This document shows positions 1 to 64,000 of a stretch of DNA of 64,000 bases, piece by piece (the stretch's first letter is position 1; the number at the start of each line of letters is the position of its first letter). The notes below the pieces were generated by a model. It saw only the letters and a program-made list of their open reading frames with translations. It was not told the origin of the DNA and ran no database searches. The stretch covers positions 682,001 through 746,000 of the forward strand of contig NZ_CP060494.1 in NCBI RefSeq assembly GCF_014334115.1. Reading direction: 5' to 3'. The position numbers and the translations under genes were made by a program. Source of the DNA: Sphingosinithalassobacter sp. CS137 (lineage in GTDB: Bacteria > Pseudomonadota > Alphaproteobacteria > Sphingomonadales > Sphingomonadaceae).

Positions 1-2
1 AT

Positions 3-311
3 CCCGATGCGGAGTGGCTGGTCGTCGAGCGCGCCGGCACACCGGTGGGCCGGCTCTACATCGAGGAATGGCGCGATCAGTTCAGGATCATCGACATTTC
101 GCTGATGCCGGCAGCGCGCGGCGGAGGGATCGGGACCGCGATCCTGCGCGACACGCTGGACTGGGCGAAAGCGCACGCAAAAAGCGCATCGATCCACGTC
201 GAAAAGGGGAACCCTGCGCGCGCACTGTACGAGCGGCTCGGGTTCACTCTCGTCGAGGACAAGGGCGTCTATGATCTGATGAAATGGTCTCCGCCGGCAA
301 ACAGCGCATAG
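3..311 (+). CDS. GNAT family N-acetyltransferase (5' end outside window)
   Basis: This is the C-terminal part of an acetyl-CoA-dependent N-acetyltransferase; the start lies left of the window. The visible ~102 residues hold the GNAT core: a beta strand ending in ISLMP, then the acetyl-CoA pyrophosphate loop (R/Q-x-x-G-x-G/A) as RGGGIGTAIL, an amphipathic helix, and the C-terminal beta-alpha unit with N-x-x-A-x-x-L-Y-x-x-x-G-F (NPARALYERLGF). The acyl acceptor cannot be deduced. The gene is convergent with the small DUF6916-like gene to its right, with only about 45 bases between them. Confidence 0.85.
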   Translation, partial: PDAEWLVVERAGTPVGRLYIEEWRDQFRIIDISLMPAARGGGIGTAILRDTLDWAKAHAKSASIHVEKGNPARALYERLGFTLVEDKGVYDLMKWSPPANSA

Positions 312-355
312 CGCTATACGCTGGCGCGAGCGGCCGAACGAGCCGTGCCGCCGCC

Positions 356-679
356 CTAGAAGAAGATCGCCTCGTACCGCATTTCCCCCTCCGGATGGTG
401 GCCGAGCGGTACAATGAAGATGTCGTGGATCGCGCCGTCGATGGCAAAGGCATAGACCGCCTGCGGCAGGAACTGCTCGGGCGCCCCGAGGAATTCGAGC
501 CGAAATCCGCCACCTTCGCGCACCGACCCCGGGAGCGGCTCCGCCCGCGCCAGTCGCAGTTCCTGGCTGCCGTTCGCACTCGCTACAGCGAAGCGATTCC
601 CGATGCGGGACGAAAAGCTGTCGATCGTGAGCGGGGCGGATGTTCCCGGCGTTCCGGGATCTTCGGCGGCGTGCTGCAT
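356..679 (-). CDS. DUF6916-like small protein (cytoplasmic paralogue)
   Basis: A 107-residue protein without a signal peptide. I chose the ATG at 679 because the conserved domain begins just after it (LTIDSFSSRIG) and residues further upstream look like antisense translation of the divergent gene. The pattern is that of the uncharacterised family usually called DUF6916: an opening G-x-x-F strand, a segment with FRLEFLG, a Q-A-V-Y-A-F block, then DIFIVPLG and an ending YEAIFF. The divergent gene at 846 encodes the same fold with a secretion leader, so the two are probably paralogues. From memory, such proteins often lie near tail-collar-like proteins and GNAT enzymes; a GNAT gene is adjacent here. 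Molecular function is unknown. Confidence 0.7.
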   Translation of the reverse strand: MQHAAEDPGTPGTSAPLTIDSFSSRIGNRFAVASANGSQELRLARAEPLPGSVREGGGFRLEFLGAPEQFLPQAVYAFAIDGAIHDIFIVPLGHHPEGEMRYEAIFF

Positions 680-845
680 CGAATTCCTCTCGCGGCGCGA
701 ACTGGGCACCCGCCGGCGCCGATACTCCAACGACGCAGACTCCGGCAATCCCTCGCAAAATCCGATAGTGTTGCGCCGCCGCGAGTGATAGGCGGATGCG
801 GTCGGGCCGCTATGGTGAGGCGACTCCTCGGGGGAAGAGATTTCG

Positions 846-1298
846 ATGACCGCTCTAAGATCGCGACGTGAGTTCGTGGTGGGAGGGTGCGCCACCATCG
901 CCGCGGCCGCGCTTGCCGGCTGCGACGGCGGCAGCAGCGCGGGAACCGTCGTTCTTCCGTCCGAACCCGCGCCCGTCCCGGCCGGCCCGGCGCTGATCAT
1001 GAGCGAAGTCGACAGCTGGGAGGCGCTGGTCGGAACCAGCTTTACCATCGCTGGCGAAAAGGGCGACGTGGTCTCCACCCTGTCCGTGGTCACCCGTGCG
1101 GACGAAGACGCCAATCGCCCCGCGGATCTGGCGCGCCATCGCGGCTTCTTCGTCTTCTTCGAGATGGATCCCGCCCGAGTGCCCGAAGGCGGCAAGTCCT
1201 ATCGCGTCTCGCATGCGACCAAGGGCAGCTTCGACCTGTTTCTGGGTCATCCCGGCGAAATGCTCGGCAAGGGCATTCTGCACGCCGTGCTGAATTAA
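846..1298 (+). CDS. DUF6916-like protein with Tat/lipoprotein-type leader
   Basis: A 150-residue protein starting with a twin-arginine motif (RSRREFVVGG) and a hydrophobic stretch ending AALAGC, so it is probably a Tat-exported lipoprotein. A Ser/Gly/Pro-rich linker (residues ~25-50) joins the leader to a ~95-residue domain matching the neighbouring gene at 356-679: LVGTSFTIAG, then FFVFFEMDP, SYRVSHATKGSFDLFLG and a final ILHAVLN. The two genes diverge from a 166-base spacer. A short inverted repeat (GCCGAT-CGA-ATCGGC, 1299-1313) directly follows the stop but is too weak to call a terminator. Function unknown. Confidence 0.75.
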   Translation: MTALRSRREFVVGGCATIAAAALAGCDGGSSAGTVVLPSEPAPVPAGPALIMSEVDSWEALVGTSFTIAGEKGDVVSTLSVVTRADEDANRPADLARHRGFFVFFEMDPARVPEGGKSYRVSHATKGSFDLFLGHPGEMLGKGILHAVLN

Positions 1299-1536
1299 GC
1301 CGATCGAATCGGCGCAGGGCGCGGAAAGGAGTCGACGCCTGCGCCCGGCGACCACCGGCATCACCAACTGCTACCCCGCCGCGTCCGCTATCGAACCGAA
1401 CGTGCCGTCAGTCAGACGGTGATGCGGTGCTGCCATCGCCGAAGGAACGGTCACAGCGCTGCGGGGTTGGGTCCAAAGCAGGCTAGCTGAGCGTCGGTCG
1501 CGGCCAGCCTCTCACCGGCCAAGGACAGCAGGACCA

Positions 1537-2748
1537 ATGACAAGCGCCCTCATGAGCAATGCTCGCAGATCGCTGCCTCTGCTCTGCATTGCGGCAGCAG
1601 CAAGCCCGGCTTTCGCACAGGCCCCCGAGCGTGCAAACCAAGTGGAATCGGTCAGTACAGGCGATGCATTCATCTCGGTGGTCGAGGTCGCCCGGGGTCT
1701 CGACACACCCTGGGGTATGGCCTTCCTGCCGGACGGTCGGCTTCTGGTGACTGAAAGACCCGGGAATCTGGTGATCGTCGCACAGGATGGCACCGTATCG
1801 GCCCCGATCGGAGGTACACCGACTGTGTATGCCCAGGGCCAGGGCGGACTGATGGACGTGGCGCTTCACCCGGCATTCGAACAGAACCGGATGATCTATT
1901 TGTCCTTTGCCGAGCCCGGACCTGCAGGTTCCGCGGGAACTGCGCTGGGGCGCGCGCGTCTGCTCGATGACCGTCTCGAGGGGTTTGAAGTCATCTGGCG
2001 GCAGGAACCGAAGATCGAGGGGCCGAACCATTTCGGCAATCGCATCGCTTTCGCACCGGACGGTACGATCTTCTTCGCGCTGGGAGAACGCTTCCAGTTC
2101 GGCCCGGCACAGGATCTCTCCAACACGCTCGGCGCGATCGTGCGGCTGAACGAGGATGGCTCCATACCGCAGGACAACCCCTTCGTGGGGCGGTCCGATG
2201 CGGAGGGCGCAATCTGGTCCTACGGCCACCGCAATATCGAGGCCGCGGCCGTGCACCCCGAGACCGGCGCGCTGTGGGTGGCCGAAATGGGGCCCTTGGG
2301 TGGCGACGAGCTGAACGAGGTCCGCGCCGGCGCCAACTACGGTTGGCCGGTCGTCAGTTGGGGGATCAACTACAACGGCGTCGATATTCCGGATCCGACG
2401 CAGCGGCCGGAGTTTGCAGACGCCATCCATGTGTGGAGCCCCGTACGCTCGCCGTCAGGAATGATCGTCTATACCGGCGACCTGTTTCCCAACTGGCGCG
2501 GCGACATTCTGTTTGGATCGCTCTCGGCCGGCGGAGTCGAACGTGTGGACATGGAGAACGGCGCGGTTGCGGGGACCCAGTTCATCCCTCTCAACACGCG
2601 CATTCGCGAGGTGGAGCAGGGGCCGAATGGCGCGATATACCTGCTGACCAATGCCGTGGGCGACGCTGCGGGAGCGGTTTGGCGCCTCGAGCCGGTCGAG
2701 GTGCGTCCCCCCTCGGGCGATGGTGGACGCAGCGGCCCCGGATCCTAA
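1537..2748 (+). CDS. Periplasmic PQQ-dependent sugar dehydrogenase (GSDH/YliI type)
   Basis: A 403-residue exported quinoprotein predicted to oxidise aldose sugars in the periplasm with PQQ. The start at 1537 is preceded by a GGA-containing ribosome site and begins a signal peptide ending ASPAFAQ. The mature part is the six-bladed propeller of the soluble glucose/sorbosone dehydrogenase family: LDTPWGMAFLPDGRLLVTER, GGLMDVALHP, HFGNRIAFAPDGTIFFALG, the repeat-like SYGHRNIEAAAVHPETG and AGANYGWPVVSWG. Length fits YliI-type aldose dehydrogenases. It stands alone, and no PQQ synthesis genes are visible, so the cofactor must be made elsewhere or imported. Substrate not determinable. Confidence 0.88.
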   Translation: MTSALMSNARRSLPLLCIAAAASPAFAQAPERANQVESVSTGDAFISVVEVARGLDTPWGMAFLPDGRLLVTERPGNLVIVAQDGTVSAPIGGTPTVYAQGQGGLMDVALHPAFEQNRMIYLSFAEPGPAGSAGTALGRARLLDDRLEGFEVIWRQEPKIEGPNHFGNRIAFAPDGTIFFALGERFQFGPAQDLSNTLGAIVRLNEDGSIPQDNPFVGRSDAEGAIWSYGHRNIEAAAVHPETGALWVAEMGPLGGDELNEVRAGANYGWPVVSWGINYNGVDIPDPTQRPEFADAIHVWSPVRSPSGMIVYTGDLFPNWRGDILFGSLSAGGVERVDMENGAVAGTQFIPLNTRIREVEQGPNGAIYLLTNAVGDAAGAVWRLEPVEVRPPSGDGGRSGPGS

Positions 2749-3162
2749 TCGTGTGACGCCGCTCTACTGCAGGATCCCTCCGGCGCCTGGCGTTCCGGCG
2801 CCACCTCTTTGAGCGCTGCGTCGTCGGGAATCGCCTCCGCAGCACCCGCTTCAGCTGCGCCCTCCCCAAGCACCTTTCCCTTACGCGCCTGCGACACGTC
2901 CATGCCGCCCTTTGCCATCTTCCGTTTGGCGTCGGACTGACACCCTTCTGCGGCGCACCTTTGCCGTATCGCTTTGCAGACCCGTTGCCCCGCAATGCGC
3001 GCAAGCGAGGCTCCGCCTGCTCGCCCCCCCGCGGCGCAATGCCGATGCCGGGTGGGCGGCCCTCGCCCGACGTTCTGCTGTGAAGGAACAAATCTCAGTC
3101 TGTATCGTACGCACTGAAACAAGCGACGGCCACTGGGGCGGCGTCGTGGTTCAGGGGTCGCC
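2749..3162. other. Intergenic stretch, possible minus-strand mini-gene
   Basis: No clear gene lies in these 414 bases. A minus-strand reading frame from an ATG at 2918 (or 2903, behind an AAGGG sequence) to a stop at 2745 encodes ~50-57 polar residues ending in a block rich in Ala, Glu and Asp with PERQAPEG. It would overlap the end of the sugar dehydrogenase gene by four bases. Composition is compatible with a small soluble protein, but nothing recognisable supports it. The right part should hold the promoter of the regulator gene at 3163. Confidence 0.3.
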
Positions 3163-3627
3163 ATGCCGGAAAACGACGCTGCAAGGCGTGGCTTCATCGA
3201 AGCAATGGGGCACATCTTCGAGGCGGACGGACTCGCGCGGATCACTGGTCAGCTCCTCGCCCTGCTCGTGCTCGAGGAATCGCCCCTCTCCGGCAGCCGG
3301 ATCGCCGAGATTCTGCAGGTCAGCCGTGCCAGCGTGAGCACCAACGTGCGCCTGCTCGAGAGCCTCGGCATCGTCGAGAAGCGCTCGAAGCCGCGCGAGA
3401 GGCAAGCCTTCTACGCAGTGCGGAAGGACGCCTATGCCAACTATATCCGCCAGACCGCCCTCCGACAGATCGGCAATGCCGAGCGCATCGCGGCAAGTGC
3501 GCGGGCGATGGAGAGCGGCCCGGCGCAGGCGCGCGTCCTCACGCTGGTGCACTTCTATCGCAGCATCGCGGATCATCTGAGCGCGGCCGCCGATCATCTG
3601 GCGGAGAACGGACCGGGCCCATGCTGA
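3163..3627 (+). CDS. GbsR/MarR-type transcriptional regulator
   Basis: A 154-residue winged-helix regulator. Residues ~25-85 form the DNA-binding domain: TGQLLALLVLEESPLSGSRI, then a recognition helix region SRASVSTNVRLLESLGIVEK and a wing with KPRERQAFYAV. The C-terminal helices (HFYRSIADHL) probably dimerise. This arrangement matches the GbsR branch of MarR proteins. Its stop codon overlaps the start of the efflux outer-membrane gene, so it is the first gene of the RND operon and likely represses it, as is common for pump-linked MarR regulators. The effector is unknown. Confidence 0.82.
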   Translation: MPENDAARRGFIEAMGHIFEADGLARITGQLLALLVLEESPLSGSRIAEILQVSRASVSTNVRLLESLGIVEKRSKPRERQAFYAVRKDAYANYIRQTALRQIGNAERIAASARAMESGPAQARVLTLVHFYRSIADHLSAAADHLAENGPGPC

Positions 3628-5108
3628 GACGGACCGCCCTCCTCGTCGCGCTGCTTCTCGGCGGCTGCACGGTCGGCACGCCCGCGGCTCCGGAACTCGG
3701 CGCGATCGTCGCCGATCCGCGCGAGCGATTCGTCGCGGCCGAGCCCGCAGATGCGGCGCCGATCGTGGATGCCTGGTGGACCCGCTTCGAAGACCCGCTC
3801 CTGAGCGAATATGTCGAGCGGGCGGGTGTTCATAACCCTTCGATCCTGCAGGCCGTGGCGCGGGTCGAACAGGCGCGCGCGCAGGCGCGAGTGGCGCGCG
3901 CCGACCTCTATCCACAGATCAGCGGCCGCTTCAACGCTTCCCGCCAGCGCCAGAACCTCGCGGGCCTCGGCTTCAGTGAGATCCTGCCGACGGCGCCCGG
4001 TGGCGGAACTCCCGATGGCGGCGGAGAAGATGAAGTCGCGAGCTTCGTTACCGACAGCTTCTCGCTGAATGCGAATGTCAGCTGGGAACTTGATCTCTGG
4101 GGCCGGATCAGCGCGCAGAGCGCGGCGGCGCGCGCCGATTTCCTCGCCAGCGCCGAGAATCTGCGAGCCGTGCGGCAATCGATCGCGGCGCAGGTGGCGC
4201 GATCCTATTTCAATCTGGTCGAAGCGCGGCAGCAGGTTGAAGTCTCGCGCGCAATGGTCGCGGCTCTGGCCGAAATCGCGCGCCAGGTCGGCAATCGAGT
4301 CGATGTCGGAGTGGCAGCGCCGGGCGACAAGGCGCTCGCCTTCGCCAATCTCGATCAGGCGCGCGCAGGTCTGTCGCAGCGGCGCGAAGCAGTCGAGCGC
4401 GCCACCCGCGGGTTCGACGCGCTGATCCGCGCCTATCCCGACGGCGAAGTGGCGACCGCCGATGCGCTTCCCGAGATTCCGCCGCCGCCGCCCGCCGGAC
4501 TTCCCGCCGGGCTGCTGGCGCGCCGACCCGATATTCGCGCCGCGCGGCTGAACCTGATCGCCGCCGGATACCGCGAAGCGGCCGCCGAGCGCGCGCTGCT
4601 GCCCGGGATCAATCTCACCGGGTCGGCGGGCACCAGCAGCAGCGAGCTTTCGAACCTTCTCGACGGGAATTTCTTCGTCTGGAGCATTGCAGGCGCGATC
4701 CTCCAGCCGATCTTCCAGGGCGGACGGTTGCGCGCCCAGGTCGAGGCGGCGGAAGGGCGGCAGGCCGAGGCAGTCGAAGCCTATGCCGAAACGGTGTTGC
4801 AGGCGCTGTCGGAGGTCGAGACGGCGCTTGCCGTCGAGGAAGAGCTCGCGACCCGGCAACTGGCGCTGGGAGCCGCGGCCGAAGCGGCGGAAAGTGCCGT
4901 GGCGATCTCGTTCAATCGCTATCTGGCGGGGCTCGATCCGTTCATCACCGTGCTGCAGAGCCAGCAGACTGCGCTCGATGCGAGCAGCGCCTATCTCGCC
5001 GCGCGCCGGGCACGGATGGAGAACCGCATCGATCTGCATCTCGCCCTGGGCGGCGGGTTCGAGGATGCCGCGCCCGCCCCCACACAACCGGAGCCGTTGC
5101 CGCAATGA
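3621..5108 (+). CDS. RND efflux outer-membrane lipoprotein (NodT/OprM family)
   Basis: A 495-residue TolC-like channel that carries substrates across the outer membrane. The leader LLVALLLGGC holds a lipobox, so Cys16 is probably lipidated, as in OprM/NodT proteins. Two outer-membrane-efflux repeats follow: the first has VARVEQARAQARVARADLYP and SWELDLWGRIS (typical of NodT), the second has RRPDIRAARLNLIAA, a WSIAGAILQPIFQGGRL block and VLQALSEVETALA. It starts seven bases inside the end of the regulator gene and overlaps the adaptor gene by four bases (ATGA), so translation is coupled. Confidence 0.92.
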   Translation: MLRRTALLVALLLGGCTVGTPAAPELGAIVADPRERFVAAEPADAAPIVDAWWTRFEDPLLSEYVERAGVHNPSILQAVARVEQARAQARVARADLYPQISGRFNASRQRQNLAGLGFSEILPTAPGGGTPDGGGEDEVASFVTDSFSLNANVSWELDLWGRISAQSAAARADFLASAENLRAVRQSIAAQVARSYFNLVEARQQVEVSRAMVAALAEIARQVGNRVDVGVAAPGDKALAFANLDQARAGLSQRREAVERATRGFDALIRAYPDGEVATADALPEIPPPPPAGLPAGLLARRPDIRAARLNLIAAGYREAAAERALLPGINLTGSAGTSSSELSNLLDGNFFVWSIAGAILQPIFQGGRLRAQVEAAEGRQAEAVEAYAETVLQALSEVETALAVEEELATRQLALGAAAEAAESAVAISFNRYLAGLDPFITVLQSQQTALDASSAYLAARRARMENRIDLHLALGGGFEDAAPAPTQPEPLPQ

Positions 5109-6412
5109 GACTGCATCTGATATCCGCGCTCGCGCTGTTTCTCGCCGGTTGCGGCGGCGGAAGCGACGAAGAGGAAGCGAACGAGAGCGCCACCGCGGCG
5201 GTGAGCGTGCGGGTCGTCCAGGTGCAGGAAGCGCCGGTGCAATCCTGGGTCTATGCGCAGGGAACCGCGCGCGCGGCGCGGCGCGAATTCCTCACCTTCC
5301 AGAACAGCGGCCGTGTGGCCTATGTCGCTCCCGGGCTCGAGGTCGGCCGGCCGGTCCGGCGGGGCCAGGTCATCGCCTATCTCGAGCGCGATCGCACCGA
5401 GGCCGAACTGACCGGCGCCCGCGTCGATCTTGCCAATGCTCGCGCGCAGGTCAGCGTGGCGGAAGCGGCGCTGGTCGAGGCTGCGGCGACACTGGAACTG
5501 GCGCGGGAGACCTTCGCCCGTTTCGCCACACTGCTCGAACTCAACTCGGCCTCGCAGCAGGAATATGACGAAGCCGAGGCGCAACTGGAGCAGGCCCGCG
5601 CCGCCTATGCGCGAGCGCAGGCGCAGCTCGCCGCCAACCGTGCGCAGGTGAACGCCGCCCAGGCGCAGGTCAACGTCGCGCAGGTCACGGCGTCCGAATC
5701 GCGGATCGTCGCTCCGATTTCGGGCGTGATCGCGCGCCTCAACATCGAGGAAGGGCGCTATTTCACGCCGCAGCTCGTCCAGTCGCAGAACGAGCAGACC
5801 GCGCTCGATACCGTGCCGGTCGTGATCGTCGACCCCTCCAGCTACGAGATTTCGGTCGATCTTCCATCCTACACCAGCCGCGAAGTCGATACCGGGTCCG
5901 AAGCGCTGATCCGGCCGAGCGAGGCTCCCGCGCCCGCCGCGCGCCAGCGGCCCGCGCAGGCCGGCAGCACCGGCAATGCGCCGCCGATCCCGGTCGATCA
6001 GTTCCGCATCTTCGGCAGGGTCTATGCCGTCAGCCCCGCGCTCGATCCGGAGAGCCGGACCTATGAGGCGCTGATCCGGACCACCAGCGGCGGGCGCCTG
6101 CTGCAGGATGGCGAATTCGTCTCCGCCTGGATCCGCGGGCCGCGCGCCGAAGAAGTGCCCGCGGTTCCGTTCGATGCGATCGGCTTCGCCTCGGGCGAGC
6201 CCTTCGTCTATGTCGTCGATCCCGAGACCCGGCGAGTCGAGCGCCGCGCGGTCGAGCTCGGACTGACCGGCAACGAGGTGCGTGCGGTCGTCTCCGGAGT
6301 GCGCACCGGCGAATATGTGGTTACCGACGGTAGGAGCGCCTTGAGCGACGGCGATCTGGTCCGGGTGATCGGGCGCGAGCCGCTGGGCGCGCGCGATACT
6401 GCCGATGAGTGA
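5105..6412 (+). CDS. RND efflux periplasmic adaptor (membrane fusion protein)
   Basis: A 435-residue adaptor linking the inner-membrane pump to the outer-membrane channel. The leader ends LFLAGC, a lipobox, so it is probably anchored in the inner membrane by lipid. The order of domains is a lipoyl half-motif (GLEVGRPVRRGQVIAYLERD), a long helical hairpin rich in Ala, Gln and Glu (residues ~95-195), the second lipoyl half (SRIVAPISGVIARLNIEEGR), a beta-barrel, and a membrane-proximal domain. A Pro/Ala-rich insert near residues 275-300 (SEAPAPAARQRPAQ) is longer than in classic AcrA. It overlaps the channel gene by four bases and the pump gene by eight. Confidence 0.92.
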   Translation: MRLHLISALALFLAGCGGGSDEEEANESATAAVSVRVVQVQEAPVQSWVYAQGTARAARREFLTFQNSGRVAYVAPGLEVGRPVRRGQVIAYLERDRTEAELTGARVDLANARAQVSVAEAALVEAAATLELARETFARFATLLELNSASQQEYDEAEAQLEQARAAYARAQAQLAANRAQVNAAQAQVNVAQVTASESRIVAPISGVIARLNIEEGRYFTPQLVQSQNEQTALDTVPVVIVDPSSYEISVDLPSYTSREVDTGSEALIRPSEAPAPAARQRPAQAGSTGNAPPIPVDQFRIFGRVYAVSPALDPESRTYEALIRTTSGGRLLQDGEFVSAWIRGPRAEEVPAVPFDAIGFASGEPFVYVVDPETRRVERRAVELGLTGNEVRAVVSGVRTGEYVVTDGRSALSDGDLVRVIGREPLGARDTADE

Positions 6413-9400
6413 GTCGACGGCACCGGCCCCGGATGCGCAGGCCTCGCAGGAAAGCGAGGAAGTGCGCGGAGCATCGCGATTCCAGCGCTTCTTCTTCCTC
6501 AAGACGACCTTCGGCATCCTGCTCACGCTGCTGCTCACCGTCGGCGGGGTCATGGCCTATACCCAGCTGGTCAAGGAGGCGCTGCCCGACCTCGAAATCC
6601 CGCAGGCCACGATCACCACCCAGTGGCCGGGCGCCGATCCGGAGACGATCGAGGAGCAGATCACGACCGAGATCGAGGACGAGATCACGACGCTTTCCGG
6701 CGTGAAAGCGGTGAACAGCTCGTCATTCGACAGCTATTCGATCATCATGGTCGAGTTCGAGGCGAGCGCGAGCGCCTCTGACGCGATGCAGCGATTGCGC
6801 GCCGCCGTCAGCACTGCGGAGGCTCAGCTTCCCGCCGAGGCGGACTCGCCGGAGGTCGAGCAGATCTCGGTCGACGATCGACCGATCATCACGATCACGA
6901 TGTATGGCGGCGCGGGCACGGCGGCGCTGAGCCGCCTCGGCGAGGAGGTGCAGGAGCGCCTCGAATCGATCCCCGGAGTCAATGAGGCTGAGCTCGGCGG
7001 CAATCGCGAGGAGATCATCCAGATCCTGCTGCAGCCCGAGCGGCTGCTGGCGCTCGGCCTCTCTCCCACCGAGGTTCAGGACGCGATCCGCACGGCCAAT
7101 CTCGAACAGCCGTTCGGCGAGATCGACAGCGAGGAAATCGGCGCCGTCGTGCGGCTGGAGGGCCAGTTCCGCGATGTCGACGATCTACGGTCGCTGCCCG
7201 TGCGCCGTGCGGGCGGCGACCGCGCCGGGCCGCCCGTCCGGCTGGACGAGGTGGCGGTCGTCCAGCGCACGCTGGAGGCGGAGGATTCGACCACCGCCTA
7301 CAGCGACGGCGGCGAGCCCTATCGCAGCTCGATCGAAGTCTCGGTGCGCAAGACCCCGGGAGCGGACACGATCGAGACGATCGGCGCGATCCGCGAGGAA
7401 CTGCAGGCGATGGAAGAGAGCCCCGTCTGGGAGGAAGGGGTGCGCTACGACATCGTCCAGAACGACGCCGATCAGATCCGCGAGTCGCTGAGCGACGTCT
7501 TCGTCAACGGGCTCCAGGCGATGGCGGCGGTGTTCGTGATCCTGTTTCTCGTGCTCACCTGGCGCGAAGGACTAATCGCCGGACTCGCCATCCCGGTGAC
7601 CTTCGCGGGCGCGCTGATCGTCATTCTGTTGCTCGGCTATTCGCTCAACGAGCTGGTGATCATCGGCATGGTGCTGGCGCTCGGCCTGATGGTCGACGTC
7701 TTCATCCTGATGATGGAAGGCATGCACGACGAGATTTATGTGCAGAAGAAGAGCTTCGGCCAGGCCGCGCTGGCGACGATCGGCAACTATGCGATGCCGG
7801 CCTTCGCCGGGCAGCTGACCACGATCCTCGCGATGGCGCCGCTGATGGCGATCGGCGGCGTGGCGGGCAAGTTCATCCGCGTCCTGCCGGTCACGGCGAT
7901 CACGTGCCTCGTCATCGCGTTCATCGTCGCCCTGCTCGCGGCCGTGCCGCTGTCGCGATATCTGCTCGGTCCGGTCGCGCGCCATCAGGCGGAAGAGAAG
8001 AAGAACCGGGCCGATGTGCTCACCGAAAAGGCGGCGCATTGGCTCAATCGCTTCATCTGCGACAAGGTGGTGGACAGCCGCAAGCACGCCTGGACCTGGG
8101 TAGGCGGCGCGGCGGCTGGGTTCGTCCTGGCGCTCCTCGCCTTTTCGCAGATTCCGACCGTGCTATACCCGAAGACCGATGGCGAGCGGCTGGGGATCAA
8201 TATCGAGCTGCCGCCGGCAACCCAGCTCGATCACACGCAGCGCGTCGCCGACGCGGTCGGCGAGATCCTGCGCGAGAAGCCCTATTTCGACAGCGTCATC
8301 AAGATTGCCGGCCGCAAGAGCCCGTTCGCGCTCGTATCGCCCGAATCGCGGCTGCAACCCACCGAAGGCGAGAATTTCATCGGCTTCTCCGCGACGTTCG
8401 TAGAGCGCGGCGAACGCGATGCCGCGGGCTATGAAATCGCGGAGGATCTGCGCGAGGAACTCGACGCATATCTCTCGGCCAACGTCGCCGGCGCCTCGCT
8501 GCTCGTGGTGCCGGAGACCAACCAGCCGAGTACCGGCGATCCAATCGAGATCACGCTTTCGGGCCCGGATATGGACCAGCTCCAGGAGATGTCGCAACAG
8601 GTACAGCGACTGCTGCAAGGCACCGAGGGCGTGGCCAACATCCGCGACAATCTGGGCAATCTGAGCGCGGAGATCGCGCTGCGCCCGAACCGCGAGGCGC
8701 TCAGCTTCTACGGCATCTCGCAGCAGAATCTGGCCGCGCAGGCCCGGTTCGCGCTCGGCGCGCAAACGATCGGAACCTATGCCATTCCGGGCCCCGAGGA
8801 TGATCTCGAAATCCGCATGGGGACGAACTGGCCGAGCCGCGCGGGCGATCCGGGTGGGCCCCGACGCATCGACGAGCTCGACCTGGTTCGCGCATTCACG
8901 CCGGAAGGCGAGAGCATTCCGATGCTGTCGCTGCTCGACCCCGTTCAGGGCGAAGCCGCGCTTTCCGTCGCCCATGAGGGCGGCCGTCGCGCGCTCACCG
9001 TTCTGGCCAGTAATCGGGAGCGGCCGGTGACCGAGATCGTCGAGGAAATCCGCCCGCAACTGGAGGAGCTGCAGAGCGAATGGCCCTCAGGCTACAGCTT
9101 CGCTATCGGAGGCGAGGCCGAGGAAACCGCCGAGACGTTCGGCTCGGCCGGGATCGCGCTGGTGATCGCACTGATCATGGTCTTCGGCGTGCTGGTGATC
9201 GTGTTCGACAGCTTCCCGCAGGCGTTCATCCTGCTCGCCACCATGCCGCTGGCGTTGATCGGATCGTTCCTCGGCTTCTTCGTCTTCGGGATGCAGTTCT
9301 CCTTCTTCGCGATGATCGGGGTGATCTCGCTGATCGGGATCGTCGCCAACGACGGGATCGTCATGGTCGACACGATGAACCGCCGGCTCGCCGAAGGCAT

Positions 9401-9641
9401 CAACAAGGCACAGGCGGCGGCACGGGGCGCGGCGGAGCGACTGCGGCCGATCCTGACCACTTCGGTCACCACCATGGCAGGTCTCATCCCGCTGGCGATC
9501 GGCAATCCGATGTACCGGCCGCTGTGCTTCATGATCATCTTCGGCCTGTTCTCCGCGACGATCATGCAGCTGTTCGTGATCCCGGCGCTCTACCACCTGC
9601 TCACGCGCAAACAGGGCGACGGACAGGAAATGCTCGACTGA
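6405..9641 (+). CDS. RND efflux pump, inner-membrane permease
   Basis: A 1078-residue resistance-nodulation-division transporter with the usual duplicated layout: TM1 near residues 28-48, a large periplasmic domain, TM2-6, a second periplasmic domain, and TM8-12 near the end. The TM4 segment reads GLMVDVFILMMEG, so only the first of the two acidic residues of AcrB (D407/D408) is kept (D431, followed by V432). TM10 reads GIVANDGIVMVD, with Asn982-Asp983 where AcrB has Lys940. A single TM4 acid is also found in metal-type RND pumps, so transport is still plausible but the subfamily differs from AcrB. It is the last gene of the regulator-channel-adaptor-pump operon. Confidence 0.92.
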   Translation: MSESTAPAPDAQASQESEEVRGASRFQRFFFLKTTFGILLTLLLTVGGVMAYTQLVKEALPDLEIPQATITTQWPGADPETIEEQITTEIEDEITTLSGVKAVNSSSFDSYSIIMVEFEASASASDAMQRLRAAVSTAEAQLPAEADSPEVEQISVDDRPIITITMYGGAGTAALSRLGEEVQERLESIPGVNEAELGGNREEIIQILLQPERLLALGLSPTEVQDAIRTANLEQPFGEIDSEEIGAVVRLEGQFRDVDDLRSLPVRRAGGDRAGPPVRLDEVAVVQRTLEAEDSTTAYSDGGEPYRSSIEVSVRKTPGADTIETIGAIREELQAMEESPVWEEGVRYDIVQNDADQIRESLSDVFVNGLQAMAAVFVILFLVLTWREGLIAGLAIPVTFAGALIVILLLGYSLNELVIIGMVLALGLMVDVFILMMEGMHDEIYVQKKSFGQAALATIGNYAMPAFAGQLTTILAMAPLMAIGGVAGKFIRVLPVTAITCLVIAFIVALLAAVPLSRYLLGPVARHQAEEKKNRADVLTEKAAHWLNRFICDKVVDSRKHAWTWVGGAAAGFVLALLAFSQIPTVLYPKTDGERLGINIELPPATQLDHTQRVADAVGEILREKPYFDSVIKIAGRKSPFALVSPESRLQPTEGENFIGFSATFVERGERDAAGYEIAEDLREELDAYLSANVAGASLLVVPETNQPSTGDPIEITLSGPDMDQLQEMSQQVQRLLQGTEGVANIRDNLGNLSAEIALRPNREALSFYGISQQNLAAQARFALGAQTIGTYAIPGPEDDLEIRMGTNWPSRAGDPGGPRRIDELDLVRAFTPEGESIPMLSLLDPVQGEAALSVAHEGGRRALTVLASNRERPVTEIVEEIRPQLEELQSEWPSGYSFAIGGEAEETAETFGSAGIALVIALIMVFGVLVIVFDSFPQAFILLATMPLALIGSFLGFFVFGMQFSFFAMIGVISLIGIVANDGIVMVDTMNRRLAEGINKAQAAARGAAERLRPILTTSVTTMAGLIPLAIGNPMYRPLCFMIIFGLFSATIMQLFVIPALYHLLTRKQGDGQEMLD

Positions 9642-9647
9642 GCGGGC

Positions 9648-9674
9648 GAGCCGGCGGGGGCGGCGCGCCGGCTC
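9648..9674. terminator. Candidate bidirectional terminator hairpin
   Basis: A perfect inverted repeat (GAGCCGGCG, nine-base loop, CGCCGGCTC) lies in the 43-base gap between the convergent RND pump and M61 peptidase genes. There is no clear T run on either side, so efficiency is uncertain. Confidence 0.55.
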
Positions 9675-9684
9675 GGTCCCCGCG

Positions 9685-11421
9685 CTAGCCGACAGGCGTT
9701 CCGCCGTCGCAACCGGGCGCCCCGGTGCGCTCCCATTGCGGGACCAGCACGGCTTCGCCGCGCGGCAGATAGGCGATCGTGCGCGTTTCGCCGTTGCGGC
9801 GGATCTCCAGCGTGAGCACCGCCGCCTGATCGCCCTGCATCGCATCCTGCGGAAAGCGATTGAGGATCTCGTCGCCTTCGCGCAGGCCGGCTTGCGCAGC
9901 GCTGGACCCTGCGATCAGCCCGCGAACCCGTCGCGGATTCGCCAGAAGCGTCTCGGGATCGAACCCGAGCTCGAACCGCCGCAGCGGCCGCTCGATGCGC
10001 CGGAAGCACGGTCCGAACGCACCGCGAGGCAGCATGACCACCTCGCCCGCGAGCATGGCGCGAAAGCCGGCTAGGCCTTCGTCGCCGAGTTCGGCGTGGA
10101 GCAGCCGTTCCCAAAGCGCCTGGTCCATCGGCTCTCCGGCACGGCGCGCCACCAGCATCGCCCGCACGATATCATCGAGCGAGCGCGCACCGCCCGAAGC
10201 CACGCGAATCTGCGCGTCGACTTTCGCGAAATAGAGCGAGCCGCGGTCATAGGGCAGCACGCGGATCCGCGTATCGCGCCAGAAACCGCCGGGGATTTCC
10301 GCATTCGGCGTGCCGATCAGGGCGTTGGTATAGTAGCGCCCCGCAGTCGCGTTGAGATCGTCGAGGAATGCATCGGCCGAGATCAGCCCGGCGCGATAGG
10401 GCAGCAACCGCTGATAATGCACCGCCAGGCCTTCGCCGAACCAGGACGCAGCCAGCCCGCCCGGCGCGTCCATCGTCTCGCCCAGCGAGCGCACCCATGC
10501 ATGCAGCATCTCATGTGCCAGCAGGCCGCGCAGATCCGCCTCGGTCGACTCGGCGTTGAAGGTGAAGGCGAAACTGTCGGTCAGGCCGATGCCGCTTCCC
10601 GGATTGAGCCGATTGGTGCGGCCGAATACGCCGAATTGCTCGGGTCGCTCGTCGAAGAAATCGCCGTAGAAGGACTGGAGCTCGGCCGCCCAGCGCATCA
10701 GCGATTCGCCGGAAAAGGGCAGCTTTCCCTGCCAGGCGCCGAAGAAGCGTCCGTCCGAAGACCGGAACAGCCCGGGGCGGCCCGCCATGTAATAGGCGCC
10801 GTTCAACCGCTCGGGGAGATAGCGCTCGCGCGTCTCCACATCGCCGACTCCGAAGCTCGAGATGCCGACCGCGCCGCTTCCCATCGCCGCCAGATCCCAG
10901 CGCACCCGCACGCGACGCGCGACCGTATCCCGCGGCAGGAGCAGGAAGGCAGTTGCAGCACCCGAAACCGTGCCGTCCTCTGTCCGCAGCTCATATTGCG
11001 GAGCGGCAAGCGGCGGCCGCGCCGGGTCGATCGGAACGCGATACGCGACGCGGAGCGCGCCCGAGATCGCTCGCGGCGCAAGCCAGAGCCGGTCGCGGTT
11101 CGCGTCGTCCTGCGCGACGTCGCGGGTCGGTGCCTCGAAGGCGCCCTGCGCGTCTCGGAAGCGCAGGCCCTCGATCCGGTCGGCCGCGGTCTCAACGGTG
11201 TTGGCGACGATCGGCAGGCGCAGCATCGGAGCCCCCGCCGCCGCCGCGATCCCGTCGATCTCCAGCGTCACGTCGATAGCGCGGACCGCGCCATCGGCAT
11301 CGGGCGCTGCCGGCGCGAGCGTCACCGCGAACAGCGGCGGCCCGGGCTCCGCGGCCGCGCCGGCCGCTCCCCACAAGCCGAGCAACAGCGCCAACAGGAG
11401 CATTCGTCCGCTTCGCATCAT
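9685..11421 (-). CDS. M61-like glycyl-aminopeptidase family zinc protease with PDZ domain
   Basis: A 578-residue exported metallopeptidase. I place the start at the ATG at 11421, behind a GAGGGAGGCGAGG ribosome site; it opens a signal peptide (LLLALLLGLWGAAGAAA). The N-terminal ~250 residues are a beta-rich domain. The zinc site is HEMLH at residues 303-307, with the third ligand probably the Glu in SWFGEGLAVHY. The C-terminus carries a PDZ-like module (GLIAGSSAAQAGLREGDEI), as in M61 enzymes. Such proteins trim N-terminal residues from peptides. It lies at the left edge of the peptide-degradation island, 91 bases after the Lrp gene on the same strand. Confidence 0.82.
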   Translation of the reverse strand: MMRSGRMLLLALLLGLWGAAGAAAEPGPPLFAVTLAPAAPDADGAVRAIDVTLEIDGIAAAAGAPMLRLPIVANTVETAADRIEGLRFRDAQGAFEAPTRDVAQDDANRDRLWLAPRAISGALRVAYRVPIDPARPPLAAPQYELRTEDGTVSGAATAFLLLPRDTVARRVRVRWDLAAMGSGAVGISSFGVGDVETRERYLPERLNGAYYMAGRPGLFRSSDGRFFGAWQGKLPFSGESLMRWAAELQSFYGDFFDERPEQFGVFGRTNRLNPGSGIGLTDSFAFTFNAESTEADLRGLLAHEMLHAWVRSLGETMDAPGGLAASWFGEGLAVHYQRLLPYRAGLISADAFLDDLNATAGRYYTNALIGTPNAEIPGGFWRDTRIRVLPYDRGSLYFAKVDAQIRVASGGARSLDDIVRAMLVARRAGEPMDQALWERLLHAELGDEGLAGFRAMLAGEVVMLPRGAFGPCFRRIERPLRRFELGFDPETLLANPRRVRGLIAGSSAAQAGLREGDEILNRFPQDAMQGDQAAVLTLEIRRNGETRTIAYLPRGEAVLVPQWERTGAPGCDGGTPVG

Positions 11422-11512
11422 GCCCTCGCCTCCCTCGCGTCGATCCAGTGTAGCGAGGCGCGATCGGCTAACGATTGCGCAGACGCGGGCCAACGCGCCC
11501 GACATGCATCAT

Positions 11513-11986
11513 CTATGCGCGCGGAAGCGGAAGACGATGCGTGCACTTCATTTCCGAAAGCGTCGCGGTCGAGCGGATGTCCTCGACGCCGGGGAGGCGC
11601 AGCAGCGTACGGAAGGTGAAATTCTGATACCAGCCGATGTTGGGCGCGAGCACCTTGATCATCACGTCCATCTCGCCGAACAACGTATAGGCTTCAGTGA
11701 TCTCCGGAATCTCCTCGATCGCGCGGATGAACGAATCGCGCGCCTCGTCGCTGAGCCGCGACATCTTCAGCTGGGCGAAGATGTACATGCTCTCGCCGAA
11801 CTTCTCGCGGTCGAGGATCGCGACCTGTTCCTTGATATAGCCCTCGTCCTTCAGCCGCTGCATGCGGCGCCAGCAGGGCGACTGGGACAGCCCCACTCGA
11901 TCGGCGATCTCGCTCGACGATTCCGATGCGTCGATTTGCAGGCGGTCGAGGATCTTCAAATCGAGCCGGTCGAGTTCAGCGGCCAT
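11513..11986 (-). CDS. Lrp/AsnC family transcriptional regulator
   Basis: A 157-residue regulator. The N-terminal helix-turn-helix (LDLKILDRLQIDASESSSEI, then GLSQSPCWRRMQRLKDEGYI) is typical of Lrp proteins, and the C-terminal RAM domain that senses amino acids follows (SFIRAIEEIPEITEAYTLFG, then DVMIKVLAPN). It is divergent from the ornithine-cyclodeaminase-like gene with 126 bases between them, the classic arrangement for a regulator controlling an amino-acid catabolic operon. I infer that it senses an amino acid released by the island's peptidases and controls this region. Confidence 0.9.
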   Translation of the reverse strand: MAAELDRLDLKILDRLQIDASESSSEIADRVGLSQSPCWRRMQRLKDEGYIKEQVAILDREKFGESMYIFAQLKMSRLSDEARDSFIRAIEEIPEITEAYTLFGEMDVMIKVLAPNIGWYQNFTFRTLLRLPGVEDIRSTATLSEMKCTHRLPLPRA

Positions 11987-12112
11987 TTCTATGCTCCCGG
12001 TAACGTCTTTTCGTATAGCTGATGCACAATCCTAAGCCCCCTATCGGAAATCGACAACCATCTGCCCCTGCCCTGCGCCTAGAATGGAGGCGGAAGGGCA
12101 AAAGGAACGGCC

Positions 12113-13078
12113 GTGCGGCGCGACGAGTTGACGATTTTCGATGGTGCGGCGGTCCGGAACAACCTGGATTATCGCAGCTGCATCGCCGTAGTCCGGATCG
12201 CGATGCAGGCGCTGTCCGCCGGAACGACACGCCAGTTGCTCCGCACGATGATCCACATGGGCGAAGGCCGCACCTTCGCACAGATGCCCGGCGCGCTGGG
12301 CGACGCCGACATGTTCGGCGCCAAGATAATCAGCGTGTTCGCCGACCCCGATCATGCCGGCACGCGCCGTCATCGGGGGCTCGTCCTGCTGTTCGAGCCG
12401 GAGGAGGGCCGCCCGGTTTGCATCGCCGACGCCGAACAGATCACGCACATCCGCACCGCCGCGGCCACTGCGGTCGCCACTGATGCGCTCGCCAAGGCCG
12501 ACGCCGCGACGCTGCTGCTGATCGGGACCGGCGGCCAGGCGCGCACCCATCTTCATGCGCTGCCGCTGGTCCGCACCTTCGACCGCATCCTGATCTGGGG
12601 ACGCGACCCGGCGAAGGCGCGGGCGCTCGCCGAAGAGGCGCGCGCATCGCTGGGTCTGCCCGCCGAAGCGGCGGTCGACCTTCCCGCGGCCGCGGGGCAG
12701 GCCGACGTGATCTGCACGCTCACCGGAGCGCGCGAGCCGGTGCTGCTGGGCGAGTGGGTGCGGCCGGGCACCCACGTCAATCTGGTCGGATCGAGCGGGC
12801 CGGGCCCGGTCGAGGTCGACACCGCGCTGGTGGCGCGCGCACGCTATATCGCCGACAGCCGCGCCTCCGCGCTGGACGCAGCCGCTGAGTTCCTCGTCGC
12901 GCGGGAAGAAGGCGCAGTGACCGACGCACACATCGTCGGCGAAATCGGCGAAGTTCTGCTCGGCCGGATCGAGGGACGGCGCAGCGCGGAGGAAATCACG
13001 CTCTACAAGTCGCTCGGCCATGCCGTACAGGATCTCGCCGCGGCCGCGCACCTCTATCAGAATTGCGAAGCGATATGA
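12113..13078 (+). CDS. Ornithine cyclodeaminase / mu-crystallin family enzyme
   Basis: A 321-residue NAD(P)-dependent enzyme. The start is GTG, behind an AAAGGA ribosome site 4 bases upstream. The central Rossmann motif is LLLIGTGGQARTHLHALPLV, followed by an IWGRDPAKARALAEE strand-helix. The N-terminal half holds the family's substrate region (RTMIHMGEG, GAKIISVF). Family members include ornithine cyclodeaminase, alanine dehydrogenase and delta1-pyrroline-2-carboxylate (ketimine) reductase, and sequence alone does not decide between them. The stop overlaps the start of the next gene, an exported amidohydrolase. A ketimine reductase would fit catabolism of proline-like or D-amino acids released from peptides. 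Confidence 0.85.
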   Translation: MRRDELTIFDGAAVRNNLDYRSCIAVVRIAMQALSAGTTRQLLRTMIHMGEGRTFAQMPGALGDADMFGAKIISVFADPDHAGTRRHRGLVLLFEPEEGRPVCIADAEQITHIRTAAATAVATDALAKADAATLLLIGTGGQARTHLHALPLVRTFDRILIWGRDPAKARALAEEARASLGLPAEAAVDLPAAAGQADVICTLTGAREPVLLGEWVRPGTHVNLVGSSGPGPVEVDTALVARARYIADSRASALDAAAEFLVAREEGAVTDAHIVGEIGEVLLGRIEGRRSAEEITLYKSLGHAVQDLAAAAHLYQNCEAI

Positions 13079-15153
13079 TGCGACCGGGATGGCGCCCCGC
13101 CCTCGCCCTGCTCGCGCTGTCCGCCGCCGCGCCGGCGCTGGCGCAGACCGAGCGGATGGTGGTGATCGCCAATGGCGAGCAGGTCGGCTTCCTCGAAGCC
13201 GAACGGACCGGCGAGACCGTGGCCGTTCACTACGACGTGAAGAACAACGGGCGCGGCCCCACCACCGACGAGACGATCCGGCTCGGTCCGGAGGGGCTGC
13301 CGGTGGCGTGGACGATCAGCGGGACCGCAACGTTCGGCAGCGAAGTCGACGAACGCTTCGTCGCCGGCGGCGGAGTGGCGCGCTGGACCGATTCCACCGG
13401 AAGCCAGGAAGCGCCCGATGGCGGCGGTCGCCTCTACATCGCGCAGAACGCCAGTCCCTGGGCTTTGGGGCTCTATGCGCGCGCGTTACTGGCCGACGCA
13501 GATCGGCGGATCGAGGCACTGCCGGGCGGCGCGCTCGCGCTGGAACCGATGGATCCGGTGCATCTACCCGGCGGCGGCAGCTACTCCGCCTATCTGATCA
13601 CCGGCGTCGATCTGTCGCCCGAGATGGTGCTGCTCGACGCCGACGGCGCGCTCTTCGCCACGCTCTCGCCGCGCGGCGTAACAGTGCGCGAGGGACATGC
13701 CGAGGCGGCACCCGAGCTGCAGCGGATCGCGACGGAGCGGACGAGCGCGCGCTTCGAAGCCATTCAGCGCGAAGTCGAGCATCGCTTCGACGCACCGGTG
13801 CGGCTGCGCGACGTGCGGGTGTTCGATCCCGCGTCCGGCATGCTCGGCGAGCCCGTGTCGGTGCTGGTGTTCCGCGATCGGATCGCCGCGGTCGAACCGC
13901 TCGACAGTCCGACCACCCCGGGCGAAGTCGTGATCGACGGCGCGGGCGGGATCGTGGTGCCCGGGCTGCACGACATGCACGCCCATGTCTCGCTGCAATC
14001 GGCGCTGCTCTACATCGCCTCGGGCGTCACGTCGGTGCGCGACATGGGCAACGACAATGGCTTCCTGCTCGACCTCACGCGGCGGATCGACGCGGGCGAG
14101 ATCGTCGGCCCGCGGATCGTCCGCAACGGCTTCCTCGAAGGGCGCAGCGACTACAGCTCGCGCAACGGCATCATCGTCGACAGCGAGGCGGCGGCGGTGG
14201 AGGCGGTGCGCTGGTACGCCGCGCGCGGCTATTGGCAGATCAAGATCTACAACAGCATGAATCCCGTGTGGGTGCCGGCGATCGTCCGCGAGGCGCGCAG
14301 GCTCGGCATGGGCGTGACCGGGCACATCCCCGCCTTCACCAACGCCGACAGCATGATCTCCGCCGGCTATGACGAAGTGACTCACGTCAACCAGCTGATG
14401 CTCGGCTGGGTGCTGCGGCCCGACGAAGACACGCGCACGCCGTTGCGCCTCACCGCGATGCGCCGCACCGCCGGGCTAGATTTTGAGGCGCCAGAGGTTC
14501 GCCGCACGATCGATGCGATGGCCGAGCGCGACATCGCGCTCGATCCGACCGCAGTGACGCTGGAGCTGCTCATGCTCAGCCGCGACGGAGCGGTCAGTCC
14601 GGCCGTCGCCAGCTATATCGACCATTTGCCGATCGGCCTCCAGCGCCGCCGCCGCCAGGGCATCGCGCCGATCGAGAGCGCGGCTGACGACGCGGCCTAT
14701 CGCGGCGCCTTCGAATCGATCAAGGCGCTGCTGCAAAAGCTCCACGCGCGCGGCGTGACGCTATTGCCCGGTACCGACGACGCGACCGGACTGTCGCTGC
14801 ACCGCGAACTGCAACTCTATGGCGAGGCCGGCATTCCGCCCGCGGACGTACTGCGCATCGCCACGCTCGGCGCCGAACGCTATCTCGGCCGCGACCAGCG
14901 CCTGGGAAGCGTCGAGGGCGGCAAGCTGGCCGACTTTCTGCTGATCGACGGCAATCCGCTCGAAGACCTGCGGGCGCTGCACCGGATCCGCATGGTCGCG
15001 AAGGACGGCGCCTTCTACTTCCCCTCGGAAATCTGGGAGCGAGTGGGCGTCGCCCCCTTCGCAGCGCCTCCCGAGGTGACGCTGCCGCCCGCGCCTCGTC
15101 CCGCCGATGACGAGCCTGCCGCGCCGCACGATCACGACGGAATTCACCGATAA
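13075..15153 (+). CDS. Exported amidohydrolase (prolidase/imidazolonepropionase-like)
   Basis: A ~692-residue metal-dependent hydrolase. The start is the ATG at 13075 (or the adjacent one at 13078), overlapping the stop of the previous gene, and opens a signal peptide ending SAAAPALAQ. An N-terminal ~230-residue beta-rich region is unusual for the family. The amidohydrolase barrel then begins (VRLRDVRVFDPASGML) with the metal motif GLHDMHAHVSL, later histidines in MGVTGHIPAFTN and DEVTHVNQ, and TLLPGTDDATG. The end is KLADFLLIDGNPLEDLRAL. Exported relatives include Xaa-Pro and Xaa-Arg dipeptidases, so dipeptide hydrolysis is a reasonable guess. Its C-terminus has a His/Asp-rich tail. Confidence 0.82.
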   Translation: MMRPGWRPALALLALSAAAPALAQTERMVVIANGEQVGFLEAERTGETVAVHYDVKNNGRGPTTDETIRLGPEGLPVAWTISGTATFGSEVDERFVAGGGVARWTDSTGSQEAPDGGGRLYIAQNASPWALGLYARALLADADRRIEALPGGALALEPMDPVHLPGGGSYSAYLITGVDLSPEMVLLDADGALFATLSPRGVTVREGHAEAAPELQRIATERTSARFEAIQREVEHRFDAPVRLRDVRVFDPASGMLGEPVSVLVFRDRIAAVEPLDSPTTPGEVVIDGAGGIVVPGLHDMHAHVSLQSALLYIASGVTSVRDMGNDNGFLLDLTRRIDAGEIVGPRIVRNGFLEGRSDYSSRNGIIVDSEAAAVEAVRWYAARGYWQIKIYNSMNPVWVPAIVREARRLGMGVTGHIPAFTNADSMISAGYDEVTHVNQLMLGWVLRPDEDTRTPLRLTAMRRTAGLDFEAPEVRRTIDAMAERDIALDPTAVTLELLMLSRDGAVSPAVASYIDHLPIGLQRRRRQGIAPIESAADDAAYRGAFESIKALLQKLHARGVTLLPGTDDATGLSLHRELQLYGEAGIPPADVLRIATLGAERYLGRDQRLGSVEGGKLADFLLIDGNPLEDLRALHRIRMVAKDGAFYFPSEIWERVGVAPFAAPPEVTLPPAPRPADDEPAAPHDHDGIHR

Positions 15154-15175
15154 CCCCTGGGTCGCACCACGGGAT

Positions 15176-15203
15176 GGCCGGCGCCGCACCAGCGGCGCCG
15201 GCC
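15176..15203 (+). terminator. Rho-independent terminator
   Basis: A perfect 12-bp GC-rich stem (GGCCGGCGCCGC / GCGGCGCCGGCC) with an ACCA loop, followed on the plus strand by TCTTTCTTTC. It lies 22 bases after the amidohydrolase stop and just before the end of the convergent permease gene. Confidence 0.85.
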
Positions 15204-15211
15204 TCTTTCTT

Positions 15212-16519
15212 TCACCGCCTGCGGAAGAAGTAATAGAGGGCGCCCAACAGGCCCCAGCCGATCAGCAGCGCATAGGGCCGCCAGTCTGCCTCGATCCCGA
15301 CGAACACCAGCCCGGCCGCACAAAGCGCCCCGGTATAGGCGAGGACGAGCATCTTGCGCCGCGAGAAACGGAAACCGGCATTCTCGTAGAGATCCGGATG
15401 CTTCCGCACGACCTGCGCGGCGGCAAGACAGATGCTGCCGTATTTCACCAGGTTGGGGATGTTCACGGCGAGAAACAGAAAAGTCAGCTCCATCGGCAGG
15501 AACAGCCCGACGCAGCCGATCGCGAAGACGGCAAGCAGCGCGATGTGCGGCACTTTCCAGCGCGGATGCACGCGGGCGAGCGCGCCGGGCATCAGCCCGG
15601 CCTCGGCCATCGCGAAGAGGCTGCGGCTGAATAGGGTGAAGATCGCATTGATGCTGGTGCCGATCGCGGCCACCGCCGCCCAGACGATCAGCGGCGCGCC
15701 GAGCAGATCCATGAACCGCTGCGCCGCATCGAGGATCGGCGCCTCGCTCGTCGCCAGCGCCTCGGGACCGAGCACGCCCAGCGTGACGATTCCCACCGCA
15801 AGGTACAGCGCCGTAGCCGAGCCGATCGCGATCGCGATTCCCAGCGGGATCGTGCGCCGGCTGTCGGCGACTTCGGCGCCCGCCTCGGTTGCCGCCTCGA
15901 TGCCGAAGAACAGGCCCATCAGCAACGGCGCGGCGGCGAGCACGCCCGAAACGCCCTCGGGCGCGAGCGGCGTGAACGCAGCCGGATCGAACGCAGTCGC
16001 GCCGCCCCACAGGACATAGACGAGGAACAGCAGCAGCAGAAACGCCATCAGCCACGTCTGGAGGCGCGCCGCGGTCCGCACTCCGAACAGGTTGGCGAGC
16101 AGCGCCAGCAGCAGCAGCGCGAACATCGCCGGGCGTGTGGGCAGCGGCACGACCGTCGACAGATAGCGCACCAGCACCAGCGCGAGCACGACCAGCGCGC
16201 CCATGTTCGCGATGATCCGCATCCAGGCGATGAAGAAGCCGAGCGCGGGATGCAGGAACCGCGACGGCCATACGAACGACGCGCCCGAAACCGGCACCGC
16301 CGAGCCGAGGAAGGCATAGCTGATCGCGATCAGATACATCGGAAAGGCCGCGATCAGCACCGAAACCAGCATCGCCGGGCCCGCGAGCGCGGTCGCGGGC
16401 GCGATCGCCGAGAAGATCGAAACGCCGACCGCGGTGCCGAGCCCCAGCGACACGACCCCCCACAGATCAATGCCCCGAACCAGCCGCGAATCGCCTTCGG
16501 GCACGCTGGGCTCAGTCAT
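15212..16519 (-). CDS. APC family amino acid permease
   Basis: A 435-residue inner-membrane transporter with about 12 hydrophobic segments. TM1 has the family's unwound glycine motif (GLGTAVGVSIFSAIAPATAL), and TM6 has LLMGLFFGIEAATEAGAEV, a substrate-site segment with EAATEAGAE in place of the usual F-E/S-x-F pattern. It imports or exchanges amino acids. Its start overlaps the end of the S10 peptidase gene by eight bases, so the two are co-translated. This suggests uptake of the amino acids that the peptidase releases. Substrate unknown. Confidence 0.87.
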   Translation of the reverse strand: MTEPSVPEGDSRLVRGIDLWGVVSLGLGTAVGVSIFSAIAPATALAGPAMLVSVLIAAFPMYLIAISYAFLGSAVPVSGASFVWPSRFLHPALGFFIAWMRIIANMGALVVLALVLVRYLSTVVPLPTRPAMFALLLLALLANLFGVRTAARLQTWLMAFLLLLFLVYVLWGGATAFDPAAFTPLAPEGVSGVLAAAPLLMGLFFGIEAATEAGAEVADSRRTIPLGIAIAIGSATALYLAVGIVTLGVLGPEALATSEAPILDAAQRFMDLLGAPLIVWAAVAAIGTSINAIFTLFSRSLFAMAEAGLMPGALARVHPRWKVPHIALLAVFAIGCVGLFLPMELTFLFLAVNIPNLVKYGSICLAAAQVVRKHPDLYENAGFRFSRRKMLVLAYTGALCAAGLVFVGIEADWRPYALLIGWGLLGALYYFFRRR

Positions 16520-17990
16520 GCGGTGCAGCAGCAGTCAGGAACGAACGCAGGTCGCCGACCAGCTTGCGCCAGCTCGCGTCGTCCGAATAGGCGACGTGGC
16601 CCGCGGGATAGCGTTCGAGCCGGTACCGGTCGGGCGCGATGCTCGACTGGGCGATCAGATAGTCCGCCGCGCCGATCGTCGTCGTCAGATCGAAGATGCC
16701 GGTGCCGACGAACAGCCGCAGAGCCGGCTCGCGCGCCATCGCGCGTTCGACGCTCTCCATGAACGGCCAGTCGGCAAAAGGCGTGTCGCCGCCGCCATAG
16801 GCCCAACTGCCTTCGGGAATGGCGATCACATAGGCATCGGCATCGGCTAGCCCCAGATCGCGGGCTAGATAGGCGCGCATCGCCCCTTCGTAGAGCGCGG
16901 AAACCGCCGAGAAGGCGTCGGGGCCGACCACGGCGCCGGCATCGGCGGGGCGCGGCGCCACATAGCGCGCGTCGTAGCGGCCGACGACGAGACCTTCGTC
17001 GCGCAGCAGCTCGACGCGGAACCGCTCCTTGCTGATCCGCAGATCATTGGCGAGATAATAGTCCGCCGAAATGCCGCTCAGTTGCTCGAGCCGTTCCGCC
17101 ATGCGGCGCTTATCGTCGGCGGCGATCGCGCTCCCCTGGAACAGCGCGCGCAGATAGTCGGTACCGGCGAACCGGGCGGCCGTGCGGCTGATCGCACCGG
17201 GCTCGCACGGCTGCACGGCCTTGCCGTGATAGCAGGCGATCGCCGCCAGGCTGGGCAGCGAGACGGCATAGCTCAGGATGTTGTCGGGCCGCTGCGAGGT
17301 TTCGATCATGTTCAGCGCCTGACCGAGCAGCACCACGCCTTCCACTCGCAATTCGGGTCGGCGCTCCGCCAGCGCATCGAGCATCGCGACGGCACGGATC
17401 GTGCCATAGCTTTCACCGAGCAGGAAGACCGGTGCCGTGGCGCGGCCATGCGCATCGAGCCACTGCGCGACCAGCTGGGCCGCGGCGTCGGCATCGCCCG
17501 ATACCGAATTGTAGAAGCTGCTGTCCGCATCCGGCGCCCGCTCGGAAAAGCCGGTGCCGGGCGGGTCGATGAACACCAGATCGGCGAGGTCGAGCAGCGT
17601 CTGCGGATCGTTTTCGATCGCCGCGGCATCGGGCAGCGGCGCCCGCGGATCCTGCGGCACCCGGGCACGAACCGGACCCAGCGCGCCCATATGCAGATAG
17701 GAGGCCGACGCACCGGGGCCGCCGTTGAAGATGAACAGCACCGGCCGCTCGGAAGGCGCGTCGGCGAGGCTGTAGGAAAGATAGCCGGCGGTCGCGTCGC
17801 GAACGCCCGGCGCGCTTTCGATCGCCACCAGCCCCATCTCGGTCGTCGCCGTCACCGGCCCCTGCCCGGTCGCGACCGACCGATCGGATCGGACGAGCGG
17901 CTGGGTCTGCGCGGCAGCGGGGGCGGCGGCAAGCGCAATCGCCAACAGCGGGAGCCAGAAGCCCGGTTTCGCGCGTCCGCCGCCGTTCAT
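16512..17990 (-). CDS. S10 family serine carboxypeptidase, exported (copy 1)
   Basis: A 492-residue carboxypeptidase that removes C-terminal residues from peptides. A signal peptide (LPLLAIALAAAPAAAQ) implies periplasmic export. The oxyanion motif is FIFNGGPGAS; the nucleophile is Ser194 in GESYG; the probable Asp and His of the triad are Asp434 (GTGIFDLTT) and His465 (PAGHVAYSD). It belongs to an operon of class I aminotransferase, this peptidase and the APC permease, with a 16-base gap upstream and an 8-base overlap downstream. It is one of three S10 enzymes within 11 kb, which is unusual. Confidence 0.9.
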   Translation of the reverse strand: MNGGGRAKPGFWLPLLAIALAAAPAAAQTQPLVRSDRSVATGQGPVTATTEMGLVAIESAPGVRDATAGYLSYSLADAPSERPVLFIFNGGPGASASYLHMGALGPVRARVPQDPRAPLPDAAAIENDPQTLLDLADLVFIDPPGTGFSERAPDADSSFYNSVSGDADAAAQLVAQWLDAHGRATAPVFLLGESYGTIRAVAMLDALAERRPELRVEGVVLLGQALNMIETSQRPDNILSYAVSLPSLAAIACYHGKAVQPCEPGAISRTAARFAGTDYLRALFQGSAIAADDKRRMAERLEQLSGISADYYLANDLRISKERFRVELLRDEGLVVGRYDARYVAPRPADAGAVVGPDAFSAVSALYEGAMRAYLARDLGLADADAYVIAIPEGSWAYGGGDTPFADWPFMESVERAMAREPALRLFVGTGIFDLTTTIGAADYLIAQSSIAPDRYRLERYPAGHVAYSDDASWRKLVGDLRSFLTAAAPHD

Positions 17991-18006
17991 CGCATCCCTT
18001 CCCTCT

Positions 18007-19191
18007 TCATTTCGCCGCTGCGGGGACTTCCCTGCGCGCGGGCGGCAGCTCGTGCCAACTCGTCAACCCGTCGGTAAGCGCCTGTAGCCCGTAATCGAGC
18101 TTTCCGGGCGCGATTCCGAAGCCGAGGCGAATATGCCCCGCCCGCCCGAAATACTCGCCCGGCGCCACCACGACGCCGCCGCGATCGGCAAGCCATTCCG
18201 AAAAGGCGATCGTATCGTCGATCCCCACGAGACGCGGAAACGCCACGCAGCCCGCCGCCGGAAGCGCGCCCGAAACGAGGCCCCGATCGACCCAGTGCGC
18301 GTGGTACGCGTCGATGATCGGCCGCGCCTTCTGGAGCACCTCGTTCGAGTAGCGCAGGAAGCGGTCGCTGCGCTCGAGCACCAGCGCCGCCATCGCATGC
18401 GCCAGATTGGAAATGCCGAACTCGACCTCATCGTGCAGCGCGCGAACCGTCCGCATCACCGACGGATCGCCGACGATCCAGCCGCAGCGCAACGTACTGA
18501 GCCCGAAAATCTTGGTCAGGCTGTTGACCGAGATGATGCTGGGCGACAGATGCGCGGCGGGCCCGGGCCGCGTCTCCACGTCCGCATAGCGGCCGTAGAC
18601 TTCATCGACGATCACCGTAAACCCGCGTGCTTCGGCGATCCGGCCGATCGCCGTCAGCGTCTCGGTGGAAACCGGCATACCCGAGGGATTGTGGAGATTC
18701 GACAGCACGACCACGCGGGTCTTGGGCCCGATCGCCGCCGCCACTTCGTCGGGATCGATCGTGAAGCCCTCGCCGCGCCGTTCGAAGCGGTCGACGCCCA
18801 GCCCATGCGCATGGGCAAGCGTGTGGAATACGTCGAAGCAGGGATTTTCGATCAGGACCCGCTCGCCCGGCTTCACGAGCGCGCGGTATAGCAGCGACAA
18901 TGCGCCGGTCGCCCCGGTCGTGCACAGGATATGCTCGGACGTGAGGCCATAGCGGTCGGCCAGATGCTGTACGACGAACGGATTGCCGTCCGAAAAGGCG
19001 CTGGTGTAGCGCGACGTGATCGGCTCGCCGAAGCCTTCCAGCAGCAGCTCGCGCATCAGCCCAGTCGGCTCGGGAACCGAGCTTTCGAACAGGCTCACCA
19101 GCAGCTGCCGGTCCGAGCGCACGCGGGCGATCACCCGTCGCACCCATTGCGCGTACGAAGCGCGTCCGGGGCTCTCGTGACCCTGCGCCAT
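18007..19191 (-). CDS. PLP-dependent class I/II aminotransferase
   Basis: A 394-residue fold-type I aminotransferase. I use the ATG at 19191, which has GGAGGAG nine bases upstream, rather than an in-frame start 63 bases further. The substrate/PLP landmarks are TTGATGALSLLY, SNLHNPSGMPVS, FTVIVDEVYGRY and the Schiff-base lysine Lys227 in SVNSLTKIFGLS. No leader is present, so it is cytoplasmic. It heads a three-gene operon with a carboxypeptidase and an amino-acid permease, and probably deaminates an amino acid released from peptides. The specific substrate cannot be read from the sequence. Confidence 0.87.
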   Translation of the reverse strand: MAQGHESPGRASYAQWVRRVIARVRSDRQLLVSLFESSVPEPTGLMRELLLEGFGEPITSRYTSAFSDGNPFVVQHLADRYGLTSEHILCTTGATGALSLLYRALVKPGERVLIENPCFDVFHTLAHAHGLGVDRFERRGEGFTIDPDEVAAAIGPKTRVVVLSNLHNPSGMPVSTETLTAIGRIAEARGFTVIVDEVYGRYADVETRPGPAAHLSPSIISVNSLTKIFGLSTLRCGWIVGDPSVMRTVRALHDEVEFGISNLAHAMAALVLERSDRFLRYSNEVLQKARPIIDAYHAHWVDRGLVSGALPAAGCVAFPRLVGIDDTIAFSEWLADRGGVVVAPGEYFGRAGHIRLGFGIAPGKLDYGLQALTDGLTSWHELPPARREVPAAAK

Positions 19192-19318
19192 GCTGTTGCA
19201 CTCCTCCGGAACCGCTGAGCCCGGATGCGCCTCTAGCTCGCGGGGAACGGCCATTTTATTCCAAGATCCTGCCGCAAGACATCGGTTTGCATAGATAATT
19301 CCCGCCGAAAGAAGCCAG

Positions 19319-19349
19319 GCACGCGCGCCGCGCGGTGCGACGCGCGTGC
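19319..19349 (-). terminator. Candidate terminator after the TonB receptor
   Basis: An inverted repeat GCACGCGCG / CGCGCGTGC with a 13-base loop starts 14 bases after the receptor's stop codon on the minus strand. It is followed on that strand by a short pyrimidine run (CTTCTTTC). Confidence 0.5.
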
Positions 19350-19362
19350 ATTTCGGCCCGGC

Positions 19363-22300
19363 TCAGCGGAACCGCAGCTTGGCGCCGACCCAAAAGCGCC
19401 GGCCAAGAATGTCGCCATAGGCGATCTGCGGGTACGACGGCTCCTCGTCGGTGAAGTTGTCCACCCCGGCGCGGAAGGTCATCGCGCCGGCATCGACCTG
19501 CGCCGAGATGCTGTGCGTCAGGTTGCTGTCGAGGATCGGGTTCGGATTATTCTCGATCGTCGCATCGGCAGCGGCCTTGGTCTCGTCGAGATAATAGGCT
19601 TGGTAGCTGAGCCGGAACGGTCCGCTCGCATAATCGATGTTGAGCTTCCCTTCCCACTCAGGCTTCAGATAGGTGTTGTCGGTCCGGGTGAAGGTCTCGC
19701 CGGTCACCGAAGTGGTCAGCAGGTCGTTGTGCGTGGCCGAAAGGCGGATGCCGAACTGGCCGAGATTGCCCGGTTCGAAGCGATAGTCGATCATATAGAC
19801 TTCGCCGCGATAGCGGACGACGCCGGCATTGAAGGTCGTCGTCGTGCCCGTCACGATCGTGCCGCCGGGGCTCACGCCGTCCGACGCGGCGAGCCGAGTA
19901 AAGGCATCGCAGACCGCCGGATCGGGATCGGTATTGTCGTAGCAGGCGGCCGTGAAATCCTCGGTCGTGAACGGCGAGAGTCCGTCCTCCAGGTCGATCT
20001 CGATGCGATCGGCACTGATCGTCAACCCCGGCACGAACGCCGGCTGGAGCACGATGCCATAGGTCCAGGTGTCCGAGATCTCGTTGCGCAGATCGGCGTT
20101 GCCGCCGGCCGTGATCGTTGCGCGGTTGAAGTTCTCGGCGGGATCCTGGAAGTTCGCGAGCCGCTGCGCCGCGCTGAGCCCGGCGTTGGTGCCGTCGGCC
20201 TCGACGCCGTAGCCCGGATTGGCTTCGAACGCGGCAAGGCAGTTGGCGTAGCGCACCTCGGGGTTGGGACCGCTGGTGATCCGGTCGGCATCGCAGGGGT
20301 CGCGTCCGACCGCACCGAGCGTGTCGCTCGCCGGCGTGAACAGCTGTGCCAGCGTCGGCGCGCGGAAGTTGCGGCTGCGCGATCCGCGCAGCGTCACGCC
20401 GTCGACGGGCTGCCAGCGCAGGCCGAGATCCCAGACATTCTCGCTGCCCGCAATCGAATTGTCGACCAGACGGCCGGCAGCGCTCAGCTCGAGCGTGCGG
20501 ATCAGCGGCACGCCCATGTCGCGCCCGACGATCGGGATCAGCAGTTCGCCGGAAAGCTCGTCGGTATTATAGCCGCCCGATTGCGGCTGCTCGCGCGTGC
20601 CGCCGGCGAACAGGCCTTGCTGGTTGGCTTCGAGCGGAGTGAAGGCGACGCTCTCGTCGCGATGCTCATAGGCGATGCTGAACTTGGCCGTTCCGCCCGG
20701 CAGCATCACCACGTCGCCGCCCAGCGTGGCGAGCAGGTCGACCTGCTCGTTCACATAGTCGAGACCGGCGCGAACGCTGACATAGTCGCGCGCCTCCGCA
20801 CTGACGTTGCCGTCGCCGAACGGATTGATCGGCGCGCAGGCGGGATCGTCGTTCGCGGTGCTGGCGTCGGCGTTGATCGCACAGACGATCGAGCCGCCCG
20901 AGCGGACCGCGTTGATCGCGTTGTTGTATCGCGCGTTGCTGACCTCCCAGCGGCGCTGCGCACCCTCGACCCGAGCATAGCTGCCCGAGACCGACCAGTA
21001 GAAGTTCCGCCAGCCCAGATCGAAGTCGCCGTCCAGCCCGGCGACCGCGCGATAGGTGTCGGTTCGGGTCGTCTGGGTGTTCGAGGGCGTGAGATCGTAG
21101 AAATATTTCGAGAGGAACAGCGGCGCTCCGGCGCCGAAGCCGGGATTTGCGGCGCTGAGGATCGACCGCGCCTGATCGGTGAGGAACGGATTGTTGATCG
21201 TGAAGATCACCGGCCCGGCGTAGGTGCCGAAGTTCAGGATCGTCCGGCTCTGCCCCTGCGGGATCTCCTCGCCCTCGGTGCGGGCATAGAGCAGTTCGGT
21301 CGAGAAGCGGATCCGGTCGGTCAGTTCGTAGCTGCCGATCACCGTCCCGGTGAAGCGCTCGACACCGGTCCGCAGCCCGACCAGATCGGAGTAGCGGAAG
21401 CCATCGCCACCACTCGCGAAGGGAATGCCGACGTTGGTACCCGGGTCGAAGGGAACCGGCGTGCCATCGGCCCCGAACTGGAGCGGGGTACCGTTCAGAC
21501 TGGTGAGGAAGCGCGTGAACGGCGCAGGCGTGTTGAAGATCACGCCGTTGCGGTTGAACTCCCAGAAATGCGCCTCGAGCAGCTCGCGAACCGAAGGGAT
21601 GCCGTCGTTCGGCCCGGTGTCGTCCGGATTGCTGACGGTAAGCCGCGCGAGGTTCGACAGCGGCCGATCCGCGAAGCGCAGCACCGGCGACTGCGACCAG
21701 CCGATATCGGCGGCGATGTTGCCGCGACCGTCGCCGAAATTGCTGCCGACGGTGGCGCGCAGGCTGTAGGTGCCATAGTCGCCGCGCGACGAGATGCCGC
21801 TCTGCGCGTCGAGCTCGATGCCTTCGAAGTCGGTCTTGAGAACATAGTTCACGACGCCTGCGATCGCATCAGAGCCATAGACCGCAGCGCCGCCGCCCTG
21901 AACTACCTCGACGCGTTCGAGCAGCCCGAGCGGAATGATATTCGCGTCGACCTGCGCGTCACCGAGCCCCGAGGAACTGGTAACCATGCGGCGTCCGTTG
22001 ACCAGCGTCAGCGTGCGCCCCGAACCCAGCCCGAACAAATTGGGGAACTGCTGTCCGGACCCGCTCGATTCGCCGCTCGCATCGGCCTGGCCGAGCTGCG
22101 GCGAGTTCGAAGTGAGCTCGTTGAGTGCCTGAGCCGCGTTCAGATAGCCGCGATCCTCGACCACCTGCTCGTCGACGACGAGCCGCGGCGCCGTCTCGTC
22201 CGAAGGATCGCGGCGGATGCGCGACCCGGTCACGACGATCTCGTCGCTCGCAGGGATCGGTTCGGCCTGCGCCGGCAGTGGCTCGGCGGTCTGCGCCAGC

Positions 22301-22383
22301 GCCGGCGCGGCACCCGCGAACAGCGTCAGCAACGCCGTCGATGCCATCCAGCGCCCGAAGTTGCCCGTCCCCCGGTCGATCAT
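19363..22383 (-). CDS. TonB-dependent outer-membrane receptor
   Basis: A 1006-residue receptor. It opens with a signal peptide (LLTLFAGAAPALAQ), then DEIVVTGSRI, typical of the plug start, the plug domain (VNGRRMVTSSSGLGD, VEVVQGGGAAVYGSDAIAG) and a long beta-barrel ending GRRFWVGAKLRFR. The length and plug type match the large sphingomonad/xanthomonad receptors that take up peptides or carbohydrates rather than small siderophore receptors. It sits between two S10 carboxypeptidase operons on the same strand, so I infer that it brings peptides into the periplasm for them. No sigma/anti-sigma pair is next to it. Confidence 0.9.
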   Translation of the reverse strand: MIDRGTGNFGRWMASTALLTLFAGAAPALAQTAEPLPAQAEPIPASDEIVVTGSRIRRDPSDETAPRLVVDEQVVEDRGYLNAAQALNELTSNSPQLGQADASGESSGSGQQFPNLFGLGSGRTLTLVNGRRMVTSSSGLGDAQVDANIIPLGLLERVEVVQGGGAAVYGSDAIAGVVNYVLKTDFEGIELDAQSGISSRGDYGTYSLRATVGSNFGDGRGNIAADIGWSQSPVLRFADRPLSNLARLTVSNPDDTGPNDGIPSVRELLEAHFWEFNRNGVIFNTPAPFTRFLTSLNGTPLQFGADGTPVPFDPGTNVGIPFASGGDGFRYSDLVGLRTGVERFTGTVIGSYELTDRIRFSTELLYARTEGEEIPQGQSRTILNFGTYAGPVIFTINNPFLTDQARSILSAANPGFGAGAPLFLSKYFYDLTPSNTQTTRTDTYRAVAGLDGDFDLGWRNFYWSVSGSYARVEGAQRRWEVSNARYNNAINAVRSGGSIVCAINADASTANDDPACAPINPFGDGNVSAEARDYVSVRAGLDYVNEQVDLLATLGGDVVMLPGGTAKFSIAYEHRDESVAFTPLEANQQGLFAGGTREQPQSGGYNTDELSGELLIPIVGRDMGVPLIRTLELSAAGRLVDNSIAGSENVWDLGLRWQPVDGVTLRGSRSRNFRAPTLAQLFTPASDTLGAVGRDPCDADRITSGPNPEVRYANCLAAFEANPGYGVEADGTNAGLSAAQRLANFQDPAENFNRATITAGGNADLRNEISDTWTYGIVLQPAFVPGLTISADRIEIDLEDGLSPFTTEDFTAACYDNTDPDPAVCDAFTRLAASDGVSPGGTIVTGTTTTFNAGVVRYRGEVYMIDYRFEPGNLGQFGIRLSATHNDLLTTSVTGETFTRTDNTYLKPEWEGKLNIDYASGPFRLSYQAYYLDETKAAADATIENNPNPILDSNLTHSISAQVDAGAMTFRAGVDNFTDEEPSYPQIAYGDILGRRFWVGAKLRFR

Positions 22384-22561
22384 CGCTTATCCCTTTCGCG
22401 CTCGTATTGTCGCCCTGCCGCACCCCCGGGTCCGGCACCAACCACGATAGCCGGACCTCGGGAGATATCGTTGCGAATATTCTACCGATAAGGTGGCTCT
22501 CGGCATGAATGATGCGTCACGAAGTAAATCGGCGCATTGCTGCATCATCCGGCTAGTCGGT

Positions 22562-24037
22562 TCACGGATCGGAGCTCTCGGGGGCCAGAAACGCCGAGAG
22601 TTCGCTGCCGAATCGTTCGGCCTGCCCTTCGGCGTCGTACATCATATGTCCGCCAGGATAGCAGCGCAGCGTGATGCGCGCCGCAATATCCGCCGGCAAT
22701 GCCGCAACCGTCGCAGCGTTCGCGGCGCAGCTGTTCAGCGAATCGTACAGCCCCGCGGCGACCCAGGTCCGAAGCGCCGGCGCCTTCCGCATCGCGCGCA
22801 GCGTCCAGGGTTGCGACGGGCTGGGCGGCCCCTCTCCCGCGATTGCACGGGCGAGCGATTCCTCGGTGATCGGCGCCTGATCATAGCCCCAATCCGCGCC
22901 CACCGGCAGCGGATCGACTTCGATCCCGGCATAGGCGCCGTCGCGAACCCCCAGCGTCTCACGGTAATAGGCGATCACCGCGCGCTCCTCCGCCGCTTGC
23001 GCGGCCGCATCCTCCGCGCGCGTCTCGCGCATGTCGAAGATGTCGAGCGTCACACCGCGTTCGGCGAGGAGGCCGGTACGAAAGTCGCGCGGCGAGATCC
23101 ACAGCGTCTCGGCATCGATTCGCTCGGGCGGCAGGCCGTGATAGCGCGCCAGCCCCGCGATCACTTCGGCCCGCGCGTCGCTCGAAAGCGCCGCCGGATC
23201 GCGCAGCGCCGGATACCAGACCGCGCGGGCCCAGCGTTCGGCCGCTGCCAGCGTCGCTTCGGGCTCCGCCTGCAGCGCCGGGTCGAGCCGGCCGAGCGCG
23301 AGCGCCGTCGCGGTGCGATTGGGCAGCGAAAGTGCGCGCATCAGCGGCCGGTCGCTCTCCTCGCCCAAGGGGATCCCGCCCGAGATCAGCGCCATGCCCG
23401 CCACGTCAACGCCGTCGTCGATCAGCATTTCGGCCACTCCGGCGGCGCGCCAGGTGCCGAAGCTCTCACCGATCAGATAGAGCGGCGCCGCCGCGCGGCC
23501 ATAGGCCTCACGGAAGGCGCGGATGAAGGCAGCTGTCGCGGCGAGATCGCCCGTCGTCGAATAGAGCCGGGCGGCGGCGGCATCGGACGCCGGACGGCTG
23601 AAGCCTGTTCCCGCCGGGTCGAGGAATACCAGGTCGCTCGCGGCGAGCGGGCTGGCGGAATTGTCCGCAAGCGCACCGTCCTCGAGCGTCTTCGGGCCCA
23701 GCGCGTGAAAATGCAGCAACCGCGAATCCGCGCCGGGTCCGCCGTTCCAGACGAAGCTGATCGGCCGCGTGTGCCCGGCTTTCGGGGTCGCAAGATAGGC
23801 GGTGTAGAAAAGCTCGGCGAGCAGCACCCCCGCTGCGTCGCGCACCGCCAGCGTACCGGCACAGACGCGGTATGCCATTTCGCTGCCGCCGATCGCCGCG
23901 GTCTGCCGTGTGCCCACCGCCCCGGAGGTACATTCCGGGAGCGCCGCCGCTGCAGCTGCCGACTGCGGCTCGGTTCGCGCCGTGGTGCAGCCCGCCAGCG
24001 CGAGTCCCGCCGCCATCGTCAGACCCAAGCCTCGCAT
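22562..24037 (-). CDS. S10 family serine carboxypeptidase, lipoprotein (copy 2)
   Basis: A 491-residue carboxypeptidase. The start at 24037 follows a GGAGGAG ribosome site and gives a lipobox leader (GLALAGC, Cys17), so it is probably membrane-anchored. Catalytic landmarks are FVWNGGPGADSR, Ser192 in LIGESFGTW, a late Asp in AAGLYDSLN and His in GGHMMYD. It differs from the other two copies in having extra cysteines near the N-terminus (residues 36 and 59) and in its lipid anchor. It lies 178 bases upstream of the TonB receptor on the same strand and diverges from the class V PLP enzyme. Confidence 0.88.
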   Translation of the reverse strand: MRGLGLTMAAGLALAGCTTARTEPQSAAAAAALPECTSGAVGTRQTAAIGGSEMAYRVCAGTLAVRDAAGVLLAELFYTAYLATPKAGHTRPISFVWNGGPGADSRLLHFHALGPKTLEDGALADNSASPLAASDLVFLDPAGTGFSRPASDAAAARLYSTTGDLAATAAFIRAFREAYGRAAAPLYLIGESFGTWRAAGVAEMLIDDGVDVAGMALISGGIPLGEESDRPLMRALSLPNRTATALALGRLDPALQAEPEATLAAAERWARAVWYPALRDPAALSSDARAEVIAGLARYHGLPPERIDAETLWISPRDFRTGLLAERGVTLDIFDMRETRAEDAAAQAAEERAVIAYYRETLGVRDGAYAGIEVDPLPVGADWGYDQAPITEESLARAIAGEGPPSPSQPWTLRAMRKAPALRTWVAAGLYDSLNSCAANAATVAALPADIAARITLRCYPGGHMMYDAEGQAERFGSELSAFLAPESSDP

Positions 24038-24243
24038 CGCCGTCTCCTCCGTTGCCGGCACGCAACCTAGAGGAAGGTGGAGGGCATTTTTATGCGCATG
24101 GCGCGCGCAGCCGCGTGCAGGAACCGTGCGACCCGCGCGAGACTGCAAACCAATCGCGTGCAAATGCGCAAAATCTATTCAGCGCGCTTGCGCTAGCCTG
24201 ACGAAATGTCCTCGTCCGTCCTCTTCGCAATGCATCGGCCTCG

Positions 24244-25467
24244 ATGAGCGGCGGATTCTCCCGTCGCACCCTGCTCGCGGGCGCGGGCACGCTGCCCGTC
24301 GCGCTGGGCGCAGGCGCGCGGCTCGGCGGCCAGGCGCTGCCGGACAAGACAAGCTTCGCGCCGATGCCGGGCGTATATCTCGATTCGGGCACGATGCACC
24401 CGGTGCCGCTCGGCGCGCGCCAGGCGGTCCAGGCCTATCACGACGCGCGCGCCGCAGCCCGCTCCTATCCTACCCACGAGGCGGAAGAACGCGCAAAAGC
24501 CAGCTTCGCGCAGCTGATCAATGCCACTCCCGCCGAAATCGCGTTCGTTCAGAGCACCACCGCCGGCGAGCAGCTGGTGATCGACTCGCTCGGCATTCCC
24601 GCGTCGGGCGGCCGGATCGTCACCGACACGCTGCACTTCTTCGGCTCCTTCTATCTCTATCAGGAGCTGGCGAAGCGCGGCATGGACGTCGCCTGGCTGC
24701 GCCCCGTCGACGGCCGCATCGACGTGGCGGCCTATGAGCGCGCGATCACGCACGACACGCGACTGGTGAGCCTGTCGCTGGTCTCCACCTATAACGGCTT
24801 CGAGCACGATCTCGCCGCAATCTGCGCGATCGCCCATGCGCGTGGTGCGCGCGTCTATGCCGACATCATCCATGCCGCCGGCACCGTGCCGATCGACGTG
24901 CGCGCGAGCGGCGTCGATTTCGCCGCGAGCGCCAGCTACAAATGGCTGATGGGCGATTTCGGCCTGGGCTTCCTCTATGCCCGCGCCGACCGGCTGGCCG
25001 AGATCGAGCGGCCGCGCTTCGGCTATTATCAGGTCGCGCGTTTCGAGCCGCACGTCTATCCGTTCGATCCGCCCGGCGAGACGATCGCCGACATCGCGCC
25101 GCGCGAAGACGCGCAGGGGCATTTCGCAATGGGCACCCATTCGCATGCGGTGGCGGTACAGCTCGACTGGTCGCTGCGGCACCTGCTCGCGCTGGGGATC
25201 GAGCGGATCGTGGCGCATCGCATGCCGATGCTCGCCCGGCTGCACGAAGCACTGCCGCGCAAGGGTTATCGCGTGGCGACACCGCCGGAATGCCGCGCGC
25301 CGCTGTTCACCTGCGTTCTCGAGGGAGCCCATGCCCGCCTCTCCGAGCCGCTCGAGCAGGCGGGCGTGAAGATCACGCTGTCGCGCAATCGCTTCCGCGT
25401 CTGCCCGTCGCATTTCAACGACATGGACGACATCGAACGCCTGATCGACGCGCTGCCGAACGTGTGA
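24244..25467 (+). CDS. Tat-exported class V PLP-dependent aminotransferase-like enzyme
   Basis: A 407-residue fold-type I PLP enzyme of the class V group (isopenicillin N epimerase/cysteine desulfurase-like). Its N-terminus has a twin-arginine leader (GFSRRTLLAGAGTLPVALG), implying export as a folded holoenzyme. The PLP lysine is Lys233 in SASYKWLMGDFG; the cofactor Asp is in ARVYADIIHAAG. Class V relatives epimerise or deaminate amino acids and small peptides, so a periplasmic role on peptides is possible. It is followed 26 bases later by an S10 carboxypeptidase and diverges from another S10 gene. No good ribosome site is visible at this start. Confidence 0.83.
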   Translation: MSGGFSRRTLLAGAGTLPVALGAGARLGGQALPDKTSFAPMPGVYLDSGTMHPVPLGARQAVQAYHDARAAARSYPTHEAEERAKASFAQLINATPAEIAFVQSTTAGEQLVIDSLGIPASGGRIVTDTLHFFGSFYLYQELAKRGMDVAWLRPVDGRIDVAAYERAITHDTRLVSLSLVSTYNGFEHDLAAICAIAHARGARVYADIIHAAGTVPIDVRASGVDFAASASYKWLMGDFGLGFLYARADRLAEIERPRFGYYQVARFEPHVYPFDPPGETIADIAPREDAQGHFAMGTHSHAVAVQLDWSLRHLLALGIERIVAHRMPMLARLHEALPRKGYRVATPPECRAPLFTCVLEGAHARLSEPLEQAGVKITLSRNRFRVCPSHFNDMDDIERLIDALPNV

Positions 25468-25493
25468 TGGCGGACGCAACAAGGGGAGATTTC

Positions 25494-26999
25494 ATGCCGC
25501 TTCGCATCGCCACACGCCTGTTGCCGCTCGCGCTCGCCGCAGCCGCGATCCAGCCCGCCGCCGCGCAGGACCCCAACCTGCCGATGCCGCCCGCCTTCCT
25601 GCGCGCGATGGAGCCGATGGTGCCGCGCACCGAGGCCACCGCCCGCGTCGTGACGACGCAACACCGCGGCGTCTTCAACGGAACGCCGGTCGCCTATGAC
25701 GCAATCGTCACCGAACAGCCGATCGCGAACGCGCAGGGCGTGCCGGCGGCGGTGGCGGTCAGCTTCGGCTATGTCGCGCGCGACGTGCCGAACCGCGCTC
25801 GCCGCCCGGTCGTGTTCGTCTTCAACGGCGGCCCCGGCGCGTCCTCCTCGCCGCTGCACATGAACGCGTTCGGCCCGCGCCGCATCGTCGGCGAAGGCGA
25901 GGCGGCGGCGCTGGCGGACAATCCCTACAGTCTTCTCGACGTGGCCGATCTCGTCTTCATCGACCCGCCGGGCACGGGCGTCAGCATGCCGGTGGAGGGC
26001 GCGGACGCGAGCAGCCTGTTCGGCGTGAGCGGCGACGCCGCCGCGGTGACGACGATGATCAGGCAGTGGCTCGAAGCCAATGGCCGGACGCAATCGCCGG
26101 TGGTGCTGGTAGGCGAAAGCTACGGCACCGCGCGCGCCCTTGCCGTGCTCAACGCGCAGATGGAGGCGGGGCAGCCCTTGCCCCAGGGCGTCGCGCTCCT
26201 CTCGCTTGCGATCGGCGGCTCGTCAGGCCCGCTCGCGTCCGAGCTGGTGCTCTTCCCCACGCTGGCGGCGGTCGCCTGGTATCACGAGGCGATCGACCGG
26301 CGCGGCCGCACCGCGCAGGAGCATTTCGCCGAGGCGCTCGAGTTCGCGCGCACCGAATATCTCCCTGCGCTCGCGCGCGGAGTGGACCTGCCCGATGCCG
26401 AGCGGCAGCGCGTCGCCGAGGGCATGGCGGCGCTGATCGGCATTCCGGCCGAGCAGCTGGCGCAGGCGGGGCTGCAACTCGACAAGCAGCGCTTCATGCT
26501 CGAGCTGCTCGGCGAGCGCGGATTGCGCACCGGCCAGCTCGACGCCCGCGTGACCCGGGCGATCGCCGAGTCCAACTTCCACCCGCCGTTCGACGACCCG
26601 TCGATGACCCTCGGCACCGAAACCGGCCGGCTGATCGCCCGCTATCTGGAGGACGAGCTCGGCTATCCGCTTCCCAGCGAATACCGAAGCCTCAATCTCG
26701 GCATCAATTTCAAATGGGACTGGAGCGGCGTCGGCGGCTCCTACCAGTCGGCGGATTTCGCGCCGTTCCTGGTGCGCGCGATGGCGGAGAAGCCCGAGCT
26801 GCGGGTGTTCACCGGCGGCGGCATCTACGACATCACGACGCCGCCGCAAGCGGGCATCTTCGCGCTCGATCAGGCGGGCATTCCACGCGACCGGCGCAGC
26901 ACGCACCTCTATGCCGCGGGACATTCGGTGTTCGAGGACGGGGCTGGGCTGGAGGCGCTGAGCACCGATCTGCGCCGCTTTCTTCGGGAGCTCGACTGA
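25494..26999 (+). CDS. S10 family serine carboxypeptidase, exported (copy 3)
   Basis: A 501-residue carboxypeptidase. An in-frame ATG at 25467 exists, but I prefer the one at 25494: it is preceded by AAGGGGAGA and starts a normal signal peptide (LPLALAAAAIQPAAAQ). Catalytic landmarks are FVFNGGPGASSS, Ser209 in LVGESYGTAR, Asp in GGGIYDITTPP and His in AAGHSVFED. It is transcribed with the Tat-exported class V enzyme. All three S10 enzymes of the island are only moderately alike, so they look like old paralogues with different specificities rather than recent copies. Confidence 0.9.
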   Translation: MPLRIATRLLPLALAAAAIQPAAAQDPNLPMPPAFLRAMEPMVPRTEATARVVTTQHRGVFNGTPVAYDAIVTEQPIANAQGVPAAVAVSFGYVARDVPNRARRPVVFVFNGGPGASSSPLHMNAFGPRRIVGEGEAAALADNPYSLLDVADLVFIDPPGTGVSMPVEGADASSLFGVSGDAAAVTTMIRQWLEANGRTQSPVVLVGESYGTARALAVLNAQMEAGQPLPQGVALLSLAIGGSSGPLASELVLFPTLAAVAWYHEAIDRRGRTAQEHFAEALEFARTEYLPALARGVDLPDAERQRVAEGMAALIGIPAEQLAQAGLQLDKQRFMLELLGERGLRTGQLDARVTRAIAESNFHPPFDDPSMTLGTETGRLIARYLEDELGYPLPSEYRSLNLGINFKWDWSGVGGSYQSADFAPFLVRAMAEKPELRVFTGGGIYDITTPPQAGIFALDQAGIPRDRRSTHLYAAGHSVFEDGAGLEALSTDLRRFLRELD

Positions 27000-27056
27000 C
27001 TGCGACGCACGCACGCTCTCGCCCGGCGGGGAATCCTCAGCTAGGCGCGGAGCGCC

Positions 27057-27878
27057 ATGACGAAGCGGCTATCCGAGGAGGTTGCGGACCTGATCCGCGC
27101 AGTTGCGGCGCGCGAGATCGCGCCCCGGTACCGCGCGCTGCACGCGCACGAGATCGAGGAGAAGGGCCCGGGCGACCCGGTGACCGCGGCCGATCACGCC
27201 GTTGAAACTGCGCTTGCCGAAGGGCTGCTGGCGCTGGTGCCCGAGGCGCTGTTCGTCGGCGAGGAACGCTGCGCGCGTGCGCCCGAACTACTCGATCGGC
27301 TGGGCGAGGGATTGGTCTGGGTCGTCGATCCGGTCGACGGCACCGGCAATTTCGCCGCCGGGCGCGCGCCCTTCGCGGTGATGGTCGCGCTGCTCCGCGA
27401 CGGCATCACGATCGCTTCGTGGATTCACGATCCGCTGAGCGGCCGAATGATGATCGCCGAGCGCGGCGGTGGAGCATGGTGTGACGGTCGACGGCTCGAC
27501 TCCGCCGCCGCTGCCCGGTCGGACCCGGCCGAGCTCGCCGGCATCGTCAGCAGCTTCGCCATGCCCGAGGCGAAGCGAGATGCGGTAGCTGCGCTCACCG
27601 CCGGCGTCGCAGAGATCGTTCCGACGCTGCGCTGCGCAGGACACGAATACCCGCTGGTGGCGCTGGGCGAGCGGGACTTCGCGCTCTACTGGCGCACGCT
27701 CGTCTGGGATCATGCGGCCGGAGCGTTACTGCTCAAAGAAGCCGGCGGCGTGGTCGAACGGCTCGACGGAACCACCTATCGCCCGGGCTCCACCGAAACC
27801 GGCATCCTGCTCGCGCGCAGTCGCGCCGTTGCCGACGCAGTGCACCTGCTCCTGCGCCGCGGCCAGGCGGGGCGCTGA
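27057..27878 (+). CDS. Inositol monophosphatase family phosphatase
   Basis: A 273-residue metal-dependent phosphatase. The metal-binding motifs are FVGEE (residues ~64-68), WVVDPVDGTGNFAAGR (residues ~88-103) and WDHAAGALLLKEAGG near the C-terminus, all intact. Family members act on inositol phosphate, histidinol phosphate, PAP (CysQ) or fructose-1,6-bisphosphate; the sequence does not separate these for me. It lies 57 bases after the third S10 gene on the same strand and is convergent with kdsA, so it may be the last gene of that transcript or independent. Confidence 0.85.
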   Translation: MTKRLSEEVADLIRAVAAREIAPRYRALHAHEIEEKGPGDPVTAADHAVETALAEGLLALVPEALFVGEERCARAPELLDRLGEGLVWVVDPVDGTGNFAAGRAPFAVMVALLRDGITIASWIHDPLSGRMMIAERGGGAWCDGRRLDSAAAARSDPAELAGIVSSFAMPEAKRDAVAALTAGVAEIVPTLRCAGHEYPLVALGERDFALYWRTLVWDHAAGALLLKEAGGVVERLDGTTYRPGSTETGILLARSRAVADAVHLLLRRGQAGR

Positions 27879-27890
27879 ACCGAGCGGCGC

Positions 27891-28718
27891 TCAGGCCCTC
27901 TGCTTGACGAGGCCGTCGAACGCCTTGAGCTGGCGCAGCAGCGCCGGCATGTCGCGCAGCGGGACCATGTTCGGCCCGTCGCTCGGGGCGCTGTCGGGAT
28001 CCTGATGCGTCTCGATGAACACCGCAGCCACGCCCACCGCGACGGCAGCGCGTGCGAGCGGCGCCACGAATTCCCGCTGGCCGCCCGAGCTGGTCCCCTG
28101 CCCGCCCGGCTGCTGCACCGAGTGGGTGGCGTCGAACATCACCGGATAGCCGGTTTCCGCCAGGATCGGCAGCGCCCGCATGTCGCTCACCAGCGTGTTG
28201 TAGCCGAAGCTCGCTCCCCGCTCGCACAGGATGATGTTCTCGTTGCCCGATGCGGCGATCTTGTCGGCGACATGCTTCATGTCCCGCGGCGCGAGGAACT
28301 GCCCCTTCTTGACGTTGATCGCCCGGCCGGTTTGCGCGGCCGCAACCAGCAGGTCGGTCTGGCGGCACAGGAAGGCGGGAATCTGCAGCACGTCGACCGC
28401 CTCGGCGACGGCGGCGCACTGCCCCGCCTCGTGCACGTCGGTGAGGACCGGACATCCGTAGCGCGCACGCAGTTCGGCAAACACGTCCAACGCGGGCGCC
28501 ATTCCGATACCGCGCGGCGCATCGATCGACGTCCGGTTGCCCTTGTCGAACGAGCTCTTGTAGATCAGCCCGATCCCCAGCTCGGCGCACATGCCGGTCA
28601 GCGCATCGGCCATTTCGAACGCATGCGCGCGGCTTTCCATCGCGCACGGACCGGCGACGAGCACGAACGGCCTGTCGTTGGCGATTTCGATCGCGCCCAG
28701 CTTCACGGTCTTCATCAT
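27891..28718 (-). CDS. kdsA: 3-deoxy-8-phosphooctulonate synthase (Kdo-8-P synthase)
   Basis: A 275-residue enzyme condensing phosphoenolpyruvate with arabinose-5-phosphate to Kdo-8-phosphate, the first committed step to Kdo. Family motifs are [60 protein letters not shown] and [12 protein letters not shown]; Cys occurs in CERG rather than at a clear metal site, so metal dependence is not decided here. The gene is the last of a minus-strand cluster with a KdsD-type isomerase and a CMP-transferase fusion. The surrounding genes suggest a dedicated surface glycan copy rather than, or as well as, the housekeeping lipid A core pathway. Confidence 0.92.
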
Positions 28719-28725
28719 GGCTTCC

Positions 28726-30042
28726 TCAAAACAGCCCGCATTCGTCGAGGATCGCGTTCACGTCCCGCCCCCGCGCGGCCTGCATGCGGATGCGCGCCTC
28801 GTTCGAGAGCATCTCCCACGCGGCTTCCTCGATCGCGGGCCAGTCGGCGCGGGGAATGACGATCACGCCGTCCTCGTCGGCGAACACGACATCGTCGTTG
28901 CAGATGCGGATGCCGCCCATGGTGATCGGCCGGTTCATCGCCTTGACCGTGCCTTCATACTTGATGTCGTCGCAGGTCTGGTTGCGCGCGAAGACCGGCA
29001 GGCCCAGCGCCCGCACATCGGCTGTGTCGCGAGTCGAACCGTCGATCACCGCCCCCACCGCGCCCGAACGGATCGCGAGATTGGCGTTGAGATCGCCGAA
29101 ATAGGCGTGTTCAGGAACGTCTGTGGCGACCATGATCACGTCCCCCGGCCGCACGAAGCGATAGGATTGCAGCGCATCGTAGATCCCGTTCCATGCGCCT
29201 CCGGGTGCGCGGTCGGGCCGTTGCGCGAGCGCCGTCAGCTCGAGCGTCTTGGCACGCCCCAGCAGCTTGCCGCCGCTCGTCGGCCGGAGCGCCGAGGGGA
29301 GCACCACCCGCATGCCGCGCTCCTTCGAGATGTCCGACAGGATCGACGAGCTGAGATGCGAGCGCATCGCGCGGAAACGTGTCACTTCGGCGGCGCGCAG
29401 CCCCGCAGCGACCGTCTCGGCGATCGCAAGATCGCTGTCATGGTCGATGTCGATCTGCTCGAGCGGGTCGAGATCGAACAGAATCGGTTTGGTGCCGAAG
29501 CGGCGAGTAGCGGGTGCGTTGCCGGTGCGCCGCACGATATAGAGGCTCATCGCCTCGACCACCGTGGCGGGAAGATCGACACTGTTGGGGACTCGGCCGG
29601 TGCCATAGGCGGGTGTCTGGCCGTTCCAGCAATATTGCTTCGCCCGGCTCACTCCGACGAGGCTGTCTGCCTCCGGATCGGCGAGCAGCGCCGCGATCGC
29701 GCGCGCGATGGTGTCGGCAGTGATGAAGGGAGCGGTGCACAGCAGCTGCACCCACAGATCAGCGTCGGGCCGCTGCGCGCACTCCCACGCGAACAGCGCA
29801 TGGCCGTCGGTGGCGTTGGTGGCGAGCTCCGCCGGGCGAACCAGCCGCGAAACAGGCAGATCGCTAGCGAGCTCGGCCAGTGCGTCGCTTTCGGTGTCGA
29901 GGCACACTTCGCTGATCGCCGGGCAGTCGAGCGCCTGGCGCAGCTTGCGCTTGAAGAGATGCTCGCCGTCGAGGACGCGCGTGTTCTTTCCGGCGACGCG
30001 CTCGCTGGTTCCCTTGGCGGGGATGAAGGCAACGATGTTCAT
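28726..30042 (-). CDS. Fusion: CMP-sugar (acylneuraminate/Kdo-type) cytidylyltransferase + RraA-like aldolase domain
   Basis: A 438-residue two-domain protein. Residues ~1-220 are a cytidylyltransferase of the NeuA/CTP_transf_3 type: [16 protein letters not shown] is the CTP loop, followed by [13 protein letters not shown] and [20 protein letters not shown]. Residues ~235-438 are an RraA/HMG-aldolase-like domain with [16 protein letters not shown], keeping the family's catalytic Arg-Asp pair (Arg338-Asp339), and [13 protein letters not shown]. RraA-like enzymes include class II pyruvate aldolases, whose substrates are 4-hydroxy-2-keto acids, the same skeleton as ulosonic acids. It takes the place where kdsB would be expected, 7 bases before kdsA and 4 after the isomerase gene. 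Both domains are intact. Confidence 0.85.
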
Positions 30043-30046
30043 GGGC

Positions 30047-31048
30047 TCAACCGTTCAGGATGTCGTGCGCGTGGAGCATGCCGTGCAGCTGCCCCTCGGA
30101 ATCGGTCACCGGCAGGACGAGGAGCCCGCCGCCGCCACGCTCGCGCAGCATCAGGATCGCGTCGCCGAGCGTCGCCCCGATGTCAATCACCTGCGGCGCG
30201 CGCTGCATCAGCGCATGGGCCTGGGTGTCGTACACGTCGTGGCGGGCCTGGAAATGGCGTCGGATGTCGCCGTCGACGACAAGACCGAGAAGTCGGTTCG
30301 CATGATCGACGACGCAGGCGGCGCCCATCCGCCGCCCCGACATCACCGCGAGCAGCTCCGCCACCGAAGCCGACGGCAGCACCGTCGGCAAGGCGGCACC
30401 GGTTCGCATCAGGGTACGCACGGGGATCATCTGCCGGCCGAGAAGGCCCGCCGGATGGTGGCGCAGAAAATCCTCGCGGGTAAACGCCCGCGCCCGGCTG
30501 GCGGCAACCGCCAGCCCGTCGCCGATCGCCATCTGGAGCGTCGTGCTGGCGGTCGGCGCCATGCCGATATGGTCCGCCTCGCGCTCGATCATTGCCGGGA
30601 TCAGATGATCGACCGCGCGGCCGAGCGGCGAATCCGGCTGTCCGACGATGCCGATCAGAATGCATCCGCGCGCGCGCAGCAGCGGCAGGATGCGGCAGAT
30701 CTCCTCGGTCGTTCCGCTGTTCGAGAAGAGCAGGACGACATTGCCTTCCTGCACCGCTCCCAGATCGCCGTGCGCGGCCTCGGCGGCATTGAGGAAGAAG
30801 GCCGGCGTGCCGAGGCTCGAGAAGGTCGCCGCGACCTTCGCCCCGACTAATCCCGATTTCCCTACGCCGACGCAGGTGAGCGGACGTTCCTGCGCAGCGA
30901 TCAGTTCGACCGCGGCGGCGACGCTGGCCGGAACCGCGCGTTCGAGCTGCTCGAGCGCGCGCCGTTCGCCGGCGATGACTTCGGCGAACCAGTCGCAGGC
31001 GGCGTGCGCGGCGAGCGGGCTCGGCCGGACGATTGCGGGAGCGATCAA
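30047..31048 (-). CDS. kdsD: Arabinose-5-phosphate isomerase (KpsF/KdsD/GutQ family)
   Basis: A 333-residue isomerase converting ribulose-5-phosphate to arabinose-5-phosphate, the KdsA substrate. The N-terminal SIS domain has TCVGVGKSGLVGAKVAATFS, FFLNAAEAAHGDLG and LFSNSGTTEEI; a CBS pair follows (VAELLAVMSGRRMGAACVVD, then GATLGDAILMLRERGGGGLL). The start is TTG, overlapping the stop of the glycosyltransferase-like gene as TTGA with a GGAG sequence upstream. The CBS-containing form matches KpsF/KdsD. Its position next to kdsA makes a function in Kdo-type sugar supply almost certain. Confidence 0.9.
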   Translation of the reverse strand: MIAPAIVRPSPLAAHAACDWFAEVIAGERRALEQLERAVPASVAAAVELIAAQERPLTCVGVGKSGLVGAKVAATFSSLGTPAFFLNAAEAAHGDLGAVQEGNVVLLFSNSGTTEEICRILPLLRARGCILIGIVGQPDSPLGRAVDHLIPAMIEREADHIGMAPTASTTLQMAIGDGLAVAASRARAFTREDFLRHHPAGLLGRQMIPVRTLMRTGAALPTVLPSASVAELLAVMSGRRMGAACVVDHANRLLGLVVDGDIRRHFQARHDVYDTQAHALMQRAPQVIDIGATLGDAILMLRERGGGGLLVLPVTDSEGQLHGMLHAHDILNG

Positions 31049-32217
31049 TGGAGATACTCCGGCTTCACTGCGCGAATTCGCCCGATGCCAGCCTCCCAGC
31101 GCTCGGGATTCACCGGCCGCAGCGCCCGATCGATCAGCTCCGATCCCGTCAGATCGGGGTCCGGCGAATAAAAGGCTTCGTTCGCAAAGTGATAGGCAAA
31201 CCAGAGCCGCGTGTCTTCCTCGGACGGGGCCCGCGCCTCTCCCGATCGAGCGGCGGCGACGAACCGGCCGAGATCGGTTTCCGCGTTGAGCCAGCTGGCG
31301 CTGGTGAAACGCGAGCGGCGCAGGATCGGGACGCCGAAAGCGGCAGCCATACCAAAGCTCTTCGAATCACCCAGCAACATGCCGTCGGCATGGACCGCAA
31401 GCGTGAGCGTGGCGGGAAAGCCCAGAATGGTCGGCTCGGCAAGAATCACGCGTTTTCCGAGTTGGGCAATCGTGTCGCGAAGGCCTCGCCGATCGAGATG
31501 CCGCGCATTCAGCGGATGATCGGTCACCACCAGCGTGCATTTGCCTGCAAGCTGCTTTGCGGTCTTCGTGACGAGCGCGCGGTTGCTGACCTGCGGAACG
31601 CGATGCTGGAGGAAGAAATTCTCCTCATGCTCATATTCGAGCGGCAGGAGCAGCATCGGCCTGTCCTCGGGGATGCCGGCCTGCCGGAACACCGCACCGC
31701 GATCGGGAATCGCGCGCTGCCAGTGAGTGCGCATCTCGGCCCAGAGCGGAGCGATCAGGGAGTCGAGCGAGGCGCGATCGGAGGCGCCCAGCTCCGGCAT
31801 TGCGCCGTTGACGAACGGCTGGTCGGTGATCGTCGTCGATGCGTCGAAGTGGAACGGCGCAGCGGAACCTTCCATCAGGAACCGCACCGTCCCGGGAAAT
31901 TTGCGCGCGGTCTCGAAATCGGCGGTTCGGCACAGGACGAGGTCCGGCGCCAATCCGCGCACATGCGCCACCAGCTCGGCCGCATCGCCTGATTTGGTCC
32001 TGAGGGTCGCGGGATCCGGACTGTCGATGATCTGCCAGTTAACCTCTTCAAGATCTAGGCAGTGGGCGAGCTGCTCGGGCCCGACCCCAGTGTTTCGCCA
32101 GCTGGTGGGCGCAAGCACATGCACCTCGGCCACAGTGGCGATCTTGCGCAGGATCGGAGTCACGATGTGTTCGAACCACCAAGGCGTGACGACCGGAAGA
32201 TAGAACAGGACCCGCAT
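31045..32217 (-). CDS. Putative surface-polysaccharide glycosyltransferase-like protein
   Basis: A 390-residue cytoplasmic protein I do not recognise with certainty. It starts VLFYLPVVTPWWFEHIVTPI, like the N-terminal Rossmann half of a GT-B glycosyltransferase or capsule (KpsC/KpsS-like) protein, and later has CTLVVTDHPLN and ADGMLLGDSKSFGMAAAFGV, resembling the region of GT-B enzymes that holds the activated sugar. It is the first full gene of the Kdo-type cluster and overlaps the isomerase start (TTGA). Transfer of a CMP-activated ulosonic acid is the simplest guess. The start ATG at 32217 overlaps the stop of a 20-codon ORF. Confidence 0.6.
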   Translation of the reverse strand: MRVLFYLPVVTPWWFEHIVTPILRKIATVAEVHVLAPTSWRNTGVGPEQLAHCLDLEEVNWQIIDSPDPATLRTKSGDAAELVAHVRGLAPDLVLCRTADFETARKFPGTVRFLMEGSAAPFHFDASTTITDQPFVNGAMPELGASDRASLDSLIAPLWAEMRTHWQRAIPDRGAVFRQAGIPEDRPMLLLPLEYEHEENFFLQHRVPQVSNRALVTKTAKQLAGKCTLVVTDHPLNARHLDRRGLRDTIAQLGKRVILAEPTILGFPATLTLAVHADGMLLGDSKSFGMAAAFGVPILRRSRFTSASWLNAETDLGRFVAAARSGEARAPSEEDTRLWFAYHFANEAFYSPDPDLTGSELIDRALRPVNPERWEAGIGRIRAVKPEYLH

Positions 32218-32279
32218 CAAGGCCGCCCGCGCAACGTGGCGCCGATCGGGTTCTCGAACAGGGCGGACAGATCGCTCAT
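32217..32279 (-). CDS. 20-codon leader ORF in front of the glycan cluster
   Basis: A short ORF (MSDLSALFENPIGATLRGRP) begins with ATG five bases after a GGAG ribosome site, better than the site of the gene that follows, and ends as TGATG so that its stop overlaps the next start by one base. This is the layout of translational coupling or of a leader peptide. It could also be the last remnant of a larger gene. No known leader peptide matches that I recall. Confidence 0.4.
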   Translation of the reverse strand: MSDLSALFENPIGATLRGRP

Positions 32280-32341
32280 CGGCACTCCAGAACGGGACAA
32301 ACGGGTCGTTGCGGTCTTCCCTTTTATAGAAGCGCCGGGAT

Positions 32342-32354
32342 GCGGCCGGGCCGC
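32342..32354. repeat. Inverted repeat in divergent promoter region
   Basis: A perfect palindrome, GCGGCC-G-GGCCGC, three bases from the AT-rich palindrome at 32357. It lies in the spacer between the divergent glycan cluster and methyltransferase gene. Confidence 0.45.
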
Positions 32355-32356
32355 AC

Positions 32357-32373
32357 TAGGAAATTATTTCCTA
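32357..32373. promoter_or_regulatory. Candidate operator palindrome
   Basis: A perfect 17-base palindrome, TAGGAAAT-T-ATTTCCTA, unusually AT-rich for this region. It sits in the 177-base spacer between the divergent leader ORF (32279) and the TylF-like gene (32457), a suitable place for a shared operator. The binding protein is unknown. Confidence 0.5.
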
Positions 32374-32456
32374 CCCCGCGGGTCGCACGGACGGGATCTG
32401 ACTAGAATGGAAGCATCGGTGCCGAGCCGGCACTGCGCCCGTTGCAAAGGTTCGCC

Positions 32457-33125
32457 ATGTCCTATCTTCCCGCACCTGCCGAAGCGGCCGCCGAGGCCGA
32501 GAACACCTTCTACCTGCGCGGGCAGGTCGGCCGCATGGGCAAGCTGCTAGCCCATCTGGAGCTCTATCGGGAAATTCAGGGGCTTCCCGGCGCGGTGGTC
32601 GAGCTTGGCGTGTACAAGGGCGCGTCGCTGATGCGCTTCGCGATGTACCGGGCGCTGCTCGAGCATGAGGGAAGCCGCGAAATTCACGGGCTGGACGCGT
32701 TCGGAGCGTTCCCGCGCAACGGCGTTGACGACGCCAGCGACCGCGACTTCATCGAACGCTTCGAGGGGGAGCGCGGCGAGGGAATCGCACGCGCGACGCT
32801 CGCGCAGCTCTTTGCCGAGAAGGCAATCGGCAACGTGCACCTGCATGAGGGAAATGTGTTCGAAACCTTGCCTGATCTGCTCACGCGCAAGCCCGAGCTG
32901 CGCGTGGCGCTGCTGCATCTAGACATGGACGTGTACGAGCCCACCGCCTTCGCAATCGAGCAGCTTTTCCCGCACATGGCGCCGGGCGGGCTGATCTTGT
33001 TCGACGATTATGGCCTCGTTGCCGGCGCGACGCGCGCCGCGGAGGAGCTGGTCGCGCGCGAAGGCCTGAAGCTCGAGAAGCTGCCCTATCATGTGGCACC
33101 CAGCTTCGTACGTCTTCCGGGCTGA
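32457..33125 (+). CDS. TylF/MycF-type SAM-dependent O-methyltransferase
   Basis: A 222-residue methyltransferase of the macrocin-O-methyltransferase (TylF) family, which methylates sugar hydroxyls in a metal-dependent way. The SAM loop is GAVVELGVYKGASLMRFA, an acidic strand is IHGLDAFGAFP, and the probable metal-binding Asp residues are in LLHLDMDVYEPTA and LILFDDYG. I start at ATG 32457 (AAAGG six bases upstream). It diverges from the Kdo-type cluster, so it may methylate the glycan made there; O-methylated Kdo residues are known capping groups in some polysaccharides, but that link is inference. Confidence 0.8.
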   Translation: MSYLPAPAEAAAEAENTFYLRGQVGRMGKLLAHLELYREIQGLPGAVVELGVYKGASLMRFAMYRALLEHEGSREIHGLDAFGAFPRNGVDDASDRDFIERFEGERGEGIARATLAQLFAEKAIGNVHLHEGNVFETLPDLLTRKPELRVALLHLDMDVYEPTAFAIEQLFPHMAPGGLILFDDYGLVAGATRAAEELVAREGLKLEKLPYHVAPSFVRLPG

Positions 33126-33155
33126 CACGGCTACCGATGGCCCACGCCGGTCATT

Positions 33156-33428
33156 TCAGCCGGTCTGACTTCCGGCGTTCTGATTACCGCCGTCTTCGAT
33201 TTCCTCGTCGCCGAGTTGCTCGGGCCCGTGATAGCCCATCGTCGACTGGCCACCATGTTTTCCGAATGGCTTGCGGTCTCCCGCACCGCCCGCGCCGCGC
33301 GGCGTCGGATAGCTGTCGCCCTGGCTCGCTCCGCCCGAGGCCGTGCTCGACACTCCATCGGGCGCACCCTTCCGGCCGTCGCGACCGTCCGCCGGCATCG
33401 GCTTCTTTGCGTCCTTTTCGTCTGACAT
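33156..33428 (-). CDS. Small hydrophilic Gly/Asp-rich protein, unknown
   Basis: A 90-residue very polar protein with no hydrophobic segment. The start at 33428 follows a GGAG sequence at six bases. It is low-complexity (DGRDGRKGAPDG, TPRGAGGAGDRKPFGKHGG) apart from a block near residues 65-82 containing MGYHGPEQLGDEE, which looks conserved-like. It is probably disordered. It is convergent with the methyltransferase gene and separate from the ACIII operon downstream. I do not recognise a family. Confidence 0.6.
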   Translation of the reverse strand: MSDEKDAKKPMPADGRDGRKGAPDGVSSTASGGASQGDSYPTPRGAGGAGDRKPFGKHGGQSTMGYHGPEQLGDEEIEDGGNQNAGSQTG

Positions 33429-33500
33429 GATCGTCTCCGCTGTTCGCATTTCTTTAGGAGCCAACGCCTTGGCGGTGCCGAGGATGCATCCGGGCGGCAG

Positions 33501-34538
33501 CTATTGCGGCCCCTCGGTTCGTTCGCGCGAGACGATCTTCGCGTCGTACCAGCGCGCAAGCAGCGCCAGCCAGCACGCCGCCAGCACCAGCAGCCCGGCA
33601 AACACCGCCCAGTCGGCGGGCCCATCGGGAAGCATCGGCCCCGCGATCCAGAGGCCATGCAGCAGATAGGCCCCAAGAAGCGCCACTGACGCTCCCAGCA
33701 TCGTGCGCTTGCTCCGCCGGGCCAGCAACACCAGCACACCGGTGATCTGCAGGCCGATCGCCGCCGGCAGCAGCCAGGGGAGTGCGCCTCCGCGGACCTG
33801 ATACCAGGCGGCCGCGGCGGGCAAATTGCCATACCAGGCGACGAGATACTGGACGAAGCCGATCCACAGCCCGAGCAGCGCCAGCGTCAGCAGCGCGGCG
33901 GCGACGCTGGCCAGCGCCGCGTGATCGGTCTTCTCGCGCTGGACGATGTTGAACACGAAGGCGAGCGCGAGCGCTCCGGTAAGCTGGTTCACCACGAAGC
34001 CGATCGGCTGCAGCGCCGTCCACCATAACGGAGCGCGCATCACGATCCAGTCGATTGCGGCGAGCGCGAACAGCGCCCCGAATGCCGGCAAGCCGAGCGC
34101 CGAGATCTTCCGCCGCGCCCGCGTCCACCAGGTCATCGCCGCCGCCAGCGCTGCTCCCGCCGCGACGAACAGCACGAGCCGCAGCGCCATCGCCCCGGGA
34201 GCGAACCACCAGGCGCGCTGGGGCGTCAGCCCCTCAGAGCCAAAGAGAGTGCCCGGGTCCGGCGCCGCAACCGAAAGGAAGGGGAGCGCCAGCACCGCAG
34301 CAAGCAGCAGCAGCGCGCCGCCCGGAAGCAACTCGTCCTCGAGCACTTCAAGCCACTCGCGCCCGAGCAACCGGCCGATCATCGCGAGCAGCACCGAGCC
34401 TCCGCCCAATCCGGCGATCACCGTGACCGCCTGCCGCCACCCGCTCAGCGGCGGCGCCACGAACCCGAGCGCAGCCGCTGCCGCCGTCGCCAGCAGCACG
34501 ATGCTCCAGGCCCAGCGGGGCGGCGCGCTCCTAATCAT
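33501..34538 (-). CDS. actF: Alternative complex III subunit ActF-like membrane protein
   Basis: A 345-residue inner-membrane protein with about ten hydrophobic segments. It has the position and size of ActF, the second quinone-interacting membrane subunit of alternative complex III. Recognisable stretches are APGAMALRLVLFVA and AALYLLHG-like regions (VALLGAYLLHGLWIAGPMLP). The start overlaps the stop of actD by four bases (ATGA), so it is the last gene of the act operon. Assignment rests more on operon order and topology than on strong motifs. Confidence 0.75.
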   Translation of the reverse strand: MIRSAPPRWAWSIVLLATAAAAALGFVAPPLSGWRQAVTVIAGLGGGSVLLAMIGRLLGREWLEVLEDELLPGGALLLLAAVLALPFLSVAAPDPGTLFGSEGLTPQRAWWFAPGAMALRLVLFVAAGAALAAAMTWWTRARRKISALGLPAFGALFALAAIDWIVMRAPLWWTALQPIGFVVNQLTGALALAFVFNIVQREKTDHAALASVAAALLTLALLGLWIGFVQYLVAWYGNLPAAAAWYQVRGGALPWLLPAAIGLQITGVLVLLARRSKRTMLGASVALLGAYLLHGLWIAGPMLPDGPADWAVFAGLLVLAACWLALLARWYDAKIVSRERTEGPQ

Positions 34539-35035
34539 TCCTCGACCACCACGATGCTGCTTGGTCCGGCCTCGCCGATCAGCACTTCGGCCTCGCCGTG
34601 CTCCTCCTCGGGGCACTCGACCGAAAGCAGCACACAGCCGCGATAGAGCGCATCGCGCGCTTCGCTCGCGAGAAAGGGGTGATGCAATCGGGGCAAGCCG
34701 CTCGCCACCAGAAAGGCGACGAATGCCGCCGCCGCGCTCCAGAGCATCGCGAGCGCGATCGCCGCCGGCACATAGCTGCCCCAGGCTGGGCTCGGGCGGC
34801 CGCCGATGTCGAGCGGATAGGCGATGGTGGCGGTCCACCATTGCACCGAGACGGCGATCGCCGCGCCGGCCACCGCGCCTGCCGCCGCGGCCCGGGCGAT
34901 GATCCGACCGAGGCGTTGCTCCTCGCCTGAGTGCTCGAGCGGCGTTCCGCTCTGCAGCGTCGCCGGCCAGCGCCCGCCGATCCGGTTCAGGGCATGCCGC
35001 GCCGCATCCTCGCGCTCGAACACCGCAACGATCAT
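34535..35035 (-). CDS. actD: Alternative complex III subunit ActD (DUF3341)
   Basis: A 166-residue protein of the DUF3341 family, the small ActD subunit of alternative complex III. It starts with a soluble segment (VAVFEREDAARHALNRI) and has two hydrophobic segments (AAGAVAGAAIAVSVQWWTA and YVPAAIALAMLWSAAAAFVA) joined by the family-typical YPLDIGGRPSPAWGSYVPA region. The C-terminus is acidic. It overlaps actC and actF by four bases on each side. Confidence 0.87.
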   Translation of the reverse strand: MIVAVFEREDAARHALNRIGGRWPATLQSGTPLEHSGEEQRLGRIIARAAAAGAVAGAAIAVSVQWWTATIAYPLDIGGRPSPAWGSYVPAAIALAMLWSAAAAFVAFLVASGLPRLHHPFLASEARDALYRGCVLLSVECPEEEHGEAEVLIGEAGPSSIVVVEE

Positions 35036-36339
35036 TCGGGCACCTCTTCGCCGCGGACATGGTAGCGGGCGATCAGCGGCACGATCCGGGCGGCGAGCAG
35101 CAGCAGGAGCGCGAACAGGCCGATCGTGCCGGCCAGCAGCGCGACCTCCGCCCAATTCGGCCGATAGAGGTTCGGCGGGGCGATCAGCCGATCCTCCGAC
35201 AGGCCCAGCACGATCACCACGAAATGGTCGATCCAGACGCCGGCGGCGATGCCGAGGCCGATCAGCGCGGCGAACAGGCGGCTGCGGCGCACCGGCTCGA
35301 ACCAGAGGAGCTGCGGAACCAGCGTCACGAGGCCGACGCTCGCCCAGGTGAGCCAGGCACCGGTCCCGCTGGTCCACCGCCGGACGGTGCCCGAGCCTTC
35401 CGGGCCGAGCCATTCGATGAGCGTGGTCAGCGCGATAACGAAGGCGGCGATCAGGGCCGTCGCGAGGACCAGGCGACCGAGCCGGTCGAGCACGCCGTCG
35501 CGGCCACCCTCGGTCACCTGCAGGGTGCGGCCGAAGGTGGCAGAGACGAACAGCACCATGCCGAGGCCGGACGCGAAGCCGTTCACCACCATGCGCACCG
35601 GCAGCCCGGTATCGTGCCAGTCGGGAACGATGGTGACGGCGAGTTCCAGCGAGACGATCGTCTGCATCACGAACAGGAAGGGGATCACCGACAGGGCGAT
35701 CACGCGGTACGCGCGCTGCTGCAGCGCCCATTGCCGCTGCGACCCATACCAGCCGAGCGCGGCAACGCCGTAGAGCCGGGCCGTCCGCCGGGTGCGTGCC
35801 TGATCGCGCAGCCGCGCCAGATCGGGCAGCATGCCGATATACCAGAACAGCGCGATGGTGCTGAGATAGGCGAGGATCGCCCAGAAATCCCAGGTGAGCG
35901 GGCTCATCGGCTGCGGCCACAGCCCCGTCTGCTGCGGCACCGGGGCCATCCACCAGGCGAGCCAGGGCTTGCCGAGATGGAAGACCGGATAGAGGCCGGC
36001 ACATACCGCAGCGGCCAGCGCCAGCGTTTCGGCCAGCCGATTGGTCGCGACCCGCAGCGGCGCCCGCCAGAGCACGAGCAGCGCCGCGAACAGCGCCGCC
36101 CCGTTCGCGATGCCGATCCACCAACCGTAATTGGCGAGATCGAAGCCCCAGACGAAGGGAATGTTGTTTCCCCACACGCCGATCCCGGCGACCAGCGGCA
36201 GGCCGAGGCCAGGGATCAGCAGCAGCGTGCACAGCCCCGCGGCGGCGATGGCCAGCCGCCACCGCCACCCATAGCTGTCCGCCAGCGGCATCGACGCAAG
36301 CGCATCGGCCCTGCGCACATGGATCCGATCCTCAGTCAC
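35032..36339 (-). CDS. actC: Alternative complex III subunit ActC (NrfD-like quinol-binding)
   Basis: A 435-residue NrfD/PsrC-like membrane protein with about ten transmembrane helices, the quinol-oxidising subunit of ACIII. Typical features are WGNNIPFVWGFDLANYGWW and RTARLYGVAALGWYGSQRQW and a helix with SLELAVTIVPDWHDT. The start is GTG at 36339 (AAGG three bases upstream), overlapping the end of actB by eight bases. Confidence 0.9.
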   Translation of the reverse strand: MTEDRIHVRRADALASMPLADSYGWRWRLAIAAAGLCTLLLIPGLGLPLVAGIGVWGNNIPFVWGFDLANYGWWIGIANGAALFAALLVLWRAPLRVATNRLAETLALAAAVCAGLYPVFHLGKPWLAWWMAPVPQQTGLWPQPMSPLTWDFWAILAYLSTIALFWYIGMLPDLARLRDQARTRRTARLYGVAALGWYGSQRQWALQQRAYRVIALSVIPFLFVMQTIVSLELAVTIVPDWHDTGLPVRMVVNGFASGLGMVLFVSATFGRTLQVTEGGRDGVLDRLGRLVLATALIAAFVIALTTLIEWLGPEGSGTVRRWTSGTGAWLTWASVGLVTLVPQLLWFEPVRRSRLFAALIGLGIAAGVWIDHFVVIVLGLSEDRLIAPPNLYRPNWAEVALLAGTIGLFALLLLLAARIVPLIARYHVRGEEVPE

Positions 36340-38935
36340 CGGCCTTCACGCGGGCGAGATAGGTCGTGCGCGGCTGAAGATTCAGCCCGTCCAGCAGCGC
36401 GTAATTGCGCGGACTGCGCCGCGCCTCCGCCACCGCGCTTTCGGGATCGGAGATGTCGCCGAAGACGATCGCGCGGGTCGGGCACGCCTGCTGGCACGCG
36501 GTCACCGGTGGCCCCTCCGCGTCTCCGGTGCGCACTGCTTCGATCCGCTGCACGCAATAGGTGCATTTCTCCATCACGCCCCGTTCGCGAACGTGGACGC
36601 GGGGATTCTGCCCGCGTTCGGGCATCGGCGCGTCGGCGGCATAGTCGAACCAGTTGAAGCGCCGGACTTTGTAGGGGCAGTTGTTCGAGCAGGAGCGCGT
36701 GCCGATGCAGCGCTGATAGGTCATCTGGTTGAGACCCTCGCTCGAATGAGTCGTCGCCTCCACCGGACAAACCGGCTCGCAGGGCGCCGTTTCGCAATGC
36801 ATGCACGGGACCGGCTGATGCGCGCTGGCGGGGCTGCCGCCATCGCCGGATTCGTGCCGATCGACACGGATCCAGTGCATCACGCGGCCCATCGCCACTT
36901 CCTCCGGCCCTACGACGGGGATGTTGTTTTCCGCCTGACAGGCAATCGTGCAGGCGTTGCAGCCGATGCAGGCATCGAGGTCGATCGCCATTCCCCATTG
37001 CTTCGCCGCCTGCGGCCGTGGCGTCGCGAAACCGGGCGTGTCTTCGGCCGCGGCGATCGCCTCGCCCGGGGCGACCCAGCGCACCGGGTCGTTCTCGCCG
37101 GTGCGGAAGGGTTCGTTGGGATAGATCAGCCGCGCGGTGCCGCCTGCCCTGCGCAGCCGCACGCCATCGCGCACCAGCCCGTTCCCGGCGAGCGCGAAGC
37201 CGTTGACGCCGACATCCGCGCCAAGGCCGGTGAGGCGGCCATAGCCGAGCGCGAGACCGACAGTGCCGCGCGCCTGCCCTGCCAGCCGCTTGGCCGGCAC
37301 GGTCACGCTGGCCGATCCGGCCGCGAGTTCGATCAGCTCGCCGTCGGCGATCCCCCACGCCTCCGCATCCTCGGGTGCCAGCGTCGCGGCATTTCCCCAG
37401 GCAAGGCCCGTGATCGGATCGGGAAGCTCCTGCGCCCAGGCATTTCCCGACAGGCTCCCGTCCCACAGATTGGTGCTCGGTCGCAGGACGAGCGCGACGG
37501 TGCCGGGCGCGGCCGGAGGCGTCGGTGCCGGAACAGGCGGCGCGGCGGCCGCTGGCGCGGGAGCGGCACCCGGGATCAGGATACCGCCCGACAGGGCATC
37601 GAGCTCGGCGCTGTCCAGGCCGTGCGTGGCACGCACCAGCGCCTCGCCATCGGGTGCGCGTCCGGCAAGCGCCGCCAGCAGCTCGATCGCGGTCAGCCCC
37701 GCCTCGCGCACGACGGGTCGCACCAGCGAGACGGTCCCGTCGAATGCACGCAGGTCACCCCACCGCCCCAGTGCGCTCTTGGACGGCAGCCGGTGGCGGC
37801 AGGCAACCGCCGTCTCGTTCGCCTCGCTGCCGAGATACAGGCTCGTTCCCGCGCGCCGCAGCCGCTCCGCAATTCGCAGGTCGGGCGGCGCATCGTAGAG
37901 CGGATTGCCGCCGAGGATGAGAAGCGTCCGGACGTTCCCGGCCGCGAGCGCCCCGGCGAGCATTGGCAAGGGCCGCAGGGCAGCGCCTTCGAGCACAGGC
38001 GCGGGGTCGCCGTCGCCGCTCGTTCGCAGCGCCGCGCGCACCGCCGCCGGCGCCTCCTGCCCCGCCACCAGCTCGACGCGTCCGGCATTTGCAAGACTGG
38101 CGCCGAGCGCGGGCGGCAGACGATCGAGCGAGCGCTCGGCCAGCGCCGCGGCGAGCGCGGTCATCTCGGACGGGCTCGCCGCGATGCGCAGATCGGCGCG
38201 CGCGCCGGTCAGCGAGGGCACGCTTTCGATCACCACCAGCCGAGATGTGCGTCCGGTGGCCCGGGCGCGGCGACGTGCGGCGATCCAGGCGGCGGCATTG
38301 GCGACCTGCGCCGGACCCGGACCCAGGAAATCGCATCCGAGCGAAACGATCACATCCGCGCCGAAATCCGGCTGCGGCGTGAGGGCAAGCGGCAGCGCGC
38401 GGTGGCCGTAGAAATGCGCACGCGGCAGCGCCGCCTGCGCCTCCCCCACCATTTGTTCGAGCGTCGGCGAGGCGGCGGGCTCGATCAGGATGTGCAGCCC
38501 CGCGCCTTCATCCCCGCGCAGCCCGGCGAGCAACCGCTGCACGGCATCCCATCCGGCCTCGCGGCCGTCGAGCACCGGCCGGCGCAGCCGCTCCGGATCA
38601 TAGTGCGTCAGCAGCGCGGCCTGCGCGAAGACATTGCTGCGGCCAAGGCTCGCGGGATGCTCGGGATGGCCTTCGATCTTCACCGGATGGCCGTCGACGG
38701 TTTCGACGGTGACGCCGAAGCCGAGGCCGTTCTGCTCCAGTGTGGTCGGCACGGTCGCGCGCGATCCTCCGGCGGCAAGGGTGCGCCGCTCGCCCGGCCC
38801 GGTACAGCCGCTCGCCGCCGCCAGCGCGGCCGATGCCGCCATCAGCTTCAGCGCCATGCGCCGGTCGACCAGCGCCGCTTCCGCCAGCTCCGGATAGGCC
38901 GCCCGTGCGACGTCGAGAGCCGGGTCGCGCGCCAT
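36332..38935 (-). CDS. actB: Alternative complex III subunit ActB (molybdopterin-like plus Fe-S domain)
   Basis: An 867-residue exported subunit. The ATG at 38935 overlaps the actA stop by one base. The N-terminus has a twin-arginine leader (LVDRRMALKLMAASAAL) and a lipobox-like ASGC. Residues ~60-640 resemble a molybdopterin oxidoreductase large subunit without obvious cofactor ligands, as known for ActB. The C-terminal ~220 residues carry four-cluster ferredoxin cysteines: DACIGCNACTIACQAE, CMHCETAPCEPVCPVEA, CIGTRSCSNNCPYKVRRFNW and CTYC...ACQQACPTRAI. It passes electrons from ActC quinol oxidation to cytochrome c. Confidence 0.92.
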   Translation of the reverse strand: MARDPALDVARAAYPELAEAALVDRRMALKLMAASAALAAASGCTGPGERRTLAAGGSRATVPTTLEQNGLGFGVTVETVDGHPVKIEGHPEHPASLGRSNVFAQAALLTHYDPERLRRPVLDGREAGWDAVQRLLAGLRGDEGAGLHILIEPAASPTLEQMVGEAQAALPRAHFYGHRALPLALTPQPDFGADVIVSLGCDFLGPGPAQVANAAAWIAARRRARATGRTSRLVVIESVPSLTGARADLRIAASPSEMTALAAALAERSLDRLPPALGASLANAGRVELVAGQEAPAAVRAALRTSGDGDPAPVLEGAALRPLPMLAGALAAGNVRTLLILGGNPLYDAPPDLRIAERLRRAGTSLYLGSEANETAVACRHRLPSKSALGRWGDLRAFDGTVSLVRPVVREAGLTAIELLAALAGRAPDGEALVRATHGLDSAELDALSGGILIPGAAPAPAAAAPPVPAPTPPAAPGTVALVLRPSTNLWDGSLSGNAWAQELPDPITGLAWGNAATLAPEDAEAWGIADGELIELAAGSASVTVPAKRLAGQARGTVGLALGYGRLTGLGADVGVNGFALAGNGLVRDGVRLRRAGGTARLIYPNEPFRTGENDPVRWVAPGEAIAAAEDTPGFATPRPQAAKQWGMAIDLDACIGCNACTIACQAENNIPVVGPEEVAMGRVMHWIRVDRHESGDGGSPASAHQPVPCMHCETAPCEPVCPVEATTHSSEGLNQMTYQRCIGTRSCSNNCPYKVRRFNWFDYAADAPMPERGQNPRVHVRERGVMEKCTYCVQRIEAVRTGDAEGPPVTACQQACPTRAIVFGDISDPESAVAEARRSPRNYALLDGLNLQPRTTYLARVKAGD

Positions 38936-39528
38936 CAATAATGGCACACCGAACAATCGGTGAGGTCGCGATGCCATTCCGAAATCGGCCGGATCGCACT
39001 GTCGGAGGCCGGATCCTGCACCTCGCGATGACATTCGACGCACCACTGCATCGTCAGCGGCTTGGCCTTGGTCGTGGTCTCCATCGTCGCAACGTCGCCG
39101 TGGCATGCGGCGCAGGGCACGCCCGAGCGCACATGCATCCCGTGATGAAAGCGCGCGACCTCCGGCAGGTTCGTCACGGCGTTCCAGGCGATCTGCCGGT
39201 TCGACTGCGCCGCCTCGTGCAGCGGCTGGAGCGCGCGGGTGCCCCGGAACAGGTCGTCGTGGCAGGCAAGACAAGTCTCGGTCCCGGGCATGCCCGCCTC
39301 GGCGGCCGTATCCGCCGTTTCGTGGCAGGTGGCGCAATCGAGCCCCAGCGAGACATGCTGGCGATGGCTGAACGGGATCGGCTGCGCCACCGGCTTGCCG
39401 ACGTCGCCTGCCGCCGCGCCGCTCGTCCGCATCATGCCCCATGCGAACAGCAGCACCGCCAGTGCCAGAACCGCCAGCGCGATCCGGCGCAGCCGACGGT
39501 CCGCGCGCTGGCTGAAGAGCTGCCCCAT
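38935..39528 (-). CDS. actA: Alternative complex III subunit ActA (pentaheme cytochrome c)
   Basis: A 197-residue protein with an N-terminal membrane anchor (IALAVLALAVLLFAWGM) and five c-type heme sites: CATCH, CLACH, CAACH, CVECH and CSVCH, with extra His residues (FSHRQH, FHHGMH) as distal ligands. This matches the pentaheme ActA. The start at 39528 has GGAGG eleven bases upstream. It is the first gene of the act operon, divergent from the caa3-type oxidase genes, and is where electrons leave toward soluble or oxidase-bound cytochrome c. Confidence 0.92.
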   Translation of the reverse strand: MGQLFSQRADRRLRRIALAVLALAVLLFAWGMMRTSGAAAGDVGKPVAQPIPFSHRQHVSLGLDCATCHETADTAAEAGMPGTETCLACHDDLFRGTRALQPLHEAAQSNRQIAWNAVTNLPEVARFHHGMHVRSGVPCAACHGDVATMETTTKAKPLTMQWCVECHREVQDPASDSAIRPISEWHRDLTDCSVCHY

Positions 39529-39670
39529 GCAGCCACAAACCTCCAGCGCCGCTCGCGTTCCCGAATTCCGCACGATTTTCGGAAGCGAAACGAGTTGAAC
39601 CGCAACCATTGGCGGACCGAGGCATTCAGGCACTCGGGAGGAGCAGCCACATGCCAGGAGCGACCGGGCA

Positions 39671-40588
39671 GTGACCGAAGGCGCCGCGCTCGTGCTGGAA
39701 AGCGCAGGCCCCGCCGCGCATCCGGTGGCGGTGCTCAGCTGGGCACTGTTCATCGGCGGCGGTCTGATCCTGCTGCTCGTGCTCGCTTTCCTCTGGATTG
39801 CTCTGCGCGGCTCGGAACGACTGAAGACGCGGCTGGCCAACGAGCGCACGGTGCTGGCGCTCGGCTTCTTCTTCCCGATCGGCGTGCTCACCGTGCTGCT
39901 GGTAATCGGGCTGACCATGACAGCCTCGCTCGCGAGCAGCGAGCGGCGTCCGGGTGCGCTCGACGTGCGCATCACCGGCGAGCGCTGGTGGTGGCGCATC
40001 AACTATCCCGGTTTCGAGACGGCGAACGAGCTGGTGATCCCGGTCGGCCGCCCGGTGCACCTCGAGCTGCGTTCGACCAATGTGATCCACAGCTTCTGGG
40101 TGCCCCAGCTGGGCGGCAAGCGCGACATGGTGCCCGGCCGGATCAATCATCTGAACCTTCAGGCCGACCGTCCGGGCATCTATTTCGGGATCTGCGCCGA
40201 ATATTGCGGCGGCCCGCACGCGCTGATGCAGTTCCGCGTCCGTGCGCTGCCTCCCGCCGACTATGCGGCCTGGGAAGCCAATCAGCAGCTTCCTATTCCG
40301 CCCGCGCTGGCCAATGCGCCGGGCGCCCGCCGCTTCGACGCGCTGGGCTGCGGCAGCTGCCATCGCGTGCGCGGCATGATCGCGGGCGGCATCACCGGGC
40401 CCGAACTCACCCACCTGGCCACCCGCACCACCATCGCCGCCGGCATCCTGCCGAACACGACCGAGAATCTCACGCGCTGGACGCGCCATGCCGAGGAAGT
40501 GAAGCCCGGAAACCTCATGCCCGCCTATCCCTATTTGTCCGAAGCCGAGGCGCATGAAGTCTCGCAATGGCTCTCGATGCTCGAATGA
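39671..40588 (+). CDS. coxB: Cytochrome c oxidase subunit II with fused cytochrome c (caa3 type)
   Basis: A 305-residue subunit. The start is GTG with AGGAG upstream. Two helices (LFIGGGLILLLVLAFLWIAL; LGFFFPIGVLTVLLVIGL) precede the CuA cupredoxin domain with CAEYCGGPHALM, which keeps the two Cys, His and Met ligands. A C-terminal cytochrome c domain carries GCGSCHRV and a distal Met in NLMPAYPYL. This allows direct electron intake, as in caa3 oxidases. It overlaps the subunit I gene by four bases (ATGA). The fused heme might substitute for the missing ActE. Confidence 0.92.
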   Translation: MTEGAALVLESAGPAAHPVAVLSWALFIGGGLILLLVLAFLWIALRGSERLKTRLANERTVLALGFFFPIGVLTVLLVIGLTMTASLASSERRPGALDVRITGERWWWRINYPGFETANELVIPVGRPVHLELRSTNVIHSFWVPQLGGKRDMVPGRINHLNLQADRPGIYFGICAEYCGGPHALMQFRVRALPPADYAAWEANQQLPIPPALANAPGARRFDALGCGSCHRVRGMIAGGITGPELTHLATRTTIAAGILPNTTENLTRWTRHAEEVKPGNLMPAYPYLSEAEAHEVSQWLSMLE

Positions 40589-43137
40589 CCGACGCAGAGG
40601 AATGCGAAGCCTTCGAGCGGGCGAAGGCCCGGCTGCCCGACCGCTCCGAGCGGCCCGGGGGCGAGCTCGAGCTGCTGGAGAAGGTCTGGGAGAAACCCGG
40701 CGGCTGGCGTGTGCTCACCGTCGTAAACAACGATTATGTCGGCAGTTGGTATGTCGGCGCGGCGCTGCTGTTCTTCGTGCTGGGCGGTATCCTGGCAGTG
40801 CTGATGCGGCTTCAGCTCGCGATGCCGCTGAACGAGTTCATGGGGCAGGAGACCTACAACCAGGTCTTCACCATGCATGGCACGATCATGATGTTCCTGT
40901 TCGCCGTGCCCGCGGTGGAGGCAATGGGGGTGCTGCTGCTGCCGCAGATGTTCGCGGCGCGCGACCTGCCCTTCCCGCGCCTCTCCGCCTTCGCTTTCTG
41001 GGCCTATCTGATCGGCGGCCTCGTGTTCTTCACGTCGCTGTTCTGGGGCGTGGCGCCCGATGGCGGCTGGTTCATGTATCCGCCGCACACCAGCTACACT
41101 TTTTCGCCCGACGGCAATCAGGACTGGTGGCTGCTCGGCATCGGCTTCATCGAGATCAGCGCCATCGCGGGCGCGATCGAAATCGTCGTCGGCGTGTTGC
41201 GCACCCGCTCGCCGGGGATGACGCTCGACAAGCTGCCGATCTTCGGATGGGCGATGCTGGTGTTCGCGGGCATGATCATCATCGGCTTCCCCGCGGTCAT
41301 CCTCTCGACGATCCTGCTCGAACTCGAGCGCGCATTCCATTGGCCCTTCTTCCTCGCCGAGGCGGGCGGCGATCCGCTGTTGTGGCAGCATCTCTTCTGG
41401 TTCTTCGGCCATCCGGAGGTGTACATCATCTTCCTGCCGGCGGCGGGGCTGACGTCGATGATCGTGCCGGTCGTCGCGCGCAAATCGCTCGTCGGGCACC
41501 GGCTGGTCGTCTTCGCCCTGATCGCCACCGGCTTCATCAGCTTCGGCGTGTGGGCGCATCACATGTTCGCGGCGGGCATTCCCGACATTTCGGTGAGCTT
41601 CTTCTCCGCCGCATCGATGGCGGTGTCGATCCCGGCGGGGGTTCAGGTGTTCGCGTGGATCGCCACGCTGATGCTGGCGAAGAAGATCGAGCTCAACGTA
41701 CCCGCGCTGTTCGTGATCGGCGCGATCGTGATCTTCGTGATGGGCGGGCTCACCGGCGTGATGGTCGCGATGGTGCCGTTCGACTGGCAGGCGCACGACA
41801 GCTATTTCGTCGTTGCCCACCTCCATTACGTGCTGATCGGCGGGATGGTGTTCCCGCTGTTCGCCGCAATCTACTACTGGACGCCGATGGTGAGCGTGAA
41901 CGCGCTCTCCGAAAAGCGCGGCAAAGTGGCCTTCTGGCTGATGTTCATCGGCATGAACGGCACCTTCCTCATCATGCACTGGACGGGGCTGATGGGCATG
42001 CCGCGCCGCGTCTACACCTATCTGCCCGATCAGGGGCTCGGCTTCGTCAACATGGTCTCCACCATCGGCGCGCTGATCCTCGCCGCGGGCGTCGCGATCG
42101 TCGTCTTCGACCTGATCCAGAAGTTTCGCTTCGGCGAGCCGCCGGCTGGCAACGTGTACAAGGGCGGCACGCTCGAATGGCTCCCGCAGGGCGATTATGC
42201 CGCGCGCTCGCTGCCGGTGATCGACAGCCGGGAGCCGCTGTGGACCAACCCCGGCCTGTCGGACGAAGTCGAGAAGGGGCAGTGGTTCCTTCCGGATGCG
42301 CCGACCGGGCGCCGCGAAACGATCGTCACCAGCCCGATCAACGCGACGCCGCAATATCTGATGACGATCCCCGGCCCCAGCGTGTGGCATCTGTTCACTG
42401 CGATCGGTACCGCCGGATTCTTCCTCTCGCTGACCGTGAAGATCCTGTGGCTGGCAGCGATATTCGGCGTCGGCGCGATCTATTCCGCCTGCCGCTGGCT
42501 GTGGGAGCTGGATGGCGAGCCGGGCGAGCCGGTTCATGTCGGCGGGGGGCTGATGCTGCCGCGCTACGTCTCGGGCACGAAGAACCATGGCTTCTGGTCC
42601 ACCTCGGTGCTGGTGGTCGTCTTCGGGATGATCTTCGCTTGCCTGGTGTTCGGCTGGTTCTTCCTCTGGGGCGGACGGCCGGGGGCATGGCCTCCACCGG
42701 GAATCGAACCGCCGCTGCTCTGGTCGCAGCTCGTCTCGTCCGCGCTGGTCGGCCTCAGCGCTCTGACGCTCTGGGCCTCGAGCGCCACCTTGCCCGCGCG
42801 CGGGTCGCCGAAGGGCAAATATCTGTTCTGGCTGCTGCTGTCGGTCGTGCTGCTGCTCGCCGCCTTCGCGGTCGAACTGGCGGGCAAGTGGCACATCGTG
42901 CCGAGCGCTACCAGCTATGGCGCGATGGTCTATACGTTCAGCTTCCTCAACGGCCAGCTGATCGTCGCGGTCACCATCTATGCGCTGTTCATGGCAGTGG
43001 CGGCGGTGCGCGAGCGCGTGTACCGCGAGAAGCGCGTGGGGCAGCAATGCCTGCGCCTGCTCTGGACGGCGCTGCTGACGCCGCAGATGATCGCAGCCCA
43101 TGCGCTGATCGGCGGCTGGTCGAGGCTGATCGGGTGA
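40585..43137 (+). CDS. coxA: Cytochrome c oxidase subunit I-III fusion
   Basis: An 850-residue terminal oxidase subunit. I start at the ATG at 40585 because it forms an ATGA overlap with coxB; an ATG at 40567 is also in frame. Residues ~1-620 are heme-copper subunit I: TMHGTIMMFLFAVPAVEAMG, the Cu-B/Tyr motif WFFGHPEVYIIFLPAAG, VWAHHMFAAG and the heme ligands in VVAHLHYVLIGG. The last ~200 residues are subunit III (HGFWSTSVLVVVFG, FGWFFLWGGRPG). The I-III fusion is known in caa3-type enzymes. It reduces oxygen and pumps protons, fed by ACIII. Confidence 0.92.
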   Translation: MTDAEECEAFERAKARLPDRSERPGGELELLEKVWEKPGGWRVLTVVNNDYVGSWYVGAALLFFVLGGILAVLMRLQLAMPLNEFMGQETYNQVFTMHGTIMMFLFAVPAVEAMGVLLLPQMFAARDLPFPRLSAFAFWAYLIGGLVFFTSLFWGVAPDGGWFMYPPHTSYTFSPDGNQDWWLLGIGFIEISAIAGAIEIVVGVLRTRSPGMTLDKLPIFGWAMLVFAGMIIIGFPAVILSTILLELERAFHWPFFLAEAGGDPLLWQHLFWFFGHPEVYIIFLPAAGLTSMIVPVVARKSLVGHRLVVFALIATGFISFGVWAHHMFAAGIPDISVSFFSAASMAVSIPAGVQVFAWIATLMLAKKIELNVPALFVIGAIVIFVMGGLTGVMVAMVPFDWQAHDSYFVVAHLHYVLIGGMVFPLFAAIYYWTPMVSVNALSEKRGKVAFWLMFIGMNGTFLIMHWTGLMGMPRRVYTYLPDQGLGFVNMVSTIGALILAAGVAIVVFDLIQKFRFGEPPAGNVYKGGTLEWLPQGDYAARSLPVIDSREPLWTNPGLSDEVEKGQWFLPDAPTGRRETIVTSPINATPQYLMTIPGPSVWHLFTAIGTAGFFLSLTVKILWLAAIFGVGAIYSACRWLWELDGEPGEPVHVGGGLMLPRYVSGTKNHGFWSTSVLVVVFGMIFACLVFGWFFLWGGRPGAWPPPGIEPPLLWSQLVSSALVGLSALTLWASSATLPARGSPKGKYLFWLLLSVVLLLAAFAVELAGKWHIVPSATSYGAMVYTFSFLNGQLIVAVTIYALFMAVAAVRERVYREKRVGQQCLRLLWTALLTPQMIAAHALIGGWSRLIG

Positions 43138-43460
43138 GCGGCCCCATCCACACCCTCGCCACCTGGCTGCTGCTGCTCACGCCGCCGAGTGCCTGGTTCG
43201 CGCATTTCCTGTTCGTCTATGGCGCGGCGAGCGTCGGCATCGTGCTGAACGGCGAGGCGGGGGCGTCGTCGCGCGTCGCCATCGGCGTCGCCACGCTGGT
43301 GGTGCTGATACTGTTGTTGCTCTGCTGGTTCCTGGTCGGCAGGATCACACCGAACGACGCCGACAGCCGCAAGCTGTGGATCGTTTCGGTCCGCCTGCTG
43401 GTGATCGTTTCGGTCGCCGGCGTGCTGTACCAGACCGCCCCCGCGCTGCTGGTCCCCTAG
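43134..43460 (+). CDS. Small membrane protein of the caa3 oxidase operon
   Basis: A 108-residue protein with three hydrophobic segments (LLLLTPPSAWFAHFLFVYGA, VATLVVLILLLLCWFL and LLVIVSVAGVLYQTAPALL). The start is GTG overlapping the subunit I-III stop (GTGA). A helix with WFAHFLFVYG suggests His near the membrane surface. It may be a subunit-IV-like or assembly protein; I do not recognise a named family. Convergent with the cation antiporter gene, four bases overlapping. Confidence 0.75.
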   Translation: MSGPIHTLATWLLLLTPPSAWFAHFLFVYGAASVGIVLNGEAGASSRVAIGVATLVVLILLLLCWFLVGRITPNDADSRKLWIVSVRLLVIVSVAGVLYQTAPALLVP

Positions 43461-44494
43461 ATGAAGCGCGACAACAGGAAGAGACCTGAGCCGAACACCA
43501 GCAGGACGATTGCCGAATCATGGCCCATGCGCAGGATCGTCTTGTCGCGCCGCTCGAGAAGCCCAAGCACGAACACCCCGGTCATGATCGTCGCCATTCC
43601 CGCGGCGACGACTTCGAAGGTGCCGGCATTCGCCAGCACCGGCCCGTCACGATAGACCAGATCGGCGAGCAGCAGCAGCTGGACGTTGAACAGGTTCGTT
43701 CCGAAGATGTCGCCGATAGCCATCTCGTAGCGCCGCAGCCGCAAGGCCGCGAAGATCGAGCTCAGCTCGGGAAGCGACGTTCCCAGCCCGACAAGGGCAA
43801 AGCCGACCATCGAAGCGCCTAGTCCGGTCTTCTGCGCAATAGCGTCGCCGGTGAGCGAAAGCACCGATCCGGCCACCAGAATGGACACCGCCGCCACCAC
43901 CAGCCACAGGATCACCCGGCCGGTGGGGCGCTCGTCCTTTTCGCGCTCGCCCTTACGGTTCTCGGGTTGGTTGACCACTTCCCACACATGTTCGCGCTCG
44001 AACCGCGCCGAGATGCGAAGCGCCTGGATACAGCCGAACGCCAGCACCAGCGTGCCGATCCCAGTGCCGAGATACGGCACCTCGAAATCGCCGGTCACGC
44101 AGGCGATCGCGACACCGGAAAGCAGCACCATTCCGAACGTGCCCTGCATCAGCGTCGCCGGCCGCGCCGCGCGCGAGGTGAGCGCATCCTTGCCGAACAC
44201 CAGATCGGCGATCGCCAGCAGCAGGATGTTGATAGAGGCACTGCCGAGCAGATTGTTGACAGCGAGCGCCGGATTGCCGGTTGCCGAGGCGGTGCCGACC
44301 GTCGCCACTTCGGGAAGCGAAGTAATCCCGCCCAGCAATAGCATTCCGGCGAAGGCCTGGCCGAGTCCGGTCCGCTCCGCGAAGGTATCGACCAGCCGCG
44401 TCATTCGCGTTCCGGCTTGCCAGACGACCACCCCCGCGCCGACGAAGATCGCGAGGAGCAGCACCAGCGAAAGCGACGCGAGATCGACAGGCAT
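43457..44494 (-). CDS. CaCA family sodium/calcium-type cation antiporter
   Basis: A 345-residue antiporter of the Ca2+:cation antiporter family. It has the two inverted alpha-repeat signatures: GITSLPEVATVGTASATGNP with GSASINILLLAIADL, and GLGTSLPELSSIFAALRL with DIFGTNLFNVQLLLLADL. About ten helices are visible, with a charged cytoplasmic loop between the halves. It starts as ATGA on the ctaG stop, so it is co-transcribed with the caa3 assembly factor; the reason for the pairing is not clear. Confidence 0.88.
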   Translation of the reverse strand: MPVDLASLSLVLLLAIFVGAGVVVWQAGTRMTRLVDTFAERTGLGQAFAGMLLLGGITSLPEVATVGTASATGNPALAVNNLLGSASINILLLAIADLVFGKDALTSRAARPATLMQGTFGMVLLSGVAIACVTGDFEVPYLGTGIGTLVLAFGCIQALRISARFEREHVWEVVNQPENRKGEREKDERPTGRVILWLVVAAVSILVAGSVLSLTGDAIAQKTGLGASMVGFALVGLGTSLPELSSIFAALRLRRYEMAIGDIFGTNLFNVQLLLLADLVYRDGPVLANAGTFEVVAAGMATIMTGVFVLGLLERRDKTILRMGHDSAIVLLVFGSGLFLLSRFI

Positions 44495-45231
44495 CAGGGG
44501 GCGTGCGGCGCTGCGTCCGCAGAAAACACGGCGTCGACAGTTCGTTTCGCGGCAACCAGAAAGAAGATCAGCCCCGGCACCCACATCAGCAGTCCGCCGA
44601 GCTGCTGATCGGTGAGCGGCGAGAGCCCCCAGGCCGCGGTTGTCGCGTAATGCACGGGGAACATCGCACCCGCGCCGAAGGTGAGGATCGCGCCGAGCAG
44701 CCCCATCTGAACGCTGGTGAGGCCACCCAGCGCCAGCACCGAAAAGGTGCCGCCGACGCGGTGCTGGACCAAGTCGCGCCACAGCAGCACTGCGCTTCCG
44801 AACAGCGTGGCGTGCATCGTCCAGTAGATCAGATCGGAGCGGAAGGTGGCGGCATAGGGCGCCGGCATGTGCCACAGCCACAGCGCCGCCGCGAACGCCG
44901 CTCCGCTCGCCAGCATCGCGCCGGCCGATGCGTCGCGGCTGCGGGGAAGGCCAAGTGCGATCAGCGGCGCGGCGATCAGCGCGAGGATCATGTGCTGCCC
45001 CACGCGCGCGGAAAACAGCGAGACCGACAGCGCGCAGAGCGGCGAGAGCAGCGCTGCCGCCGTCACTGCCCATCCGGCTGCCACAGCCCCCGTCGGACCA
45101 CCGCTGCGCGCCACGCGCCGCAAGTGCAGCCCCGCGATCAACAGAAGCACGGCGATCAGCACCGGATCGGCGTTGAATCGGCCGAGCAGCTCGGCGGGGA
45201 CCGGCGGCGTGCCGCAATAGGGGATCTGCAT
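44494..45231 (-). CDS. ctaG: Cytochrome c oxidase assembly factor CtaG (caa3 type)
   Basis: A 245-residue membrane protein of the caa3_CtaG family, needed to insert copper in caa3 oxidases. I start at the ATG at 45231 (AAGGAG eight bases upstream). It has about seven helices, with conserved His/Met-rich positions: VGQHMILALIAAPLIALG, AALWLWHMPAPY, LIYWTMHATLFGSA and FPVHYATTAAWGLSPLTDQQ. It serves the caa3 enzyme encoded just upstream on the opposite strand. Confidence 0.88.
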   Translation of the reverse strand: MQIPYCGTPPVPAELLGRFNADPVLIAVLLLIAGLHLRRVARSGGPTGAVAAGWAVTAAALLSPLCALSVSLFSARVGQHMILALIAAPLIALGLPRSRDASAGAMLASGAAFAAALWLWHMPAPYAATFRSDLIYWTMHATLFGSAVLLWRDLVQHRVGGTFSVLALGGLTSVQMGLLGAILTFGAGAMFPVHYATTAAWGLSPLTDQQLGGLLMWVPGLIFFLVAAKRTVDAVFSADAAPHAP

Positions 45232-45396
45232 TGGCGCTGCTCCTTCGCTCCCCCCGTCAACGCATCGGCGGCAAAGGGTTCCCACCCGCGGCCCATTTCT
45301 ACTGCGCCGCCCTGCCTGCTCGTACCTCTACGTATTTCTGAGGACCGGGTGCTCTTCATACAGGAACGCCACGGGCCGGAAGCCGAGCATCGGCGA

Positions 45397-45414
45397 ATTT
45401 GATCGCGATCAAAT
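45397..45414. promoter_or_regulatory. FNR/FixK (anaerobox) site of the cbb3 operon
   Basis: A perfect 18-base palindrome (ATTTGATCGCGATCAAAT) containing the consensus TTGAT-N4-ATCAA. Its centre is about 69 bases upstream of the ccoN ATG and it lies in the 243-base spacer from ctaG. An FNR/FixK-type regulator would activate ccoNOQP from here at low oxygen. Confidence 0.93.
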
Positions 45415-45474
45415 CGCTGCGGCCATCCCGCCCCGAAGAGCGCAGCCCACAAAGGGCGAAGATAGGGGCCGAAC

Positions 45475-47145
45475 ATGGACGATGTCGTCACCAGGGGTTT
45501 TGCCTGGTTATTCCTCGCGATCCTGGCGTTGCTTGCCGCCGCCGCCACAGCGGATCCTGCATTCGCCGTGCACATGGCGATCTTCGCGGGCGCAGGCCTG
45601 ATCGCCGCCTATGCGGCGATGACGCACGCCGGCAAGGACGCGCCGCCCAAGCGCGTCGCTCGCGAATATGACGACGAAGTCGTGCGATGGGGCACGATCG
45701 CGACGGTCTTCTGGGGCGTTGTCGGCTTTCTGGTCGGGCTCTACATCGCGCTCCAGCTCGCCTTTCCGGCGCTCAACCTCGGCATCGAATACACCAGCTT
45801 CGGCCGCCTGCGCCCGCTCCACACCTCGGCGGTGATCTTCGCTTTCGGCGGCAATGCGCTGATCGCGACGAGCTTCTACGTGGTCCAGCGGACGTGTCGC
45901 GCGCGGCTGGCGCTCCCCGGCCTCGCCCGCTTCGTCTTCTGGGGATATCAGCTCTTCATCGTGCTCGCCGCCACCGGCTACGTCATGGGCGTCACCGCCG
46001 CGCGCGAATATGCCGAGCCCGAATGGTATGTCGATCTGTGGCTCACGATCGTCTGGGTCGCCTATCTCGCCGTCTTCGTCGCGACGATCCTGAAGCGCCA
46101 CGAGCCGCACATCTACGTCGCCAACTGGTTCTATCTCGGGTTCATCGTCACCGTGGCGATGCTTCACGTCGTCAACAATCTGGCGGTCCCGGTCAGCTTC
46201 CTCGGCACGAAGAGCTATTCCGCCTTCTCGGGCGTGCAGGATGCGCTGACCCAATGGTGGTACGGCCACAACGCCGTCGGCTTCTTCCTGACCGCCGGCT
46301 TCCTGGGCATGATGTACTATTTCGTGCCCAAGCAGGCCGAGCGTCCGATCTACAGCTACCGGCTGTCGATCATCCACTTCTGGTCGCTGATCTTCCTCTA
46401 CATCTGGGCGGGTCCGCACCACCTTCACTATACCGCGCTGCCCGACTGGGCGCAGACGCTGGGCATGGTCTTCTCGGTCATGCTGTGGATGCCGAGCTGG
46501 GGCGGCATGATCAACGGCCTGATGACGCTCCAGGGCGCGTGGGACAAGATCCGCACCGATCCGATCATCCGCATGATGGTGCTCGCGCTCGCCTTCTACG
46601 GCATGGCGACCTTCGAAGGCCCGCTGATGTCGATCAAGAGCGTCAACTCGCTCAGCCACTACACCGACTGGACGATCGGCCATGTCCATTCGGGCGCACT
46701 CGGCTGGAACGGAATGATCACCTTCGCCGCGGTCTATTTCATGGTCCCGCGCCTGTGGAACCGCGAACGGCTCTACTCGCTGCGCATGGTCAACTGGCAC
46801 TTCTGGGCGGCGACGCTGGGCATCGTGCTCTACGCCTCCTCGATGTGGGTGGCCGGCATCATGCAGGGGCTGATGTGGCGCGAATACGGGCCCGACGGCT
46901 ATCTGGTCTACAGCTTCGCCGAAGTCGTCGTCGCGATGCAGCCCTATTATCTGATCCGCGCCGCGGGCGGCGGGCTCTACCTGCTGGGCGCCCTGTTCAT
47001 GGTCTACAACGTCTGGATGACCGTGCGCGGCAAGCTCCGCGACGAAAAGCCGCTCACCGACGCGCACTATGATCCGGCCGCGGACAAGCCGCTTCCCGCC
47101 GGGGCGCCGCCCGCCACCAAGCCCAAGATGCTGGCCGCCGAATAA
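45475..47145 (+). CDS. ccoN: cbb3-type cytochrome c oxidase subunit I
   Basis: A 556-residue heme-copper subunit with about fifteen helices. Two extra N-terminal helices (residues 1-50) precede the core. His ligands sit in [34 protein letters not shown] and [14 protein letters not shown]; the cbb3-specific pattern [17 protein letters not shown] is present. High oxygen affinity fits induction at low oxygen from the upstream FNR box. It opens the ccoNOQP-ccoGHIS operon, followed 13 bases later by ccoO. Confidence 0.96.
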
Positions 47146-47158
47146 GGACGATAGATCA

Positions 47159-47893
47159 ATGGCAAAGCTCCTCGACCACGGCCGCATCGAGCGCAACGTC
47201 ACGCTGCTGCTCGTGCTCGCCCTCATCACCGTGGCGATCGGCGGGATCGTCGAAATCGCCCCGCTCTTCTGGATCCGCTCGACCGTCGCGAAGGTGGAGG
47301 GGATACGCCCCTACACTCCGCTCGAACAGGCGGGTCGCGACATCTACATCCGCGAAGGCTGCTACAACTGCCACAGTCAGATGATCCGTCCGTTCCGCGA
47401 CGAAGTGGAGCGCTACGGCCATTACAGCCTGGCTGCGGAAAGCATGTACGATCACCCGTTCCAATGGGGATCGAAGCGCACCGGGCCGGATCTCGCGCGC
47501 GTCGGCGGCCGCTATTCGGACGAATGGCACGTCCAGCATCTGATCGATCCGCGCTCGGTGGTGCCCGAATCGATCATGCCCGGCTATGCCTTCCTCGGCG
47601 AGCGCCGGCTGCGAGTCGAAGGGATCGACGCCAATCTGCGTGCGCTGCGCGCCGTCGGCGTTCCCTATAGCGACGAAGACATCGCCCAGGCCGAAGCCGA
47701 CCTGATCCTTCAGGCGACGAACGACGCCGACGCCGAGGATTTCCTGCAGCGCTATCCCAAGGCGCAGGTCCGCGATTTCGACGGCAACCCCGATCAGGTG
47801 ACCGAGATGGATGCCGTCGTCGCCTATCTCCAGATGCTCGGCACGCTGGTCGATACCGATGCCGTCGAGGCGCAGGAGGTGGTGACCCAATGA
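47159..47893 (+). CDS. ccoO: cbb3-type oxidase monoheme cytochrome c subunit
   Basis: A 244-residue membrane-anchored cytochrome c. The anchor is [20 protein letters not shown], the heme site [11 protein letters not shown], and the distal Met probably in [10 protein letters not shown]. The central [19 protein letters not shown] and [18 protein letters not shown] are typical of CcoO. It overlaps ccoQ by four bases (ATGA). Confidence 0.95.
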
Positions 47894-48054
47894 GCACCTA
47901 CGACACGCTGCGCCACTTCGCCGACAGCTGGGGACTGCTGTTCCTGTTCGGCGTGTTCCTCTTCGCCGTCTGGCGCGCGCTGCGGCCCTCCGCCCGCGCG
48001 CACATGGAAGAGGCCCGCACCATCCCGCTCCGCGACGAGGAACCCGGTCAATGA
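47890..48054 (+). CDS. ccoQ: cbb3-type oxidase small subunit
   Basis: A 54-residue single-helix protein ([20 protein letters not shown], then a VWRALRP turn and a charged tail). Size and position between ccoO and ccoP match CcoQ, which stabilises the complex. It overlaps both neighbours by four bases. Confidence 0.9.
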
Positions 48055-49001
48055 GCACCGACCACGAAGACAAGCAGATCGACGCCGCCACCGGCACCGA
48101 GTTCAAGGGCCACGAGTGGGACGGCATCCAGGAGCTCAACACGCCGCTGCCCCGCTGGTGGCTGTGGACCTTCTATGCCACCATCATCTTCGCGATCGGC
48201 TATTGCATCGCCTATCCGGCCATTCCGCTGCTCGACCGCGCGACCGCGGGCGTGCTCAACTGGTCGAGCCGCGGCCAGCTCGAAAAGGACGTAGCGGCTG
48301 CCGAGGCCGAGCGCGCCTCGGTGACCGAGGAGCTCGCGCGCATTCCGATCGAGCGGCTCGATCCGGAATCGCCGCTGATGCGCGCCGCGATCGCCGGTGG
48401 CGCCGCCGCCTTCCGCGTGAACTGCGTCCAGTGCCACGGTTCGGGGGCGGCGGGCAGCAAGGGCTATCCCAACCTCAACGACGACGAGTGGCTATGGGGC
48501 GGCGATCTCAGCGCGATCCACTACACGATCGCGCACGGCATCCGTCAGCCGGGTGACGAGGATACGCGCATGTCGCTGATGCCGGCGTTCGGCCGCGACG
48601 GGATGCTGAGCTCGGAAGAGATCGAGGACGTCGTCTCCTATGTCCGCGTGATCTCGCATCAGGAGCAGCCGAGCCAGTCGGCCCAGCGCGGCGCAACGAT
48701 TTTCGCGAACAACTGCGCCGCCTGCCATGGCGCGAACGGCACCGGCTCGCGCGCGTTCGGGGCGCCCAACCTCACCGATCCGATCTGGCTCTACGGCGGC
48801 GACCGGGCCACGCTGAACGAGACGGTCACCAACTCGCGCCGCGGCATGATGCCGGCGTGGGACGGCCGCCTCGATCCGGTCACGATCAAGATGCTCGCGG
48901 CCTATGTCCACTCGCTGGGCGGCGGCGAGCAGTCCGCCAATGTGGGCGATCCGGTCACCTCTCCCGACGCGCCCGTCGCCGGGGAAACGGAAGCCGAATA
49001 A
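48051..49001 (+). CDS. ccoP: cbb3-type oxidase diheme cytochrome c subunit
   Basis: A 316-residue subunit accepting electrons from cytochrome c. A short cytoplasmic segment with EWDGIQELNTPLPRWWLWTF leads to an anchor helix, followed by two cytochrome c domains with CVQCHGSG and CAACHGANG and Met ligands in MSLMPAFG and RRGMMPAW. The N-terminal ELNTPLPRWW is a CcoP hallmark. It overlaps ccoG by one base. Confidence 0.95.
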   Translation: MSTDHEDKQIDAATGTEFKGHEWDGIQELNTPLPRWWLWTFYATIIFAIGYCIAYPAIPLLDRATAGVLNWSSRGQLEKDVAAAEAERASVTEELARIPIERLDPESPLMRAAIAGGAAAFRVNCVQCHGSGAAGSKGYPNLNDDEWLWGGDLSAIHYTIAHGIRQPGDEDTRMSLMPAFGRDGMLSSEEIEDVVSYVRVISHQEQPSQSAQRGATIFANNCAACHGANGTGSRAFGAPNLTDPIWLYGGDRATLNETVTNSRRGMMPAWDGRLDPVTIKMLAAYVHSLGGGEQSANVGDPVTSPDAPVAGETEAE

Positions 49002-50461
49002 TGTCGACGCATTCCGACCGCACCGGCAAGGCACAGAAGGGCGGCGGGCTCTACGCCCGCCGTGCCGACATCTTTCCGCGTGCGGTCGACGGCTTCTACC
49101 GGCGGCTGAAGTGGGCGATCATGGGCGTGACGCTCGCGATCTACTACATCACGCCGTGGCTGCGCTGGGACCGCGGGCCCTATGCGCCGGATCAGGCGGT
49201 GCTGGTCGATCTCGCCAACCGGCGCTTCTACTTCTTCTCGATCGAGATCTGGCCGCACGAATTCTATTATGTCGCGGGCCTGCTGGTGATGGCGGGTGTC
49301 GGGCTGTTCCTGCTGACCTCCACTGTCGGCCGCGCCTGGTGCGGCTATGCCTGCCCCCAGACGGTCTGGACCGACCTCTATCTCCATATCGAGCGGTTCA
49401 TCGACGGCGACCGCAACGCCCAGCTGCGTCTCAAGAAGGCGCCGCTCGGGCCGAAGAAGATCTTCAAGCGAGTCACCAAGCACGCCGCCTTCCTGATCGT
49501 CGCGGTCCTCACGGGCGGCGCCTGGGTCTTCTACTTCGCCGACGCGCCGACGCTCGCACGTGACCTCGTTGCCGGCGACGCCGCGACCGTCGCCTATCTG
49601 ACGATCGGCGTGCTCACCTTCACCACCTATTGGCTGGGCGGGTGGATGCGCGAGCAGGTGTGCATCTACATGTGCCCCTGGCCGCGCATCCAGTCGGCGA
49701 TGCTTGACGAGCGTTCGCTGATCGTCACCTACAAGGACTGGCGCGGCGAACCGCGCAGCCGCGGGACCAAGCGCCAGAGCGACGATCCGGTCGGCGACTG
49801 CATCGACTGCAACGCCTGTGTCGCGGTGTGCCCGACCGGAATCGACATCCGCGAGGGGCCGCAGATCGGCTGCATCACCTGCGCGCTGTGCATCGATGCC
49901 TGCGACGAGATGATGTCGAAGGTCGATCGTCCGCGCGGGCTGATCGACTATGCGACGCTCGAGGATTGCGACGCGGAGCGCAAGGGCGCCGCGCCGGTTC
50001 CGGTCCGCCGCACGATCTTCCGTTCGCGCACCTTCCTCTATTTCGGCCTTTGGGCGGCAGTGGGCCTCGGCATGTTGTTCATGCTCGGCCAGCGCACTCG
50101 GCTCGACCTTTCGGTGGGGCAGGAGCGCAATCCGCTCTACGTCCAGCTCTCGGGCGGCGAGGTGCGCAACGCCTATACGGTCAAGATCCGCAACATGGAG
50201 ACGCGGCCCCGCCCGGTCCGGGTCTCGATCGAAGGGCTGCCCGGCGCGGTGATGTGGGATTCGCTGGGCAGCGACGACAGCGCCGCGGCAGCGCTCGAAA
50301 TCGAAGTGGGGCCCGATCAGGTCGAACGGCGGCGCATCTACGTTCGCGCGCCGCGCCAAGGCGAAGCGCCCGCCGAATTCCGCTTCCGCCTGACCAGCCT
50401 CGACGGAATGCCGGCAGAGGACATCGACAGCGTCCGCTTCGACCGGCCGGGAGAAAACTGA
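49001..50461 (+). CDS. ccoG: cbb3 oxidase accessory Fe-S protein
   Basis: A 486-residue membrane protein required for copper handling in cbb3 assembly. It has four-five helices, the GRAWCGYACPQTVWTDLYL and YMCPWPRIQSAMLD motifs, and two 4Fe-4S clusters: CIDCNACVAVCPTGIDI and CITCALCIDACDEMM. The C-terminus is an Ig-like domain (residues ~375-486). The start ATG at 49001 shares its A with the ccoP stop. Confidence 0.93.
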   Translation: MSTHSDRTGKAQKGGGLYARRADIFPRAVDGFYRRLKWAIMGVTLAIYYITPWLRWDRGPYAPDQAVLVDLANRRFYFFSIEIWPHEFYYVAGLLVMAGVGLFLLTSTVGRAWCGYACPQTVWTDLYLHIERFIDGDRNAQLRLKKAPLGPKKIFKRVTKHAAFLIVAVLTGGAWVFYFADAPTLARDLVAGDAATVAYLTIGVLTFTTYWLGGWMREQVCIYMCPWPRIQSAMLDERSLIVTYKDWRGEPRSRGTKRQSDDPVGDCIDCNACVAVCPTGIDIREGPQIGCITCALCIDACDEMMSKVDRPRGLIDYATLEDCDAERKGAAPVPVRRTIFRSRTFLYFGLWAAVGLGMLFMLGQRTRLDLSVGQERNPLYVQLSGGEVRNAYTVKIRNMETRPRPVRVSIEGLPGAVMWDSLGSDDSAAAALEIEVGPDQVERRRIYVRAPRQGEAPAEFRFRLTSLDGMPAEDIDSVRFDRPGEN

Positions 50462-50913
50462 TGCTGCGACGCTTTACGGGCTGGCACATGCTGGCGGCGA
50501 TGATCGGCTTCTTCGGCGTCATCATCGCGGTCAACGTCACGATGGCGACGTTCGCGACGCGGACGTTCGGCGGCGTGGTGGTGAAGAACAGCTATGTCGC
50601 CAGCCAGAAGTTCAACGGCTGGCTGGCCGATGCGCGCGCGCAGGAACGGCTCGGCTGGTCGACCCGGGTGCAGGTGATCGACCGGCGGCTCGTCGTCATG
50701 GCCGATGCCGCGGGACCTCTCGCGGGCGCGACGATGCGCGCGACGGCCACGCATCCGCTGGGCCGACTTCCCGAAGTGCAGCTCACCTTCCACGAGGCCG
50801 AGCCGGGGCGCTACGTCGCCAACACCCGCCTGCCCGTAGGGCGCTGGCGCCTGCGTCTCGGCGTCGAGCGCGGGCCCGATCGCGCCGCCTTCGTCGAGGA
50901 AGTGACGGCGTGA
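50461..50913 (+). CDS. ccoH: FixH/CcoH assembly protein
   Basis: A 150-residue FixH-family protein with one N-terminal helix (LAAMIGFFGVIIAVNVTMA) and a periplasmic domain beginning TFGGVVVKNSYVASQKFNGW. FixH/CcoH stabilises the cbb3 assembly intermediate and works with the copper ATPase that follows. Start and stop overlap the neighbours by one and four bases. Confidence 0.9.
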   Translation: MLRRFTGWHMLAAMIGFFGVIIAVNVTMATFATRTFGGVVVKNSYVASQKFNGWLADARAQERLGWSTRVQVIDRRLVVMADAAGPLAGATMRATATHPLGRLPEVQLTFHEAEPGRYVANTRLPVGRWRLRLGVERGPDRAAFVEEVTA

Positions 50914-53024
50914 CCACTGCCGAAGCCTATAGCGCCTTCAGCGTTCCTGGCATCCGCTGCGCGAGCTGCATTGCGAAGATCGAGCGCGAGCTGACGCCGC
51001 TGCCCGGCGTCCGCTCGGCGCGCGTGAACGTCACCAGCAAGCGCGTGCTCGTCAATCACGACGGCAGCATCGACGCGGGCGCGCTGCGCGAGGCGCTCGC
51101 GCGCATCGGCTTCGACGCCGAGCCGATCGGCGCCGCGGCGCCGGCACAGCTCGGCGAGACGCGCGGCCTCGTGCGGGCGCTCGCCGTCGCCGGCTTCGCG
51201 GCGATGAACGTTATGCTGCTGTCGGTCTCGGTCTGGTCGGGGGCCGAGGGTGAGACGCGCGAGCTGTTCCACTGGCTCTCCGCGCTGATCGCCATGCCCG
51301 CCATCGCCTATGCGGGGCAGCCCTTTTTCCGCTCGGCATGGGCCGCGCTCAAGCGCGGGCGCACCAATATGGACGTGCCGATCTCGATCGGCGTGGTGCT
51401 GGCCACTGCGCTCAGCCTGTTCGAGACCGCCACCGGCGGCGCGCACGCCTATTTCGACAGCGCGATCATGCTGCTGTTCTTCCTGCTGTGCGGGCGTTTC
51501 CTCGACAGCGTGATGCGCGATCGCGCGCGCACCGGCGTCGAAACGCTGCTGCGCCAGACCGCACCCGGCGGCACGGTGATCCTGCCCGACGGCGGCACTG
51601 CCTGGCTGAAGGCCGACGCGATCGAGCCGGGCATGCGGCTGATCGTCGCGGCGGGCGAACGGCTCGCGGGGGACGGCGTGGTCGAAAGCGGCAGCAGCAG
51701 CCTCGACCTCTCGCTCATCACCGGCGAGAGCCGCCCCGAGCCGGTGGCGCCCGGCGCCCGCGCGGTTGCAGGCACGCTCAATCTCGACGCGCCGATCACG
51801 GTGCGCGTCACTGCCGCGGGCGAACTCACCACGATCGCCGAAATCGCCCGGATGATGGATGCGGCGGGGCAGAGCCGATCGCGCTACGTTCGCATCGCCG
51901 ATCGGGCCGCGCGCTTCTATGCGCCTGCCGTCCATGCGCTGGCGGCGCTTTCGTTCCTGGGCTGGATGCTGGCAGGCGCCGGCTGGCACGACGCGCTGCT
52001 GATCGCAGTCGCCGTGCTCATCATCACCTGCCCTTGCGCGCTCGGTCTGGCGGTCCCCGCGGCGCAGGTTGTCGCCGCCGGCGCGCTGATGCGGCGCGGC
52101 ATCCTGGTGAAGGACGGTTCGGCGATCGAGCGGCTCGCCGAGGCCAATACGGCGCGCTTCGACAAGACCGGGACGCTCACGCTCGGTCGTCCCGCTGCGC
52201 AGCGGCCGCTGGCGCTCGATTCCGCGGAGGCACCGGTCGCGCTCGCACTCGCTCGCGCGAGCCGCCACCCCCTCGCCCGTGCGCTTGCGCAGGCGCTCGA
52301 AGCCGACGGCGTGCGTGCCGCCGATGTTTTGGAGCTGCACGAGCTGCCCGGGCGCGGCATCGAGGCAGTGCTCGGCGACGGACGGCGCGTCCGGCTCGGG
52401 GCTCCGGACTGGGTCGGCGTCGCCGCGCCCGAGGCGAGCCTCGCCACTGCTTTCCGCCTGGGCGATGCGCCGCCGCGCCTGTTGCGCTTCGCCGACGCGC
52501 TTCGCCCCGGCGCCGCGCAGGCGCTGGCCGAGCTGCGGGGGATCGGGATCGATTCCGCTATCCTGTCGGGTGATCGCGCCGAAGCGGTCAATTCGGTCGC
52601 CCGGGAACTCGGGATTCCCGCTGCGGCGCAGCTGACGCCGGACGCCAAGCTCGAACGGATCGAAGCGCTCCGCAGCGAGGGCCAACACGTGCTGATGGTC
52701 GGCGATGGCCTTAACGACGGCCCCGCGCTCGCCGCCGGACACGTATCGATGGCCCCCGCCTCGGCGAGCGACGTCGGCCAGACCGCGGCCGATCTCGTCT
52801 TCCTCGGAGACGGTCTCGAGCCCGTGCCGGTCGCCGTGCGCGCCGCGCGCCGAACGCTGCGGGTCGTCCGGCAGAATTTCGCGCTGGCGATCGCCTACAA
52901 CGTGTTCGCCGTGCCGCTGGCGATCGCCGGGCAGGTGACTCCGCTTATCGCCGCGCTGGCGATGTCCGGGTCGTCACTGATCGTCGTCGCCAATTCGCTG
53001 CGCCTGCGGGGATCGGCGCGATGA
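50910..53024 (+). CDS. ccoI: Copper-transporting P1B-ATPase for cbb3 assembly
   Basis: A 704-residue ATPase that moves copper needed for cbb3 maturation. The start is GTG. An N-terminal heavy-metal domain has GIRCASCIAKIE; TM6 has the CPC motif (TCPCALGL); the phosphorylation site is DKTGTLTLG and the hinge is MVGDGLNDGPALA. CcoI/FixI proteins keep this layout with eight helices. It overlaps ccoS by four bases. Confidence 0.95.
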   Translation: MTTAEAYSAFSVPGIRCASCIAKIERELTPLPGVRSARVNVTSKRVLVNHDGSIDAGALREALARIGFDAEPIGAAAPAQLGETRGLVRALAVAGFAAMNVMLLSVSVWSGAEGETRELFHWLSALIAMPAIAYAGQPFFRSAWAALKRGRTNMDVPISIGVVLATALSLFETATGGAHAYFDSAIMLLFFLLCGRFLDSVMRDRARTGVETLLRQTAPGGTVILPDGGTAWLKADAIEPGMRLIVAAGERLAGDGVVESGSSSLDLSLITGESRPEPVAPGARAVAGTLNLDAPITVRVTAAGELTTIAEIARMMDAAGQSRSRYVRIADRAARFYAPAVHALAALSFLGWMLAGAGWHDALLIAVAVLIITCPCALGLAVPAAQVVAAGALMRRGILVKDGSAIERLAEANTARFDKTGTLTLGRPAAQRPLALDSAEAPVALALARASRHPLARALAQALEADGVRAADVLELHELPGRGIEAVLGDGRRVRLGAPDWVGVAAPEASLATAFRLGDAPPRLLRFADALRPGAAQALAELRGIGIDSAILSGDRAEAVNSVARELGIPAAAQLTPDAKLERIEALRSEGQHVLMVGDGLNDGPALAAGHVSMAPASASDVGQTAADLVFLGDGLEPVPVAVRAARRTLRVVRQNFALAIAYNVFAVPLAIAGQVTPLIAALAMSGSSLIVVANSLRLRGSAR

Positions 53025-53182
53025 ACGGCCTCGCCTTCCTCATCCCCGCCGCGCTGCTGCTCGGCCTCGGCGGCCTGGTCGCCTTTCTCTGGTCGCTGAA
53101 TTCGGGGCAGTATGACGATCTCGACGGCGCGGGAATGCGCATCCTGATCGACGAGGACGAGGGCGAGGAACCTCCGCGATGA
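53021..53182 (+). CDS. ccoS: cbb3 oxidase maturation protein
   Basis: A 53-residue single-helix protein (FLIPAALLLGLGGLVAFLWS) with the CcoS hallmark SGQYDDLDGAGMRILID and an acidic end. CcoS is required for cofactor insertion in the cbb3 enzyme. Overlaps ccoI and the next small gene by four bases. Confidence 0.92.
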   Translation: MNGLAFLIPAALLLGLGGLVAFLWSLNSGQYDDLDGAGMRILIDEDEGEEPPR

Positions 53183-53400
53183 ACCGGCGGCTGTTGCTCC
53201 TGCTGCCACCGCTCGCGCTCGCGGCGCCGCCCGCCCCAGCGCAACCGGCCGACTCGTTCTCGGTCGCGATCTGCGGCGGCATCGGCAGCATCGAGATCCC
53301 GCTGAACCCCGGCAAGCCGCACCCGCGACGCGAGGGGCCCTGTGCGGTCGCCTGCCATGCGATGGTCTGCGAACGGAGGGGTGGCAAGCCGGGCCGCTGA
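53179..53400 (+). CDS. Small exported Cys-rich protein at the end of the cbb3 operon
   Basis: A 73-residue protein with a signal peptide (LLLLLPPLALAAPPAPAQ) and a ~50-residue mature part with five cysteines... four visible in AICGG and CAVACHAMVC, plus one His and one Met, a pattern suited to metal binding. It overlaps ccoS by four bases, so it belongs to the operon. It is not one of the canonical Cco proteins. I propose, without proof, a copper-related role in cbb3 assembly. Confidence 0.7.
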   Translation: MNRRLLLLLPPLALAAPPAPAQPADSFSVAICGGIGSIEIPLNPGKPHPRREGPCAVACHAMVCERRGGKPGR

Positions 53401-53552
53401 CTCGCCCACGGCGGGCTCCCGGCGTCGACCGGCAGGCGGTTTTACACCGCAGCTCCGCTCGGCGATCGCGCTCAGGCACAAAAATGGCCGGCCGGGGCAA
53501 TTCCCGGTCCGGCTGCTAGCGCCAATCTCCAGCTGTCGCACGGAGGAACGGA

Positions 53553-53578
53553 GGGAGAGCGCCGGCAGGCGCCCTCCC
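53553..53578 (-). terminator. Candidate terminator after ompW
   Basis: An 11-bp stem (GGGAGAGCGCC / GGCGCCCTCCC, one G-U pair) with a four-base loop, seven bases after the ompW stop on the minus strand. There is no clear T run. It could also stop the convergent cbb3 operon. Confidence 0.5.
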
Positions 53579-53585
53579 CGTTCGA

Positions 53586-54248
53586 TCAGAAGCGGATACC
53601 GAGGCCGATCGCGGCGACGACCGGATCGATGCTCACGTCCACCGTGTTCACGGCGGCGCCGGTGCGCAACGTCGCGGTGGTGTCGATGTCGATATATTTC
53701 ACGTCCGCATTCACGAACACGGTGTCGGAAATATCGAAGTCGATCCCGGCCTGAAGCGCATAGCCGAAGCTGTCGTCCATCTCGATCGAGGTGGCACCGA
53801 TCGCGCCTTCGAGCGCGTCGCTGGCATTGGGGGAATAGAAGATCGTGTAGTTCACGCCCGCGCCGAGATAGGGATGCACACGTCCCTCGGGCAGGAAGTG
53901 GTATTGCATCGTCAGCGTCGGCGGCAGCACCCAGGTATCGGCGAGCTCGCCCACCGGCTCGAGCGACCCCCGACCCGTCACCTCATGATTGGTGGTGGCG
54001 AGGATCAATTCGAAACCCAGGTTCGGAGTCGCCATATAGGTGAAATCGACTTCGGGCATGAAGCTGTCGCTGACGCCGACCTCGCTGCCGGGGAAGCCGG
54101 GCGTGACGGGCCCGGAGTCTTCGGTCGGCGAGACGAGAATGCCGCGGAGTCGGACGAGCCAGTCGCCCCCTTCACGGGCGGTCTGCGCCTGCGCGGGGAC
54201 CGCAATGGCACTGCCGGCCAATGCTGCGAGAAGTAGAGCGGAACGCAT
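53586..54248 (-). CDS. OmpW family outer-membrane protein
   Basis: A 220-residue beta-barrel of the OmpW type, an eight-stranded pore for small hydrophobic compounds. The signal peptide is LLLAALAGSAIAVPAQA. Family features are DWLVRLRGILVSP, MPEVDFTYMATPNLGFEL, LPPTLTMQYHFLPEGRVHPY and the C-terminal VDVSIDPVVAAIGLGIRF, ending in Phe. An imperfect FNR-like site lies about 56 bases upstream of the start; OmpW is known to be FNR-linked in enterobacteria, which fits the neighbouring cbb3 operon. Confidence 0.88.
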   Translation of the reverse strand: MRSALLLAALAGSAIAVPAQAQTAREGGDWLVRLRGILVSPTEDSGPVTPGFPGSEVGVSDSFMPEVDFTYMATPNLGFELILATTNHEVTGRGSLEPVGELADTWVLPPTLTMQYHFLPEGRVHPYLGAGVNYTIFYSPNASDALEGAIGATSIEMDDSFGYALQAGIDFDISDTVFVNADVKYIDIDTTATLRTGAAVNTVDVSIDPVVAAIGLGIRF

Positions 54249-54303
54249 GTTGTGCCTCCTGTTGTTCAGGAGGCCGGGCTACGCCCACGGTCGTTGCGCA
54301 GAG

Positions 54304-54317
54304 TTGATCCAGCGCAA
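54304..54317 (-). promoter_or_regulatory. Possible FNR-like half-conserved site upstream of ompW
   Basis: TTGAT-CCAG-CGCAA has a perfect left half of the FNR/FixK consensus and a right half with 3 of 5 matches. It is about 56-69 bases upstream of the OmpW start codon. Weak on its own; supported by context only. Confidence 0.4.
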
Positions 54318-54378
54318 ACTCCGCCTGCGTATTGTACCGGAGAGGATCGTTACACAGGCGGCATGGAACGGCGGGCGA

Positions 54379-56484
54379 TCACTCGAACTCGAGGATCGCC
54401 GCATCGACGGCCAGGCTGTCGCCGGGCGCGAAATTCGCCGCCTTTACGGTTCCGGCCCGCTCGGCGCGCAGGATGTTCTCCATCTTCATCGCCTCTACGA
54501 CTGCGAGCGGCTGCCCCGCTTCCACCGTGTCGCCCGGGCCGACGTGCAGCGTCGTCAGCAACCCCGGCATCGGACAGAGCAGGAACTTGCTCATGTCCGG
54601 CGGCACCTTCTCGATCATGTGTCGCCGGTAGCGCGCGACATGCGGCGGCAGCACCTCGACGCTATGGGAGGCGCCATGCGCGGTCAGCCGCCAGCCACTG
54701 CGGGTCCGGGCGACTCCGACCGTGATCGGTTCGTCGTCGACTCTCGCCGCGAACAGCGGCTCGCCCGGGCGCCAGTGTCCCACAACATCGAGCGGCGGCT
54801 CATCCTCGTCATAGTTGACCAGAAGGCCGCCGTCATAGCCGTCGATCGAGAGCTCGAAACGATCGCCATCGACGGTCACGACACGATCGGGCGACAGAGG
54901 TGGATGATCGGTCAGCTGGCCCGAGATCCTGGCGTCGCGTTCGGCCCGCGCCAGATCGATTACCGTCGCCAGCGCGGCAAGCTTGCGCCGCAGCGTCGCG
55001 TCCGTCGGCGCGCCCTGGAATCCCTCGGGATACTCTTCGGCGATGAAGCCGGTGGTCAGCGCCCCCTCGCGAAAGCGCGGGTGCTGCATGATCGCCGACA
55101 GGAAATCGACATTGTGGCCGATGCCCTCGATGCGGAACCGGTCGAGCGCAGCGACCTGCCGTTCGGCCGCTTCGTCGCGCGTCGGCGCCCAGGTGACGAG
55201 CTTGGCGATCATCGGATCGTAGAACATCGAGATTTCCGAACCTTCGACCACGCCATCATCGACGCGGGTATATCCGCCACCGCGGCTTCCCGGCGCGTTC
55301 GAAGTCGAGACACTATCCGCACCGTCCGCGGCACGTGCCTCGGCTTCGCTCGGGACGAACGGGTGGCTATAGTCAGTCTCGCGGGACGCAGGCGGCAGAT
55401 AGCGGACCAGCCGACCGGTCGACGGCAGGAAGCCGCGATACGGATCCTCGGCATAGACGCGGTTCTCGATCGCCCAGCCATTCAGCCGCACGTCTTCCTG
55501 CCCGAACGCCAGCTTCTCGCCCGCCGCGACACGGATCATCTGCTCGACGAGATCGAGCCCGGTCACGGCTTCGGTCACCGGATGCTCCACCTGGAGCCGC
55601 GTGTTCATCTCGAGGAAGTAGAAGCTCTCGCCCGTCGTATCGGCGCCCGAGACGATCAGCTCGACCGTGCCGGCGCTGTAGTAGCCGACGGCGCGGGCGA
55701 GCGCGACCGCCTGCTCGCCCATCGCCTTGCGCATGTCAGGCGTGACGAAGGGCGACGGCGCTTCCTCGACGACCTTCTGGTGGCGGCGCTGTATCGAGCA
55801 TTCGCGCTCGCCCAGATAGACAATGTTGCCGTGCTGGTCGCCGAGCACCTGGATCTCGATATGCCGGGGGCTCTCGATGAACTTCTCGATGAAGACGCGA
55901 TCGTCGCCGAAGCTCGCCAGCCCTTCGCGCTTGGTCGCCTCGAACCCGTCGCGGACATCCTGTTCGGACCAGGCGAGCCGCATCCCCTTGCCGCCGCCGC
56001 CCGCCGAGGCCTTCATCATCACCGGATAGCCGATGTCCCCCGCGATCTTCACCGCCGCGTCGGTATCGGCGATCTCGCCCAGGAAACCCGGGACGACGTT
56101 CACCCCCGCTTCCTTGGCGAGCTTCTTCGATTCGATCTTGTCGCCCATCGCCGCGATGGCGTTCGGCGGCGGGCCGATGAACGCCACGCCGGCATCAGCG
56201 CATGCCTTGGCGAAGCTCTCGCGCTCCGACAGGAAGCCATAGCCGGGGTGGATCGCATCGGCGCCGGTCGCCTTCGCGGCCTCAAGAATCTTGTCGGCGA
56301 GCAGATAGCTCTCGCTCGCGGGCGGCGGGCCGAGCCGCACTGCCTCATCGGCCATCTGGACGTGCGGAGCGCGCGCATCGGCATCCGAATAGACCGCGAC
56401 GGTGGCGATCCCCATGCGCTTTGCGGTCCGCATGACGCGGCACGCGATTTCGCCGCGATTGGCGACCAGGATTTTCTTGAACAT
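54379..56484 (-). CDS. pccA: Propionyl-CoA carboxylase biotin-containing alpha subunit
   Basis: A 701-residue biotin carboxylase/BCCP fusion. The biotin carboxylase part starts FKKILVANRGEIACRVMRTA, has the ATP-grasp MKASAGGGGKGMRLAW and EMNTRLQVEHPVTEAVTGLD. A BT-like middle region follows, and the biotinyl Lys is Lys667 in VEAMKMEN. Length and the neighbouring pccB, mce and mutase genes point to propionyl-CoA rather than acetyl-CoA or methylcrotonyl-CoA. I choose ATG 56484; a TTG three bases upstream is possible. A Ser/Gly-rich insert (residues ~395-420) between the carboxylase and middle parts is not typical. Confidence 0.9.
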   Translation of the reverse strand: MFKKILVANRGEIACRVMRTAKRMGIATVAVYSDADARAPHVQMADEAVRLGPPPASESYLLADKILEAAKATGADAIHPGYGFLSERESFAKACADAGVAFIGPPPNAIAAMGDKIESKKLAKEAGVNVVPGFLGEIADTDAAVKIAGDIGYPVMMKASAGGGGKGMRLAWSEQDVRDGFEATKREGLASFGDDRVFIEKFIESPRHIEIQVLGDQHGNIVYLGERECSIQRRHQKVVEEAPSPFVTPDMRKAMGEQAVALARAVGYYSAGTVELIVSGADTTGESFYFLEMNTRLQVEHPVTEAVTGLDLVEQMIRVAAGEKLAFGQEDVRLNGWAIENRVYAEDPYRGFLPSTGRLVRYLPPASRETDYSHPFVPSEAEARAADGADSVSTSNAPGSRGGGYTRVDDGVVEGSEISMFYDPMIAKLVTWAPTRDEAAERQVAALDRFRIEGIGHNVDFLSAIMQHPRFREGALTTGFIAEEYPEGFQGAPTDATLRRKLAALATVIDLARAERDARISGQLTDHPPLSPDRVVTVDGDRFELSIDGYDGGLLVNYDEDEPPLDVVGHWRPGEPLFAARVDDEPITVGVARTRSGWRLTAHGASHSVEVLPPHVARYRRHMIEKVPPDMSKFLLCPMPGLLTTLHVGPGDTVEAGQPLAVVEAMKMENILRAERAGTVKAANFAPGDSLAVDAAILEFE

Positions 56485-56494
56485 CAATTCGCCT

Positions 56495-56899
56495 TCACAT
56501 CGTCATCGAGTGGAGCAGTTCGCGCAGCTGCCGGGTGCGCGTGCGCGTCAGCGTCGCCTTGCAACTGGCGACCAGCATCGGCTGCATCGATCCTGCGCGC
56601 GCGACATAGCCTTCGGTCCGGCAGTGCGTGTCGCGGAAGCGGAGCCACGCCCGCTGCGCCGCGATCAGCGCATCGGCATAGCCCGGCCCGTCGCCGGCCG
56701 AAGTCCCATGTCCGTCCGCATCGCGCGCGCGCATCGCGGCGAGCGTCTCGTTCCATTGCGCGTTCAGCGCGACGTCGGCCTGCTCGAACTCCGCGCCGGC
56801 GCAGGCGGTCATCGCGCTCTGGGTCTGCGGATCGGAACAGTCGCGCGACGGCGCATCCTGCAGGGCCACAGCGAGCGTCAGCAATAGCCAGGCCGTCAT
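56495..56899 (-). CDS. LprI-like (DUF1311) secreted protein
   Basis: A 134-residue protein with a short leader ([13 protein letters not shown]) and the lysozyme-inhibitor LprI family pattern: DCSDPQTQSAMTACAGAEFE, a W-N-x-x-L-A-A-M helix, and AQRAWLRFRDTHC with conserved Cys. Its start overlaps the stop of the hydrolase gene by four bases. It lies between hydrolase and pccA and is probably unrelated to propionate metabolism in itself. Confidence 0.78.
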   Translation of the reverse strand: MTAWLLLTLAVALQDAPSRDCSDPQTQSAMTACAGAEFEQADVALNAQWNETLAAMRARDADGHGTSAGDGPGYADALIAAQRAWLRFRDTHCRTEGYVARAGSMQPMLVASCKATLTRTRTRQLRELLHSMTM

Positions 56900-57732
56900 T
56901 CCGCTTCTCCTTCGGTCGGGTCGGCATAGGCCCATCGCAGCGCGTCGAGTGCCGCGCCATGGTAGATGGTCGAATGCGCTTCATCGGGCCGCGGCACATA
57001 GGTCCAGCGCAATCCCTCCGGTGCCCGCTGCCGAAGCGCGGCGACCAGCAGGTCCATGCCGAGCTGGTGCAGCCCGCCTTTGTCGGCGACGGTGAGGTAA
57101 AGCCGCCGCTCGGCGCCGTCCTGCGCGTCGAGCGCGGCCCCTGCGGTGCGGCCGACCGCCACGCGATCCCACCACAGGCTGGGGCTGATCGCGAGATAGC
57201 TGTCGAACAGATCCGGCTGCGTCAGAAAGGTGTCGACGATGAAGAGTCCCGCGAGCGACTCCCCGATCACCGCGCGCTCGCCGGTCAGACTGTAGCGCGC
57301 CTCGACGAAAGGGATCACTTCGTCGGCGAGGTGGCGGCGGAACCGCTCGGCTTGGCCTGCGGTCGGATACTCCGCCAGTATCTCCGGATCGCTGGCCGTA
57401 GGCGCAAGCTCGTTCACCCGGTCTCCGGTCTCGATCCCGACGACGACCATCGCCGGGTACATGCCGGAGAGGCCGCCGAGATGCGAGAGGCCGGCGATAT
57501 GATACCAGTCCTGCGCCAGCCCGCCGTCGATAACGTACAGCGCCGGGCAGGCGCTTTCGGCATCGCATCCGGGCGGCGCCCAGACGTTCACCGTCCGCTC
57601 GGCATCCATCGCCGTCGAGGTGAGCCGATAGCTGGTCCCGAAGCCGATTTGCTGGCCAGCCGTCGCATCCTGCGCAGCGGCGGGCGTCGCCGCCACCGCT
57701 GCCGCCAGAACGAAAAGCCCGCGCATCCTCAT
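56896..57732 (-). CDS. Exported alpha/beta hydrolase (esterase D-like)
   Basis: A 278-residue exported hydrolase with a signal peptide ([15 protein letters not shown]). The nucleophile is the Ser in [14 protein letters not shown] (PF00756-like GESxAG elbow), with PALYVIDGG earlier and a His in [11 protein letters not shown]. Related proteins include IroE/Fes-type esterases, but the substrate is unknown. I use ATG 57732, which overlaps the bioB stop by four bases; ATG 57726 is an alternative. Confidence 0.78.
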
Positions 57733-58736
57733 TCCGCAGCGGCTTCCATCCGGCACGCCCGCATCGGCTCTTCGCCGGTCATCGGCTTCAACCCCAGCTT
57801 CGCCAGCATCGCGCTATCGGCGTCATCGCCCGCGTTCGCTGCGGTGAGCAGCTTGTCGCCGGTGAAGATGCTGTTCGCGCCCGCCAGGAAGCACAAAGCC
57901 TGCGTCGCCTCGCTCATGCTCTCGCGGCCAGCGGAAAGGCGCACCATGCTCATCGGCATGGTGATGCGCGCCACCGCCACCGTCCGCACGAATTCGATGT
58001 CGTCGATCTTCGCGAGCGGCGTGTCGGCCAGCATGTCGCCCAGTACGGTGCCCTTCACCGGCACCAGCGCGTTGATCGGCACGCTTTCGGGATGCCGCTC
58101 CAGCGTCGCCAGCGCATGGAGGAAACCGACGCGGTCGCCGCGCTGCTCGCCCATGCCGACGATCCCGCCCGAGCAGACGTTGATGCCGGCGTTGCGGACA
58201 TTGTCCAGCGTTTCGACGCGCTCCTCGAAGCTGCGCGTCGAGATGACGTTCGCGTAATTCTCGGGCGCGGTGTCGATATTGTGGTTGTAATAGTCGAGCC
58301 CCGCATCCTTCAGCATCGCCGCCTGCTTGGGCGTCAGCATGCCGAGCGTCATGCAGGTTTCCATTCCCATCGCGCGCACGCCGCTGACGATCTCGACGAT
58401 CGCGGGCATGTCGCGGTCCTTGGGATTGCGCCACGCCGCGCCCATGCAGAAGCGCTGCGAGCCATTGTCCTTCGCCTGCGCCGCGCGCTGGAGCACTTCG
58501 CGCGGGTCCATGAGCTTGGTCGCCTTCACGCCGCTGTCGGCATGCACGCTCTGCGAGCAATAGCCGCAATCCTCCGGACAGCCGCCCGTCTTGATCGACA
58601 GCAGCGTACACAGCTGAACCTCGTCCGCCGCGTGATGCGCACGATGCACCTCGGACGCGCGGAACAGCAGCTCGGTGAACGGCAGGTCGAACAGTGCGGC
58701 GATTTCCTCGCGGGTCCAGTCGGTACGCGGCGTCAA
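57729..58736 (-). CDS. bioB: Biotin synthase
   Basis: A 335-residue radical SAM enzyme converting dethiobiotin to biotin. The SAM cluster motif is CPEDCGYC ([17 protein letters not shown]); other family blocks are [38 protein letters not shown] and [16 protein letters not shown]. The start appears to be TTG at 58736: it overlaps the upstream stop as TTGA and has GGGAG seven bases upstream, and the BioB domain begins right there ([11 protein letters not shown]). Placing it in the propionyl-CoA operon supplies the cofactor for PccA. Confidence 0.93.
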
Positions 58737-59095
58737 AACAATACTCCCAACCAGATAAACGAAAAGGCGCCGACGCCGGCGCCGAGCCCCGCCACCGCAG
58801 CGGTGTGCATCCACCAGGCACGCCGGGGCAGCGGCGTTTCCTTGCGGCGCGCGGTAATGACTTCGGCGATCGCCGAAATCGAGGAAAAGCCGCTGATCGC
58901 CAGCGATACCAGCACCACGACGAGGGTCGCCGGCTTGATCGCCTCCGCCTTGTCACTGCCCGACAGCGTCAGCACGCCACCGAAGGCGAGCAGCGTCGTC
59001 GTCAGCAGGAACTTGGAATAGTCATACAGCAGGATGTCCGTGTCAGGACCCGGATCGACCAGCTTCGCTGGGGTGACGGTTTCCTCGTCGCTCAT
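58733..59095 (-). CDS. Small three-helix membrane protein, unknown
   Basis: A 120-residue protein with three hydrophobic helices ([55 protein letters not shown]) after an acidic N-terminus. It overlaps the mutase gene by four bases and bioB by four (TTGA), so it is translationally linked to both. No family recognised. Confidence 0.65.
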
Positions 59096-61224
59096 TCGGC
59101 GGCCTCCTCGGCAGGTGGCATGTTGTGGCCCAGCAGCTTGAGCACCTCGGCCGCGGCGGTCACCAGATTCGTGCCGGGCCCGAAGATCGCCTGCACCCCC
59201 GCCTCGCGCAGGAACTCGTACTCCTGCGACGGGATCACGCCCCCGGCGACCACCTTGATGTCGGGCCGCCCCGCCTCCCGCAGCCGCCGGATCAGCTCGG
59301 GGACCAGCGTCTTGTGCCCTGCCGCCAGGCTCGATGCGCCGACCACGTCGACCTCGCGCTCGATCGCGAGCCGCGCGGCTTCCTCGGGCGTCTGGAACAG
59401 CGGCCCCGAGACGACATCGAAGCCCAGATCGGCGAACGCCGATGCGACCACGTTCGCGCCGCGATCATGCCCGTCCTGCCCCATCTTGGCGACCAGGATG
59501 CGCGGGCGGCGGCCAAGTCGCCGTTCGAGCGCGGCCACGCCTTCCTCGGCGCGCGCCCAGCCCGCATCCTCGGCATGGGCCGGGCCATAGACGCCGCGGA
59601 TCGGGGTGACGCTCACCCCATGCCGATCGAACACCGCCTCCATCGCCGCCGACATTTCGCCGAGCGTGCAGCGCGCGCGCGCCGCCTCGACGCACAGGCC
59701 GAGGAGATTGGCGTCGCCCGCCGCCCCCTGCCGCAGTGCGCCCAGCGCGGCCTGCGCCGCCTTCTCGTCACGCTCGGCGCGGACGCGCTCGATCCGGCGA
59801 ATCTGGTCGGCGCGCACCTTGGCATTGTCGATGTCGAGGATGTCGATCTCGTCGGCCTGCGCCGGGCGATATTTGTTCACGCCGACGATCACGTCCTCGC
59901 CCCGGTCGATCCGCGCCTGCCGCGCCGCCGCGGCGCGCTCGATATGCTCCTTGGGGATCCCCTTCGCGACCGCGTCGGTCATCCCGCCGGCGGCTTCGAC
60001 TTCCTCGATCAGCGCCCAGGCCTTGTCCGCGAGCTCCTTGGTCAGCGCCTCGACATAATAGCTGCCGCCCAGCGGATCGACGACGTTCGTCATCCCCGTT
60101 TCTTCCTGGAGGATCAGCTGCGTGTTGCGCGCGATCCGGGCGGAGAAATCGGTGGGCAGCGCGACCGCTTCGTCCAGCGCATTGGTGTGCAGGCTCTGCG
60201 TGCCCCCGAACGTCGCCGCCATCGCCTCGATCGTGGTGCGGATGACGTTGTTGTAGGGGTCCTGCTCGGTCAGCGAGACGCCGCTCGTCTGGCAGTGCGT
60301 GCGCAGCATCTGGCTGCGCGCATTGCCGCCGAAATCGGCGATGATCCGGCTCCACAGCGTGCGCGCGGCGCGCAGCTTGGCGACTTCCATGAAGAAGTTC
60401 ATGCCGATGCCGAAGAAGAAGCTCAAACGCCCTGCAAAAGCGTCAATATCCAGCCCGCGATCGAGCGCCGCGCGGACATAGGCCATGCCGTCCGCCAGCG
60501 TGAACGCCAGCTCCTGCACAGCCGTCGCCCCGGCCTCGTGCATGTGATAGCCGCTGATCGAGATCGAATTGAATCGTGGCATGTTTTCGGAGGTGTAGGC
60601 GATGATGTCCGCCACGATCCGCATCGAGGGCTCGGGCGGATAGATATAGGTATTGCGGACCATGAACTCCTTGAGGATGTCGTTCTGGATCGTCCCCGAG
60701 AGCTGGTCCTGCGATACGCCCTGCTCTTCCGCCGCGACGATATAGAAGGCCAGGCACGGCAGCACCGCGCCGTTCATCGTCATGCTGACCGACATGGTAT
60801 CGAGCGGAATGCCGTCGAACAGGATCTTCATGTCCTCGAGCGTGTCGATCGCCACGCCAGCCTTGCCGACGTCGCCCGTCACGCGCGGGTGATCGCTGTC
60901 GTATCCGCGATGCGTCGCCAGATCGAACGCGACCGAAAGCCCCTTCTGCCCCGCGGCGAGATTGCGGCGATAGAAGGCGTTCGATTCCTCGGCAGTGGAG
61001 AAACCGGCATATTGGCGGATCGTCCAGGGGCGCCCCGCATACATGCTGGCCTTCACGCCGCGCGTATAGGGGGCGAAGCCCGGCAGGCCAGGATCGGCGG
61101 CATCCTGCGCGGTGTAGAGCGGCTTCACCGCGATGCCCTCGGGCGTCTCCCACCCCAGGTCGCGCCCCTTCACTTCCTTGGCGGCAAGCGCCTTCCAGTC
61201 GTCGAGCGTGGGTTTGTCAGCCAT
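59092..61224 (-). CDS. mcm: Methylmalonyl-CoA mutase
   Basis: A 710-residue B12-dependent mutase converting methylmalonyl-CoA to succinyl-CoA. The barrel has [40 protein letters not shown] and [11 protein letters not shown]. The C-terminal B12 domain has DGHDRGANV (His586, lower cobalamin ligand) and [19 protein letters not shown]. It is the single-chain type. The ATG at 61224 is used; a TTG six bases earlier exists. No meaB/argK chaperone gene is in this window. Confidence 0.95.
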
Positions 61225-61278
61225 TCGCAATCTCTACTCTTTCGCACGTCCGGGTGCATCCACGCCGCTCAGCGGGAA

Positions 61279-62064
61279 TCACGCACCCTTGAATTCCGCA
61301 TCGCGCTTCTGAAGGAAGGCGGCCCCGCCCTCGGTCGCGTCCGCGGTCCGCCGCGCGGCGCGCTGGTTCTCGGCCTCGCGCTCCATCGTCTCGGCGAGGC
61401 TGTGGCTCATGCCATAGGCGACCTGCTGGCGCATCAGTCCCATCGCGACGGTGGGACCGCGCGCCAGCCGGTCGGCGAACATCCACGCCTCGTTCTCGAG
61501 CACGTCGTTGGGGACCAGGCGATAGGCGAGCCCCCATTCGAGCGCCCGCTCCGCCTTGATCCGCTCGCCCAGCAGCAGCATCTCCATCGCGCGGCCACGG
61601 CCGATCAGCCGAGGCAGCATCCAGCTCGCGCCGCCGTCCGCCACCAGCCCGATGTTGACGAACGCCTGCAGGAAATAGGCGCTTTCGCCCGCGATACAGA
61701 AATCCGCCGCCAGCGCCAGGCTGCACCCGATCCCGGCTGCGGCGCCCTGTACCGCGCTCACCACCGGCACCGGAAGATCGGCGATCGCCTGGATCGTCGG
61801 GTGATAATGGTCGGAAAGCGCTTTGTACGTCGCATCGCCGGGCTCGCCGTCGCGCGCCGCGCTCGCGCTGACGTCGGCGCCGGAGCAGAAGCCGCGTCCA
61901 GCACCGAGCAACAGCACCGCGCGGGCATCGCCGAGCGCATCGAGCGCATCGCGGATTTCGTCGAACATCTGCGGCGGCGCGGCGTTCAGCCGCTCGGGCC
62001 GGTTGAGCGTGATGCCGAGCACGTCGCCGCGCCGTTCGGTGAGGATCATTTCATAGTCGGTCAT
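61279..62064 (-). CDS. Enoyl-CoA hydratase/isomerase family protein
   Basis: A 261-residue crotonase-fold enzyme. The oxyanion/CoA motifs are LLLGAGRGFCSGADVSASAA and PVVSAVQGAAAGIGCSLALA, with the Ser/Glu-position residues in DGGASWMLPRLIG (Asp in place of one catalytic Glu). Its partner genes suggest a role in CoA-thioester breakdown feeding propionyl-CoA or in 2-(1,2-epoxyphenyl)acetyl-CoA-like chemistry, but the substrate is unclear. It starts behind GAGAGGG. Confidence 0.83.
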   Translation of the reverse strand: MTDYEMILTERRGDVLGITLNRPERLNAAPPQMFDEIRDALDALGDARAVLLLGAGRGFCSGADVSASAARDGEPGDATYKALSDHYHPTIQAIADLPVPVVSAVQGAAAGIGCSLALAADFCIAGESAYFLQAFVNIGLVADGGASWMLPRLIGRGRAMEMLLLGERIKAERALEWGLAYRLVPNDVLENEAWMFADRLARGPTVAMGLMRQQVAYGMSHSLAETMEREAENQRAARRTADATEGGAAFLQKRDAEFKGA

Positions 62065-62100
62065 TTCAGTCGTCCCTCTCCCGCCCGCGCTACACCGGAA

Positions 62101-62155
62101 CCGTTCGTACTGAGGAGGGGCTGAGCCTGGCAAAGCGGCTCCTCAGGTCGAACGG
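62101..62155. repeat. REP-like interrupted palindrome
   Basis: Two nested inverted segments, CCGTTCG...CGAACGG and CTGAGGAG...CTCCTCAG, enclose a 21-base loop with CTGAGCCTGGC. Such elements occur as dispersed palindromes in sphingomonad genomes; I see only this copy in the window. It lies between mce and the enoyl-CoA hydratase gene. Confidence 0.6.
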
Positions 62156-62160
62156 AGCGT

Positions 62161-62580
62161 CTAGTGCCCGCCCTTCGGCGTCTCCATCAATTCGGTCAGC
62201 ACCCCGCCCATGTCCTTGGGGTGCAGGAAGATCACCGGCGTGCCATGCGCGCCGATCCGCGGCTCGCCCAGCACCTTCACGCCCTTCGCCTCCATCTCGG
62301 CCTTGGCGGCGTAGATGTCGGGCACTTCGAAACAGACATGATGCTGCCCGCCTGCCGGGTTCTTCTCGAGAAACTTCGCGATCGGCGAATTCTCGCCCAG
62401 CGGCTCGAGCAGCTCGATCTGGCTGTTCGGCGTGTCGACGAAGCACACGCGCACGCCTTGTGCGGGCAGGTCGAAGGGTTCGCCGATGCGGGTGGCGCCC
62501 ATGATGTCGCGATAGCGGGCTACTGCCGCCCCAATCGAGGGCGTTGCGACGCCAACGTGGTTCAGGGGACCGAGTTTCAT
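62161..62580 (-). CDS. mce: Methylmalonyl-CoA epimerase
   Basis: A 139-residue glyoxalase-fold enzyme interconverting the methylmalonyl-CoA epimers. It starts KLGPLNHVGVATPSI (metal His8), has SQIELLEPLGENSPIAKFL, GGQHHVCFEVPDI (metal His), and ends FLHPKDMGGVLTELME with the metal Glu. It links propionyl-CoA carboxylase to the mutase. Its ATG overlaps the stop of the foreign-looking gene upstream as ATGA. Confidence 0.93.
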   Translation of the reverse strand: MKLGPLNHVGVATPSIGAAVARYRDIMGATRIGEPFDLPAQGVRVCFVDTPNSQIELLEPLGENSPIAKFLEKNPAGGQHHVCFEVPDIYAAKAEMEAKGVKVLGEPRIGAHGTPVIFLHPKDMGGVLTELMETPKGGH

Positions 62581-63107
62581 GCGTTTCCGTCTTTCTCAGA
62601 CAGATATTCTAAGACCTTATCCTTGATTTCGGTGATTTCGTGCTGCGTCAGAAAGCTGACTTCTAGCGCATCACCCGTGTCGCAATCGGTAATCCGATGA
62701 TTGCGGACCAGTCCTTCAATCATCTCTCGCGCCCATGTATTTTCTTTCACTCGGGCCATCTCGCACAGGACTTCAAACCTGTCAGTGATAGAAAATCTAG
62801 AGTCTGCAAGAAACTGTCCAAAAAGTCCTGCGGAATTGAAGCCGCTTTCGCCGGGCCAACCAGCGCAGTCAGCTCCCCAACTGCGGACGAATGCCGATGG
62901 GTTACATTGCGAAATGAAGTCTTCCCATTCAGCGCACAGGAAATTTATTTCCTTGCGTCCAGCGGACCCCGCCATCCAGTCCCAATAGTATACCACGTCC
63001 TTCTCATCGAAGAGGCCCGCTTCGACGTCCAACCCGGTGAGGTAGGAATATTTCGCATCAAAAGAGCGATTGACTCGCCCCTGCTTGTCGAATGGCTCTC
63101 TATCCAT
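62577..63107 (-). CDS. Unknown protein inserted in the propionyl-CoA operon
   Basis: A 176-residue soluble protein, rich in Asp, Glu and aromatic residues (EKDVVYYWDWMAGSAGRKEI; EWEDFISQCNPSAF), with no membrane segment. I do not recognise its family. Its DNA is clearly richer in A/T than the neighbours (runs such as TATTCTAAGACCTTATCC) and its codon use has many A/T-ending codons, so it is probably a horizontally acquired insertion. It sits 14 bases after pccB and overlaps mce (ATGA), which keeps the operon translated through. Confidence 0.75.
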   Translation of the reverse strand: MDREPFDKQGRVNRSFDAKYSYLTGLDVEAGLFDEKDVVYYWDWMAGSAGRKEINFLCAEWEDFISQCNPSAFVRSWGADCAGWPGESGFNSAGLFGQFLADSRFSITDRFEVLCEMARVKENTWAREMIEGLVRNHRITDCDTGDALEVSFLTQHEITEIKDKVLEYLSEKDGNA

Positions 63108-63121
63108 GCTGCCGCTCCTGT

Positions 63122-64000
63122 TTAAAGCGGAATATTGTCATGCTTCTTCCACGGGTTCTCGAGCTGCTTCCCGCGTAGCTTCCGCAAGCCCAGCGCGATC
63201 CGCCGCCGCGTGGAATGCGGCATGATGACTTCGTCGATGAAGCCCTTGCTCGCCGCCACGAACGGGTTGGCGAAGCGCGCCTCATATTCCGCGGTCTTCT
63301 CGGCGATCTCCTCGGGCGTGCGGCCGCGGAAGATGATCTCCACCGCGCCCTTCGCTCCCATCACAGCGATCTCGGCGGTCGGCCACGCATAGTTCAAGTC
63401 GCCGCGCAGGTGCTTGCTCGCCATCACGTCATACGCGCCGCCATAGGCCTTGCGCGTGATCACCGTGATCTTGGGCACCGTTGCCTCGGCATAGGCGAAG
63501 AGCAGCTTCGCGCCGTGCTTGATGATGCCGTTATGCTCCTGCCCCACGCCCGGCAAAAAGCCCGGCACGTCGACGAACGTCACGATCGGGATGTCGAATG
63601 CGTCGCAGAAGCGAACGAACCGCGCCGCCTTCTTCGACGAATTGATGTCGAGCACGCCCGCCAGCACCATCGGCTGGTTCGCGACGATGCCCACCGTGCG
63701 TCCCTCGATCCGCCCGAAGCCGATCAGGATGTTGCCCGCATGCGCCGGCTGCAGCTCGAAGAAGTCGCCGTCGTCGACCGTCTTCCGGATCAGCTCGTGC
63801 ATGTCATAGGGTTGGTTGGCGCTCGGCGGGATCAGCGTGTCGAGGCTCGGCTCGAGCCGATCCCACGGATCGTCGCACGGCCGCTCGGGCACTTCCTCGC
63901 GGTTCGACGCGGGCAGGAAATCGATGAAGTCGCGCGCGGCGAGCAGGGCCTCGATATCATTCTCGAACGCGACGTCGGCGACCGAGGACTTGGTCGTGTG
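63122..64000 (-). CDS. pccB: Propionyl-CoA carboxylase beta subunit (N-terminus outside window)
   Basis: The C-terminal ~292 residues of the carboxyltransferase subunit. Landmarks are [54 protein letters not shown] and [20 protein letters not shown], ending in the short basic C-terminus typical of PccB. The reading frame stays open to the right edge, so the gene starts beyond the window. It is the first visible gene of the minus-strand operon. Confidence 0.93.

Follow-up and report, generated by a model that had tools for sequence, protein, structure and literature searches.

Our study describes a conserved, real and apparently uncharacterised two-domain enzyme, in which a CMP-ulosonate-synthetase-like N-terminal domain is joined to an RraA-like, aldolase-type C-terminal domain. 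From sequence comparison and gene context we propose, with a probability of roughly 0.6, that it is bifunctional and serves a surface glycan as a CMP-3-deoxy-2-ulosonate synthetase whose aldolase domain would act on the same free acid as the synthetase domain. The gene encodes 438 aa on the minus strand at positions 28726..30042 of the window, by which we mean the whole stretch of 64,000 nucleotides of DNA that was analysed. To our knowledge, the acid of the known CMP-ulosonate pathways is made by a PEP-condensing synthase (KdsA or NeuB), and the synthetase that acts next carries no aldolase domain. The sequence-only reading of this DNA had known of no named enzyme with such a fusion, and this agrees with our search, as no paper on a fusion of RraA with a cytidylyltransferase was found in the literature searched, of which subscription journals were mostly outside reach.

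Architecture and residues of the fused enzyme

A single open frame spans the whole fusion gene. The N-terminal cytidylyltransferase part comprises residues 1-218 (29389..30042, minus strand) and carries the motifs [20 protein letters not shown] together with Asp198 and Asp200, and the C-terminal RraA-like part comprises residues 219-438 (28729..29388, minus strand), the border at residue 218 being our own choice. By Pfam, both parts belong to their superfamilies: CTP_transf_3 (PF02348) covers residues 5-126 (47.9 bits, cut-off 22.6) and RraA-like (PF03737) covers residues 235-395 (94.3 bits, cut-off 24.5). This confirms the sequence-only reading in its description of a CMP-sugar synthetase fused to an RraA-type domain, with the right coordinates, the strand being minus. 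Both Pfam domains were present in all of the 120 best of 707 homologues retrieved with the window protein (the top row being the window protein itself) and in all of the 120 best of 1712 homologues retrieved with the fusion of G598, a genome outside the sphingomonads. Among the matches listed, the nearest named homologues of the window fusion belonged to Sphingomonas and its kin. One homologue comes from Sphingomonas elodea (P0017). An artefact of a split frame was rejected, as all 240 listed homologue rows were two-domain and, within ~1.5 kb of flank, no single-domain locus of the class sample (n=27) had the two halves side by side. A gene split in relatives, which the sequence-only reading had named as an observation that would speak against it, was not encountered in what was searched.

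In maximum-likelihood trees, the nine fused N-domains formed one clade (100/99) apart from 11 other rows, and the nine fused C-domains likewise formed one clade (100/99) apart from 20 other rows. The N-domain tree was midpoint-rooted, left out L016 (internal stop) and L091, and held L071 and L095 on long branches; the unfused rows of the C-domain tree were 19 of the 21 unfused loci (L021 and L025 were left out) and the genome's own second RraA. As each half forms a single clade, the simplest reading of these trees would be one fusion event, followed by inheritance as a unit.

Residues were counted in an alignment of 86 fusions that we picked from the 240 listed rows (49 from the window-protein query and 37 from the G598 query). 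In the N-domain, P8, K10, S13, R15, K19, N20, Q99, T103, P105 and D198 were invariant (86/86). By position, Q99 and D198 correspond to Gln104 and Asp209 of the meningococcal enzyme, and residue 200 to its catalytic Asp211; in the available part of PMC2901514, these three residues of the meningococcal enzyme serve metal and substrate. Residue 200 is Asp in the window protein and three others, Asn in 81 and Thr in one, and the Asn of 81/86 fusions counts against an easy transfer of the meningococcal mechanism.

Among solved structures, the N-domain was nearer to the NeuA type (9T4Z, 94.7 bits) than to the best KdsB-type chain (31.3 bits), and in the midpoint-rooted tree it grouped with unfused relatives on the NeuA side, outside the KdsB clade (100/100). 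The cut-off of the KdsB model (TIGR00466, 155.2) was not reached, the fusions of G598 and G1127 scoring 26.4 bits, and the PseF model (TIGR03584) gave 47.9 bits against a cut-off of 205.7. The QGD-x-P motif, in which we take Asp98 of K-CKS to sit, was returned for 4/6 KdsB rows and for 0/9 fusions, which have Q-x2-[CG]-T-[AS]-P in its place. Asp98 of K-CKS is described as metal-binding in the available part of PMC2901514. Like KdsB, the fusion is predicted to activate a 3-deoxy-2-ulosonic acid with CTP, the same step beside KdsA and KdsD; unlike KdsB, it has an added C-domain. It shares the Q-x-x-T-x-P motif and the metal-site Asp with the NeuA/PseF CMP-nonulosonate synthetases (9T4Z, 1QWJ, 1EYR), which are the nearest solved relatives of the N-domain by sequence, but all 86 sampled fusions have Lys in place of the motif I Arg, and the fusion has E-x-M where 9T4Z has E-N-G. 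Judged by these comparisons, the N-domain is not a KdsB and groups with the NeuA-side synthetases, and the fusion is a variant among CMP-ulosonate synthetases rather than a separate category.

The RraA-like superfamily acts on 4-hydroxy-2-keto acids. We take an acidic residue 21 positions before Arg as a criterion for class II pyruvate aldolases, and the window protein carries the residues of this class (HMG/CHA type, RraA fold), with Asp317 giving the spacing D-x20-R-D, 21 positions before Arg338. The codons for Arg338-Asp339 lie at 29026..29031 (minus strand), and the pair aligns with Arg-123/Asp-124 of HMG/CHA aldolase (3NOJ). R338, D339 and E415 are invariant in the 86 sampled fusions; the catalytic pair that had been pointed out at 338-339 is therefore kept, and its numbering was correct. 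In HMG/CHA aldolase, according to the available part of PMC5065237, the enolate of pyruvate is stabilised by Arg-123, and the metal ligands are Asp-124 and Glu-199. E415 aligns two residues off Glu-199. Residue 317 is acidic in 84/86 fusions, being Asp in 46, Glu in one and Gly in two of the window-query group (n=49) and Glu in 37/37 of the G598-query group; Glu is found there in unfused RraA proteins as well. The proteins with Gly, P0027 and P0056, keep the Arg-Asp pair and are natural variants.

On the strength of these residues, the RraA-type domain is predicted to be a metal-dependent pyruvate aldolase. It has the Arg-Asp pair and the acidic residue 21 positions before Arg in common with HMG/CHA aldolase of the LigK type (3NOJ; TIGR02798), but it falls in a clade of its own, is joined to a CMP-sugar synthetase and scores 72.2 bits against a cut-off of 304.5. 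The model for the RNase E regulator RraA (NF006875) gave 35.1 bits against a cut-off of 136. A further RraA-family relative is the dehydratase/decarboxylase FlDet, whose substrate, a 2-keto-3-deoxy-hexarate, is a 2-keto-3-deoxy sugar acid; unlike the fusion, it is catabolic, carries out a different reaction and is described as a separate protein (PMC8563752, in the part available).

The operon and the Kdo genes of sphingomonads

The fusion gene is 7 bases from kdsA (Kdo-8-phosphate synthase; 27891..28718, minus strand) and 4 bases from the gene of a kdsD-type arabinose-5-phosphate isomerase with SIS and CBS domains (30047..31048, minus strand), which overlaps by 4 bases with the first gene of the operon (31045..32220, minus strand; 390-391 aa). 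The kdsA product scored over the equivalog cut-off (TIGR01362, 390.2 bits against 314), and the isomerase scored over the subfamily cut-off (TIGR00393 kpsF, 235 against 203.7) and below the equivalog cut-offs of KdsD (226.9 against 505) and GutQ (198.6 against 481). The order of first gene, kdsD, fusion and kdsA is kept in 8/9 sphingomonad loci (the window, L039-L041 and L047-L050); in the ninth, L051 of genome G507, kdsA is missing, and a different contig of this genome carries kdsA together with a kdsD-type gene. These loci are not copies of one genome, as the closest pair among their nine fusions is 88.3 % identical, that is, at least 11 % apart.

On the plus strand, the gene of an inositol-monophosphatase-family phosphatase (27057..27878) is convergent with kdsA across a 12-base gap, an arrangement seen in 6/9 sphingomonad loci. 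Outside the module, in the stretches fetched, L040 and L050 have genes in common, and the only other likenesses between flanks were one pair at 35 % between the window and L039 and one large gene of L048 at 39-42 % to L040 and L050; with so few flanking genes in common, the settings in which the phosphatase accompanies the module number about five. As KdsC had no match in any of the six sphingomonad fusion holders, the window's genome among them, we propose the phosphatase as a stand-in for KdsC and a candidate Kdo-8-phosphate phosphatase. A TylF-type methyltransferase gene (32442..33125, plus strand) is divergent from the operon, and such genes were found near the fusion in 4/13 loci (the window, L034, L048 and L086). 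No reductase or dehydrogenase neighbour was common to the sphingomonad loci.

The protein of the first gene had no Pfam match of its own, and no solved chain matched it below E 0.4. Its assignment as a Kdo transferase of the Capsule_synth family (PF05159) is unsupported, as this family had no match in the window's genome or in 70 relatives of the protein (E≤1), and a comparison with one KpsC-like protein gave nothing. One of the 70 relatives matched a GT4-type family (E 0.00095), and one source name reads 'Capsule polysaccharide'. The first-gene protein also weakly matched, by profile, the protein beside the G040 fusion (256 columns, P 0.00085, probability 23.8); the latter protein has a sub-threshold Capsule_synth match of its own (E 0.011), and a neighbour of the G598 fusion matches GT29 below the cut-off (E 0.028). 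These weak profile matches to Capsule_synth, GT4-type and GT29 families may serve as leads to the transferase. From its position, its conservation with the operon, the one source name and the one weak GT4-type match among 70 relatives, we infer that the first operon gene encodes a glycosyltransferase.

The window's genome is one contig of 3,194,162 bases and is 99.98 % complete. It gave no match to a separate kdsB (TIGR00466, E≤1e-5) or to the LPS-type Kdo transferase of the waaA type (PF04413), and the fusion was its only PF02348 match; no other Kdo activator is therefore known in the host, despite the presence of kdsA and a kdsD-type gene. This is in line with the earlier suggestion that the fusion replaces a separate kdsB beside kdsA and kdsD, the isomerase being of the kdsD type. 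PF04413 was absent from 6/6 sphingomonad fusion holders and kdsB was over its cut-off in 0/6, the PF02348 search having covered only the window's genome among them. In G507, a gene beside the other kdsA matches the kdsB model with 103.9 bits (cut-off 155.2), and the matches to this model in G560, G557 and G492 are weak and partial; because of these partial or sub-cut-off matches, further CTP transferases may be present in the four genomes.

Within the order, the fusion was found in 6/296 genomes at E≤1e-60, with a patchy distribution. kdsA was over its cut-off in 87/296 genomes, comprising 6/6 fusion holders against 81/290 others (Fisher p 0.0006, which is uncorrected for relatedness and partly restates the operon). 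A KpsC-like gene lay within ~17 kb in nine of the 20 kdsA loci fetched out of these 87, one of the 20 being from G507 and one of the nine being the source of the KpsC-like query protein; other members of the order may thus use Kdo for a capsule-type linker. In a relative from the same family, one such KpsC-like (Capsule_synth) protein has its gene beside kdsA (L064:8518-10857). The kdsA genes of L068 (L068:6300-8896), L077 and L078 are 73-76 % identical to that of the operon, and the one of L068 lies by parA/parB-type genes, a kdsD-type gene and a methyltransferase gene, with no CMP-synthetase among the ORFs scanned.

Fusions outside the sphingomonads and unfused relatives

A full or near-full match to the fusion was found in 3/289 genomes of the class sample (its own genome, G040 at 50 % and G268 at 42 %), in 2/398 genomes of the phylum sample at E≤1e-30 (its own and G598 at 45 %) and in 2/321 genomes of the class of G598 at E≤1e-60 (G598 and G1127); the G1127 fusion is 53 % identical to that of G598 and 41 % to that of the window. 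A search of the contigs of named genomes with the window protein as the single query returned three loci. Among the matches listed for the G598 query, the source names included Stutzerimonas, Pectobacterium, Lelliottia, Vibrio, Photobacterium, Pseudoalteromonas, Rubrivivax, Acinetobacter, Caballeronia and Microbulbifer, which we take to span the beta- and gammaproteobacteria. Going by source names, the fusion is not special to the window's cluster and has homologues in many genera, whose machine-made names are already composite ('regulator of RNase E activity RraA/CMP-N-acetylneuraminic acid synthetase'). The G598 fusion had no match in plasmids, in phages or, as DNA, in E. coli genomes, and the window fusion had none in plasmids.

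The genomes G040, G268, G598 and G1127 are of LPS type, with kdsA, kdsB and PF04413 over the cut-off or present in 4/4, the kdsB of G268 only barely so (157.2 vs 155.2). Neither kdsA nor kdsD was found beside the fusion in the stretches of G040, G268 and G598 or among the genes of the G1127 stretch. The fusion island of G598 contains a 554-aa protein with the sub-threshold GT29 match, GT2s, an ATP-grasp protein and an aminotransferase, that of G268 contains RgpF and RmlD-type genes, and that of G040 contains the protein with the sub-threshold Capsule_synth match and a TylF methyltransferase. The position of LPS-type fusions in glycan islands without kdsA or kdsD, in genomes with their own kdsB, argues against a plain CMP-Kdo synthetase there. 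The G268 fusion (L035:9168-10352) has 394 aa and ends early, without the last part of the aldolase domain, through decay or an assembly error. In G1127 (L086:6716-12106), the fusion and a TylF methyltransferase stand between two TPR proteins that are related to each other (25 % identity); none of the genes near this fusion was recognised as sugar-building, and the outer neighbours look by eye like housekeeping genes. As far as partial descriptions go, we take these TPR proteins to resemble modular TPR flagellin glycosyltransferases such as FlmG.

The four nearest unfused N-domain rows were L007, L008, L009 and L033. A 2-hydroxyacid dehydrogenase gene was present in all four of these sister stretches and an HpcH/HpaI pyruvate aldolase gene in two, adjacent to the synthetase in one only. 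In G091, the aldolase gene lies 7 bases before the synthetase, with a HAD phosphatase, an epimerase and a 2-hydroxyacid dehydrogenase near; in G148, it lies ~7 kb away, just before another synthetase-like gene, and NeuB is encoded in the stretch. Among more distant synthetases (L107-L114), a NeuB-type synthase was found in 6/8 stretches. In this small sample, dehydrogenases tend to accompany the sister branch of the fusion, and pyruvate aldolases do so in some cases. The clusters of unfused N-domain relatives at L038:4657-9668 and L036:1327-13029 hold an HpcH/HpaI aldolase, a HAD phosphatase, an NAD epimerase and a 2-hydroxyacid dehydrogenase, and possibly represent a further, unstudied CMP-ulosonate pathway.

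Proposed function and competing explanations

In the host sphingomonad, KdsD and KdsA would produce Kdo-8-phosphate, from which the neighbouring IMPase-family phosphatase would probably free Kdo. The N-domain would couple the acid to CMP with CTP and Mg2+, and as no other activator is known in the host, its substrate is most likely Kdo or a derivative. The RraA-type domain would act on the same free 4-hydroxy-2-keto acid within one protein, for which the activity of FlDet on a 2-keto-3-deoxy-hexarate sets a precedent in the family: by retro-aldol and aldol reaction at C4, Kdo could pass via pyruvate and D-arabinose to 4-epi-Kdo (3-deoxy-D-gluco-octulosonate), and the protein of the first gene (31045..32220) would transfer the activated sugar. 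The activities, direction, product, acceptor and transferase of the pathway are as we infer them. Since the LPS-type holders own a kdsB in 4/4, the fusion should add more than CMP-Kdo. Of the single outcomes, we consider it likeliest that Kdo is remodelled at C4 and that the sugar activated therefore differs from plain Kdo, although we hold this tentatively and at clearly less than even odds; it is favoured because it fits both contexts and needs only chemistry known for the fold. Capsule clusters can carry a redundant second kdsB, so a separate kdsB is no proof of a new sugar, and with kdsA in the operon no aldolase is required for Kdo synthesis, which counts against the bifunctional reading. 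The earlier suggestion that the aldolase domain acts on an ulosonic acid to give a non-Kdo sugar keeps the standing of a prediction, to which the kdsB of the four LPS-type holders, the NeuA-side N-domain and the HpcH/HpaI aldolase of 2/4 sister loci point.

The strongest rival to C4 remodelling is editing of free Kdo, in which a plain CMP-Kdo synthetase would carry an RraA domain for pool control that cleaves surplus Kdo to pyruvate and D-arabinose, or that has a role in assembly only. CMP-Kdo hydrolyses easily. In its favour, Kdo is all that the operon supplies, the genome search brought up no second activator, and with R338/D339 kept in 86/86 fusions an editing domain would be active. However, this explanation leaves the LPS-type holders with a kdsB already in 4/4 and with the fusion placed among glycan genes without kdsA or kdsD, the N-domain clade excludes KdsB, and a purely structural domain need not keep aldolase residues, so that we regard it as rather unlikely. 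A smaller chance is given to the view that the acid is formed in the aldolase domain, from pyruvate and a common aldose or aldehyde, and activated at once by the N-domain, with the sphingomonad kdsA and kdsD serving otherwise. The G1127 fusion, which lies among TPR and TylF methyltransferase genes and near which no sugar-building gene was recognised, is consistent with this, as is the sister synthetase with an HpcH/HpaI aldolase gene 7 bases before it and a HAD phosphatase, an epimerase and a 2-hydroxyacid dehydrogenase near, but the kdsA of the operon and its co-occurrence with the fusion would then be unexplained, with no other Kdo-using CTP transferase found in the genome.

Two remaining explanations concern the RraA domain alone. 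It might catalyse a different reaction of the acid, for instance its dehydration or decarboxylation, for which FlDet is a precedent in the same family (PMC8563752, in the part available); this is improbable, as the aldolase Arg-Asp pair and its spacing are kept and the sphingomonad loci share no neighbouring reductase or dehydrogenase. That it is RraA proper, a regulator of RNase E attached here to a sugar enzyme, as the machine-made source names would have it, is hardly credible and is rejected by its score (35.1 bits against 136) and by the retained aldolase residues, and the gene context is one of glycan genes.

Taken more broadly, C4 remodelling and the building of an acid from pyruvate would both belong to a widespread, undescribed aldolase-coupled route, to which we give somewhat under even odds. 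Its RraA domain would rebuild Kdo, as a C4 epimer or with another aldehyde partner, or build an acid from pyruvate, and the synthetase would trap the product as a new CMP-sugar for a non-LPS glycan, in bacteria of which some seemingly lack LPS. If this is true, the sister synthetase with an HpcH/HpaI aldolase beside it would represent the same principle realised a second time, without fusion. In summary, a synthetase permanently joined to a domain of the pyruvate aldolase type suggests a reversible aldol step within the pathway, which would be a sign of a new activated sugar or of a built-in control of free Kdo, and which would explain why kdsA and a kdsD-type gene are retained in sphingomonads without a waaA match.
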